From the IMG/VR virus record IMGVR_UViG_3300036804_000068, positions 1 to 34,692 of that record: DNA of 34,692 nucleotides; one strand, written 5' to 3'. Below, one piece after another: positions 1 to 34,692 of the stretch (its first letter is position 1; every line of letters begins with the position of its first letter). This stretch comes from a virus. The notes below the pieces were generated by a model, which was given only the letters and a program-made list of their open reading frames with translations, ran no database searches and was not told where the DNA came from. The position numbers and the translations under genes are program-made.

Positions 1-14
1 TCGCGCTCGCGCGC

Positions 15-173
15 TCACGGAAAGGCCGCGTGGTAAAACGCGACCGCGCACAGCATAATGACGGCGATGCTGAGCCAGTCTGCAATCTTGACAAGCCAAG
101 GCGGGAAAACGCCTAGCTTGTTCGCGATACACCAAACCAGCCAGAGGATAGCGCCGAGCAGAAACGTGTTCAT
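15..173 (-). CDS. Small two-helix membrane protein
   Basis: A 52-residue protein starting MNTFLLGAILW. Two hydrophobic stretches (about residues 3-20 and 27-48), separated by a short Lys/Pro-containing loop, predict an inner-membrane hairpin. The ATG at 173 overlaps the stop of the upstream gene as ATGA, which fixes the start; a longer open frame upstream is only a shadow of that gene. It is the last gene of a four-gene minus-strand operon (685 to 15). I do not recognise a family. Size and topology fit a small phage membrane effector or holin-like protein, but the early-region position gives no direct lysis context. Confidence 0.6.
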   Translation of the reverse strand: MNTFLLGAILWLVWCIANKLGVFPPWLVKIADWLSIAVIMLCAVAFYHAAFP

Positions 174-382
174 CGCCTGCCCCTCCCGCCGCCGCGCCAC
201 GCGCTCACCATGCGCGCCTTGCGCGCGCCGGCCGCTAGGCGAGCGTCCTTGGCCTCGCACGCGTTGCAGCGCCCGCACTCGGCGCCGTCATGCCAAGCCG
301 GCAGATAGCCGTGACGCGCGCGAAACTCGGTCGCGCAATCGCCATAGCGGTAAATCCCATCGTTGCAGAGTTGGATAGTCAT
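170..382 (-). CDS. Small Cys-rich hypothetical protein
   Basis: A 70-residue protein starting MTIQLCNDGIYRYGDCATEF. Cysteines at residues 6, 16, 36, 39 and 42, with a CxxCxxC cluster, suggest metal binding. The C-terminus is basic (RGGGRGRR). The ATG at 382 is preceded by GGAG nine bases upstream, and an in-frame TTG at 415 is a weaker alternative. The stop overlaps the next start as ATGA. Function is unknown; it is part of the 685-to-15 early operon. Confidence 0.6.
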   Translation of the reverse strand: MTIQLCNDGIYRYGDCATEFRARHGYLPAWHDGAECGRCNACEAKDARLAAGARKARMVSAWRGGGRGRR

Positions 383-383
383 T

Positions 384-527
384 TCACATCGCTCCAAAGT
401 AAGGTGGTTTGCCAAAGACGAGGCGCCAGAGGCGCCCCAATGCGGCGCGCCATGTCTCGCGGCCTTGCCAGTCGCTGGCGCCGCTAGGGCGCCAGTCTGG
501 ATTGAACGGCGAGGGATACGCGCTCAT
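384..527 (-). CDS. Small hypothetical protein (47 aa)
   Basis: This ORF fills what would otherwise be a 140-base gap. It begins MSAYPSPFNPDW and ends PPYFGAM. It is rich in Trp, Pro and Arg, with no membrane segment. Its ATG overlaps the stop of the upstream gene (ATGA at 524-527), and its stop lies two bases before the next start, so the operon is continuous. The DNA inside it contains a perfect 8-bp hairpin (475-495). No family is recognised. The call rests on the coupled junctions and natural-looking composition. Confidence 0.6.
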   Translation of the reverse strand: MSAYPSPFNPDWRPSGASDWQGRETWRAALGRLWRLVFGKPPYFGAM

Positions 528-685
528 TGCGCGTCCCCCGAGTGTAGGACGCGCTCGATCAATTGCACGCCGTGATCGAGGCCAACGTCGGCGTAGGCGT
601 CTTTCATCCGCTCAGAGGCCAAAACCGAAGCGTGAATGGCTGCGGTCGCGTAAATGACGTGAGCGATATGCTTGACGGTTTTCAT
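524..685 (-). CDS. Small hypothetical protein (53 aa)
   Basis: Begins MKTVKHIAHVIYATAAIHAS and ends with an acidic/hydrophobic helix (GVQLIERVLHSG). It is predicted mostly alpha-helical. The start at 685 is chosen because an upstream GTG (727) would fall inside the promoter/operator. AGGAA lies about 12 bases before the ATG. First gene of the 685-to-15 operon, expressed from the promoter at 734-761. Function unknown. Confidence 0.6.
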   Translation of the reverse strand: MKTVKHIAHVIYATAAIHASVLASERMKDAYADVGLDHGVQLIERVLHSGDAQ

Positions 686-728
686 GGTCTGGTAGGTTCC
701 TGCGGGGCGGCGCCAATCGCCGTCCACA

Positions 729-749
729 TGTCAAACATAACAGTTGACA
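729..749. promoter_or_regulatory. Operator-like 21-bp inverted repeat (site O1)
   Basis: TGTCAA, nine bases (ACATAACAG), then TTGACA: a perfect inverted repeat of the 6-bp arms. It covers the -10 box of the minus-strand promoter that reads into the 685-to-15 operon. One of about ten copies in the window; a phage repressor site is the simplest reading. Confidence 0.7.
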
Positions 750-761
750 GTCGGAACGCAA
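734..761 (-). promoter_or_regulatory. Sigma70-type promoter for the 685-15 operon
   Basis: On the minus strand TTGCGT (761-756), 16 bases, then TATGTT (739-734). The 16-bp spacing matches the other early promoters here. The -10 box lies inside operator O1. The -35 is weaker than its siblings. Confidence 0.5.
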
Positions 762-803
762 GCGGAAAAGAGACAATGACCGATCACGATATATTAACGC
801 GCG

Positions 804-837
804 AAAACGGGCGCCGTCGATTGGCAACGGCGCCCGT
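804..837 (-). terminator. Rho-independent terminator after the DUF932 gene
   Basis: Perfect 11-bp stem (ACGGGCGCCGT / ACGGCGCCCGT; plus-strand arms 807-817 and 827-837) with a 9-base loop. On the minus strand the right arm is followed by TTTTCGC. It lies about 70 bases past the DUF932 stop and before the promoter of the next minus operon, as expected for a terminator. Confidence 0.75.
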
Positions 838-908
838 CCCGTGCGCTAGGCGTAGGTCATGAGCCTGCCTAGCCGCACTCTCCGCGAGCGAGTTTGGCGG
901 GGGCGCCC

Positions 909-1820
909 TTACTCGACTTCGCGGAACTCCGCGTCCTTGATCGCTGGCGCGCTCAAAGGTTTGTCACCCTTCAAATCCGCCATGGTTTGCGCCAGCGTCC
1001 ACAGCGCGCGATTAAGCGACACGTTTTGGTCGATACCGCGAATTTCGCGCGTCGTCATGTTGCGGCGCCGGTTGTTGGCGTCGCGCGTGACGCCGTGCAA
1101 ACCGCCTTTCATGACGTTCTCTTGCACGCGATTGAACGTCGACCAAAGGTCGGCGCCGTTGTCGTCATAGCGGCGCGCGCGCAGCAATTGCTCGGCATGA
1201 AGCGGCGCTTTTTCGCCCGGCGCGAGATCGAACCGAACCGTCAACGCGGCATCCGCCAGGGCGATTTGCTCGGGCGCCGGCAAGGCGATCGCCTTCATCC
1301 GGTCAACGCTGTCGCCGACTTCGCCAAGGCGGTCAGCGATCGTGTAGGCGCCCTCGACGACATCCGACACGATGTCGCCCTTGTGATGCACGCGAACTTC
1401 GTCGAGCGTGTCGCCGACGATCATTCCATTCATGCACATGAAGCGAAACCACCCGCCAAACAGTTGTGCCGAGCTTTGCCCGCCGTGCGAGTTGAGCATG
1501 ACGATTTCCGCCACGTCCGGCTTGGCGACGGTGAAGTCGCGGCGCAGGCGAATGAGATGCTTCGTATGGCCGCGCATGTCCTCCTTGCGCGTGTTCGCCT
1601 GAATTGCGTACGTCGGCTTGAAGCCTTCCTTTGCGAGGCCGCGCAGCAAGTCGATGGTCGAGACGTAGGTGTAACGATCCGAGCGGCTTGCGTGGGCGTT
1701 GTCGGCGAAGATCGCCGGCAAGCGCGCGCGCATTTCGTCCTCGGTCAGAAATTCGCCAGCGCGAGCTTGCAACGCGTTGCTGCGAGCGTCCTTGGCAAAC
1801 GATGATGCTAGTTTTGTCAT
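909..1820 (-). CDS. DUF932 (phage/plasmid-like) protein
   Basis: A 303-residue protein starting MTKLASSFAKDARS. It has the character of the DUF932 family: an N-terminal acidic/basic leader, a central block around LRRDFTVAKPDVAEIVMLNSH and GGWFRFMCMNGMIVGD, and a C-terminal helical half containing DLWSTFNRVQENVMKGG. DUF932 proteins are common on phages and plasmids and their function is not established. The start at 1820 is preferred over possible starts at 1889 and 1895 because the promoter -10 box lies at 1868-1873. It is monocistronic, followed by a terminator at 804-837. Identification is by pattern only. Confidence 0.85.
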   Translation of the reverse strand: MTKLASSFAKDARSNALQARAGEFLTEDEMRARLPAIFADNAHASRSDRYTYVSTIDLLRGLAKEGFKPTYAIQANTRKEDMRGHTKHLIRLRRDFTVAKPDVAEIVMLNSHGGQSSAQLFGGWFRFMCMNGMIVGDTLDEVRVHHKGDIVSDVVEGAYTIADRLGEVGDSVDRMKAIALPAPEQIALADAALTVRFDLAPGEKAPLHAEQLLRARRYDDNGADLWSTFNRVQENVMKGGLHGVTRDANNRRRNMTTREIRGIDQNVSLNRALWTLAQTMADLKGDKPLSAPAIKDAEFREVE

Positions 1821-1867
1821 CTGTCCGGTTTCCAGTTTTTGCGACGCTGAATTGCGCCGACAGGTGT

Positions 1868-1895
1868 CATATAGATCGCTTGACGCCATTGTCAA
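1868..1895 (-). promoter_or_regulatory. Sigma70-type promoter for the DUF932 gene
   Basis: On the minus strand TTGACA (1895-1890), 16 bases, TATATG (1873-1868). The -35 TTGACA overlaps the stop codon of the preceding gene. A degenerate operator-like repeat (TGTCAA-N9-TAGTCA, 1890-1910) covers the -35. Confidence 0.8.
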
Positions 1896-2137
1896 CCGAA
1901 AAGATAGTCATTGACGTGTTCATAGCCAATGTCGGTTTCGATTTCGCCAACGGGGTTTGTGTTCGGCTCGGCCTCGAAGGTTTTGCCTTCCGGCTCCGCC
2001 TCGATTTTGTGAACGCGACAACCGGTTGGACACTTGTCGAGCGCGATCAACATGGCCTGATGAAAGTCGTTGGCCTCGACGTTGATCCATGTCCAATCGT
2101 CGCTAGGCCAAACGAAGGTGATTTGGAATTTTTTCAT
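1892..2137 (-). CDS. Hypothetical acidic protein (81 aa)
   Basis: Begins MKKFQITFVWPSDDWTWINV. The first half looks like a compact alpha/beta fold with a DFHQAMLIALDKC helix. The C-terminal half is acidic and Glu/Pro/Asn-rich. The start at 2137 overlaps the upstream stop (ATGA); a longer open frame from 2446 is mostly a shadow. Second gene of an operon from the promoter at 2494-2521. Family not recognised; the beta-strand/helix pattern resembles small phage DUFs that modulate host enzymes, but that is speculative. Confidence 0.65.
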   Translation of the reverse strand: MKKFQITFVWPSDDWTWINVEANDFHQAMLIALDKCPTGCRVHKIEAEPEGKTFEAEPNTNPVGEIETDIGYEHVNDYLFG

Positions 2138-2355
2138 TTCACGCCCTCGATCTTTCTCAGTCCCGCGTTGGGACCGAATACCCATTCGTAATTGACGGGA
2201 TCGTCGCACTCGATGACGCGCGTCTCGCGCACGAGCATCCATCGGTCGCGCAGATTGGCGACGTTGGCTTCCGCTTCCGCTTTGGTGGCGAAACGAAGCG
2301 CGTTGCCTGCCCATTTGCCGCTGCTGTCGGCGATCACTTCTGGTTTCCAACTCAT
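2134..2355 (-). CDS. Hypothetical protein (73 aa)
   Basis: Begins MSWKPEVIADSSGKWAGNAL. The pattern (ATKAEAEANVANLRDRWMLVRETRVIECDDPVNYEW) matches a type of small phage or proteobacterial protein in which a helix with regularly spaced Ala/Glu precedes two strands. I cannot name a function. The start has GGAAAC upstream at moderate spacing and gives the ATGA link to the next gene. The 5' leader is about 130 bases and structured. Confidence 0.65.
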   Translation of the reverse strand: MSWKPEVIADSSGKWAGNALRFATKAEAEANVANLRDRWMLVRETRVIECDDPVNYEWVFGPNAGLRKIEGVK

Positions 2356-2486
2356 GGTCTGTTTCCGTTTGTTTGAAGAACGCCCGCAGATATTCAACCG
2401 CTGCGGGCGCCGGTCGTTGCTCTAAGTCCGCCTGACAGTCTGGCAACCGTCCCTGTCATGCCGCGCACGATCTAAGTCCGCCGTGC
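2356..2486 (-). other. Structured 5' leader upstream of the 2355 gene
   Basis: About 130 bases between promoter and start codon without a convincing gene. It holds a perfect 9-bp hairpin (CGCCCGCAG 2381-2389 / CTGCGGGCG 2401-2409), a TGACAG...CTGTCA inverted repeat (2433-2458), and a 12-bp direct repeat TCTAAGTCCGCC at 2421-2432 and 2471-2482, exactly 50 bases apart. No U-tract follows the hairpin. It could be a regulatory leader or a small RNA. Confidence 0.45.
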
Positions 2487-2506
2487 GTCATACGATATAG
2501 TTGACA
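2486..2506. promoter_or_regulatory. Operator-like inverted repeat (site O3)
   Basis: CGTCAT, nine bases (ACGATATAG), TTGACA. It overlaps the -10 box of the minus-strand promoter at 2494-2521. Left arm is imperfect. Confidence 0.6.
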
Positions 2507-2521
2507 CTCGCGCCGTGTCAA
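2494..2521 (-). promoter_or_regulatory. Sigma70-type promoter for the 2355-1892 operon
   Basis: Minus strand TTGACA (2521-2516), 16 bases, TATATC (2499-2494). The spacer carries GTGTCAAC, one arm of operator O3. Confidence 0.8.
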
Positions 2522-2522
2522 G

Positions 2523-2705
2523 TCAGCAATCGACAATCAGCGGCGCGTCATGCTCGAATAGCTCGTCGGCGAGCTTTCGGATTACCGCGTTAAGCTCCGC
2601 GTTCTTGAGCCGCCGGATCGGCGGGTGAGCGCGCCAGAGCTTGTCGAATGCCGCTTGCAGAGCTTCGCCCTGCTCTTCGGTCATCACCATGTTGGGGCGT
2701 TTCAT
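2523..2705 (-). CDS. Small hypothetical protein (60 aa)
   Basis: Begins MKRPNMVMTEEQGEALQAAF and is helical, ending EHDAPLIVDC. The ATG at 2705 overlaps the upstream stop (ATGA). The stop sits right next to the -35 box of the following operon. Family not recognised; probably soluble and co-expressed with the 2965 gene. Confidence 0.6.
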   Translation of the reverse strand: MKRPNMVMTEEQGEALQAAFDKLWRAHPPIRRLKNAELNAVIRKLADELFEHDAPLIVDC

Positions 2706-2965
2706 GGCTTGTCCGCCTTGGCGGGGGGCTTGGGATCGCCAGGAACAAGCTCGCGCTCGTTGCTTTCGTCGCCCTCAATCAACGTGATCGAAGGCAAGCG
2801 GCGCGAGCCCATGTTGCCTACGCCCCAAACGCAAAGCGTCGAGTTGGCCTCTTCGCCGTCGGGGCCGACAAGGCGGATCAGCGTCCGATCGTTGTCGCCA
2901 TCGACCTTGCGCTCGATGACGATTTTCGCCACGCCCCAAATGTAGGTATCGGTATCCACTCTCAT
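2702..2965 (-). CDS. Hypothetical beta-rich protein (87 aa)
   Basis: Begins MRVDTDTYIWGVAKIVIERK and has alternating strands (TLIRLVGPDGEE, STLCVWGVGNMG), with a Pro/Lys-rich C-terminus (PGDPKPPAKADKP). The start at 2965 follows an AGAGAGTGTGCAACC leader, a variant of the GAGAGTGC element seen at other starts, and lies downstream of a clear promoter. The longer frame to 3085 would run across that promoter. Function unknown. Confidence 0.65.
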   Translation of the reverse strand: MRVDTDTYIWGVAKIVIERKVDGDNDRTLIRLVGPDGEEANSTLCVWGVGNMGSRRLPSITLIEGDESNERELVPGDPKPPAKADKP

Positions 2966-3004
2966 GGTTGCACACTCTCTGTTTGCGGTATATCCGGGCG
3001 CAGT

Positions 3005-3035
3005 CCGCCCGTCAATTGATTTAGTTGACGGGCGG
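3005..3035. promoter_or_regulatory. Operator-like long perfect palindrome (site O4)
   Basis: Core CGTCAA-N9-TTGACG (3010-3030), extended to perfect 11-bp arms CCGCCCGTCAA and TTGACGGGCGG around the nine-base centre. The centre holds the -10 box of the minus promoter. Confidence 0.7.
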
Positions 3036-3045
3036 TTTATGTCAA
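3018..3045 (-). promoter_or_regulatory. Sigma70-type promoter for the 2965-2523 operon
   Basis: Minus strand TTGACA (3045-3040), 16 bases, TAAATC (3023-3018). It overlaps the 3' end of the upstream gene and the long palindrome O4. Confidence 0.8.
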
Positions 3046-3266
3046 GAGCGCCCGGATGACACCGCCATGAAATTGCAACCGGCAATTTCGATGTTGGTGA
3101 CGTGGCCGCATTCCTCGCATCGGCCCGACTTGTAGAACTTGTCGGCGTCGGGCATGGTCTGCTTCACGCCGCACGCGGCGCAGTTGAATTGCTGGTACAC
3201 TTGCCAGCCGTCCGCCATCCGCTGCTCAGCGTTGCGGACCACCTCCCAAAAGGGCGAGACTTTCAT
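3042..3266 (-). CDS. Zinc-ribbon-like small protein
   Basis: A 74-residue protein. Cysteines at 29, 32, 50 and 53 form a CxxC-N17-CxxC zinc-ribbon pattern (FNCAACGVKQ ... GRCEECGHVTNI). The N-terminal part is helical. The ATG overlaps the upstream stop (ATGA at 3263-3266). Such small zinc ribbons in phage early regions often bind nucleic acid or host polymerase, but the target here is unknown. The 3' end overlaps the -35 box of the next operon. Confidence 0.7.
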   Translation of the reverse strand: MKVSPFWEVVRNAEQRMADGWQVYQQFNCAACGVKQTMPDADKFYKSGRCEECGHVTNIEIAGCNFMAVSSGRS

Positions 3267-3943
3267 CGCGGGCCGCCGTTCTTCGTCTTGCCCTCAAGGC
3301 CGCGCTTCACCTTGGCCTCTTCGGTCAACGCCTTCGATAGCTCGGCGAGCTTGTTCGCGCTCCAATAGTCGCGCAACAGCCGGGCGATGCTTTTCGCGCT
3401 GTCGCTGAGCGAGAACAGGTTCTCGCCGCTTTGCTCGATCGTCCGCTTGAGCTTGGCGACCTCGCCTTCCAGCTCCGCGTTGGCCTCGCGCAAGGCTTCG
3501 CGCTCGGTTTGCTTTCGCGGCGCCGCGTCGCCGCCGGCGCTCTCGCGATCCGCCGCCTTGAACCGGCGCAAGACGGTGGTCGGGTGATTGATGGTCTGGC
3601 GCTGGTTTTCCGCCAGCGTCGCCCGCCACGCCTCGATGGCGTCGATTTGATCCATGCACTGCATCGCGTGGTTGCGCGTCGCCTTGTCGACCATCCTGAG
3701 TTTCGGGTGACTGTCGAGCCAGCCTGAGAAGCACAGGTTGTAGCCCTTGCCTTCGGGCTTGTTGGCGTGTCCGTGCAGCATCGCGAGCTTGCGCCCGTGA
3801 CTGAACAGCTCCGCCACCTTGCGCCAGTCGAGCCATGTCTGGCCGCGCTGGATGCGCTCCAAGGCTTCGTCGGCTTCGCGCTCTAGCCGCGCCTCGTATT
3901 CGGCTTCAAAGCGTTGCGCTTCGCCGTTGTCCATGTCTGTCAT
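3263..3943 (-). CDS. Hypothetical helical / coiled-coil protein
   Basis: A 226-residue protein starting MTDMDNGEAQRFEAEYEARL. The N-terminal 30 residues are a charged helix. The central block (TWLDWRKVAELFSHGRKLAM through FSGWLDSH and ATRNHAMQCMDQIDAIEAWR) looks like a conserved globular region. Residues about 150-180 are a coiled coil (EREALREANAELEGEVAKLK). The central block recalls phage and plasmid proteins that act near ParB or KorB-type regulators, but I cannot assign a family. The start at 3943 follows GAGAGAGTGCAAG, the recurring leader element. It is the first gene of an operon with the zinc-ribbon gene. Confidence 0.7.
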   Translation of the reverse strand: MTDMDNGEAQRFEAEYEARLEREADEALERIQRGQTWLDWRKVAELFSHGRKLAMLHGHANKPEGKGYNLCFSGWLDSHPKLRMVDKATRNHAMQCMDQIDAIEAWRATLAENQRQTINHPTTVLRRFKAADRESAGGDAAPRKQTEREALREANAELEGEVAKLKRTIEQSGENLFSLSDSAKSIARLLRDYWSANKLAELSKALTEEAKVKRGLEGKTKNGGPR

Positions 3944-3993
3944 TTTGCTTGCACTCTCTCTCAAGGGTTTGTGTCGCATTCAGCGACTAATGC

Positions 3994-4021
3994 AATATAG
4001 CGGGTAACGAATGACTGTCAA
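3994..4021 (-). promoter_or_regulatory. Sigma70-type promoter for the 3943-3042 operon
   Basis: Minus strand TTGACA (4021-4016), 16 bases, TATATT (3999-3994): near-consensus. Here the -35 hexamer is itself one arm of operator O5. Confidence 0.85.
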
Positions 4022-4036
4022 CCCTATAGCTTGATA
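4016..4036. promoter_or_regulatory. Operator-like inverted repeat (site O5)
   Basis: TGTCAA-N9 (CCCTATAGC)-TTGATA. The left arm is extended by GAC upstream, and one right-arm base deviates. It covers the -35 box of the minus promoter. The neighbouring 4037-4083 stretch is AT-rich and noncoding, with only a weak 6-bp hairpin. Confidence 0.6.
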
Positions 4037-4083
4037 ATTTTTTAACATCGGTTTCTGGATATTTTACAAAAATAAAATGCCAT

Positions 4084-4287
4084 TTACGAACTGAGGATGT
4101 CCTTCTCAATCTGGTCGGCCATGTTGCGCAACATCGCGGGAAGCCTGAGCGTGACGGAAAGGTCGCCTTGCACGGAGAAGCCCGAGCCGTTGTCGCCTTC
4201 GATGACGATGACGATGACGCCGCGAGCGTCGGCTTGCTCACGGACCATCGTCGCCAAGCCGTCGTACTTGCCGGGTCCGGCGCTCAT
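4084..4287 (-). CDS. Small hypothetical protein (67 aa)
   Basis: Begins MSAGPGKYDGLATMVREQAD. A hydrophobic strand (GVIVIVIEGD) is followed by a Gly/Ser loop and a C-terminal amphipathic helix (LPAMLRNMADQIEKDIL), so a small alpha/beta fold is likely. The start overlaps the upstream stop (ATGA). Function unknown. Confidence 0.6.
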   Translation of the reverse strand: MSAGPGKYDGLATMVREQADARGVIVIVIEGDNGSGFSVQGDLSVTLRLPAMLRNMADQIEKDILSS

Positions 4288-4550
4288 TTTACCGCCTCAA
4301 CCGTGATGCGAATTGAGAACCCATGCGTGGTCAGTCCGGTGTCGGACGGATGCTGGCGCCCGACACAAGCGATGAACGTCCCGTCGGCTTGCGGCGCGAC
4401 GAAACCCGGCAGACCGTCAACCTTGGCCGCGCAATGCTGCGCCGCCTCGCCGGCCGCGTGCGTCGGGCTGTCCGCCTCGACCGTGAACGTGTAGCGCGCC
4501 AGCGGCTCGGGCCGCGCCGTCAGCGCCGTCACCGTGCATCCGTATTTCAT
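4284..4550 (-). CDS. Hypothetical protein (88 aa)
   Basis: Begins MKYGCTVTALTARPEPLARY with GAGG five bases upstream. In-frame ATGs at 4568 and 4616 lie upstream, but the one at 4616 falls inside operator O6a. The middle (SPTHAAGEAAQHCAAKVDGL) is a helix and the ends are strands. No minus-strand promoter as clean as the others was found; TTGTCA at 4633-4628 has a poor -10. Function unknown; it is coupled to the 4287 gene. Confidence 0.6.
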   Translation of the reverse strand: MKYGCTVTALTARPEPLARYTFTVEADSPTHAAGEAAQHCAAKVDGLPGFVAPQADGTFIACVGRQHPSDTGLTTHGFSIRITVEAVK

Positions 4551-4610
4551 CTTGCCTCGCAACTTCATTCCTGTCGCCACCGCGACGTTAATCCGTTGCC
4601 AACTAGCTAG

Positions 4611-4631
4611 TGTCATACGGCTCACTTGACA
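4611..4631. promoter_or_regulatory. Operator-like inverted repeat (site O6a)
   Basis: TGTCAT-N9-TTGACA. Its right arm is the -35 hexamer of the plus-strand promoter at 4626-4653. It overlaps a second copy (O6b), making this divergent region the only tandem site. Confidence 0.6.
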
Positions 4632-4653
4632 ACCCCTGACTGCCACATATATT
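4626..4653 (+). promoter_or_regulatory. Plus-strand early promoter for the regulator operon
   Basis: TTGACA (4626-4631), 16 bases, TATATT (4648-4653): near-consensus. It lies 40 bases before the first regulator gene and reads the whole 4695-9129 operon as far as can be seen. Confidence 0.85.
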
Positions 4654-4657
4654 GACA
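4637..4657. promoter_or_regulatory. Operator-like inverted repeat (site O6b)
   Basis: TGACTG-N9 (CCACATATA)-TTGACA. The left arm is poor. It covers the -10 box of the plus promoter. Confidence 0.5.
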
Positions 4658-4694
4658 CTCTCACCAATCGCGGACTGTGGAGCGAAGAGAGTGC

Positions 4695-4940
4695 ATGAAC
4701 GTGGCTAGAGGACCGCTCAATCTGGCGAAGTCATACAACTTCGTCGAGAAGAAACCCGTGATCGACGAAATGCGGACGCTGATCGACCACGACGAATATC
4801 GCAAGGTCGCCAACGATACGAACGTGTCGGTCACGACGCTGCGCAATTGGTTCTCGGGCAAAACCATTTCGCCGCGAACCATCACCGTCAACAAAGTGCT
4901 GGCGCGCTACGGCAAGCGCCTCGGGATCGTGGACCTATGA
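4695..4940 (+). CDS. Small HTH protein, candidate phage repressor/Cro-type regulator
   Basis: An 81-residue protein starting MNVARGPLNL. Residues about 32-70 (EYRKVANDTNVSVTTLRNWF) fit a helix-turn-helix in which VSVTTLRNWF is the recognition helix, followed by a basic C-terminal helix. The ATG follows GAGAGTGC directly; a GTG at 4677 is a weaker alternative. It is the first gene after the divergent promoter/operator region, the classic place for a lytic/lysogenic switch regulator. It is a good candidate to bind the recurrent TGTCAA-N9-TTGACA sites, but nothing in the sequence proves this. Confidence 0.75.
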   Translation: MNVARGPLNLAKSYNFVEKKPVIDEMRTLIDHDEYRKVANDTNVSVTTLRNWFSGKTISPRTITVNKVLARYGKRLGIVDL

Positions 4941-5428
4941 AGCTCAAGATTGCATTGACCGTCGACCCTGACGCCGGCGAACAGCTCGTTGGCTTGCTGG
5001 TGAAAGCCTTCGGCCGGGGCGAACTCGGCATCGTTGATTTGAAAATTGACCGCGCCGGTTACGAGAAGCCGCTCGGCCCCGTGCGGCAATCGACCATCGC
5101 GAAATTGGTCGCGCGGCGCGAACACGGCCCGAAGCGATACCGCAAAGGTTACGAGCTTGGCATGAGGGCGATGAAGTCCGGCAAGCCGAACGGCGTGACG
5201 GTCACGCTCAAGGCGCTCAAGCACAACCTCTCGCGCGAAGGGTTTCGCGAGATGTGGCGCGAACACGGCCTCGCGCCCAACGGCCTGAGCGCGACGCTGA
5301 GCAGGTTGCAGCGGCGCGGCTACGTCCAAGGCGACGGCGCCGGCGTTTGGAAGCTCACGCCAAAAGGCGAGGAATTGGAGGCGAAACTCAATGCGAAAGT
5401 GGAGCACGATGACCGCAAGAGCGATTGA
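4937..5428 (+). CDS. Winged-helix-like protein
   Basis: A 163-residue protein starting MKLKIALTVDPDAGEQLVGL. The N-terminus (about 1-35) resembles a small alpha/beta module. The C-terminal half (SREGFREMWREHGLAPNGLS followed by RLQRRGYVQGDGAGVWKLTP) has the recognition-helix/wing pattern of a winged helix. The start overlaps the previous stop (ATGA). It is likely DNA-binding and works with its neighbours in early regulation; its exact family is unknown. Confidence 0.65.
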   Translation: MKLKIALTVDPDAGEQLVGLLVKAFGRGELGIVDLKIDRAGYEKPLGPVRQSTIAKLVARREHGPKRYRKGYELGMRAMKSGKPNGVTVTLKALKHNLSREGFREMWREHGLAPNGLSATLSRLQRRGYVQGDGAGVWKLTPKGEELEAKLNAKVEHDDRKSD

Positions 5429-5777
5429 CCGGGCCACGCGATCGGACCCGCAGGCGGCGATCATCAAACAGATGCTCGCGCTGTTCGATCCGCTGTTCAA
5501 CATTCGCGGCGCCATGCCCGCGCGCTGCATCCAGGCGTTCCTGTTGGTCGCGCAAGAGGAAGGGCTGAGCGTCGGCGAATTGGCGAAGCGCGCCGGCGTG
5601 TCGCCGACTACTATGAGCCGTAATCTGCTTGACATGACCGATCGCGATCGGAATTATGAGAGCGGCGCCGGGCTGGTCGAAAGCCGAGAGAACATCCTCA
5701 ATCGCCGGGAGAAACTTTACAGCCTGACGCCCAAGGGACGCGCGTTGATCGCCTCGATCACAAAGGCCAAGCCATGA
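5409..5777 (+). CDS. MarR-like winged-helix protein
   Basis: A 122-residue protein with a MarR-like core: QAFLLVAQEEGLSVGELAKR then GVSPTTMSRNLLDM as helix-turn-helix, and a wing ending in LYSLTPKGRALI. The ATG at 5409 has GGAG four bases upstream. An ATG at 5391 with GGAGG nine bases upstream is an equally plausible start adding six residues. It overlaps the 3' end of the upstream gene. It probably regulates phage or host transcription; the ligand, if any, is unknown. Confidence 0.75.
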   Translation: MTARAIDRATRSDPQAAIIKQMLALFDPLFNIRGAMPARCIQAFLLVAQEEGLSVGELAKRAGVSPTTMSRNLLDMTDRDRNYESGAGLVESRENILNRREKLYSLTPKGRALIASITKAKP

Positions 5778-6220
5778 GAACGTCGCCGGGCTCATGCCAG
5801 AAATTCTTGGCAAAGGCGCTGGCCTACAAAGGCGATGAATGTCTGTTTTGGCCTTACAGCGGCAAGCCCGGTGGCTACCCGCAAATATGGCTCGACGGGA
5901 CGAGCAAGCTGTTAGGTCGCGTCGTCTGCGAGCGTGTTCATGGACCGCCGCCAACGCCCGAACATGAGGCCGCCCATTCGTGCGGCAGAGGCAACAAAGG
6001 CTGCATCACGCCGCGTCATCTGCGCTGGGCGACGCACGCCGAAAATGTCGCCGATAGGGTCGCGCACGGGACTGCAAAATTGACCGCTAAGGACGTGCGG
6101 GCAATTCGCCGAATGGTGTCGCAAGGAACGCGCACACAGAAGCAACTGGCGGCAAGGTTCGGGGTCGGCGAGCCGACAATCAGCAAAATTGTTCGGAGGG
6201 AAATGTGGGTCAACGTGTAA
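5774..6220 (+). CDS. HNH endonuclease with C-terminal HTH
   Basis: A 148-residue protein. The HNH core is EHEAAHSCGRGNKGCITPRH (first His about residue 68), followed by LRWATHAENVADRVAHG with the conserved Asn about 91. Residues 103-143 (KLTAKDVRAIRRMVSQGTRT, QKQLAARFGVGEPTISKIVR) form a helix-turn-helix, as in phage HNH homing endonucleases. It is coupled by ATGA to the regulator upstream. It may be a free-standing homing endonuclease or serve in DNA processing; no intron is visible. Confidence 0.85.
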   Translation: MRTSPGSCQKFLAKALAYKGDECLFWPYSGKPGGYPQIWLDGTSKLLGRVVCERVHGPPPTPEHEAAHSCGRGNKGCITPRHLRWATHAENVADRVAHGTAKLTAKDVRAIRRMVSQGTRTQKQLAARFGVGEPTISKIVRREMWVNV

Positions 6221-6510
6221 TCATCGTCGCGCTCGCCGTCGCCATCGCGTCGCCCGCCATCGCCGCGCGCTGTCCGCATGGACAAATTTTGCGGGTTCAC
6301 CTGGGCAAGTGCGTGAGCGTCCATTCCAGGCTCGCCGCCGGCTACGTGCATGTCGCGCGTCATCGGCGGATCGTCATGGCGTTGCCGCCGGCCAAGCGCG
6401 CGCCAATCGAGCGGCCTGAAATCGAGGTGCTGCGCGAACGCTTGTCGCAACGCGCGCCGCTCGATCGCGACGCCATCCTGTTGTCGCTCGCCTCGGCGCT
6501 CGTCCCATGA
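6205..6510 (+). CDS. Secreted/periplasmic small protein
   Basis: A 101-residue protein with a GTG start and a strong GGAGGG ribosome binding site that lies inside the end of the HNH gene. Residues 1-20 are a signal peptide (RVIIVALAVAIASPAIAA) with an AxA-type cleavage site. The mature part is basic, with two cysteines (RCPHGQ and GKCVSV) that could form a disulfide. A secreted protein in an early operon is unusual; superinfection exclusion or envelope modification are possible roles. No family recognised. Confidence 0.7.
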   Translation: MGQRVIIVALAVAIASPAIAARCPHGQILRVHLGKCVSVHSRLAAGYVHVARHRRIVMALPPAKRAPIERPEIEVLRERLSQRAPLDRDAILLSLASALVP

Positions 6511-7031
6511 CGCGCCAATGCGGAGACTGCCAATTGTGCTGCAAGCTGCTCCCCGTAGGCTCGCTCCACAAGGGCGCCGGCGAGCGGTGCAAACATCAAC
6601 GCCACGGCAAGGGCTGCGTCGTTTACGACAAGCTGTGGACCGTCGCGCCGGAGTGCAAGCTGTGGAACTGCCGATGGCTCGGCAACGATGACGCCGACGA
6701 TCTGCGCCGCCCGGATCGGTCGCACTACGTTGTCGACATCATGCCCGACTACGTGACGATCAACGATGAACAGCTCGGCGAGCTGCGCAAGGAAGTCGCG
6801 CAAATCTGGTGCGACCCGGACTACCCGGACGCGCACCGCGACCCGGCTCTGCGCGCGTGGCTTGAGCGCAAGCGGTTGATCGGGCTCGTCCGCTACGACA
6901 ACCAGCGCGGCGTCGTGATCATTCCGCCGGCGATGATGGACAACCATCAATGGCTGGAAAAACACAGCAACCTCAACAAAGAGGCGCCGCACACCTTCGA
7001 GCAAGTGGTTCAAGCCTTGGGAGGCGAGTGA
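6507..7031 (+). CDS. CxxCxxCC metal-cluster protein (YkgJ-like)
   Basis: A 174-residue protein. The N-terminus (RQCGDCQLCCKLLPV) has CxxCxxCC, followed by Cys at 28, 37, 50 and 55 (ERCKHQ, KGCVVYD, PECKLWNC). This is the pattern of the YkgJ/UPF0153 family, thought to bind a zinc or iron cluster. The C-terminal half is ordinary and mixed alpha/beta. It is coupled to both neighbours by ATGA/GTGA overlaps. Its role in the phage is unknown. Confidence 0.75.
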   Translation: MTRQCGDCQLCCKLLPVGSLHKGAGERCKHQRHGKGCVVYDKLWTVAPECKLWNCRWLGNDDADDLRRPDRSHYVVDIMPDYVTINDEQLGELRKEVAQIWCDPDYPDAHRDPALRAWLERKRLIGLVRYDNQRGVVIIPPAMMDNHQWLEKHSNLNKEAPHTFEQVVQALGGE

Positions 7032-7519
7032 AAGTGGAAACGACGTTCAAAGACCACAAGATCGAGGTGACGCCGGAGTTTCAGTTCCGCGTCACCGGGC
7101 CGCTGTACGAGGGCAAAGCGACTTTTGGCTCCGTCGATGACGCGCGCGCTGACATCAACAAACGCGCCGTCGCGCTCGCCCAACAGCGCAAGGCGGAGGC
7201 GGCGGTCGCGCTCGCGGTCCTCGACGACGCCGGCGAGCGGGCCACCGTGCGCGGCATCCACGCCAGTCAAGGGATACTGCTCGGCGTCGCGTCCGGGTTC
7301 GTTTACCCCGACGTGCAATGGCTCAGAGACCTTTTGATCCGGCGCGCGGAGCTGGGGACGGAGATGAAGGCGATCGAGAGCAAGCTCCACCCGTACCGGA
7401 TCAACGCGCGGCGGCAATATGGCCGGGTGAGGACAGAGGATTACGAGCTGGAAATCAGCAAGCTCACCGCTGAGCTGAACGGCAAGACCACGAAGGCGAA
7501 GGAAGCCGGCAATGTATGA
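7028..7519 (+). CDS. Hypothetical coiled-coil protein (163 aa)
   Basis: Starts at a GTG overlapping the previous stop (GTGA). The N-terminal 45 residues are beta-rich (KDHKIEVTPEFQFRVTGPLY). The C-terminal third is a long charged helix (RAELGTEMKAIESKLH, TEDYELEISKLTAELNGKTT). Family not recognised. Confidence 0.6.
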   Translation: MKVETTFKDHKIEVTPEFQFRVTGPLYEGKATFGSVDDARADINKRAVALAQQRKAEAAVALAVLDDAGERATVRGIHASQGILLGVASGFVYPDVQWLRDLLIRRAELGTEMKAIESKLHPYRINARRQYGRVRTEDYELEISKLTAELNGKTTKAKEAGNV

Positions 7520-7760
7520 CGACGAAAACGAGGTTCTGACGACGTGGTTCAAGCTGCGCGACGACATGCTGCGCGTCGGGCCGCAAGCGGCGAGCGCGAT
7601 GCGTCCGCCGTCGCTGCGCGACGCTTGCTACGCCTATGCGCTCGCGCTGCGGTCGAAAAGCGACACCACGCCAGAGCTGATCGAGAGCTTCGTCAACGGG
7701 CTTGAGCTGGGCGCGATGGCCGCCATTCGTGAGCGGCTGGGGCTGAAGGGAGAACACTGA
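7512..7760 (+). CDS. Small helical hypothetical protein (82 aa)
   Basis: Begins MYDDENEVLTTWFKLRDDML. It is an all-helical protein ending LGAMAAIRERLGLKGEH and overlaps the previous gene by eight bases. No family is recognised. It could be a partner of the upstream coiled-coil protein, given tight coupling. Confidence 0.6.
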   Translation: MYDDENEVLTTWFKLRDDMLRVGPQAASAMRPPSLRDACYAYALALRSKSDTTPELIESFVNGLELGAMAAIRERLGLKGEH

Positions 7761-7943
7761 GACGCCCCACGGGGGGGGTCTGGTTCCGGCAGCGGGAGCG
7801 ATGACATCCGGCTAGGTATTGCGACGCGCGTATTCGTCCGCGCGGCGCTGGGGCCTTCAAGGCGCGGTTCGGTTCCCCCGACGGGGCGGTTGCTTCACTG
7901 ACCGTGAAACCGCGCAAATCATCGCGAATTTTCGAGAGTGCGA
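7761..7943 (+). other. Noncoding, structured intergenic stretch
   Basis: The largest gap in the plus operon. It has a run of eight G, an 8-bp inverted repeat GCGCGGTT (7863) / AACCGCGC (7907), and a CCCCGACGGGG hairpin. Only very short ORFs are present. A GAGAGTGC element (7934-7941) just before the next start probably is its ribosome binding region. I looked for a tRNA and do not see one. No promoter like the TTGACA ones is present. Confidence 0.4.
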
Positions 7944-8330
7944 ATGCGGAAAGAACTGGACAAGCAGGTTGAGGCGGGCCGGATCACGTGGAGCGCATGG
8001 GGCTCGGCGCCGGGGGACGGCTGCAACGGCGCGTTCATGGTTCCGGGGCCGAACGGCGTCTTGCTGCGGATCATCGCCAGCGACGGAACGCATCCCGACG
8101 CCGAAGGCTGGGAGCACGTCAGCGTGTCGCTGGACGGCATGAACCGCTGCCCGAACTGGCCGGAAATGTGCTTCGTCAAAGAGCTGTTTTGGGAGGATCA
8201 CGAGGCCGTGATCCAATTCCATCCCGCCAAAGAGGATTACGTCAACCACCATCCCCGGACGCTGCATCTGTGGAAGCCGCGCTACGTCAAGGTCGTGACG
8301 CCGCCGTCGTGGCTTGTCGGGCCGAAGTGA
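7944..8330 (+). CDS. Conserved phage hypothetical (DUF7694-like)
   Basis: A 128-residue protein starting MRKELDKQVEAG; a GTG two codons upstream is possible. The stretches GWEHVSVSL, RCPNWPEMCFVKELFW, EAVIQFHP and DYVNHHPRTLHLWKP recall a widespread phage protein family that I remember as DUF7694. Function is not known. It has its own leader after the only real gap in the operon. Confidence 0.7.
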   Translation: MRKELDKQVEAGRITWSAWGSAPGDGCNGAFMVPGPNGVLLRIIASDGTHPDAEGWEHVSVSLDGMNRCPNWPEMCFVKELFWEDHEAVIQFHPAKEDYVNHHPRTLHLWKPRYVKVVTPPSWLVGPK

Positions 8331-8861
8331 TTGTTCGAGTACCGCAGCACGTCCGATTTTATTCGCGACTTGCGTAGTTCGCGCCGCGCGGTTTTCGCCG
8401 TCGCTGAGTGGATGCACCGACGGGGGTGGAGTGTGGACATCCCCGCAATGCGAGAAACGCCAACCGTTGAGGACGCGCCGTCCTACGCTGACGATGGCGA
8501 CATTTTCGCCTATGGCCCGGCGCCGCGACGCCGCATCGAAGTCAAAAATCCAAGGGGGAGCTTTTCCGGCCCTGAGAATTGGCCTTATCCGCATGTCTAT
8601 GTCGCCGCCAAGAACGCGGCCGATCGAGCGGGCGATAGCGTTGCTGCCTATTTCATCGTCAACATTGACCTCACTCACGCCGCCGTCGTTCACCGCAAGA
8701 CCCGCCGCCAGTGGTACATCGTCGAAACCGGCGCTTCCAATCGCGGGGGGACATACGAGGTTTACGCCTGTCCAATCGAGCTGGTGGAGTTTGTCCTACT
8801 GGCTCATGAAGAACGGCCAAATGCCGCAACAGGGGAAACCGATGAACCACATGCGACTTGA
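8331..8861 (+). CDS. Probable PD-(D/E)XK-type nuclease
   Basis: A 176-residue ORF with a TTG start directly after the previous stop. It shows a GDIFAYG acid followed by RRRIEVKNPRG (E-x-K) and then KNAADR, HAAVVHRKTRR, the spacing of a PD-(D/E)XK nuclease core. The N-terminal helix (DFIRDLRSSRRAVFAVAEWM) fits the first helix of that fold. The ribosome binding site is weak. It may be a junction/restriction-like nuclease or a tyrosine-less resolvase; substrate unknown. Motif reading only. Confidence 0.6.
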   Translation: MFEYRSTSDFIRDLRSSRRAVFAVAEWMHRRGWSVDIPAMRETPTVEDAPSYADDGDIFAYGPAPRRRIEVKNPRGSFSGPENWPYPHVYVAAKNAADRAGDSVAAYFIVNIDLTHAAVVHRKTRRQWYIVETGASNRGGTYEVYACPIELVEFVLLAHEERPNAATGETDEPHAT

Positions 8862-9129
8862 CTGGATTGAGGGGAAACTGTTCCACAACGGCGAACCGTT
8901 GGGCGTGTCGGACGAGTTGGAGGCCGCTCGCGTCATGCTCGCACGCAACCTAGCTTCGCGTGACGACAAGTTTACAACCTACCGTGGCGAAATGCCATGC
9001 TTCACGGCCGGCTTTGGCTGGGCGGCGGATCGGCGGGTTAGGGTCAACAAGAGCGGCACCCCGATTTTCGTGCGTGAGGGTCGCCAAATTGACGCTGGGC
9101 AGGCAAACGAGACAGGAGAGGTAGAATGA
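8842..9129 (+). CDS. Hypothetical protein (95 aa)
   Basis: Begins MNHMRLDWIEGKLFHNGEPL with AGGGGAAACC just upstream and overlaps the previous gene by 20 bases. It is mixed alpha/beta, ending in an acidic tail. Last gene of the plus operon; only 17 bases separate it from the convergent late operon and no terminator is visible there. Confidence 0.6.
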   Translation: MNHMRLDWIEGKLFHNGEPLGVSDELEAARVMLARNLASRDDKFTTYRGEMPCFTAGFGWAADRRVRVNKSGTPIFVREGRQIDAGQANETGEVE

Positions 9130-9146
9130 CCCGTCGGCCGCCTCCG

Positions 9147-9341
9147 CTACCTCCTGGACGACAACCAAACGATCGGGCAGACAACCGTGACGCAGTACAC
9201 GGCCAACAGCACAAGCGCCGGTTGCTGGACAGCGGGCGCGGCGGCGAGCGCGGCTCGCGCCAGGACGATCGCGCCGATGACCGCGAGCAAGAGGACCGCC
9301 CGGACCGCGAGGATGACGAATAACACGTTGAGCGAGCCCAT
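9147..9341 (-). CDS. Two-TM holin-like protein
   Basis: A 64-residue protein starting MGSLNVLFVILAVR. It has two transmembrane helices (about 5-30 and 41-59), a short Ala/Pro loop between them and a terminal SSRR. This is the size and topology of a class II holin. The start is chosen because GGAAAG lies eight bases upstream and it leaves the parS site intergenic; a longer frame up to 9437 would overlap the upstream gene. It is the last gene of the late operon, downstream of the virion lysin, so it may form the pore for cell lysis. Role inferred. Confidence 0.6.
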   Translation of the reverse strand: MGSLNVLFVILAVRAVLLLAVIGAIVLARAALAAAPAVQQPALVLLAVYCVTVVCPIVWLSSRR

Positions 9342-9377
9342 CACGCCGGCTTTCCACGCGCCCCGCGCGACAAACTC

Positions 9378-9393
9378 TGTTTCACGTGAAACA
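9378..9393. promoter_or_regulatory. Canonical parS centromere site
   Basis: TGTTTCACGTGAAACA, a perfect 16-bp palindrome identical to the chromosomal parS consensus bound by ParB/Spo0J in most bacteria. It lies in the 58-base gap between the stop at 9400 and the start at 9341. No parA or parB is seen here. In-frame reading through it in the alternative longer ORF gives VSRET, so it could also be part of a coding region if that start were used. Confidence 0.85.
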
Positions 9394-9399
9394 GGCGCG

Positions 9400-9729
9400 C
9401 TAGGCGTCGCCGATTTCGTCTCGGATGTCGTCCTCATCGCGCTCGCCACGGCCGCCAAATCCGGCGCCTGACGCTCGCCGACGAGCTGCATCGGTGGGCG
9501 AGAAGGCTTGGGCGTACCTGTCGATGGCTGACCCGCGTCCGACATCAAACTCGCCTTTCCTCAAATCCACGAACATCTTCTGTACGCGGCCGACGGCGAT
9601 CAAAGCCGCGATCCGCTGCGGCATTGTCATCCGTTCCTCAAGATCGGCCGCCTCCATGTCGTCAAGCAGCTTGCCGAGCTGCTTGTACAGCCGCTCGTTG
9701 ATGTTGAGCGGATCACTTTCCTTCGCCAT
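9400..9729 (-). CDS. Hypothetical phage protein (109 aa)
   Basis: Begins MAKESDPLNINERLYKQLGK. The N-terminal half (LDDMEAADLEERMTMPQRIA, ALIAVGRVQKMFVDL) is helical and resembles small proteins found next to virion genes in podovirus-like phages. The C-terminus is Gly/Arg/Asp-rich and disordered-looking. It overlaps the upstream gene by 17 bases. Function unknown. Confidence 0.7.
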   Translation of the reverse strand: MAKESDPLNINERLYKQLGKLLDDMEAADLEERMTMPQRIAALIAVGRVQKMFVDLRKGEFDVGRGSAIDRYAQAFSPTDAARRRASGAGFGGRGERDEDDIRDEIGDA

Positions 9730-10429
9730 TTCCTTGATCCCACGGCGCTCGCTGTTGCGGCGCGGGTTGGCCGCCGCCGAACGCCTTCGCGCCCATCGCG
9801 CCGGCGACGCCGGGGAACTTGCCGGTCATCGCCGCCGCCGCCTCCGCAAAATACGACAGCGCGTGGCGCATGTCCCACGGCATATAGCCGCCCTTCGACG
9901 CCTCGTAAGCCATCAGCATCGCCGGGCCTAGCAAATAGCCCTTGTTCGGGATGGCTTTCAAGCCCTCCCACACCGCCGCCGATCCAGCGCCCGCTTCCTC
10001 GCCGGTTTTCGGGTCGCCTTCGGCGGCGCCGCCGGCGTAGCCCTTCCACAAGCCCTCACCGACTTTGCCGACGGCCTTCGCCACCCTCGGAACCTTCGCC
10101 AGCTCGGGAACAAGCTCGGTCGCCGCCTCGCCAACGCCAGCTTCGGGCAAGGCGGCAAGACCGCCAAGCTCGGGCAGATACCGTCCCGCCGCCTCCGCAA
10201 CCGGATAATCCTTGTTGGTCGATGACGCCCATTTCGAGTGCAAGGCGGGCAATCCAACGAGCGTCGGGAGGTTGCCCGACAGATTGGCGATCCCCTTGCC
10301 CATGCCCTCGACGGTCGCCTCGGTCGCGCCAGCGAGCCGCCCGAACGTCGATTGCGACGGGTCGCCGCTGCTTTCGTGCTGTCCGCGCAGCTCGCGCAGG
10401 TGGCTGAAAAAGGCGTCGTCGTCGCTCAT
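9713..10429 (-). CDS. Putative internal virion protein (Gly/Ala-rich)
   Basis: A 238-residue protein rich in Gly and Ala, with amphipathic helices (ANLSGNLPTLVGLPAL, VAKAVGKVGEGLWKGYAGGA, RHALSYFAEAAAAMTG). The composition is typical of ejected core proteins of short-tailed phages that insert in the host envelope. It overlaps the upstream gene by ATGA. No enzymatic motif. Assignment is inference from composition and position downstream of the other large virion proteins. Confidence 0.55.
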   Translation of the reverse strand: MSDDDAFFSHLRELRGQHESSGDPSQSTFGRLAGATEATVEGMGKGIANLSGNLPTLVGLPALHSKWASSTNKDYPVAEAAGRYLPELGGLAALPEAGVGEAATELVPELAKVPRVAKAVGKVGEGLWKGYAGGAAEGDPKTGEEAGAGSAAVWEGLKAIPNKGYLLGPAMLMAYEASKGGYMPWDMRHALSYFAEAAAAMTGKFPGVAGAMGAKAFGGGQPAPQQRAPWDQGNGEGK

Positions 10430-12501
10430 TGCCAGTTCGCCGGATCGTTCGGATCAAGGCTGTTCTTCGGCCGCCACGTCTTGGTGACGCCCTTGAACGT
10501 GTAAGTCTGTCCCGGCAGTGTCCCCGTCAACCAATCCATGTCACGCATGTCCGTGATCTCTTTCTCGGTTTTCGGATTGTAGCTCGGCATGTCGTCCTTG
10601 CCGCCGCCGGCGGTCTCCCAACGCCGATGCTCGCCTTCGAGGAAGCCGTAGGCGTCGTTCATGTGGCCCTTCATCGCGGCGCGGAACGCCGACGGCGAGG
10701 CGTAGGACGTGGGCGCGGTCGAGACTTGCGCCATCGTCCCGCTCTCGACATGGCGACCGCCCGTGACGATGGTGTTGAAGCTGTCGTTGTAAGCCAGCCA
10801 GTCGCCGTAGAGCTTGGCGTAGAGCGGATCGCGCTCCGCCATGTTCACAACTTGGCTCAAATCCAGACCCGTCGGCGCTCGGCCGCCCTTCTCAAGCTCC
10901 TTCAGGTCGGCTAGGACCGCCGTGCCGTCCGCCGCCAAGCTGTTCGTGCGCAAGAGCACGGTCTGCGTCGCCGTGTCGGTTCGGAAACGCTGTTGCGCCT
11001 GATAGTTCTGTTGGTTCCATCCGCCTTGCCCGGTCTTTGGGTCTGGCGGGTCGATCTTGCGCGCCAGCGGCGTCAGCAAATCAATCCAGCCGCGCTCCGG
11101 GCCGCCGCCCGCCGTCCCCGACGTGCCGACGCCGCGCGAATAGTCCGTATAGTCCGCCAGATCGTGCGCGGCCTCCGGGCTGACCCGCTGCGCGACGGCG
11201 TTCAAGATTTGTTGGCGGGTCTTGAGGTTCGGATCATCGGCGATGTCCCCCATCGCGTTTTGGATTTCGACCATGCGCCGGCCCGCTCGCGCCATTCCGG
11301 TCGCGTCGCCGAACTCCATCCCGGTCGGCTTGTAGCCCTTGATCAGTTGCATCGCCCGGCCGTCGAGGAGCTTCTGGTCAGGCGTGCGCGTGTCGGCCGG
11401 GATTTGGTCGCCGCTCGCCGTCGTGTCCACGCCTGACGACGGATCGGTGGACGCGACTTGCGTCCCTCCCGGCGTGGTCGGCGCGGGCTTGCCGGGATCG
11501 GCGCTGACCGGGGGAGGCCCTTGCGGGTCCGCCGCTCGCGCCTCCGCTGCGCCCGGTTGCTTCGCCCAATCCGGCGTCAAGTCCCCCGCGCCGCCGCCCT
11601 GCGCGCCAGCGGCCGGCGCATCGCCCCAAACCGCGTCAACTGCGGATTGCTGAGCGGTCTTGTCGTTGGCCTTCTGCAAATCGCGCAAGCTGGCGTCGCG
11701 TCGCGCTTGAAATTCCATGATGTCTTTGACGTTCGCGCCGTTCTCAATCAGCGCCATCATCTTGTCGTCGCCGATCTTCGCCGCCTCGTTGTGCATCGCG
11801 TCCATGTAGGTGACGCCATTGATCGGCTTGACCCACTTCGCCGGGTCGCGGTTTTCGTTGAGCGCCGCATATTCCGCCGCCACGTCGGAATAGACGTGAT
11901 GCTCCGCCTCTTGCTGGGTTTGCAGTTGGAACGCGGCGTCCTGCATTTGCTGGCGCGCCATCTTTGCCTTCCACTCTTGGCCCTGCATGAGCCCCTTCAC
12001 GTACTCGTCGGCGTGGCCGGTCAAAAGGAAGGCGAGCGGGATCGAGCCCTGCGAACCGTTCTGCGGGCTGCTGAAAAACTGGCCGACGCCCTTGTAGATC
12101 GAAGGAACCTCGAACGAGGCGGGGAGCGTCGGAAACTGCTCGGGCTGTCCCCACTCGCTATAGTCGCGCGTCGGCTGCGACTTGACGAACGGGGTGAACC
12201 GCGCCGGCGGTTGCGGCGCGCCCTTGGGAACGGCGAGGCTGGCCGTGGTTCCACTCATGCGCGGCTGACGCCCTTGCGGCTGCGGCTGCGGCGGCTGCAA
12301 CTGGCCTTGCGGCCCGAAGGTCGGCCCTGGCGCTGGCCTCGGCGCCGGCGCTCCACCAAACATCTGCTTGAACGCCTGCGCGAGGCCGCCGAGCGCGTTC
12401 GGGACTTGGCTCGGCTTCGGCGGGGCTGCGCCAATGCCGGGCATGTCGGACTGAAGCCCGCCGCTCGCCGTGCTGTCGTCAGCTCCGAAAGCGTCGCTCA
12501 C
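10426..12501 (-). CDS. Large putative internal virion protein
   Basis: A 691-residue protein. The N-terminus (about 1-100) is Pro/Gly/Gln-rich and disordered. Residues about 165-300 are helical and charged (QEWKAKMARQQMQDAAFQLQ, TQQEAEHHVYSDVAAEY). A Pro/Gly linker follows around residues 305-360, then a helical C-terminal half. The size, heptad-rich helices and position fit an ejection/core protein. No peptidase or nuclease motif seen. It is coupled by ATGA to both neighbours. Confidence 0.55.
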   Translation of the reverse strand: MSDAFGADDSTASGGLQSDMPGIGAAPPKPSQVPNALGGLAQAFKQMFGGAPAPRPAPGPTFGPQGQLQPPQPQPQGRQPRMSGTTASLAVPKGAPQPPARFTPFVKSQPTRDYSEWGQPEQFPTLPASFEVPSIYKGVGQFFSSPQNGSQGSIPLAFLLTGHADEYVKGLMQGQEWKAKMARQQMQDAAFQLQTQQEAEHHVYSDVAAEYAALNENRDPAKWVKPINGVTYMDAMHNEAAKIGDDKMMALIENGANVKDIMEFQARRDASLRDLQKANDKTAQQSAVDAVWGDAPAAGAQGGGAGDLTPDWAKQPGAAEARAADPQGPPPVSADPGKPAPTTPGGTQVASTDPSSGVDTTASGDQIPADTRTPDQKLLDGRAMQLIKGYKPTGMEFGDATGMARAGRRMVEIQNAMGDIADDPNLKTRQQILNAVAQRVSPEAAHDLADYTDYSRGVGTSGTAGGGPERGWIDLLTPLARKIDPPDPKTGQGGWNQQNYQAQQRFRTDTATQTVLLRTNSLAADGTAVLADLKELEKGGRAPTGLDLSQVVNMAERDPLYAKLYGDWLAYNDSFNTIVTGGRHVESGTMAQVSTAPTSYASPSAFRAAMKGHMNDAYGFLEGEHRRWETAGGGKDDMPSYNPKTEKEITDMRDMDWLTGTLPGQTYTFKGVTKTWRPKNSLDPNDPANWQ

Positions 12502-14759
12502 TGCTGCGCCACCGTGAGCGGGTTGCCGGAGAAATCACGCTGGACGAGCGGCGTGCCGTCCGGGTTCGGCCCCTTGCTGTCGCCGGTCTGCACCGTGCCG
12601 GGTTGCCCGCCGCCGCCGCCCGAGCCGTAGTTCCACGCGAATTGCTTGCCCGCCTGACCCGCCGGCTGGCGGCCGAAGCCCATGCGCTGCGCCGTCGTCC
12701 ACGGCCCCCATCCCTTGGTCTGCGCATACCGCAGCGCGTACACGATTTGATCCTTCCATGTGTTCGGATCGCGCGGGTCCTCGCCGGTCGCCTGCATGAA
12801 CGCCTGTCCCAACGCGCCGGGCGCAATATCGAGCTGGAAAGGCCCGTGACTGCCAGCGCCGGGATCACGCGGATTGGAGTAGTTCTGCCCGTAGGCGCTT
12901 TCGGCCTGAAGCACGCGCGAGGCTTGATCCGGGTTGATCCCTAAGCTCTGCGCGACTTGCCGCGTAAATTGATCAGCTTGCTGCCCGGTGTAGGGGAGCG
13001 GTTGACCGTTCGGGCCTCTGCCCGGCGTCGAACTCGGCGGGCCGCTGTAACCGCCGCTCCCGCCGCCGCCACCACCCTGTCCCGGCCGTCCGCCGAACCG
13101 GCCGCCTTGTTGGAAGCCGCCGCCCTGCCCTTGTGGCGCGATCCCCAACGCCTGCAAGATTTGATCGAGCTGCGGATTGCCTGTCCCGCCGCCGCCATCC
13201 ATGCCGCCGCCGCCATAGCCGAGCGCGTTGCCGCCGACTTGGCCGCCCATGCTCGCCATGTATTTCGGGTCAAGCGGTCGCCAGCCGCCGCCCGGATGAA
13301 AGCCGAAGCCGCGCCAGCCCATGCCCGGATGATGATAGGGCCACATGCCCGAACCGTGGCCGCCCGGATGGCCGCCCATGAACCGGCCGCCGAACCGGCC
13401 ATGGCCGCCGCGGCCGAACGGGAAACCTCGGAAACGGCCGCGCCCGCCGCCCATGCCGCCGCTCAACAGGCCGCCGAGCAACGGCATCACCATCTGCGCC
13501 AGTTCGCCAAGCATCGGCGGAACGCCCTGCATCCCCATGCGGTCGCGGGTGATGTTGCTCACGCCGCGCTGCGGCGCTCCGTCCATGTGGTAGGGCCGCT
13601 CGCCGTCGGCCGGCTTCTTGGTCGGCAAGTTGCTGTCGTCAGCCCGCTTTTTGGCTTCCGATGGCGACACGCCCTGCTGTTTCAGCCATTTCTCGTACTC
13701 CGCCTTGGTCGCGGGCTGGGTCGCGTCGTCCGCGCCTTGCTGGACCGGCGGCTTGGGCATCTGGCCCTTGTCGCCCACCGCCGGCGGCGTCGGCGTCGGC
13801 GTTCCCGGCCCGCCCGACGTGGTTCCAGGCGGCGTCGGTTGATCGGTCGGAAGGCTCGGGTCCGGGCGATATTGCTGGCCCGGATAAGGCATGTTGCGCT
13901 GATCAGGCGGGATGTTGGCCGGCGTCGGCGGAAGCTCGCCGGTCTCCGCCGGCGTCGGCGACATGACGGCGCCCGCGACGCCCAACGGCGATCCCCGCGC
14001 AATGGCCGAAGCCAAAGCCGGAATGCCGCCCGCCCCCGCCGGACTTAGCTCGGGAGCTGCGGGCGCTTGGCCGCCCTGTGTCGCGCCGCTCACAGCGCCC
14101 TGTCCCGCCGCCGCCGCGCGAGGATTGCGCGCCAACGGACCTTGCGCGTCGGCCTCGGCCGGGTTTTGGCCGGGAGCAAGCCCGAGCCCCGAACTGCCCG
14201 GCTGACGCGGCGGAACGCCGGACGTGTCGATTTGTGCCGCCGCATCGAGCGGGTTTGGCATGAGCGGGTCTTGGATCGGCCCCTCGGGAACGCTCTTCGG
14301 CCCCTGGCCGCCGCCCGCCGGCGGCGGGTTGCCGCCTCCGCCTCCGCCTCCGCCTCCGCCGGCCCCGCCGCCAGCCTGATAGGGATTGCCGCCCTTGGCG
14401 ATGCTGCTCTTGAGCAAATCAACCAATTCGTCGCGCGTCGGCGCGGTCCACTTCTGACCCGGACCCGGCATCTGACCGCCCGGAGCGTTTTGGCCGCCTT
14501 GCTGGTTTTGCGGCGCGGTCGGCGCCTGTCCAGGCGGATTGATCGCCTCGCTCGCCGCCACCGTGCCAGTCGGATCAACGGATTGCGTGAACTCTTGGCT
14601 CGGATCGGTCGTCTGGCCGGGCGCCGCACTGCCGCCAAGCATCGACGACACGGCGCTCCCCAAGCCGCCGCCTTGACCCGAGAAGGCTTGTCCGACGCCG
14701 CTCAAGGCGGAGCCAATGCCGCCCGCTAGACCGGAGAGTGCATCGCCAACATCGCCCAT
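12498..14759 (-). CDS. Virion protein with lytic (lysozyme/transglycosylase-like) domain
   Basis: A 753-residue protein. Residues 1-430 are Gly/Pro/Gln-rich and disordered. About 430-500 is a Gly/Phe/His-rich block (RGRFRGFPFGRGGHGRFGGR). Residues 592-705 look like a peptidoglycan hydrolase: VLQAESAYGQNYSNPRDPGA, with the candidate catalytic Glu about 620, then SHGPFQLDIAPG and QIVYALRYAQTKGWGPW. This fits a lytic transglycosylase or tail-lysozyme fold that opens the cell wall during DNA entry. Operator O7 lies directly upstream and the ribosome binding site is weak (AGG 25 bases away). Role inferred from motifs. Confidence 0.75.
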   Translation of the reverse strand: MGDVGDALSGLAGGIGSALSGVGQAFSGQGGGLGSAVSSMLGGSAAPGQTTDPSQEFTQSVDPTGTVAASEAINPPGQAPTAPQNQQGGQNAPGGQMPGPGQKWTAPTRDELVDLLKSSIAKGGNPYQAGGGAGGGGGGGGGGNPPPAGGGQGPKSVPEGPIQDPLMPNPLDAAAQIDTSGVPPRQPGSSGLGLAPGQNPAEADAQGPLARNPRAAAAGQGAVSGATQGGQAPAAPELSPAGAGGIPALASAIARGSPLGVAGAVMSPTPAETGELPPTPANIPPDQRNMPYPGQQYRPDPSLPTDQPTPPGTTSGGPGTPTPTPPAVGDKGQMPKPPVQQGADDATQPATKAEYEKWLKQQGVSPSEAKKRADDSNLPTKKPADGERPYHMDGAPQRGVSNITRDRMGMQGVPPMLGELAQMVMPLLGGLLSGGMGGGRGRFRGFPFGRGGHGRFGGRFMGGHPGGHGSGMWPYHHPGMGWRGFGFHPGGGWRPLDPKYMASMGGQVGGNALGYGGGGMDGGGGTGNPQLDQILQALGIAPQGQGGGFQQGGRFGGRPGQGGGGGGSGGYSGPPSSTPGRGPNGQPLPYTGQQADQFTRQVAQSLGINPDQASRVLQAESAYGQNYSNPRDPGAGSHGPFQLDIAPGALGQAFMQATGEDPRDPNTWKDQIVYALRYAQTKGWGPWTTAQRMGFGRQPAGQAGKQFAWNYGSGGGGGQPGTVQTGDSKGPNPDGTPLVQRDFSGNPLTVAQQ

Positions 14760-14760
14760 G

Positions 14761-14781
14761 TGTCACACTATTCGGTTGACA
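14761..14781. promoter_or_regulatory. Operator-like inverted repeat in the late operon (site O7)
   Basis: TGTCAC-N9 (ACTATTCGG)-TTGACA, right arm extended by GTC, touching the start of the 14759 gene. There is no properly spaced -10 for a promoter on the minus strand; the flank is AT-rich. It could be a repressor block in transcribed DNA. Confidence 0.6.
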
Positions 14782-14798
14782 GTCCTACCTTTATTTTA

Positions 14799-15173
14799 CT
14801 ACAAAGCCGCGAGTTTGCCCGCCGCGCCTGCCAGCGAGCCTAGCGACACCCCTTGGTTCGCCGTCGCGCCGATCAACGAATTGAGCTGCGGCTGAAGCGC
14901 CGGATTGAGCGCCGGATTGCCGACGTTCTGCGTCTGCTCTTGTCCGGTCAACGCTTGGCCCATCTCGCCCGCCCCGGCCACGTCCTGCCCTTCCATCGTC
15001 GAGCCGCCAAGCCCGAGCTGCTGATAGCGGTTCTGCACCGCCTCTGTGTTGGAGCCGGTCGCGGCGTTGATCTGCGATTGGTCGAAGTCGCTCACCCCCC
15101 AGGTCCACGGCGCGTTCGTGCCGCCGCCCGTCACGTCATAGCCGCCCTTCGTGCCGCCGCCGCCGATGCTCAC
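14799..15173 (-). CDS. MSIGGGG-type small virion protein, copy 2
   Basis: A 124-residue protein with a GTG start (GGAGG six bases upstream) and GTGA overlap with the gene before it. It starts MSIGGGGTKGGYDVTGGG and ends LGSLAGAAGKLAAL. The upstream gene product starts the same way and also has an NxxQNxY/LQxQ-type Gln/Asn-rich middle and a LGSLAxAAG terminal motif, so the two are diverged tandem paralogs. No catalytic residues. Likely structural, perhaps head-tail or ejection associated. Confidence 0.6.
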   Translation of the reverse strand: MSIGGGGTKGGYDVTGGGTNAPWTWGVSDFDQSQINAATGSNTEAVQNRYQQLGLGGSTMEGQDVAGAGEMGQALTGQEQTQNVGNPALNPALQPQLNSLIGATANQGVSLGSLAGAAGKLAAL

Positions 15174-15622
15174 AAGATGCCTCCGCTGAACAGGCTCCCG
15201 ACATCGGTAGAGTTGGTGTCGGCGCCGAAGCTGCCTTGCGATCCGGTGCCGAAGCCCGCCGCGCTCGCCAGCGAGCCAAGGTTCAAGTTGGTGTTGGCCC
15301 CGCTGCCCGCTTGGTTCTGAAGCCCTTGAAGCTCGTTCTGCACGTCGTTTTGATAGAGCTGGTACATCGCGCTTTGGTCAGTGTCGGACATCTGGCCCAT
15401 TTGCTGAGCTTCCGTGTTCTTCGCTCCCTCCGCCCCCTGCGTCGCCATCGTGCTGTCGCCAAGCCCCTCGCCGCCATACTCGCTCCCTTGGCCCAACAGG
15501 TTCTCGCCATAGGTGTACTGGCCCAACGCCGACTGTTGCGGCGTCACCCCGCCGGCGCTCTCGAAAGGCGGGATGTTGACGTCCTGCGCGCCCTTGTTGC
15601 CACCGCCGCCGCCGATGCTCAT
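15170..15622 (-). CDS. MSIGGGG-type small virion protein, copy 1
   Basis: A 150-residue protein starting MSIGGGGGNKGAQDVNIPPF. It is Gly/Gln/Asn-rich, with a helical middle (MSDTDQSAMYQLYQNDVQNE) and LGSLASAAGFGTG near the C-terminus. It is paralogous to the next gene. The ATG overlaps the upstream stop (ATGA); a longer open frame to 15745 is shadow sequence. Possibly a structural or ejected protein, by position. Confidence 0.6.
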   Translation of the reverse strand: MSIGGGGGNKGAQDVNIPPFESAGGVTPQQSALGQYTYGENLLGQGSEYGGEGLGDSTMATQGAEGAKNTEAQQMGQMSDTDQSAMYQLYQNDVQNELQGLQNQAGSGANTNLNLGSLASAAGFGTGSQGSFGADTNSTDVGSLFSGGIL

Positions 15623-16086
15623 CGGAACCTCACCCGATACCGGGGCGGACACTGGTCGGCGCCGACGCGGCGCGCGAGCGGGGCAAGGTCGTAGACGCTC
15701 TCCGAGCTGATATGCCACTCGGCGCAGCCGCGCCGATCGGCCCACGCGACGCTTTCACGGATCAAGGCCAAAGCCTCCCACATGCTGCCTTCCTCCGCGT
15801 AGACGAGCGCAACGTTGCACTCCATGTCCGCCGGCAACCACGGGATGCAGGCGAGGATCGCGATGAGGAAAGCGTTGGACGAGCGGATCGGCAGAAACAC
15901 CATCGGCTGCTTGAGCACGATGTTGCGGACCCACCCCTCGGCCGACAGGAAGTCAAAACGCGTGTCGTTGCCCAAGCGCCGCTTGGCGAGCGCGACCATC
16001 CACGGGATGTCATCGTCCCTGATCAGCCGCCAGGGAGTTGCGTGCTCGCTAAGTCGTGCGCGACTTTGTTCGACAACGCCCACCAC
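15619..16086 (-). CDS. GNAT-like acetyltransferase-fold protein
   Basis: A 155-residue protein with a GTG start and AAGGA eight bases upstream. The core (WRLIRDDDIPWMVALAKRRL, VALVYAEEGSMWEALALIRE, CAEWHISSESVYDLAPLARR) has the strand-helix pattern of GNAT proteins, though the Q/RxxGxG/A acetyl-CoA loop is not evident. Acetyltransferase-like proteins of unknown role occur in the virion modules of several short-tailed phages. The start overlaps the upstream gene by 64 bases and is uncertain. Confidence 0.6.
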   Translation of the reverse strand: MVGVVEQSRARLSEHATPWRLIRDDDIPWMVALAKRRLGNDTRFDFLSAEGWVRNIVLKQPMVFLPIRSSNAFLIAILACIPWLPADMECNVALVYAEEGSMWEALALIRESVAWADRRGCAEWHISSESVYDLAPLARRVGADQCPPRYRVRFR

Positions 16087-16361
16087 TCGTCCGGTCCTTG
16101 CGACAGATTGATGTCGTTAATATTGACGGTCGAGGACCATGCTATCGCAGGAAAGGCCGAAGCGAAATCGCTGTGCGCCTGCGCGTGGTCGCTGTTCCAC
16201 CATCCGGCCGGAACTTGCACGTCGCCGATCGGATCGAGCAAATAGGGCAGAGCGGAGAAGCCAGAGGACAGCGGCGTCCCCTGATACATGTTTTGATGGA
16301 GCTGCCGGTGGTCGAACGAGAAATCCGCGCTGCTCGGGCTCAATAGGCTCGCGACGGTCAA
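16023..16361 (-). CDS. Hypothetical virion-module protein (112 aa)
   Basis: The frame opens at a TTG that overlaps the upstream stop (TTGA), with no strong ribosome binding site. The sequence (SFDHRQLHQNMYQGTPLSSG, GWWNSDHAQAHSDFA, SSTVNINDINLSQG) is rich in aromatic, Asp and Asn residues and looks like a real structural protein. An ATG at about residue 25 is an alternative start. No family recognised. Confidence 0.55.
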   Translation of the reverse strand: MTVASLLSPSSADFSFDHRQLHQNMYQGTPLSSGFSALPYLLDPIGDVQVPAGWWNSDHAQAHSDFASAFPAIAWSSTVNINDINLSQGPDEWWALSNKVAHDLASTQLPGG

Positions 16362-16672
16362 CGACGGCGGCCGTTGAGCTGTTCGGTGATCGCATCCGAC
16401 GGAATGTCGCCGAAACGGGTCCGCGTCGTCCCCATAGGGTCGAAATCGCGCGGGCTGATCCGGTCCATGCCGAAGTCGCTCGACGCTCTATCGCCGCCAG
16501 AGACGGGGCCGCTTGCGCGCGGTCCTACGTCCGCCGAAGTCCCCGTTCGCAAAGGACCGGCGAGTTGACGGTCGCTGCGAAAGACCCCATCCGCTGTCGC
16601 GTAAAACCCGGTCGGGCCGCCTCGCTGCGTCCCATTGATCCTGCCTCTCGGCCATTCGCGTTGTCCTGCCAT
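16358..16672 (-). CDS. Hypothetical protein overlapping a membrane-protein gene (104 aa)
   Basis: Begins MAGQREWPRGRING and ends SDAITEQLNGRRR. It is basic and Gly/Arg-rich. It overlaps the 16773 gene by 148 bases in a different frame. The second half (DRISPRDFDPMGTTRTRFGD) is not overlapped and reads like protein. A weak GGGA precedes the ATG. Probably a small structural protein; an overlap of this size is unusual here. Confidence 0.5.
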   Translation of the reverse strand: MAGQREWPRGRINGTQRGGPTGFYATADGVFRSDRQLAGPLRTGTSADVGPRASGPVSGGDRASSDFGMDRISPRDFDPMGTTRTRFGDIPSDAITEQLNGRRR

Positions 16673-16773
16673 AGTCCCATAACTCCGCGCTCTTGGGCCT
16701 GCTCGTCAGTCAAAACGTAAACCGTGGCGCACGCCACAACCAAGATCAGCAGCGCCACCGCAACCGCCCTCAT
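16525..16773 (-). CDS. N-terminally anchored membrane protein (82 aa)
   Basis: Begins MRAVAVALLILVVACATVYV, a single N-terminal transmembrane anchor (or lipoprotein-like signal with Cys at 15), followed by a charged, basic exterior domain (LTDEQAQERGVMGLWQ). GAGG lies six bases upstream. The 3' part overlaps the next gene. Anchored proteins with an overlapping reading frame are typical of spanin pairs, but no spanin sequence signature is evident. Confidence 0.6.
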   Translation of the reverse strand: MRAVAVALLILVVACATVYVLTDEQAQERGVMGLWQDNANGREAGSMGRSEAARPGFTRQRMGSFAATVNSPVLCERGLRRT

Positions 16774-16819
16774 GGCCTACCTCTTCTGACGCCGCTTTTT
16801 GGCTCGGCCCTTGCGCAGG

Positions 16820-17389
16820 TTACGCCGCCGGGCTCGTTTCTGCGCCGTTGTGCCTCTTGCCACTGCCGCCGCCTCCGCCCGCTCCGGGCAAATGGATCAC
16901 CTTCAAATCGAACGCCATGAGCCCGGCGAGGCCGATCAAGGCAGCTTCCGCGAGCCCGTCTGTGTTCTTGAGCGCGAAGCGCCCAGCTTGAGAAGGCCAG
17001 CGACGTATCGCCTCTGCACGCGCCGCGTCCTTTGCGCCCTCTTTGCCCGGAGCGACGCCAACGACACGCTTCCACTGCGGGGGCGTGATCCAGACGTTGG
17101 GGATGGCGGCGGCGGCGAGGACGCCTCGAATAACACCCTTGCTATCGCCAAAGGCGAAAGCCCCAACCGCGCCCTCTCGCGGGCGTGGGCCAACACGTTC
17201 GACAAACGCCGTGCGCGCGTGCGATTTATATACGAGTTCCGCAAGGAGAGGGGCATTGATCGTGCGCCGGTGTTTGGGGCCGTCGTGCAGGCACGGCATG
17301 ACATAGACTTCGATTAACGCGCCAGCTTCATTGAGAAGCGCGATCCCGCCCGTCACGCCAATGTCGATCCCCAAGACGTAGGTTGTCAC
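16820..17389 (-). CDS. RuvC-like Holliday junction resolvase
   Basis: A 189-residue protein with a GTG start overlapping the upstream stop (GTGA). VTTYVLGIDIGVTGGIALLN gives the first catalytic Asp (D9). ARTAFVERVG gives E64 and KNTDGLAEAALIGLAG gives D144, the arrangement of RuvC/RNase H-fold junction endonucleases. An Ala/Gly-rich tail follows. Resolvases in phages clear branched DNA before packaging. It sits inside the structural operon rather than with the recombination genes. Confidence 0.8.
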   Translation of the reverse strand: MTTYVLGIDIGVTGGIALLNEAGALIEVYVMPCLHDGPKHRRTINAPLLAELVYKSHARTAFVERVGPRPREGAVGAFAFGDSKGVIRGVLAAAAIPNVWITPPQWKRVVGVAPGKEGAKDAARAEAIRRWPSQAGRFALKNTDGLAEAALIGLAGLMAFDLKVIHLPGAGGGGGSGKRHNGAETSPAA

Positions 17390-17616
17390 GTCGCCAGCTC
17401 CCAATCGACCGCCAATAGGTCGGTTTGCGAGCAAACCCAGGGCACAAGGTCGCCGTCAACTGTTTTCATATACACGTAAGGCAACGTCATCTTAATCCCG
17501 GTGCTCTCGCCGGGCATTTGCAGCGCCAGCCACATGCCCTTGCCGTTCCAGCCGGATCGAGCGACGCGGTTGCCGTTGTGCAATTCCTTGACCGCCCAGC
17601 CAATGGTGTTCGTCAT
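17386..17616 (-). CDS. tad2: Tad2-like (DUF2829) anti-Thoeris protein
   Basis: A 76-residue protein starting MTNTIGWAVKELHNGNRVAR. The blocks KELHNGNRVARSGWNGKGMW, LPYVYMKTVDG and LVPWVCSQTDLLAVDWEL are the hallmarks of DUF2829. Members (Tad2) are known to bind the gcADPR signal made by Thoeris TIR proteins and so block the defence. Full-length for the family. The ATG overlaps the stop of a small Arg-rich gene (ATGA). No close family alternative; activity here is inferred. Confidence 0.85.
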   Translation of the reverse strand: MTNTIGWAVKELHNGNRVARSGWNGKGMWLALQMPGESTGIKMTLPYVYMKTVDGDLVPWVCSQTDLLAVDWELAT

Positions 17617-17771
17617 CGCTTCGGCCCCGTCCTGCCGCCAGCGCGCGGCGTCCCTCGCCTGTGTTTGCGCCGGCCACGGCGCGCGCCTGACCAATCCGAC
17701 GGCCAAGCGCCGTCACTCCAAGGCATCCGAACGGTCGGACCTTTGCCGGGCGCCTTGAAGCGACGAGCCAT
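17613..17771 (-). CDS. Arg-rich small protein (52 aa)
   Basis: Begins MARRFKAPGKGPTVRMPWSD and ends with a basic cluster (GARRGRRKHRRGTPRAGGR). GGAGGG lies four bases before the ATG. The ATG overlaps the previous stop as TGATG, and its own stop overlaps the tad2 start as ATGA. Its leader CGGAGGGTGTGATGGCTCG is nearly identical to that of the upstream gene, suggesting duplication. Possibly a nucleic-acid or DNA-condensing peptide; no family. Confidence 0.6.
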   Translation of the reverse strand: MARRFKAPGKGPTVRMPWSDGAWPSDWSGARRGRRKHRRGTPRAGGRTGPKR

Positions 17772-17917
17772 CACACCCTCCGTCGCGACCGCTTGCCGCG
17801 CCCTACGCCCTGGCGATGTCCTCGCCCGCGATGAATGCGCGTCGTCGGTCGAACGGTTCCAAGTTTTCCAGCAGGGTCCACGCGGGAGCGAGGCCCGAGC
17901 CAAGTTCCGCGAGCCAT
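17771..17917 (-). CDS. Arg-rich small protein (48 aa)
   Basis: Begins MARGTWLGPRSRVDPAGKLG and ends with a cluster of Arg/Lys/Gly (RGRGHRQGVGRGKRSRRRV). GGAGG lies five bases upstream. Start and stop are linked to neighbours by TGATG junctions. No membrane segment and no recognised family. Confidence 0.55.
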   Translation of the reverse strand: MARGTWLGPRSRVDPAGKLGTVRPTTRIHRGRGHRQGVGRGKRSRRRV

Positions 17918-18048
17918 CACATCCTCCGCCCTTTCCTGTAGGACGAGAGGCGCGGTCTCCAACTTGGGAGCCGCCAGCCTCCCGGCCTCATCGGCTTCGT
18001 AAGCTGCCTCTGCAAATTTTGGGTGTTGCGGAGGCCCAAGCGCCTCAT
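17917..18048 (-). CDS. Arg-rich small protein (43 aa)
   Basis: Begins MRRLGLRNTQNLQRQLTKP and ends SSYRKGRRM. The start lies one base after the previous stop and the stop overlaps the next start (TGATG). The ribosome binding site is weak, so it would rely on coupling. Basic, with Arg/Gln helices. Confidence 0.5.
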   Translation of the reverse strand: MRRLGLRNTQNLQRQLTKPMRPGGWRLPSWRPRLSSYRKGRRM

Positions 18049-18049
18049 G

Positions 18050-18124
18050 TCAGCGACGCTTGCGGGCTCGGATGCGGCGGGCTCGACGGGTCATCCTCAA
18101 AGGACGAGAACGGCGCCAAGCCAT
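18050..18124 (-). CDS. Arg-rich microprotein (24 aa)
   Basis: A 24-residue ORF starting MAWRRSRPLRM and ending in a cluster of Arg (RRARRIRARKRR), more than half Arg/Lys. GGGAGGGTCCG precedes the ATG, a strong ribosome binding site at correct spacing. The length is below usual gene-calling limits, so the call rests on the RBS and the neighbouring pattern. Confidence 0.5.
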   Translation of the reverse strand: MAWRRSRPLRMTRRARRIRARKRR

Positions 18125-18135
18125 CGGACCCTCCC

Positions 18136-18210
18136 TTACCGGCGATAACGCCGACGCCCACGCCTGCGACGCTCTTCGGTGAAATCAAGCCAAGTCGGGT
18201 TCGGTCCCAT
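18136..18210 (-). CDS. Arg-rich microprotein (24 aa)
   Basis: A 24-residue ORF starting MGPNPTWLDFTE and ending EERRRRGRRRYRR. AGGAG lies six bases before the ATG. Eleven bases separate it from the next ORF. It shares the basic C-terminus with its neighbours but not their sequence, so this is a series rather than exact repeats. Confidence 0.5.
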   Translation of the reverse strand: MGPNPTWLDFTEERRRRGRRRYRR

Positions 18211-18219
18211 GGTGTTCTC

Positions 18220-18258
18220 CTATCGAATGTGGCGTCGCCCTCGGCGCGCCCTTCGCAT
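18220..18258 (-). CDS. Candidate Arg-rich micro-ORF (12 aa)
   Basis: Reads MRRARRGRRHIR, with AGGA nine bases upstream and a stop just before the AGGAG of the next ORF. An alternative 27-residue frame (18185-18268, MADHAKGAPRAT) overlaps it with a worse ribosome binding site. I cannot tell which, if either, is translated. Confidence 0.3.
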   Translation of the reverse strand: MRRARRGRRHIR

Positions 18259-18307
18259 GGTCAGCCATCCTTTTTGGTTTCCAGGCAAATTCAGATTGCC
18301 ACCAATC

Positions 18308-19942
18308 TCAGGCGCCGTAAAGCGTCCTTTCCTCGGCGGCGATATGGACCCTCTCGATTGTAAAGTCAGGCGATTTGCTTGACAAGTCCACAGCGCCCCA
18401 AATCCCGTGGCCGTCGACCGGCTGCGGAATGATCTTGTGATCCGCGCCGCTCACCAGCTCGAAGTCGAGCGACTGGACGCCGCCCGGAATGCCGCCGTCG
18501 CCGGTCTGAAGCTCGCCAAGGATCGAGACGCCGCGCCCGTCGTTGTCGTCAACCTCGGCGTAAATCCGCTTGAAGTTCTTGATCTGAAGCTGCGAAATGC
18601 CCTCGCCGCGCAGCCGCTTGGTCACATAGCGTTTGCTCAACGCCGCGTCGGGCTGAGCGAACAGCTCGTACAAGCTCGTCCCGTCCGTCCCGTAAGGCGT
18701 GATCTTGCTGTCCTGCTCGTAGTGGCCGATGTTGGTCAGCTCGATCCCTTGGCTCGCGACGCTCCAAAATCCCGCGCCGCCCTTGCCCGGATGGTACATG
18801 AGCAACAGGCTTCGCGCGACGCCCCAAGGGTCAGTGAAGCGGCCGTTGCACAAGAGCACGCGGAAGCCGAACATCGTCGCCGTCGCAAACGTCGGCAGAT
18901 ATTCCGACGTGTCGAGCGTCAGCCAAATGTTCGTCACCTTCTCCCCGATCGGCTGCGCGTCGCCGCCCTGCATCAGGAAAAACCCCGCCCCGTTGAACAT
19001 CACCATCTGCCGGCCAAGCGCGCCGACCGGACGCGGAAAGCGTTGGCCCACTTGCGGGTCGATGTTCTCGTAATTGAAATTCGTGGTGTACGGGCTCTCC
19101 GGCGTGCCCGAGCCGGCGAGCGTGACGTTGCTGATCAGGTCGGTCGAGCTGTCGCCGAACACGAACAGATAGCCCGACGACGCGCGCAAAGCGTTGTAGC
19201 TGTAAACGAGCTTGTCGCCGAAATAGCCGAACGAGCCGCCGCCGTTGGTGGTCGAGAAGTCCGCGCCGTTCGACGGCGCCGAAAACGAGATCACGTCCTT
19301 GCCGGCAACCCACAACCGCGACTGATACACTTCCATGTCGTAAATGCCGGGCAGGCCGACCGGCATGTTCGGCGGCGTCGCGCCAGGGTCCGTCTCTTGA
19401 AGGTCGGTCAGCCAATCGGGCGCCGGTTCGCCCGGCGTGGTCAGGGTCGCGCCGTCCCATGCGTACAAGCCCGCCGGGCTCCCGAACAGGACGCCGCCTT
19501 GCTGGCCTGCGCTCGATCCGTAGAACTGCGGACGCCAGACTTTCGCGCTCGCCCAAAATTGCGACGGGAAGGCGCCGGGAGACCAAATCGCGCCCTGCGC
19601 CCGAAGCCCCGTCACCTGTTGGGTGTTGAGGTCGACTTCCTCAATCGTGCCGTCCGAGAGGAAAAGCCAGCCCATCGCGCCCGGCGGCGGCGAGGCAAAC
19701 TGCGGCGTCTGGTTGCCGTAAGTGCCGAAGAAAACCCGCCAGATGACCGTCCCTGACGGAGCGGTGTAGATCGCGGGGCCGCGCCCCCAGCACGTGCGTA
19801 AATTCCCCGGAGCAACGGCGAAGAAATTTTCGTTCCACCATTCCTCTTGATCGTCGATGCTACCCTGTTTCGATTGTTGATTGAGGCCCTTGAACTGATC
19901 GAGCGTCATCAGCTCGGGAGGATTGTCGCTCTGAATGGGCAT
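18308..19942 (-). CDS. Tail hub / stabilization protein (P22 gp10-like)
   Basis: A 544-residue protein. Repeated beta-rich blocks (GGVLFGSPAGLYAWDG, YDMEVYQSRLWVAGKD, VYSYNALRASSGYLFVFGDS, MVMFNGAGFFLMQGGDAQPI) give the pattern of a beta-propeller or tail hub seen in the P22 gp10/tail-stabilization type. The mid part (NFNYENIDPQVGQRFPRPVG) resembles that family. The N-terminus contains the LDQFKGLNQQSKQG motif. It follows the tail adaptor gene, as in short-tailed phages. Assignment is by pattern. Confidence 0.75.
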   Translation of the reverse strand: MPIQSDNPPELMTLDQFKGLNQQSKQGSIDDQEEWWNENFFAVAPGNLRTCWGRGPAIYTAPSGTVIWRVFFGTYGNQTPQFASPPPGAMGWLFLSDGTIEEVDLNTQQVTGLRAQGAIWSPGAFPSQFWASAKVWRPQFYGSSAGQQGGVLFGSPAGLYAWDGATLTTPGEPAPDWLTDLQETDPGATPPNMPVGLPGIYDMEVYQSRLWVAGKDVISFSAPSNGADFSTTNGGGSFGYFGDKLVYSYNALRASSGYLFVFGDSSTDLISNVTLAGSGTPESPYTTNFNYENIDPQVGQRFPRPVGALGRQMVMFNGAGFFLMQGGDAQPIGEKVTNIWLTLDTSEYLPTFATATMFGFRVLLCNGRFTDPWGVARSLLLMYHPGKGGAGFWSVASQGIELTNIGHYEQDSKITPYGTDGTSLYELFAQPDAALSKRYVTKRLRGEGISQLQIKNFKRIYAEVDDNDGRGVSILGELQTGDGGIPGGVQSLDFELVSGADHKIIPQPVDGHGIWGAVDLSSKSPDFTIERVHIAAEERTLYGA

Positions 19943-20045
19943 TGATCAATCCCAACCAAATCCCCAGCTCGACCGCCGCTTTCTCCACCGGAGGCCATGA
20001 CAGCGGCTTATCGCGCCACGCCCGCGCCTCCAACACCGCCTCCAC
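19860..20045 (-). CDS. Candidate small overlapping protein (61 aa)
   Basis: Fills the 114-base gap between the tail adaptor stop (20057) and the tail hub start. GTG start with AAGAG eight bases upstream. It encodes VEAVLEARAWRDKPLSWPPV and VELGIWLGLINAHSERQSS, plausible helices. It overlaps the tail hub start by 83 bases. In such a compact operon an empty gap of this size would be rare, which supports a gene here. Confidence 0.4.
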   Translation of the reverse strand: MEAVLEARAWRDKPLSWPPVEKAAVELGIWLGLINAHSERQSSRADDARSVQGPQSTIETG

Positions 20046-20056
20046 CAGCTCGGCTC

Positions 20057-20791
20057 TTAGGCGGAACGGAGCGTCGCTCCATAGGCGTTCATGATCAATT
20101 GCGGGCACACGACGCTGGCGCACATCGGCAAATCCGTGTTGAACATTTCCGCCATGTTCTGCGCGTCCTCCTTCCGCTGTTGCTGAAGGAGCGCGAGGCA
20201 GGCCGCCCAATAGCTCACCGCGTCAACCCACGGATAGGGGATCGGCTCGATGTCGTCGTCGGTCAGAAGCGGCTTGGGGATCAAGGTCAAGTCCACTTCC
20301 ATCGGCGCGGCGATCGACGGGATCGGCGCGAGGTATAACGCTCCGGCAGGCCCCTCGCCATATTGCGCATACCAGCCCGGTTGACTGATCGTCCCGTAGA
20401 ACGTCCCCCCGTAAATCCGAAAGCGGGCCTGAAAATCGGTCCACACGATCCGCTTCCACAACGGCTTCCACGAGCCCTTGGTGATCGACCAAATGCCGTC
20501 CACGTCCTGCGTCCACGAGCCGCCGAGCCCGATGGCGAGCGAACGGCAGGCAAGGATCGACTGCGCGCCAGGACAGATTTGCATCGCCAGCGCGCTCCAC
20601 TCGCTGAACGGATAAATCTCGCGGCCGGGCTTGGTCTGCGTTCCCGGCGGAATGAAACGCAAACAGCCTGACACGGCGGCGATGCGCCGACGCGCCCGGT
20701 TGATGTAGCCGCTCAAGCGGGGGATGGTGAAAAACTGGCCGCCGCTGTCGTTCAGGTGGCCTTGCACTTCGTCAATGTAGGCGGCGAGCAT
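20057..20791 (-). CDS. Tail adaptor / head-tail connector protein
   Basis: A 244-residue protein starting MLAAYIDEVQGHLNDSGGQF. Helical ends, with a central beta-rich section (FRIYGGTFYGTISQPGWYAQ) and a C-terminal helix (YWAACLALLQQQRKEDAQNM), as in gp4/tail-tubular-A-type adaptors that connect portal and tail hub. It sits directly upstream of the tail hub. Family inferred by order and pattern. Confidence 0.7.
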   Translation of the reverse strand: MLAAYIDEVQGHLNDSGGQFFTIPRLSGYINRARRRIAAVSGCLRFIPPGTQTKPGREIYPFSEWSALAMQICPGAQSILACRSLAIGLGGSWTQDVDGIWSITKGSWKPLWKRIVWTDFQARFRIYGGTFYGTISQPGWYAQYGEGPAGALYLAPIPSIAAPMEVDLTLIPKPLLTDDDIEPIPYPWVDAVSYWAACLALLQQQRKEDAQNMAEMFNTDLPMCASVVCPQLIMNAYGATLRSA

Positions 20792-20805
20792 CGCTCACCA
20801 TAGCA

Positions 20806-21225
20806 TCATTCGGCCGCGACGATCGGGCCGACGGTGTTGCTCGTCGGCACGGTCACACTCCCGTCCTGATTGGTCCCGGTCAGCGTCCCGCCGATCATGT
20901 TGCCTACGTCGCTCGCTTGGAAAACGTAGCCGGGGCCGGTCGCGCCGGGGACCGTCGTTCCGGCGCTCGTCCACGTCCGGGTGAACGTCGGACTGTTCTG
21001 CCAAACCCCGCTGTTCATCACTGCCTGCGAACCGACGGCGAGGTCCGACATCACTTGGATGGTCGGAGGCGTGGTGTTGACCGGGGGCGTCGGCGTCGTC
21101 GGCGCCTCAATCTCGATCATGCCGCCAGCCGCCGGCGGGTAGAGCTGCCAAACCGAGCCGTCGGAGGCGAGGGCGATCCCCATCGTCGAAAACGGCAGAT
21201 AGTCCTCAATGGCCTCGATTGCCAT
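20806..21225 (-). CDS. Ig-like virion protein (139 aa)
   Basis: Begins MAIEAIEDYLPFSTMGIALA. Residues about 60-139 have the pattern of a short Ig-like/PKD-type domain (FTRTWTSAGTTVPGATGPGY then VFQASDVGNMIGGTLTGTN and NTVGPIV), common in phage surface decorations. The upstream 70 residues of the longer open frame are a shadow of the preceding Pro-rich gene. Likely a head or tail decoration. Confidence 0.65.
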   Translation of the reverse strand: MAIEAIEDYLPFSTMGIALASDGSVWQLYPPAAGGMIEIEAPTTPTPPVNTTPPTIQVMSDLAVGSQAVMNSGVWQNSPTFTRTWTSAGTTVPGATGPGYVFQASDVGNMIGGTLTGTNQDGSVTVPTSNTVGPIVAAE

Positions 21226-21769
21226 GCGGTTTTGCCTTGGCGTGGTGGTGCGACCGCTTGTGCGCCGCCGGCGGCGGCGGTTCCTCGGGCTCCGGCGCGG
21301 GCTCGGGCTCGGGCTCGGGCTTGGGCTTGGGCCGTGGCTGCGTCGCGGCCGAGCTGAGCGAGTGCGCCTCGACGAGCATCGTCGGAATGACGGGCGTGGT
21401 CGGCGTCGACGGCGGGGCGACGTTCCCCATGTTGAAAATGTTGGCAAACACGATCGGGGGGCTCGGGCTGCTGGTGGTGAAATCAGGAAACAGGTCGGCC
21501 GCCGTCGGCGTCAAGGCGTCGCCGGTGGCGAACTGCGGCTGCGGATAGCCCGCCACGCTCGGGGGAACGGGGGCGGACGGGACAACCGGCGTCGGAAACG
21601 GCGCATTGCCGCCGAAGCCGACTTGCGGGGGAGGAAGCCACGCGCCGGCTGTCCCGAGCGGAAACGACGGCGGCAGGCTCTCGCCGCCGGCGACAATCAC
21701 CGGCTGCGGAATGCCCGCGATGGACGGCGGGACCGGCGCCGGTTGAATTGGAGCCGTGCCGTTGCTCAT
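21206..21769 (-). CDS. Pro-rich virion protein with His/Lys-rich tail
   Basis: A 187-residue protein with two diverged repeats (VPPSIAGIPQPVIVAGGESL and VPPSVAGYPQPQFATGDAL), then a PKPEPEPEPAPEPEEPPPP stretch and a basic His-rich end (KRSHHHAKAKPHGNRGH). Low-complexity, disordered. The stop/start junction with the upstream gene is ATGA and the 3' end overlaps the next gene by 20 bases. Possibly a flexible capsid accessory; no family recognised. Confidence 0.6.
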   Translation of the reverse strand: MSNGTAPIQPAPVPPSIAGIPQPVIVAGGESLPPSFPLGTAGAWLPPPQVGFGGNAPFPTPVVPSAPVPPSVAGYPQPQFATGDALTPTAADLFPDFTTSSPSPPIVFANIFNMGNVAPPSTPTTPVIPTMLVEAHSLSSAATQPRPKPKPEPEPEPAPEPEEPPPPAAHKRSHHHAKAKPHGNRGH

Positions 21770-22338
21770 ACCGAAAACGCCTGCGTAATGTTGGCGAAAC
21801 CCGCCCCGGCGATGACCACGTTCTGCCCGTCAGCCAAAACCGTCCCGCCAGAGTTGGGATTGACCAAAACCGTCGCCGGAGCGCACGGATCGCGCCGCCA
21901 ACCGAAGAAATTGGGCGGAACACGGCCCGGAATGGGGCGAATTGGCGGATCGGTGTTGCCGGTCGCCCGCTGCCACGCCCGCCAAGCCTCCAAATAGGCG
22001 TTGTGGGTCATGAAACGCTGCGGAACGGGAGGCCCGAATTTCTTTTGGGACAAATTTCGCTTTTGCGGCGGTCCAGGGCTCACTGGCGGACCTGGACCGC
22101 GCGGCGGCGCCCGTCCCTGCCCCGGCAAGATGCCTGTCCCCGGAACGCGCGGCGGATTGAAGGGCTGCGCCTCGGGCCGGAACATGAGCACCCGGTTCGA
22201 GCCCGTTTGCACGACCCACGCGCCCTTCGGCAGCACGTAGCCACATGGATGACACGATAAATCGACGCTGCGCGGCCTCCCGAACGGCGAAAGTTGCGAT
22301 CCGGGCGGGCCGGGCGGCCAAGAACTGACCGGAAGCAT
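21766..22338 (-). CDS. Pro-rich head-region protein (190 aa)
   Basis: Begins MLPVSSWPPGPPGSQLSPFG. The middle is Pro/Gly/Arg-rich (PPRGPGPPVSPGPPQ). The C-terminus (VLVNPNSGGTVLADGQNVVI) is beta-like and compact, as in a small virion domain. It follows the major capsid protein with a TGATG junction. It may be a capsid decoration or cement protein, which commonly sits here; inference. Confidence 0.6.
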   Translation of the reverse strand: MLPVSSWPPGPPGSQLSPFGRPRSVDLSCHPCGYVLPKGAWVVQTGSNRVLMFRPEAQPFNPPRVPGTGILPGQGRAPPRGPGPPVSPGPPQKRNLSQKKFGPPVPQRFMTHNAYLEAWRAWQRATGNTDPPIRPIPGRVPPNFFGWRRDPCAPATVLVNPNSGGTVLADGQNVVIAGAGFANITQAFSV

Positions 22339-23354
22339 CAGAAAGCGGCGCCTCCGGTGATCCCGGTCATGATGACCCCCGTCGACGGCTTAGAGCAGAC
22401 CAAATTGAGCGCAGTAAGCGATAGACCCACGCTCGCAATCTGCCCTTGCGGGATGGTCGAGTACCACCCGGTCCAGGCGAAGTTCGCATCCTCATGGACA
22501 ACCAACGTGATGTATTTGGAATTGAACCCATAGGCAGTCCCCTGCGGGCAATTCAGGTCGAAAAATAGTGGAGTATCGCCAAGGAGAAGGCCGCGAAAAC
22601 CACTATTGACGGGATCGTCCTTTCCCCACCTTGAAGAGGGATCATTGTTATACCTTTCGACCGCCATGAAATCGGTCAACAATGTCGTCCAGTCCTCGAC
22701 GGACAGGACCATGAAATCGAGCGCCTCGCCGCCAGAATTTTTCACCGCCGCAAGCATGTTGGGGATGAAGGCGGCGCGGGTCAGAACGTCGCCGGCGGCG
22801 GCGATCGAGAGGCCGGCCCAATCGGGATACCCCGAAGCGCCGGTCCTCGCCAGCCCGCCATACGGCGTCGTCGTTCCGTAGGCGTCGGCGAGCGAATACA
22901 TCTGAAGCACGTTGGCCGTCGGCGGCCCGAACAGGCTTCCGGCGAGCGCCTGAAGGGCGCTGTTCTTCAGATCGTTGAGCTTGAGCATCAGGCGGCTCGC
23001 GACCGCGATGGCGTCCTGCGTCACAAGCTGTTCGAGCCCAAGCGAGCTGACTGGCGTCGCCAAGCAGCACATGTTGAACTCGGCGTTGACGGTCGCGGCC
23101 ACGTCTTGCGGCAAATCGAACTGGCCGGCGGGGCCAATCCATGAGCTTTGGACGTACTGCCCGGTCTGCACGGGCTGTGTGTATGGGGATACACCGCCGC
23201 TGGCCCTGATCGCATTGCGCAATAGCAACGCGAGCAGTGGATTTTGTTTGTAGATCAGAATGACGACCATCTGCGCGAACACGCGCCGGATGGTGGCTTC
23301 AAGTTCTAGGCCGATCGGACCCGACGGGATGATGCCTGCGCCGAGCTGGGGCAT
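22338..23354 (-). CDS. Major capsid protein (HK97-fold)
   Basis: A 338-residue protein, normal for an HK97-fold capsid subunit without a long leader. The N-terminal helix (EATIRRVFAQMVVILIYKQN), the E-loop-like and P-domain helices (FDLPQDVAATVNAEFNMCCL, RLMLKLNDLKNSALQALAGS) and the late beta region (YGFNSKYITLVVHEDANFAW) fit. It lies directly after the scaffold gene, and upstream of the Pro-rich accessory genes and tail adaptor. No sequence search was done. Confidence 0.85.
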   Translation of the reverse strand: MPQLGAGIIPSGPIGLELEATIRRVFAQMVVILIYKQNPLLALLLRNAIRASGGVSPYTQPVQTGQYVQSSWIGPAGQFDLPQDVAATVNAEFNMCCLATPVSSLGLEQLVTQDAIAVASRLMLKLNDLKNSALQALAGSLFGPPTANVLQMYSLADAYGTTTPYGGLARTGASGYPDWAGLSIAAAGDVLTRAAFIPNMLAAVKNSGGEALDFMVLSVEDWTTLLTDFMAVERYNNDPSSRWGKDDPVNSGFRGLLLGDTPLFFDLNCPQGTAYGFNSKYITLVVHEDANFAWTGWYSTIPQGQIASVGLSLTALNLVCSKPSTGVIMTGITGGAAF

Positions 23355-23360
23355 GGGATT

Positions 23361-23900
23361 TTACCTTCCTCTTGCGCGCTCCTCGTCTCGATGGATTGCG
23401 CCTAAGATTTCCCGTCTGGCCCACGCTTCAGGCTCGGCTGCGATTTCCTTAAAGTTGTCGGCCTTTTCGTGATGCCAGAATTGACTGTCATACGTAGGCT
23501 CTGTGGTCTTTGGGTTCTTGCTGGCCCTGTAGCTCGCGGCGACTTCGTGGTCGGCCACCGCATGATCCTGCATCCACCCCTCAAGCTCTTTGAGCCCGTC
23601 GTCGGTGAAGCCGTAATCCTTCTTGACCTTCTCGCGGCTGGCGGTCCAGGCGTCCGTGTCCGCCTTGGTTCGCGCCGTCTCCGCCTCCTTGCGCTTGCGC
23701 TCTTCCTCGGCGCCCAACCGCTGGTCGATCTTATCTTCCATGTCGAGGTCGGGGATGGCGAGGTTCGGATACTTGCGCTTGATGAGACGCTTGGCCTCTT
23801 TGTTCAGTTGAGGGTCGTTGTAAATGCTTTCCACAAAGTCGGCGGTCATGCGCTTGTTTTGCAGAAAGCTATACTCTTCGTCCGAAACGGTTCTAGGCAT
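23361..23900 (-). CDS. Scaffolding protein
   Basis: A 179-residue, highly charged helical protein starting MPRTVSDEEYSFLQNKRMTA. It has heptad-like stretches (EERKRKEAETARTKADTDAW, SREKVKKDYGFTDDGLKELE) and a basic C-terminus (HRDEERARGR), as in scaffolds that bind capsid subunits. Immediate neighbour of the capsid gene. Family assigned by position and composition. Confidence 0.75.
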   Translation of the reverse strand: MPRTVSDEEYSFLQNKRMTADFVESIYNDPQLNKEAKRLIKRKYPNLAIPDLDMEDKIDQRLGAEEERKRKEAETARTKADTDAWTASREKVKKDYGFTDDGLKELEGWMQDHAVADHEVAASYRASKNPKTTEPTYDSQFWHHEKADNFKEIAAEPEAWARREILGAIHRDEERARGR

Positions 23901-24066
23901 GAGCGATCGGCCCTGCGTTTATGAGCGACGCAAGCCGCTCAACCTCTTCCAAACATTCGACCAAGCGATGGTTGTCCAACGCAAGATCGCCGACAAGCTG
24001 CTCTTTGTCGAGGCAGGCGCGGACAACCTCGCTGATGCGTTCGAGCGTGGCGCAGGGATCAACCAT
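23893..24066 (-). CDS. Small helical protein (57 aa)
   Basis: Begins MVDPCATLERISEVVRACLD and continues with a leucine-rich helix (NHRLVECLEEVERLASLI). It overlaps the scaffold start by eight bases and follows the previous stop by six. No clear ribosome binding site, so it is probably coupled. It is shorter than usual ORF cut-offs. Function unknown. Confidence 0.55.
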   Translation of the reverse strand: MVDPCATLERISEVVRACLDKEQLVGDLALDNHRLVECLEEVERLASLINAGPIAHA

Positions 24067-24072
24067 TCGCCG

Positions 24073-24258
24073 TCAACTGTTGTTGGTCTTGCCCGTGATC
24101 GCCGGCTGTAGCGGCACGCCGCCTTCGGGCTTCGGCACGCAAGCCGGGATCGCGCCCCACTCGCTGGTCTCCGACTGCGTATCGACTTGAAGGATGGTTC
24201 GGGGCGGCGTCTCGGGGGGCGTCGTGATCGGCGGATCGTACGATCGGTTCTGCGCCAT
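24073..24258 (-). CDS. Small Pro/Thr-rich protein (61 aa)
   Basis: Begins MAQNRSYDPPITTPPETPPR. Disordered composition, with a WGAIPACVPKPEGGVPLQP middle. A strong GGAGG lies six bases upstream, and the perfect palindrome O8 lies just before that. No family recognised. Confidence 0.6.
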   Translation of the reverse strand: MAQNRSYDPPITTPPETPPRTILQVDTQSETSEWGAIPACVPKPEGGVPLQPAITGKTNNS

Positions 24259-24275
24259 AGCTTCCTCCAAAGGGT

Positions 24276-24304
24276 AGACTGTCAACCGATTAGGTTGACA
24301 GTCT
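24276..24304. promoter_or_regulatory. Perfect 12-bp-arm palindrome in the late operon (site O8)
   Basis: Arms AGACTGTCAACC and GGTTGACAGTCT around a five-base centre (GATTA): the most perfect copy of the operator-like repeat. It lies between two late genes, 15 bases before a strong ribosome binding site. No correctly spaced -10/-35 pair and no U-tract, so neither a promoter nor a terminator. Confidence 0.75.
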
Positions 24305-24312
24305 GACGCGAG

Positions 24313-24687
24313 TTATCGTTTCGGCTCGGGCTTCTCCGGCAGCTCCGGCCAAGCGTCCGGGTCAATCACGACGTAGTGCCAGCCATGATCGGGGATATGG
24401 CAGAGCACGACGAACTTGCCTTCGACCGGACCCGGTGGGCGCGGCCAAATCGCGCCGGGCGGAATTTCAGGCTTGCCGCCAGTCGCCGGCGGAAGCGGCT
24501 GGATCGGATGTCCAGTCGTCGGCGGCGGCCAGATGCCGGGCGGAAGCTCAAGCTCCGGGGGCACGATCGGATGCGTGATGTCGCCGTCGTCGCCGCCGTC
24601 CTCGCCGCCGTCCTCGGGCGGAAGGGGTTGCGTCGGCTCGCCGGGGCGGCGCCTGCGCACTCGTAAAAATCCACTGACAAACGGCAT
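24313..24687 (-). CDS. Pro-rich protein with conserved C-terminal domain (124 aa)
   Basis: Begins MPFVSGFLRVRRRR. The centre is Pro/Gly/Asp-rich (PEDGGEDGGDDGDITHPIV). The C-terminus (KFVVLCHIPDHGWHYVVIDP then DAWPELPEKPEPKR) reads as a compact small domain. GGAGAGGGAAC precedes the ATG, a strong ribosome binding site. Probably a virion accessory; function unknown. Confidence 0.6.
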   Translation of the reverse strand: MPFVSGFLRVRRRRPGEPTQPLPPEDGGEDGGDDGDITHPIVPPELELPPGIWPPPTTGHPIQPLPPATGGKPEIPPGAIWPRPPGPVEGKFVVLCHIPDHGWHYVVIDPDAWPELPEKPEPKR

Positions 24688-24697
24688 GTTCCCTCTC

Positions 24698-24814
24698 CTA
24701 TTCCGTTGCGGCCATGTATATGCCGGTCAAGACGCCGACACTGCCGAGCCCCCACTCGATCAAGTCGATGGCGGGGACGCCCGACCCGAGCAACACAAGC
24801 CCAAGCCATGACAT
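24698..24814 (-). CDS. Small membrane protein (38 aa)
   Basis: A 38-residue ORF starting MSWLGLVLLGSGVPAIDLIE with two short hydrophobic stretches, so it is membrane-associated or a single-pass helix. It lies 11 bases after the upstream stop. The ribosome binding site is poorly placed (GGGG adjacent to ATG), so translation would rely on coupling. It may be a small accessory; weak call. Confidence 0.5.
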   Translation of the reverse strand: MSWLGLVLLGSGVPAIDLIEWGLGSVGVLTGIYMAATE

Positions 24815-24825
24815 CCCCGTGACAA

Positions 24826-25401
24826 TCAGGCCAACGGCGTCAAGCGGAGGCCCGCCGACTTTCGCCACGCGACGCCTCCCATCAAGGCAAAGCCGACGAT
24901 CAGCATCGCCCAGGTCGACGGCTCGGGAATGGCCGACGTCGCGGTGAACGAGCCCGAACCGCTGATCACGTCGCCCGCGCCGCCCGCCTGCGTGAACGAT
25001 AGATCGAGCACGCCCTTGGTCCCGGTCGGAAGGCCGGGGCCGAACAAGACGCCGCTGCCGGCGATGTCAAGCTCGTCGCCGACAAAGCTGACCGCGCTCG
25101 TCTTGGTCGTGTCGTGGAACACGCCGCCGTCCCACGAAATGGTGATGAGCGAGCCAATCGCGGTCGAGAGCGGATTGGTCAGGTCGAGCACGTCGCCGCC
25201 GACCAGACCGCCGAGCGGGTCAACCACCTCGACGGCGTTCCACGTGGTGACGCCGACCGTGGTCGCAGTCGCCAAATCGGAAGCCGGATTGGCGGTGACG
25301 CCCGCCGCGTTGGCGGTGAAGTCGGTTTCGGTGATGACCGCCGCCGCGCTCGGCGCGGCGGATGCCGCCAAGAAGGCGGCGGCCATGAGAAATCGGTTCA
25401 T
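24826..25401 (-). CDS. PEP-CTERM (PEPxxWA) sorting-signal protein
   Basis: A 191-residue protein. Residues 1-21 are a signal peptide (FLMAAAFLAASAAPSAAA). The mature part is Gly/Thr/Asp-rich, with LPTGTKGVLDLSFTQAGGAG near its end. The C-terminus contains IPEPSTWAMLIVGFALMGG and then AWRKS: the PEP motif, a transmembrane helix and a basic stop, as in PEPxxWA-CTERM proteins of proteobacteria. Such proteins are processed by exosortase and go to the cell surface or matrix. About nine further residues follow the basic stop. Strong ribosome binding site (AAGGAGAGTGC). Phage genes with this signal are unexpected. Confidence 0.85.
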   Translation of the reverse strand: MNRFLMAAAFLAASAAPSAAAVITETDFTANAAGVTANPASDLATATTVGVTTWNAVEVVDPLGGLVGGDVLDLTNPLSTAIGSLITISWDGGVFHDTTKTSAVSFVGDELDIAGSGVLFGPGLPTGTKGVLDLSFTQAGGAGDVISGSGSFTATSAIPEPSTWAMLIVGFALMGGVAWRKSAGLRLTPLA

Positions 25402-25449
25402 CTTGCACTCTCCTTGCCCGAAATTGGGCAGGAATTTGGTAACACGGCC

Positions 25450-25959
25450 CTAACTCCCCGGCAATGGAGTGGAGGGCATGGGCGGCTGTTGCTGCCCGCC
25501 GCCGCCCGGCCCGCCCTGCCCCATCATCGCTTGGACGCGGCTCAAGAGCTGGTTCTGGACGGTGCGGCGCATCTGATCGCCGAGCATCGTTTTCTGAATG
25601 CCCGCCGCCGGGCCAAGGCCGCCCGCGCCGCCAAGATGCTTCGACAGGTTTTGGATGGTCTTGTAGACGTCGCTGTGCAGCTTGTCGCCCGGCTGCAACC
25701 CCATCCCGGCTTGCTTCAGCAGATTGATCGCCTGAATGATCATGTTCATGCTGTCGGCCATGTTGCCGGGACCGGGCGCCGAGACTTGCGGCCCCATCCG
25801 GCTCCGGGCGAAAGCGGCCATTCCCGGCCCAGGCGGCCCCGCTGACGGCGGTCCAGGCGGTCCAGCCTGCCCAGGAGGCCCGCCACCGCCACCGCCCCCT
25901 GACGGGTCTCCCTGCCCCATCGAAGGGTCGTCTTGCGTCGGGTCGATGCCGTCAGCCAT
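25450..25959 (-). CDS. Gly/Pro-rich protein after portal (169 aa)
   Basis: The N-terminus is Gly/Pro-rich (GGGGGGGPPGQAGPPGPPS). The middle (GNMADSMNMIIQAINLLKQA and GDKLHSDVYKTIQNLSKHLG) is helical, with a repeat-free heptad pattern, then a Gly/Gln/Pro tail. Composition suggests a disordered virion protein. It lies just downstream of the portal gene, separated by a strong hairpin. Family not recognised. Confidence 0.6.
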   Translation of the reverse strand: MADGIDPTQDDPSMGQGDPSGGGGGGGPPGQAGPPGPPSAGPPGPGMAAFARSRMGPQVSAPGPGNMADSMNMIIQAINLLKQAGMGLQPGDKLHSDVYKTIQNLSKHLGGAGGLGPAAGIQKTMLGDQMRRTVQNQLLSRVQAMMGQGGPGGGGQQQPPMPSTPLPGS

Positions 25960-25973
25960 GTGTCACCCCAAGA

Positions 25974-26012
25974 GCCGCCCCCGCGTTCATTGGGGGGCAA
26001 GGCGGGAGCGGC
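25974..26012 (-). other. Strong hairpin between portal gene and 25959 gene
   Basis: 11-bp stem with one G-U pair (plus-strand arms 25974-25984 and 26002-26012, core GCCGCCCCCGC / GCGGGAGCGGC) and a 17-base loop. No U-tract follows, so it is probably not a terminator; it could be an mRNA processing or stability element. The surrounding 110 bases have no gene. Confidence 0.5.
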
Positions 26013-26070
26013 CTCCCCTGTGCGGTCGGCTAAGGGAGCGCAAGCCGGCAGGGCGGCGGGAAAATAGAAC

Positions 26071-27807
26071 TCAATGCGCGCCCTGTCGAGCCTTGCCCCT
26101 CGGCGCGCGCCCGCCGCCGCCCGTGTTGATCCCCATAACCCCGGCGATCAACTGTTCCTTTTTGTCCTCTTGCGCCTGCTTGGCCTGCGCCTTCTGCCGC
26201 TGTTTCAGCCGGGCGAGCAACAGCTCCGCGCCGGGCGGATGCAGCATGTGAATTAAATCCTCGGCGTCGATCGCTCCCGCGCGGGCAAGCGCGATTGCAA
26301 CTTGTCGGTTATCCTCTGCAAAAGCCGGCGACGCTGAGTGGCTGTCAACGGAGACTTGGTAGCCGCCGGGGAGCTGGCTGAGTAGGAACTCCTGCTTGGT
26401 GTCGGCGGTGGTGTAGACGAGCGCGTCCATCGCCTGCATGATGCGGAGCGCCAGAAACCCGACATCCGCAAGTTGCCTCTCAATTCGTGCGGCCTGATCA
26501 ATGAGCCGCCCGCCGGAGGTGCGCACCAGGGTTTGAGCATGGACGCCAGCGCGCACACCCGGCTCTCCCTGTCCAGACATGATTGGGGAGAAACCGCTAG
26601 CTTCATCGAACAATTTGAAAATAAACTCAAGCTCTTCCAAGTAGTTTTCGGGCGGCGGGTCCAGTAGTTTCGACGCTTTCGCATTTGGATTTGGGTCGTT
26701 AATAAAACCTCCCTCGTTGACAATCTTATAGTATTGCTCTTCGGTGACGGAGGTGAACCCGCTGAATACTTGTGGAGCATTGACGTTACGATCCCACATG
26801 ACCTTGATGTCGCGCAAACGCTTGCTGAGCATGTCCTGAAGCATCTGCACGCTGGCGATGATCGAGCGGCCCCAAAAATAGCCGGGAGTTTGCTGGCCCT
26901 GCACCTTGACGAAGGGCGTCTTGCCGGGAACGCGGCTTAGGTTTCGTCGGGTTTTATCCCCTTCAATGATAATTGGCTCGGCCCCGTAAATCGTTTGGAT
27001 TGTCGTCCAGTCCTCGGCCCGGTCGCGGTCCTTGATCCATACTTCGCAGAGTTTGACAGTGGGAGCGAAGCGCCGTTGAGGGCGCCAGGGCGTCGGAACA
27101 GGGAACACATTGACGATCCCGGCGGCGGAGCTTGGGGCGTCGCCGACGTCTCCCAAGGGCTGGAGCCCTCCAACAACCATCTGATGGAAATATGTCGGCT
27201 CTTCCTCGTCACGGTCAGGCCCCGGATCGTCGTCGAGCTGCTTCATGATTTCCTCGTAGCGAGGATGATCCATGAGCATCGTGCGCAGCTTGCTCTTTGT
27301 CGGGTAACTCACATGACACATCGCCTCTTGCTCGTCCAGCGCCAGCGTCGTCTCGCTGAGCACGCCGAAGTTCTGCGGATGCACATGGCCCGTCTTGAAC
27401 GACCCGCTGTCACCGTCAGGCATAACCTTTAACAGTTGGCAACCATTGACGAGCGACCACACCACGGCTTCCGCAAAGCTCACGTCGGCGTCGGTTTGGC
27501 GAAAGTCGGCGGTCAACTTCTCGGCGACGAGCTGAACGCGTTCGAGCACGTCCTCTTCCTCGCCGCTGTCGTAGGTGAGCTGGAAGCGAACGTCGGTCGG
27601 CTGCATCAGGTAGCCGGCAAGCTTGTCAACGAATGGGCCGATCTTGTTGTAGAGCGCCGCCCGGCTGTCCATCGAGCCCATGTAGTAGTATTGGGCCGCC
27701 CGCGTGTAGACCATCCCGCGCTCGGTCGCGCTCGCCATGCACTCGTCGATGATCTCCTTGATCCACAGCTCAAGGAAGCCGGGCTTGTCGGGTATCCTCA
27801 GAGCCAT
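26071..27807 (-). CDS. Portal protein
   Basis: A 578-residue protein with portal character: an N-terminal helix pair (WIKEIIDECMASATERGMVY), a mid-crown region (LCEVWIKDRDRAEDWTTIQT), the KVMWDRNVNAPQVFSGF segment, a coiled stem (QAARIERQLADVGFLALRIM) and the C-terminal helix-rich crown (LLLARLKQRQKAQAKQAQED). Forms the twelve-subunit DNA channel at the head vertex. It lies downstream of terL and upstream of scaffold and capsid genes. The ATG is overlapped by a short upstream gene. Confidence 0.85.
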   Translation of the reverse strand: MALRIPDKPGFLELWIKEIIDECMASATERGMVYTRAAQYYYMGSMDSRAALYNKIGPFVDKLAGYLMQPTDVRFQLTYDSGEEEDVLERVQLVAEKLTADFRQTDADVSFAEAVVWSLVNGCQLLKVMPDGDSGSFKTGHVHPQNFGVLSETTLALDEQEAMCHVSYPTKSKLRTMLMDHPRYEEIMKQLDDDPGPDRDEEEPTYFHQMVVGGLQPLGDVGDAPSSAAGIVNVFPVPTPWRPQRRFAPTVKLCEVWIKDRDRAEDWTTIQTIYGAEPIIIEGDKTRRNLSRVPGKTPFVKVQGQQTPGYFWGRSIIASVQMLQDMLSKRLRDIKVMWDRNVNAPQVFSGFTSVTEEQYYKIVNEGGFINDPNPNAKASKLLDPPPENYLEELEFIFKLFDEASGFSPIMSGQGEPGVRAGVHAQTLVRTSGGRLIDQAARIERQLADVGFLALRIMQAMDALVYTTADTKQEFLLSQLPGGYQVSVDSHSASPAFAEDNRQVAIALARAGAIDAEDLIHMLHPPGAELLLARLKQRQKAQAKQAQEDKKEQLIAGVMGINTGGGGRAPRGKARQGAH

Positions 27808-27965
27808 TTGCTAGGCTCGTAATATTTGACGATGCCGCAGGCGTCGCACTGCCAACCAATCCAGATGACGTTATCATGCGTCCCGCTGACGACGTGGCCG
27901 CCGCACCATCCCAGCCGGCAACGAAGCCTCGCGAAAACCTGAAGGAAGGCGAGAGCCGTCACCAT
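27798..27965 (-). CDS. Small Cys4 putative zinc-binding protein (55 aa)
   Basis: A 55-residue protein with cysteines at 16, 21, 40 and 43 (RCRLGWCGGH and WQCDACG), compatible with a zinc finger. The start follows the previous stop by six bases and has AGGG four bases upstream. The stop overlaps the portal start. Sequence resembles many small phage zinc-ribbon proteins near head genes. Role unknown. Confidence 0.6.
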   Translation of the reverse strand: MVTALAFLQVFARLRCRLGWCGGHVVSGTHDNVIWIGWQCDACGIVKYYEPSKWL

Positions 27966-27971
27966 GCCGCC

Positions 27972-28436
27972 CTACCAAACTTTAATGGCGCGCCTTTTCG
28001 ACGCCTCGATCAGATCGGTCTGCGCGCCGCTCTCGATCCCGCGCTTGAGCATGTCCAAGCCGTCCATGCCGAACTGCCGCCGGGTCTGCTTGCCAATCCC
28101 GATCGCCGTCTCAAGCATCGCCTTGTGGCCCGCCTGCTGCCAGTCGCTCGGCAGGACGGCGGCCGTCTGATCCTTGTAGCGGACTTTAGGCGTGCCCCCG
28201 AGACGCCGGTCGCTTTGGAAGTTTGCCACCCCGTAGTCGTTGGCGATGATGCTCTCCGTGATCGCCGCCGCCCTCGCCCTCACGCTCCCCCCGATCGCCG
28301 GCGGCTTGAACTCCTGTTGCGTCTCCCTCGCGTCGCACATCTCGCAGCTCGGCGGCGGCTTCTCCCATTCCTCCGCCGTCAGCGTCACCTCCATCCGATG
28401 GCCGCACGCCGGGCACATGTACGTCCGATTGATCAT
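27972..28436 (-). CDS. FmdB-type zinc-ribbon protein
   Basis: A 154-residue protein. N-terminal Cys at 8/11 and 31/34 (MCPACGHRMEV, SCEMCDAR) form a zinc ribbon similar to FmdB-type small proteins. A basic, Ala-rich helical C-terminus follows. The ATG follows GGGGA at good spacing and lies inside the coding frame of the next-listed gene (251-base overlap). Role unknown; possibly a virion assembly cofactor. Confidence 0.6.
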   Translation of the reverse strand: MINRTYMCPACGHRMEVTLTAEEWEKPPPSCEMCDARETQQEFKPPAIGGSVRARAAAITESIIANDYGVANFQSDRRLGGTPKVRYKDQTAAVLPSDWQQAGHKAMLETAIGIGKQTRRQFGMDGLDMLKRGIESGAQTDLIEASKRRAIKVW

Positions 28437-28557
28437 CTTCGATCCCCAAACGTTGCTCGACGATCCCCAAGCGTCGCTCGATTTCCTTGACAGCCTTTTC
28501 CAGCTCCGTGATCCGGTCCTCGGTCTGCGCTGTGCGCAGGAACATCACTTTCGCCAT
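28186..28557 (-). CDS. Coiled-coil protein, 3' half overlapping zinc-ribbon gene
   Basis: Residues 1-40 are a clear coiled coil (EDRITELEKAVKEIERRLGI). The DNA there has a 21-bp imperfect tandem repeat (GAGCGACGCTTGGGG / GAGCAACGTTTGGGG). The frame stays open for another 251 bases through the zinc-ribbon gene, where the product is Gly/Arg-rich and shadow-like. Either the protein truly overlaps, or its real end was lost by a frameshift. Start is ATG with modest ribosome binding site. Confidence 0.45.
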   Translation of the reverse strand: MAKVMFLRTAQTEDRITELEKAVKEIERRLGIVEQRLGIEDDQSDVHVPGVRPSDGGDADGGGMGEAAAELRDVRREGDATGVQAAGDRGEREGEGGGDHGEHHRQRLRGGKLPKRPASRGHA

Positions 28558-28793
28558 GTCGCCGCCTTGACCGCCATCATCTGAGCGCTGAGCGTGTTCA
28601 TGATCGCCTCGCGCCAGATGAACTGTTCCGGCCCTTCATCCGGCGCCTTCTCGAAACCGTCGGAGAGGATGTCAGCGATTTCGGCGAACAACCCCTTGAG
28701 CTGCGCCACCTTCGGGTCGCCGCTCGGATTGAAGTCGAAGCCGACCAGCCTCTTGCCGAAGCTCTCCCCCGGCTTGCGGTCGTAGCCTGTCAT
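28545..28793 (-). CDS. Acb2/Tad1-like hairpin protein (anti-defence sponge)
   Basis: An 82-residue protein starting MTGYDRKPGESF. It has GFDFNPSGDPKVAQLKGLFA, then EIADIL, and a second helix ending LSAQMMAVKAATW, the pattern of the helical hairpin shared by the anti-CBASS protein Acb2 and Tad1, which bind and sequester cyclic nucleotide signals. Full length fits Acb2. The start at 28793 overlaps the terL stop (ATGA). Which ligands it binds cannot be read from the sequence. I recognise the motif from memory only. Confidence 0.75.
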   Translation of the reverse strand: MTGYDRKPGESFGKRLVGFDFNPSGDPKVAQLKGLFAEIADILSDGFEKAPDEGPEQFIWREAIMNTLSAQMMAVKAATWRK

Positions 28794-30604
28794 CAAAACT
28801 TCTCCGCCATCGACTTCGTGTTCGCCTTCTGGTTGATTTTCCGAATATGCTCGCTAAACGCGAACGAAAGCAAGGTGCCTGCGTCTTGCGACTTGCGCTC
28901 CCCCTTCACGCTGTCCCACGTTAATTTTCTGGCAATCAGCCCGGCCCGCCGCCATTCGGTCCAGGTGTGATGCGCCAGCACCGTCGCCGACACAAGATCA
29001 TCGTTGACGCCCGTGTCAGGCCCCGCGCCAATCCAGCCGCTCTCCTCCTCGACGATCGCCTGCAATTCCTCCACCAGCCGGATCGAGCGAAACTCGATCC
29101 GCCGCAGCATCAGGCTGTCGCGCAGCGAGCTGTAGACCATCGACTTGTTGTCTTGATTGGTTTTCCAGGCGATCACGTTGCCGGCGCCGCCAAGCGTGTC
29201 GGCGCGCTTGTATAAAAACCATCGCACCGCCCCGATCATGTTGAGGATGTTCTCTGCGCCGGGCTCGCCCTGAAGGATGCCGCGCTCGGCAAGTTGGCGA
29301 AGGTTGCGCACCTCGGGGATCACGGCGGCGCCCACGCCGCTCACCTCGATGTTGGCGAGATGATCCCGGTACGCGCCGCACAGATGCGACAGCACCCAAG
29401 CGAACTGATAGGTCAGCGGCTTGTTCGATTGGAACTCGGCGACTTGCACCAGCCGGTCGGCGTAGCAGCGGAACACCTCAATTGCGTGATCGTTAGCGTC
29501 GCCGCCCCCGCCCCCGCTTGGATCGCCGCCGATGACGTACACGCCCTGCGGCTCGGGTGGCTCCCATACCTTCAGCATCGCCTCTTCGCGCTTCGTCGTC
29601 TGCGCTATCGACGAGCCCAGGAAGGCGTCCTCGAAGCTGTACTTGTAGCCCTTGTAAGGCGGCCCGTTCGTCAGGCTCTCGTTCAACTCCAAGGTGCGTT
29701 GGGCTGGGAAGAACGATGATCCCGAGGCGATGAAGCACTCCCGCTCGTTCCACGGATAGTGCCGAAACATGTATTCCTCGGCGGAAAATTCCGCCTCCCG
29801 TCTCCACCACGCAATCTGCTCCGGCTTGACCGTGATCCCGTACTCGCGCCGAACGTAGCGCGCCTTGGCGATCTCGTCATCGGTCAGCTTGCCGTCCCAA
29901 TAGGTCTTGTAATCTGGATCGGTTTTCAGGATCGAGTACGTCGGATTGGCCCAAAAGCCGACGAAGATGAACCGCATATGGCGGTCCTGCTTCGCCTGCT
30001 GGCAGTGATTGTAAAACCAATTGAACCCGTTGGCGATGCTCTCCCACACGTAGAGCCTGCGCGGGTTGACCCGCGCCAGCGACGCCTTCAGGCTCTCGAC
30101 GCCGGCGAGCGACTTCCACTGCCCGCACTCGGTCGCGTGCATCATGTTGAGCGCGCGGCTCGCGCCAAGGTCGGGGTTGCTCGCCGCCGCCATCAGGTCG
30201 ATGACCGACTTGTTGGCGAACACCATGCCGGTGCGATTGTTGGCGATCAACCGGCTGTCGCCGCTGCGCCACTCGGACGGGAGCGTTTCGAGCAACGCCG
30301 CGAAAATGCGGCGAAGGCGCTCAAGGTTGTCCGTGCGGTCGGCGATGATCGCGCCTTGCACGCCCGGATTGGCGAGCGCCCAAAACAGCTCGATCACACT
30401 ACAAATTGTTGTTATTGCGACCTGTCTGCATTTTAACACGACGAACTCATGCACGTCCTCGTCGAGCCCCTTGGCCACCGCGTCGATGACCAACCTTTGG
30501 CTCAGCCACGGCTCAACGTGCGTGCGGCCCTCTTCCTTCGTGTCGATTTCAACAGCTTGTAGAAGTTGGTAAATTCCTTCCCGAATTGAAGGTCGCTGTG
30601 GCAT
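28793..30604 (-). CDS. terL: Terminase large subunit
   Basis: A 603-residue protein. Walker A-like VVLKCRQVAITT (K58 to T66; the usual Gly at the fourth variable position is Ala63), the HATEC motif with E159 in the typical HxxExxxW setting, and the nuclease acids D361 (VIGGDPSG), E420 (ANIEVSG) and D535/D536 (VNDDLVSA). The enzyme packages DNA using ATP and cuts concatemers. No small terminase was recognised nearby. The start ATG lies after a noncoding gap with a strong hairpin. Confidence 0.9.
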   Translation of the reverse strand: MPQRPSIREGIYQLLQAVEIDTKEEGRTHVEPWLSQRLVIDAVAKGLDEDVHEFVVLKCRQVAITTICSVIELFWALANPGVQGAIIADRTDNLERLRRIFAALLETLPSEWRSGDSRLIANNRTGMVFANKSVIDLMAAASNPDLGASRALNMMHATECGQWKSLAGVESLKASLARVNPRRLYVWESIANGFNWFYNHCQQAKQDRHMRFIFVGFWANPTYSILKTDPDYKTYWDGKLTDDEIAKARYVRREYGITVKPEQIAWWRREAEFSAEEYMFRHYPWNERECFIASGSSFFPAQRTLELNESLTNGPPYKGYKYSFEDAFLGSSIAQTTKREEAMLKVWEPPEPQGVYVIGGDPSGGGGGDANDHAIEVFRCYADRLVQVAEFQSNKPLTYQFAWVLSHLCGAYRDHLANIEVSGVGAAVIPEVRNLRQLAERGILQGEPGAENILNMIGAVRWFLYKRADTLGGAGNVIAWKTNQDNKSMVYSSLRDSLMLRRIEFRSIRLVEELQAIVEEESGWIGAGPDTGVNDDLVSATVLAHHTWTEWRRAGLIARKLTWDSVKGERKSQDAGTLLSFAFSEHIRKINQKANTKSMAEKF

Positions 30605-30710
30605 GATCGAATACTCACGGCGTGGCGTGGCATGACGCGGTACGGCTGGGCCGGGTCAGGCTTGGCAGGGCATGGCATGGGAGCGGCGGGGGGTTCAATC
30701 CCTGCCGCTC
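30605..30710 (-). other. Noncoding gap with strong hairpin upstream of terL
   Basis: About 104 bases without a gene. Arms 30681-30691 (GAGCGGCGGGG) and 30700-30710 (CCCTGCCGCTC) give an 11-bp stem with one G-U pair (on the plus strand) and an 8-base loop. The rest has several GGCATGG and GGCGTGG repeats. It resembles a T-arm of a tRNA but no complete tRNA is present. It could be a packaging or processing signal, given its place before terL. Confidence 0.45.
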
Positions 30711-31167
30711 AATCCAACGCGAAGATCGCGCAGATGTCCATCGTCGTAATGGCGGGCGAAACACTGGCGATCGAACAGTTGACCGCCAAGTCGCCGTTGG
30801 TCCGCAGCTCCCACATCATCCAGCCGGGAGTGACTGAGACTTGGCAGACGCCAGCGACGCGCTGATAGACCGCCGGCCGCGCGCCGGCCGGCAACGTGCC
30901 AAGGATCGCGGTCGCGCTGGCGCCGAGCCCCGGCACAGCCATCGCGCCAACCATTTGAAGGCCGCCTTGGAGGAGCCGCCAGCGGACAGTGTTGGTCGTC
31001 ACGCCCCCTACGGCCTCAAAGTCGTTCCACATGCTGGCGGCCCGGTAGATGTCGCCGCTGCGCCGCTTCCAGCGATGCGACAGGTGGCCTTGCAGCACGG
31101 TGTCCGGGGTGACGTCGTTCGCTTCGGCGATGGCGTCAATCCGCGCGTTCAACTCTCCGTTGTCCAT
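30709..31167 (-). CDS. Fibre-tip-like virion protein (152 aa)
   Basis: Residues about 1-60 are helical and charged. Residues about 70-152 (VGAMAVPGLGASATAILGTL, PAGARPAVYQRVAGVCQVSV, GWMMWELRTNGDLAVNC) have the pattern of the C-terminal domain of phage fibre/receptor-binding proteins, where TLPAGxRP and the NGxL beta turn recur. It is the first gene of the late operon. This role is inference; no receptor-binding gene was found elsewhere in the window. Confidence 0.55.
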   Translation of the reverse strand: MDNGELNARIDAIAEANDVTPDTVLQGHLSHRWKRRSGDIYRAASMWNDFEAVGGVTTNTVRWRLLQGGLQMVGAMAVPGLGASATAILGTLPAGARPAVYQRVAGVCQVSVTPGWMMWELRTNGDLAVNCSIASVSPAITTMDICAIFALD

Positions 31168-31265
31168 GTCGCGCCCTCTGGTTGTGCGGCGTCATCAATT
31201 TGTGATAAACGCCAGCACTCTCCGCCATCCTAACCTTGAGCGGGGCGTCTGACACGCTTCAGATG

Positions 31266-31310
31266 AAATCGCCGTCGGGATTGCACTCTCCCCGACGGCG
31301 ATTTTTATTT
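31266..31310 (+). terminator. Strong hairpin terminator between recombination and late operons
   Basis: 14-bp perfect stem (AAATCGCCGTCGGG / CCCGACGGCGATTT, arms 31266-31279 and 31291-31304) with an 11-base loop. The U-tract (TTTTTATTT) follows on the plus strand, so it terminates best in that direction; on the minus strand it is flanked by weaker T runs (TTTCATC). It marks the boundary between the minus-strand recombination operon and the late operon. The loop carries the GAGAGTGCAA element. Confidence 0.7.
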
Positions 31311-31391
31311 CCAGTAGGCGAGCGCCTGCCCGATCAGCATCGCCACGATCAGCGCCTCGGCAAGGTCGAGCGCAACCCAAAACGCCCTCAT
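31305..31391 (-). CDS. Tiny membrane protein (28 aa)
   Basis: A 28-residue ORF starting MRAFWVALDLAEALIVAMLI, ending GQALAYWK: one transmembrane helix. The ATG overlaps the upstream stop (ATGA) and the stop is just before the strong hairpin, completing the recombination operon. Shorter than the usual cut-off, but the position is convincing. Confidence 0.5.
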   Translation of the reverse strand: MRAFWVALDLAEALIVAMLIGQALAYWK

Positions 31392-31594
31392 GCGTCCTCC
31401 AATCGCTTCACCCGCGCTTCCAGCCGGTTGAGGGAAATGGTCACAAGCTCCAAGCCCGCCGAGTGTGTCTCGCCCAAACCGTTGAGCTGGATTTCCAGCG
31501 CGCGGGCGGTGTCGCGCTGTTCGCGCAACATCGCGCCAGCGAGGATTGCGCAGGCCGTGGTCGAGAGCGCGATGATCGACAAAACGACGATCAT
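31388..31594 (-). CDS. Anchored coiled-coil protein (68 aa)
   Basis: Residues 1-22 are a membrane anchor (MIVVLSIIALSTTACAILAG) and 23-68 a coiled coil (TARALEIQLNGL, ELVTISLNRLEARVKRLEDA). Spanin-like or a holin-partner topology, but it sits in the recombination operon rather than with lysis genes. The start overlaps the upstream stop (ATGA). Function unknown. Confidence 0.6.
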   Translation of the reverse strand: MIVVLSIIALSTTACAILAGAMLREQRDTARALEIQLNGLGETHSAGLELVTISLNRLEARVKRLEDA

Positions 31595-31980
31595 CCGCTT
31601 GCTCCCAACAATGGTTGATCCTTTCGCGTCTCGTAAGCGAGCTTCAGCGGCTCGCGCGCCGTCTCCCACACCGTCTTGCCAGTCTCCGGCATCACGATGT
31701 CGGCGAAGAACGCTTCCTCGAAGGTGGCGATCTTGGCGTCCACCGCAACCAGCTTGGCCTTGACCAGCAAGAACATCGCCCGCCACTTCTCGCGCTCGCG
31801 CTCCGCCGACGCCGGCACAACCACGGTCAGCCGGATATGCCGGTCGTTGCATAGAAACTCGACCCGCGCCGACTGGCCCTGCCACGCGCTGGCGAAGCCC
31901 TTGGCGCCGTACTTGCGCACCAGCCGCTCAATGTCCGTCCGGGTTTTCTCGACCGGAACCTTCGTCCTGCTGGCGTACAT
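31591..31980 (-). CDS. Conserved recombination-operon protein (129 aa)
   Basis: Begins MYASRTKVPVEKTRTDIERL. The motifs VPVEKTRxDIERLVRKYGA, AMFLLVKAKLVAVDAKIATF and EEAFFADIVMPETGKTVWE recur in phage proteins next to recombination or nuclease genes, and I have seen this family often, without a known function. It overlaps the exonuclease gene end by 53 bases. Confidence 0.7.
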   Translation of the reverse strand: MYASRTKVPVEKTRTDIERLVRKYGAKGFASAWQGQSARVEFLCNDRHIRLTVVVPASAEREREKWRAMFLLVKAKLVAVDAKIATFEEAFFADIVMPETGKTVWETAREPLKLAYETRKDQPLLGASG

Positions 31981-32689
31981 CGCCTTCCTCGGGGTTGATG
32001 ATGGTCAACGGCGGCGCGTCCGCTTCGTCGACATAGGCCACGTCCATCGGACGGCGCACGCGGGTCATCACGGCGTAAGCGCCAAGCGAGCGCGCCCGCG
32101 CCTCCATCACGTCAAGCGCGTCGCAGAACGACGAGAGCGCGCTGCGCAACACGCCCATGTAGTTCCGATCCGGGATCGTCACCTTGTGCAACGGCGGCAT
32201 CTGAGGATGGAAACTGTAGAAGTGGACAGCCCGAAACTCCGCGACCAACATCTGCCCTTGCACTTGCGGCCGGTAGTCGTCGCCGGGTCCGTCCAACAGA
32301 TATTCGAGCTGCGTCCAGGGCGCCGGGCATTTCACCTCGACGCCCTCGCTCATGCCGCGCAGCAAGCGGTCAGGCGAACAGGCGAGCCGGCCGTCGTCGG
32401 TGGTGAACAGCCCGCCCGGCTCAAGCTGCACCTCGTTGGTGAAATTGAACTGCGCCACCGCGTTCGGTTCTTGCTCCTTGCCGCGCTGGACCCAATCGAC
32501 GAACGCGAGCTGATCATCGGTCGTTTCATGCAACAGCCGCTCGGCGACCAGCCGATAGAGATACTTGACCGCCTGCGCGGAGGGCGCGCCCTTCGGGGTG
32601 ACGATCTTGTGGAACATGCTCGACGTCGGCCGCCCCATCCGAAGCGCGTACCAATCCATCGAGCCTTGCTGGACCGGATAGAATTTCAT
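31928..32689 (-). CDS. YqaJ / lambda exo-type recombination exonuclease
   Basis: A 253-residue protein. The N-terminal YxxRMGRPTSSMF, GKEQEPNAVAQF (E74), ACSPDRLL (D107) and GVEVKCPAPW (E118, K120) are the active-site acids and lysine of the YqaJ/lambda exonuclease fold. It would chew 5' ends to give 3' overhangs for the annealing protein in the same operon. A Pro/Asp-rich C-terminal tail follows. Confidence 0.85.
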   Translation of the reverse strand: MKFYPVQQGSMDWYALRMGRPTSSMFHKIVTPKGAPSAQAVKYLYRLVAERLLHETTDDQLAFVDWVQRGKEQEPNAVAQFNFTNEVQLEPGGLFTTDDGRLACSPDRLLRGMSEGVEVKCPAPWTQLEYLLDGPGDDYRPQVQGQMLVAEFRAVHFYSFHPQMPPLHKVTIPDRNYMGVLRSALSSFCDALDVMEARARSLGAYAVMTRVRRPMDVAYVDEADAPPLTIINPEEGDVRQQDEGSGRENPDGH

Positions 32690-32692
32690 CGC

Positions 32693-32896
32693 TCACTGCC
32701 CCTGCAACCACTGCGCCATGCCCGGAAGCTGATAGTCGAGCTGTTCGCGGTGCTCGCCGAGCAGCGTCTCACGCGTGTAGCCCAGCGCCTCCAACAGGTT
32801 GAACTGCACAACGTACTCGTCCTGCGCCAGCGGCTTGCCCTGCTTGTAGTGGAGCTGGCCGCAGCACAGACATTCGTGCTTGGTTCTCTCCGTCAC
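32693..32896 (-). CDS. Small Cys/His hypothetical protein (67 aa)
   Basis: Begins MTERTKHECLCCGQLHYKQG, with a HxCxCC cluster that could bind metal. The C-terminus is an acidic helix pair (LLEALGYTRETLLGEHREQL). It lies between the annealing protein and the exonuclease and overlaps the former's stop (ATGA). Possibly an exonuclease accessory. Confidence 0.6.
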   Translation of the reverse strand: MTERTKHECLCCGQLHYKQGKPLAQDEYVVQFNLLEALGYTRETLLGEHREQLDYQLPGMAQWLQGQ

Positions 32897-33642
32897 TTGT
32901 CGCCTTCCTTTCGCACTGCCTTTCGCAGCTTTTCACGCAACGCCAGTTCAAGCCGTGGCAAATCGCGCACGCGAATATCGGCGAGGCTCTCGGCGCCCGT
33001 CACCATAACCTTGAGGAAGTTCGCTTCGTTGGTCTGGCTGCGCTTGATCAGCGTCTCCAACATCTTGAGCTGCGCCGCATCAATCAGGTTTTCCATCGCC
33101 CCCTTGCCGTCATCGTCCTTGCCCTTCCGAACCACGTTGCAAAGATCGTCGGTGATGTACCGCTTGGCGTAGCGCCGCGACGAACCGCGCGCCTGTAGGG
33201 CGTTGCGCCCCGGCCCCGCGTCAGGCGGCAGAGTGTAGGTCGACGACCGCTCCCACCCCCAGCCGGCGAGCGTCCCGGTGATTGTCACTGTGTCCTTGTC
33301 GTCGCGCGAGGTGAAGCTCAGCGCGAAGCCGTGCTTGGCTAGCAGAGGCCGGATGACTTGATCCATCGCCTCGATGGTGGTGAACGGATAGCGCCCCTTC
33401 TCGACGCCATCCTTGACCAAGGCCACCGTCCCGTCGCGCTCCACTTGCGGCATCTCGGCGGCGAAGTCGGCGTAATGCGCTTGAAACGCCTCGCGCGCTT
33501 GGTCGGCCAACACCTCGCGCCGCATCTTCAGCATCACTTCCAGCTTGTCGGCGGGAATATCGGGATTGGTCAAAAGCGCCATCAACGCCGACGCGAACGT
33601 CTCGGCCGGCCCCGCGCCGCGCTCAACAATCTCATCCGCCAT
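32893..33642 (-). CDS. erf: Erf-family ssDNA annealing protein
   Basis: A 249-residue protein. The segment KGRYPFTTIEAMDQVIRPLL, AKHGFALSFTSRDD and RGSSRRYAKRYITDDLCNVV are signatures of Erf-type single-strand annealing proteins. A basic C-terminal helix follows (ALREKLRKAVRKEGDK). It probably promotes recombination or genome circularisation with the adjacent exonuclease. The start at 33642 is preferred over a TTG at 33705, which lies in the promoter. Confidence 0.85.
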   Translation of the reverse strand: MADEIVERGAGPAETFASALMALLTNPDIPADKLEVMLKMRREVLADQAREAFQAHYADFAAEMPQVERDGTVALVKDGVEKGRYPFTTIEAMDQVIRPLLAKHGFALSFTSRDDKDTVTITGTLAGWGWERSSTYTLPPDAGPGRNALQARGSSRRYAKRYITDDLCNVVRKGKDDDGKGAMENLIDAAQLKMLETLIKRSQTNEANFLKVMVTGAESLADIRVRDLPRLELALREKLRKAVRKEGDK

Positions 33643-33676
33643 TGCGCGTTCTCTCGTTGTTCCTGTCAGGCTGTTC

Positions 33677-33705
33677 GTAATACAATCCTTGACTGAGAGT
33701 GTCAA
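33677..33705 (-). promoter_or_regulatory. Promoter for the recombination operon
   Basis: Minus strand TTGACA (33705-33700), 17 bases, TATTAC (33682-33677). It diverges from the plus promoter in the same 100-base gap. Confidence 0.8.
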
Positions 33706-33717
33706 GCATATTATATA
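33689..33717 (+). promoter_or_regulatory. Divergent plus-strand promoter for the HTH operon
   Basis: TTGACT (33689-33694), 16 or 17 bases, TTATAT/TATATA (33711-33717). It lies a short way before the ATG at 33734. The region also has a degenerate operator-like repeat (TGTCAA-N9-ATAACA, 33700-33720). Confidence 0.65.
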
Positions 33718-33733
33718 ACAGAAGGTGCCAACA

Positions 33734-34213
33734 ATGCTCGACCATCAAACGACAATCAATAACCTCGACAGTATCATCGGAACGCTGCCGTTGGCGACGC
33801 TGAAGCGCGAGCTTCAGGCGATCGCCCATAAGCTGCGCTACCCGATGGCTGACATCCTCGCCAAGGTTCCCGGCGACACCCTGTCGGCGCGTGCGCGCAA
33901 GATCGGGGTGAGCCGGCAGACCATGTACGTGTGGGCGGAAGAAAAATTCCGGCCCACCCTGCCGCAGGCGCGGACCATCGCCAAACTGACGGGCGTCCCG
34001 GTCGAGCAAATCGTGGATGACGGCTTCGTGGAGAATTGGAGTGACGCTCGAAAAAAGATTGCAGCGAAGGCTGCAAAAGTGGCTCGCCGAAGCGCGAAGG
34101 CGAAGAGCCGTGCAAAGCGAGGGGCAGGCGGTGGGGGAGCCCGACGAGGAGTGGTGGCTAAACCAAAGCGCGCTCGAAAGCCTCGAAAAGTGCATCAACG
34201 AATTGACGGCTGA
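33734..34213 (+). CDS. HTH protein with histone-like basic tail
   Basis: A 159-residue protein. Residues about 51-92 (SARARKIGVSRQTMYVWAEE, LPQARTIAKLTGVPVEQIV) form a helix-turn-helix of the Cro/CI type. Residues 106-159 are a Lys/Arg/Ala tail (KKIAAKAAKVARRSAKAKSR and RRGVVAKPKRARKPRKVH) like histone H1 or AlgP tails. The tail overlaps a second gene for 173 bases. The ATG at 33734 has AAGG eight bases upstream. A candidate regulator of the divergent promoters; DNA condensation is another possible role. Confidence 0.7.
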   Translation: MLDHQTTINNLDSIIGTLPLATLKRELQAIAHKLRYPMADILAKVPGDTLSARARKIGVSRQTMYVWAEEKFRPTLPQARTIAKLTGVPVEQIVDDGFVENWSDARKKIAAKAAKVARRSAKAKSRAKRGAGGGGARRGVVAKPKRARKPRKVHQRIDG

Positions 34214-34250
34214 CCTGTGCGCCGTCAGCGAGCCGGAGAAGGCCGGATGA
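34041..34250 (+). CDS. Overlapping small helical protein (69 aa)
   Basis: GTG start with GGAG seven bases upstream, in another frame of the basic tail of the upstream gene. The N-terminus (LEKRLQRRLQKWLAEARRRR) is basic helical and the C-terminus (EPDEEWWLNQSALESLEKCI) is acidic helical. The stop overlaps the next start (ATGA). The 3' half is not overlapped and looks like real protein. Confidence 0.55.
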   Translation: MTLEKRLQRRLQKWLAEARRRRAVQSEGQAVGEPDEEWWLNQSALESLEKCINELTADLCAVSEPEKAG

Positions 34251-34477
34251 ACGAGATCGAGATCGACGCGCCGGAAGGCGTGACGTTCACCGTCAACGTC
34301 TACCTCGTTTCCGCCAGTGGGATGACCGCCGTCGTCCGCATGGGCGAGTTCAAACGGCTCCCGCCGTTCCAAGACACGATCGACGCGCGCGCGCTCGCTC
34401 ACGGGCTCGCCGGCGACGACTGGCGGCTCATGACCCGCGACGAAATCAACGACGTAACGTCGGAGGACACCGCATGA
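34247..34477 (+). CDS. Hypothetical protein (76 aa)
   Basis: Begins MNEIEIDAPEGVTFTVNVYL. A beta-rich N-terminal half and a helical C-terminus (ARALAHGLAGDDWRLMTRDE). GGAGAAGG precedes the ATG, which overlaps the previous stop. Function unknown. Confidence 0.6.
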   Translation: MNEIEIDAPEGVTFTVNVYLVSASGMTAVVRMGEFKRLPPFQDTIDARALAHGLAGDDWRLMTRDEINDVTSEDTA

Positions 34478-34668
34478 GTAAACTATGGTTTAGACCCGTG
34501 TTCGTCTGCCCCAAATGCGGGTTTGAGAGCTTCGAGGCCAGCGCCATCCGCTGCAATTACTGCGAACGCTGCCGCCTGTTTTTCGACGAAGCCAGTCAAC
34601 CCGAACGCAGCTTGGACACGCCAAACCCCAATATCCCCAAAGGGAAGCCCCTGACGTCAATCGTATAG
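34474..34668 (+). CDS. Small zinc-ribbon protein (64 aa)
   Basis: Cysteines at 12, 15, 27, 30 and 33 (VCPKCGFESF, RCNYCERCRLFF) are consistent with a zinc ribbon. It starts with an ATGA overlap. The stop lies inside operator O10. Possibly an early regulator; function unknown. Confidence 0.65.
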   Translation: MSKLWFRPVFVCPKCGFESFEASAIRCNYCERCRLFFDEASQPERSLDTPNPNIPKGKPLTSIV

Positions 34669-34675
34669 GTTGACA
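34655..34675. promoter_or_regulatory. Operator-like inverted repeat at window end (site O10)
   Basis: CGTCAA-N9 (TCGTATAGG)-TTGACA, with the right arm extended as GGTTGACAGTCTA, as in the other sites. It overlaps the stop of the zinc-ribbon gene; any promoter it serves lies beyond the window. Confidence 0.65.
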
Positions 34676-34692
34676 GTCTACCCTATAACCTA

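Follow-up and report, generated by a model that had tools for sequence, protein, structure and literature searches.

A parS site inside a membrane-protein gene of the phage

The stretch of DNA analyzed here (the window) is one entire IMG/VR virus record of 34,692 bases, classed as linear. Its minus strand encodes a major capsid protein (22338–23354; phrog_9953, E 2e-17), which was used for the family search and tree below, a terminase large subunit (28793–30604; phrog_2, E 7e-15), and a probable portal protein (26071–27807; weak match to phrog_156). At 9378–9393 the window holds the 16-bp palindrome TGTTTCACGTGAAACA, an exact match to the consensus of chromosomal parS (site A), as the first-pass annotation had reported. 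It is the sole match in the window at up to three mismatches, where shuffled sequences lead to an expectation of 0.03, and a first-order Markov model predicts ~4e-6 exact copies, in agreement with the earlier estimate that a chance match was very improbable. The 16-bp palindrome is that of a chromosomal-type parS, but the setting is not: rather than close to oriC or parAB on a chromosome, it lies on the contig of a phage, which has genes for capsid, terminase, and portal but no parAB.

The first-pass annotation had placed the palindrome in a 58-base gap between two late genes. Site A is instead coding, inside a conserved minus-strand open reading frame at 9147–9548 (133 codons, exact start codon uncertain) that encodes a membrane protein and contains the site as P-VSRET-E. 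This frame is conserved in 32 other contigs at 38–83% identity, and its product has no match in Pfam, NCBIfam, or PHROGs. The site falls in a variable linker preceding the transmembrane part, just before a conserved E-(Y/F)-V-x-R-x-A-W segment. It starts 6 bases beyond the stop codon of the upstream late gene (9400–9729, minus strand), which adjoins the site in relatives as well; its 3' end and the start of the membrane-protein gene overlap in different frames. A plus-strand open reading frame at 9126–9323 is antisense to the conserved membrane-protein gene; it is likely spurious rather than a gene, and probably explains why a gap was reported.

Translated in frame, the palindrome gives VSRET (or FHVK). 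At site A, VSRET is spelled with codons that are rare in the window phage, and the probability of GTT-TCA-CGT-GAA-ACA given VSRET is 1.9e-5 under the codon usage of the window. The identical five codons recur in unrelated proteins, and one-base variants of the site alter the peptide (VSCET, VSHET, VPRET) with most of the palindrome retained. A protein motif VSRET is ruled out by the occurrence of the same DNA in unrelated proteins and in intergenic DNA, and by the improbable codons.

Phage gene content and clues to the host

Searches for ParB_N (PF02195) and ParA-type AAA_31 (PF13614) domains returned none in the window and 44 related contigs (45 in total), consistent with the first-pass observation that the window contains no parA or parB. 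Because the window is a linear fragment, ~8 kb shorter than its longest relatives, absence of these genes from the window phage rests on analogy with site-bearing relatives of 41–43 kb. These longer contigs are among the 45 searched, and a self-contained ParABS system with ParA and ParB on the same replicon was not found in them. Nothing scored above the cut-off for HTH_ParB in 29 contigs. That search gave one generic sub-threshold helix-turn-helix, in an HNH gene, and a phage ParB in disguise was rejected on this basis.

No tyrosine integrase (PF00589) was detected in 32 contigs, and capsid and terminase alignments revealed no integrated relatives in 84,980 species genomes. From these two results the phage seems not to integrate. 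No lysogeny or plasmid-replication function was recognized.

Two genes give hints about the host. The protein encoded at 24826–25401 (minus strand), beside structural genes, bears a PEPxxWA-CTERM sorting signal (NF035944, above cut-off), which is unusual for a phage. A DUF932 protein at 909–1895 (minus strand) has its best plasmid matches in Roseomonas, at 52%. The DUF932 family is common on conjugative plasmids. Together, the PEPxxWA-CTERM protein and the Roseomonas plasmid match suggest an alphaproteobacterial host, and by the same two features the host probably does not form endospores. Plasmid searches for the host gave weak hints at most, and no tRNA genes were found.

One site per genome, in shifting locations

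The family comprises the window and 80 relatives found through the capsid protein, and many of these 81 contigs are fragments. A parS at up to two mismatches is present in 15 of them (six exact, seven with one mismatch, and two with two), and each of the 15 carries exactly one. A reversed-pattern control gave a single match across the 81 contigs, at up to three mismatches, in the window record. When ~300 palindromes of the same composition were scanned against the available family DNA, there were 0 matches at 0–1 mismatch, versus 6 for parS. No recognizable site is present in at least 16 near-complete relatives of 38 kb or more, and the family can therefore do without one.

Four family contigs share a one-base variant, TGTTTCATGTGAAACA, in different genes (G011, G029, G035, and, with one further change, G006). 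This variant may represent the native site of one host lineage. It also has matches in IMG/VR, from which we draw no conclusion.

The sites of the family occupy at least five locations. Seven contigs (the window, G013, G014, G026, G027, G029, and G037) hold parS at up to two mismatches in the same place in the membrane-protein gene, as does G126, which lies outside the 81. Three (G001, G006, and G011) hold it in the gene after the capsid gene, the counterpart of 21766–22338 (minus strand) in the window, and five in other genes (G035, G057, G066, G078, and G080). On the capsid tree this distribution requires at least seven changes of site presence and at least 11 of location.

The window and G001 are sisters on the capsid tree yet differ in site location. 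G001 has the closest homolog of the membrane-protein gene (83% identical) and has no site at that place; three further homologs lack it there as well. Across the 16 columns of site A the two sequences are identical at 5/16 positions, in contrast to 46/60 and 56/60 in the neighboring 60 columns on either side. G001 instead carries CGTTTCACGTGAAACA, a 15/16 copy, at 13019–13034, inside the gene following its capsid gene, where alignments show the window to be without a site. The nearest relative thus shows, taken literally, the pattern that the first-pass annotation had named as counting against its proposal, a missing motif beside conserved flanking genes, but a near-identical copy is present in another gene. 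Because of that copy, the loss in G001 is best counted in these alignments as a relocation, which argues for function. A moving site, with DNA rather than peptide kept, indicates that selection is likely to act on possessing one host-ParB loading site per genome.

That the palindrome is a chance match with no function is a reading we find hardly credible. Many windows and motifs were screened to produce the original observation, and the nearest relative has no site at site A, both of which would fit coincidence. At the level of the family, however, a match in 15 of 81 contigs, set against none at 0–1 mismatch for the control palindromes in the available family DNA, together with repeated relocation, leads us to reject it.

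parS sites without ParB in other phages

Beyond the family, exact TGTTTCACGTGAAACA occurs in at least 119 IMG/VR contigs versus 1 and 0 for two control palindromes, an enrichment whose size is rough since the controls may be under-represented for other reasons. An 18-mer with both flanks fixed has 68 occurrences in IMG/VR. ParB_N scored above the cut-off in 3/45 and 3/32 contigs of two non-family sets, which have a few members in common, or in 6 of ~75 contigs overall. Many of 20 sampled IMG/VR contigs have portal, terminase, tape-measure, tail, or tail-fiber genes near the site. Given this proximity and the low count of PF02195, host contamination was rejected as the source of parS in viral contigs, and an exact match to parS in a viral contig does not in itself point to such contamination. 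In one 49 kb contig without ParB_N, a terminase large subunit gene starts 20 bases downstream of an exact parS (L093:7174-7189). Five contigs (L010, L017, L044, L053, and L063) carry 3–5 exact parS sites in clusters that span from a few hundred to several thousand bases; origin-like arrays, phage-plasmids, and host fragments are among the possible explanations.

Isolated phages show the same combination, with no ParB_N (PF02195) detected in 22 isolates (17 Korravirus and five of the phi29 group). In Arthrobacter Korravirus, 17 genomes were sampled out of more than 100, and every one of them retains the core GTTTCACGTGAAAC. It lies either in the gap between the genes for DNA polymerase (polI) and PurZ or behind an HNH gene that has been inserted into this gap. 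The outer base pair is T..A or C..G, never mixed, and most of the 17 genomes have 1–3 additional parS sites. We found no paper on the Korravirus parS. In the phi29 group, Goe1, B103, hmny2, and BSP11 each carry one exact site plus TGTTTCACGTGGAACA, and BSP2 (Salasvirus) carries four TGTTTCACGTGGAACA sites; the genomes have 2–4 parS sites each, with 0 for the control. The phi29-group sites fit the known Spo0J-dependent entrapment of phage DNA in spores.

The Korravirus arrangement, with its site in one fixed gap, speaks for the possibility that recruited ParB serves a local DNA function, namely SMC loading and compaction, silencing of nearby genes by spreading, or placement of the phage genome beside the host replisome. 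ParB is known to spread ~2 kb from its site in Caulobacter (PMC5815017), and replisomes assemble beside parS in Hyphomonas (PMC6650430). In the window family, the site moves between unrelated genes, and this independence of position disfavors control of one nearby gene while still permitting compaction or replisome placement. We consider a local function of this kind unlikely to be the main explanation.

Alternatively, the resemblance to parS might be coincidental and the palindrome an operator, bound by a phage repressor or by some other regulator of the host. The phage does encode weakly matching helix-turn-helix proteins, and sites for a different host regulator, CtrA, are known in alphaproteobacterial phages (PMC9437464). 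An operator would be expected at a fixed position at the promoter of the gene it regulates, but the family sites lie in coding linkers and move between genes, with one site per genome, mostly within coding sequence. Moreover, the identical 16-mer is present in unrelated Bacillus and Arthrobacter phages, for which the common factor is the conserved ParB. We judge an operator very improbable.

A proposed role for host ParB

In the alphaproteobacterium Hyphomonas neptunium, ParB binds precisely the 16-mer TGTTTCACGTGAAACA, and a two-base change abolishes binding (PMC6650430). We consider it highly probable that host ParB would load at site A. Comparison across the family lends strong support to the core of the first-pass proposal, recruitment of host ParB by the site, although not to the intergenic setting in which that proposal had been framed. 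Our preferred reading, which we regard as reasonably probable, is that site A is a true parS, at which the host's chromosomal ParB loads and which selection maintains, and that the host ParABS system positions unintegrated phage DNA and shares it out.

We hypothesize that host ParB dimers bind the phage parS, close as CTP-dependent clamps, and then slide onto neighboring phage DNA. Host ParA, possibly with SMC or a polar anchor, would then handle the phage genome as it does an origin region. In a slow or delayed infection, phage DNA that is not integrated could in this way be positioned and divided among the daughter cells. This could help a non-integrating phage to persist in slowly growing bacteria. 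Whether segregation or positioning would be the main benefit is, in our estimation, about an even bet.

Recruitment of ParB could also harm the host. In Caulobacter, a lone parS on a plasmid suffices to engage the segregation system, and a single strong site of this kind lowers viability up to ~1000-fold (PMC5815017); because of this effect, interference is a live alternative, in which replicating phage copies, present in large numbers, would titrate ParB and ParA or act as competitors of the host origins and so block host segregation and division. Titration would, however, favor several sites per genome, and the family keeps one; a slow segregation defect would also be of little gain to a virulent phage. 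We regard interference as quite unlikely to be what maintains the site, and favor positioning and sharing of phage DNA by the host ParABS system.

Relation to known systems and significance

Phage use of host ParB is already known from the virulent Bacillus phage phi29, whose chromosome is described as being carried into the spore by Spo0J (ParB) (Meijer et al. 2005, cited in PMC9437464). Like phi29, the window phage belongs to a group in which we found no ParB, ParA, or integrase, and carries a host parS. It differs in belonging to an unrelated family, in its probable alphaproteobacterial host without endospores, and in having one moving site per genome. A second parallel is the mobile element SGI1, which lacks its own ParABS, carries parS mimics, binds the ParB of an IncC plasmid, and is stabilized (PMC10954446). 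The window phage likewise appears to be an element without parAB that bears a site for the ParB of another replicon, but SGI1 parasitizes and destabilizes a plasmid, whereas here the carrier is a phage and the consensus is that of chromosomal ParB.

Plasmid-prophages, which include extrachromosomal mycobacterial prophages and phage-plasmids, resemble our proposal in the parS-based partition of unintegrated phage DNA (PMC7157519). They encode parA and parB, however, and none were found in the contigs of the window family that were searched. CtrA-site clusters offer another likeness, as alphaproteobacterial phage DNA that binds a conserved host cell-cycle factor and that has several independent origins (PMC9437464). 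Those sites are clustered in promoters and regulate transcription; the parS of the window phage is single, moves, and in the family is mostly coding.

A search of papers available without subscription returned none on phages carrying a host chromosomal parS beyond the phi29 work. What appears to be new here is the moving single site, its probable alphaproteobacterial host, and the signs that parS without ParB is widespread. We put forward, at roughly even odds, the broader proposal that non-integrating phages widely use the strategy of carrying a host parS while encoding neither ParA nor ParB, and that many unrelated families have evolved and retained such sites independently, among them the soil family described here, Korravirus and the phi29 group, as well as diverse contigs in IMG/VR. 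ParB loading sites would open the host segregation machinery to unintegrated genomes, and selection would act on having a site, not on where it lies.

If this is correct, ParB foci are predicted to form on infecting phage DNA, and Korravirus in Arthrobacter sp. ATCC 21022, as well as B103 and Goe1 in Bacillus subtilis with and without Spo0J, would provide laboratory models. The presence of a site would offer a way to distinguish phages that are strictly virulent from 'lytic' phages in which a carrier state is hidden. The placement and inheritance of unintegrated DNA in hosts with ParABS would then constitute a general and testable layer of phage biology.
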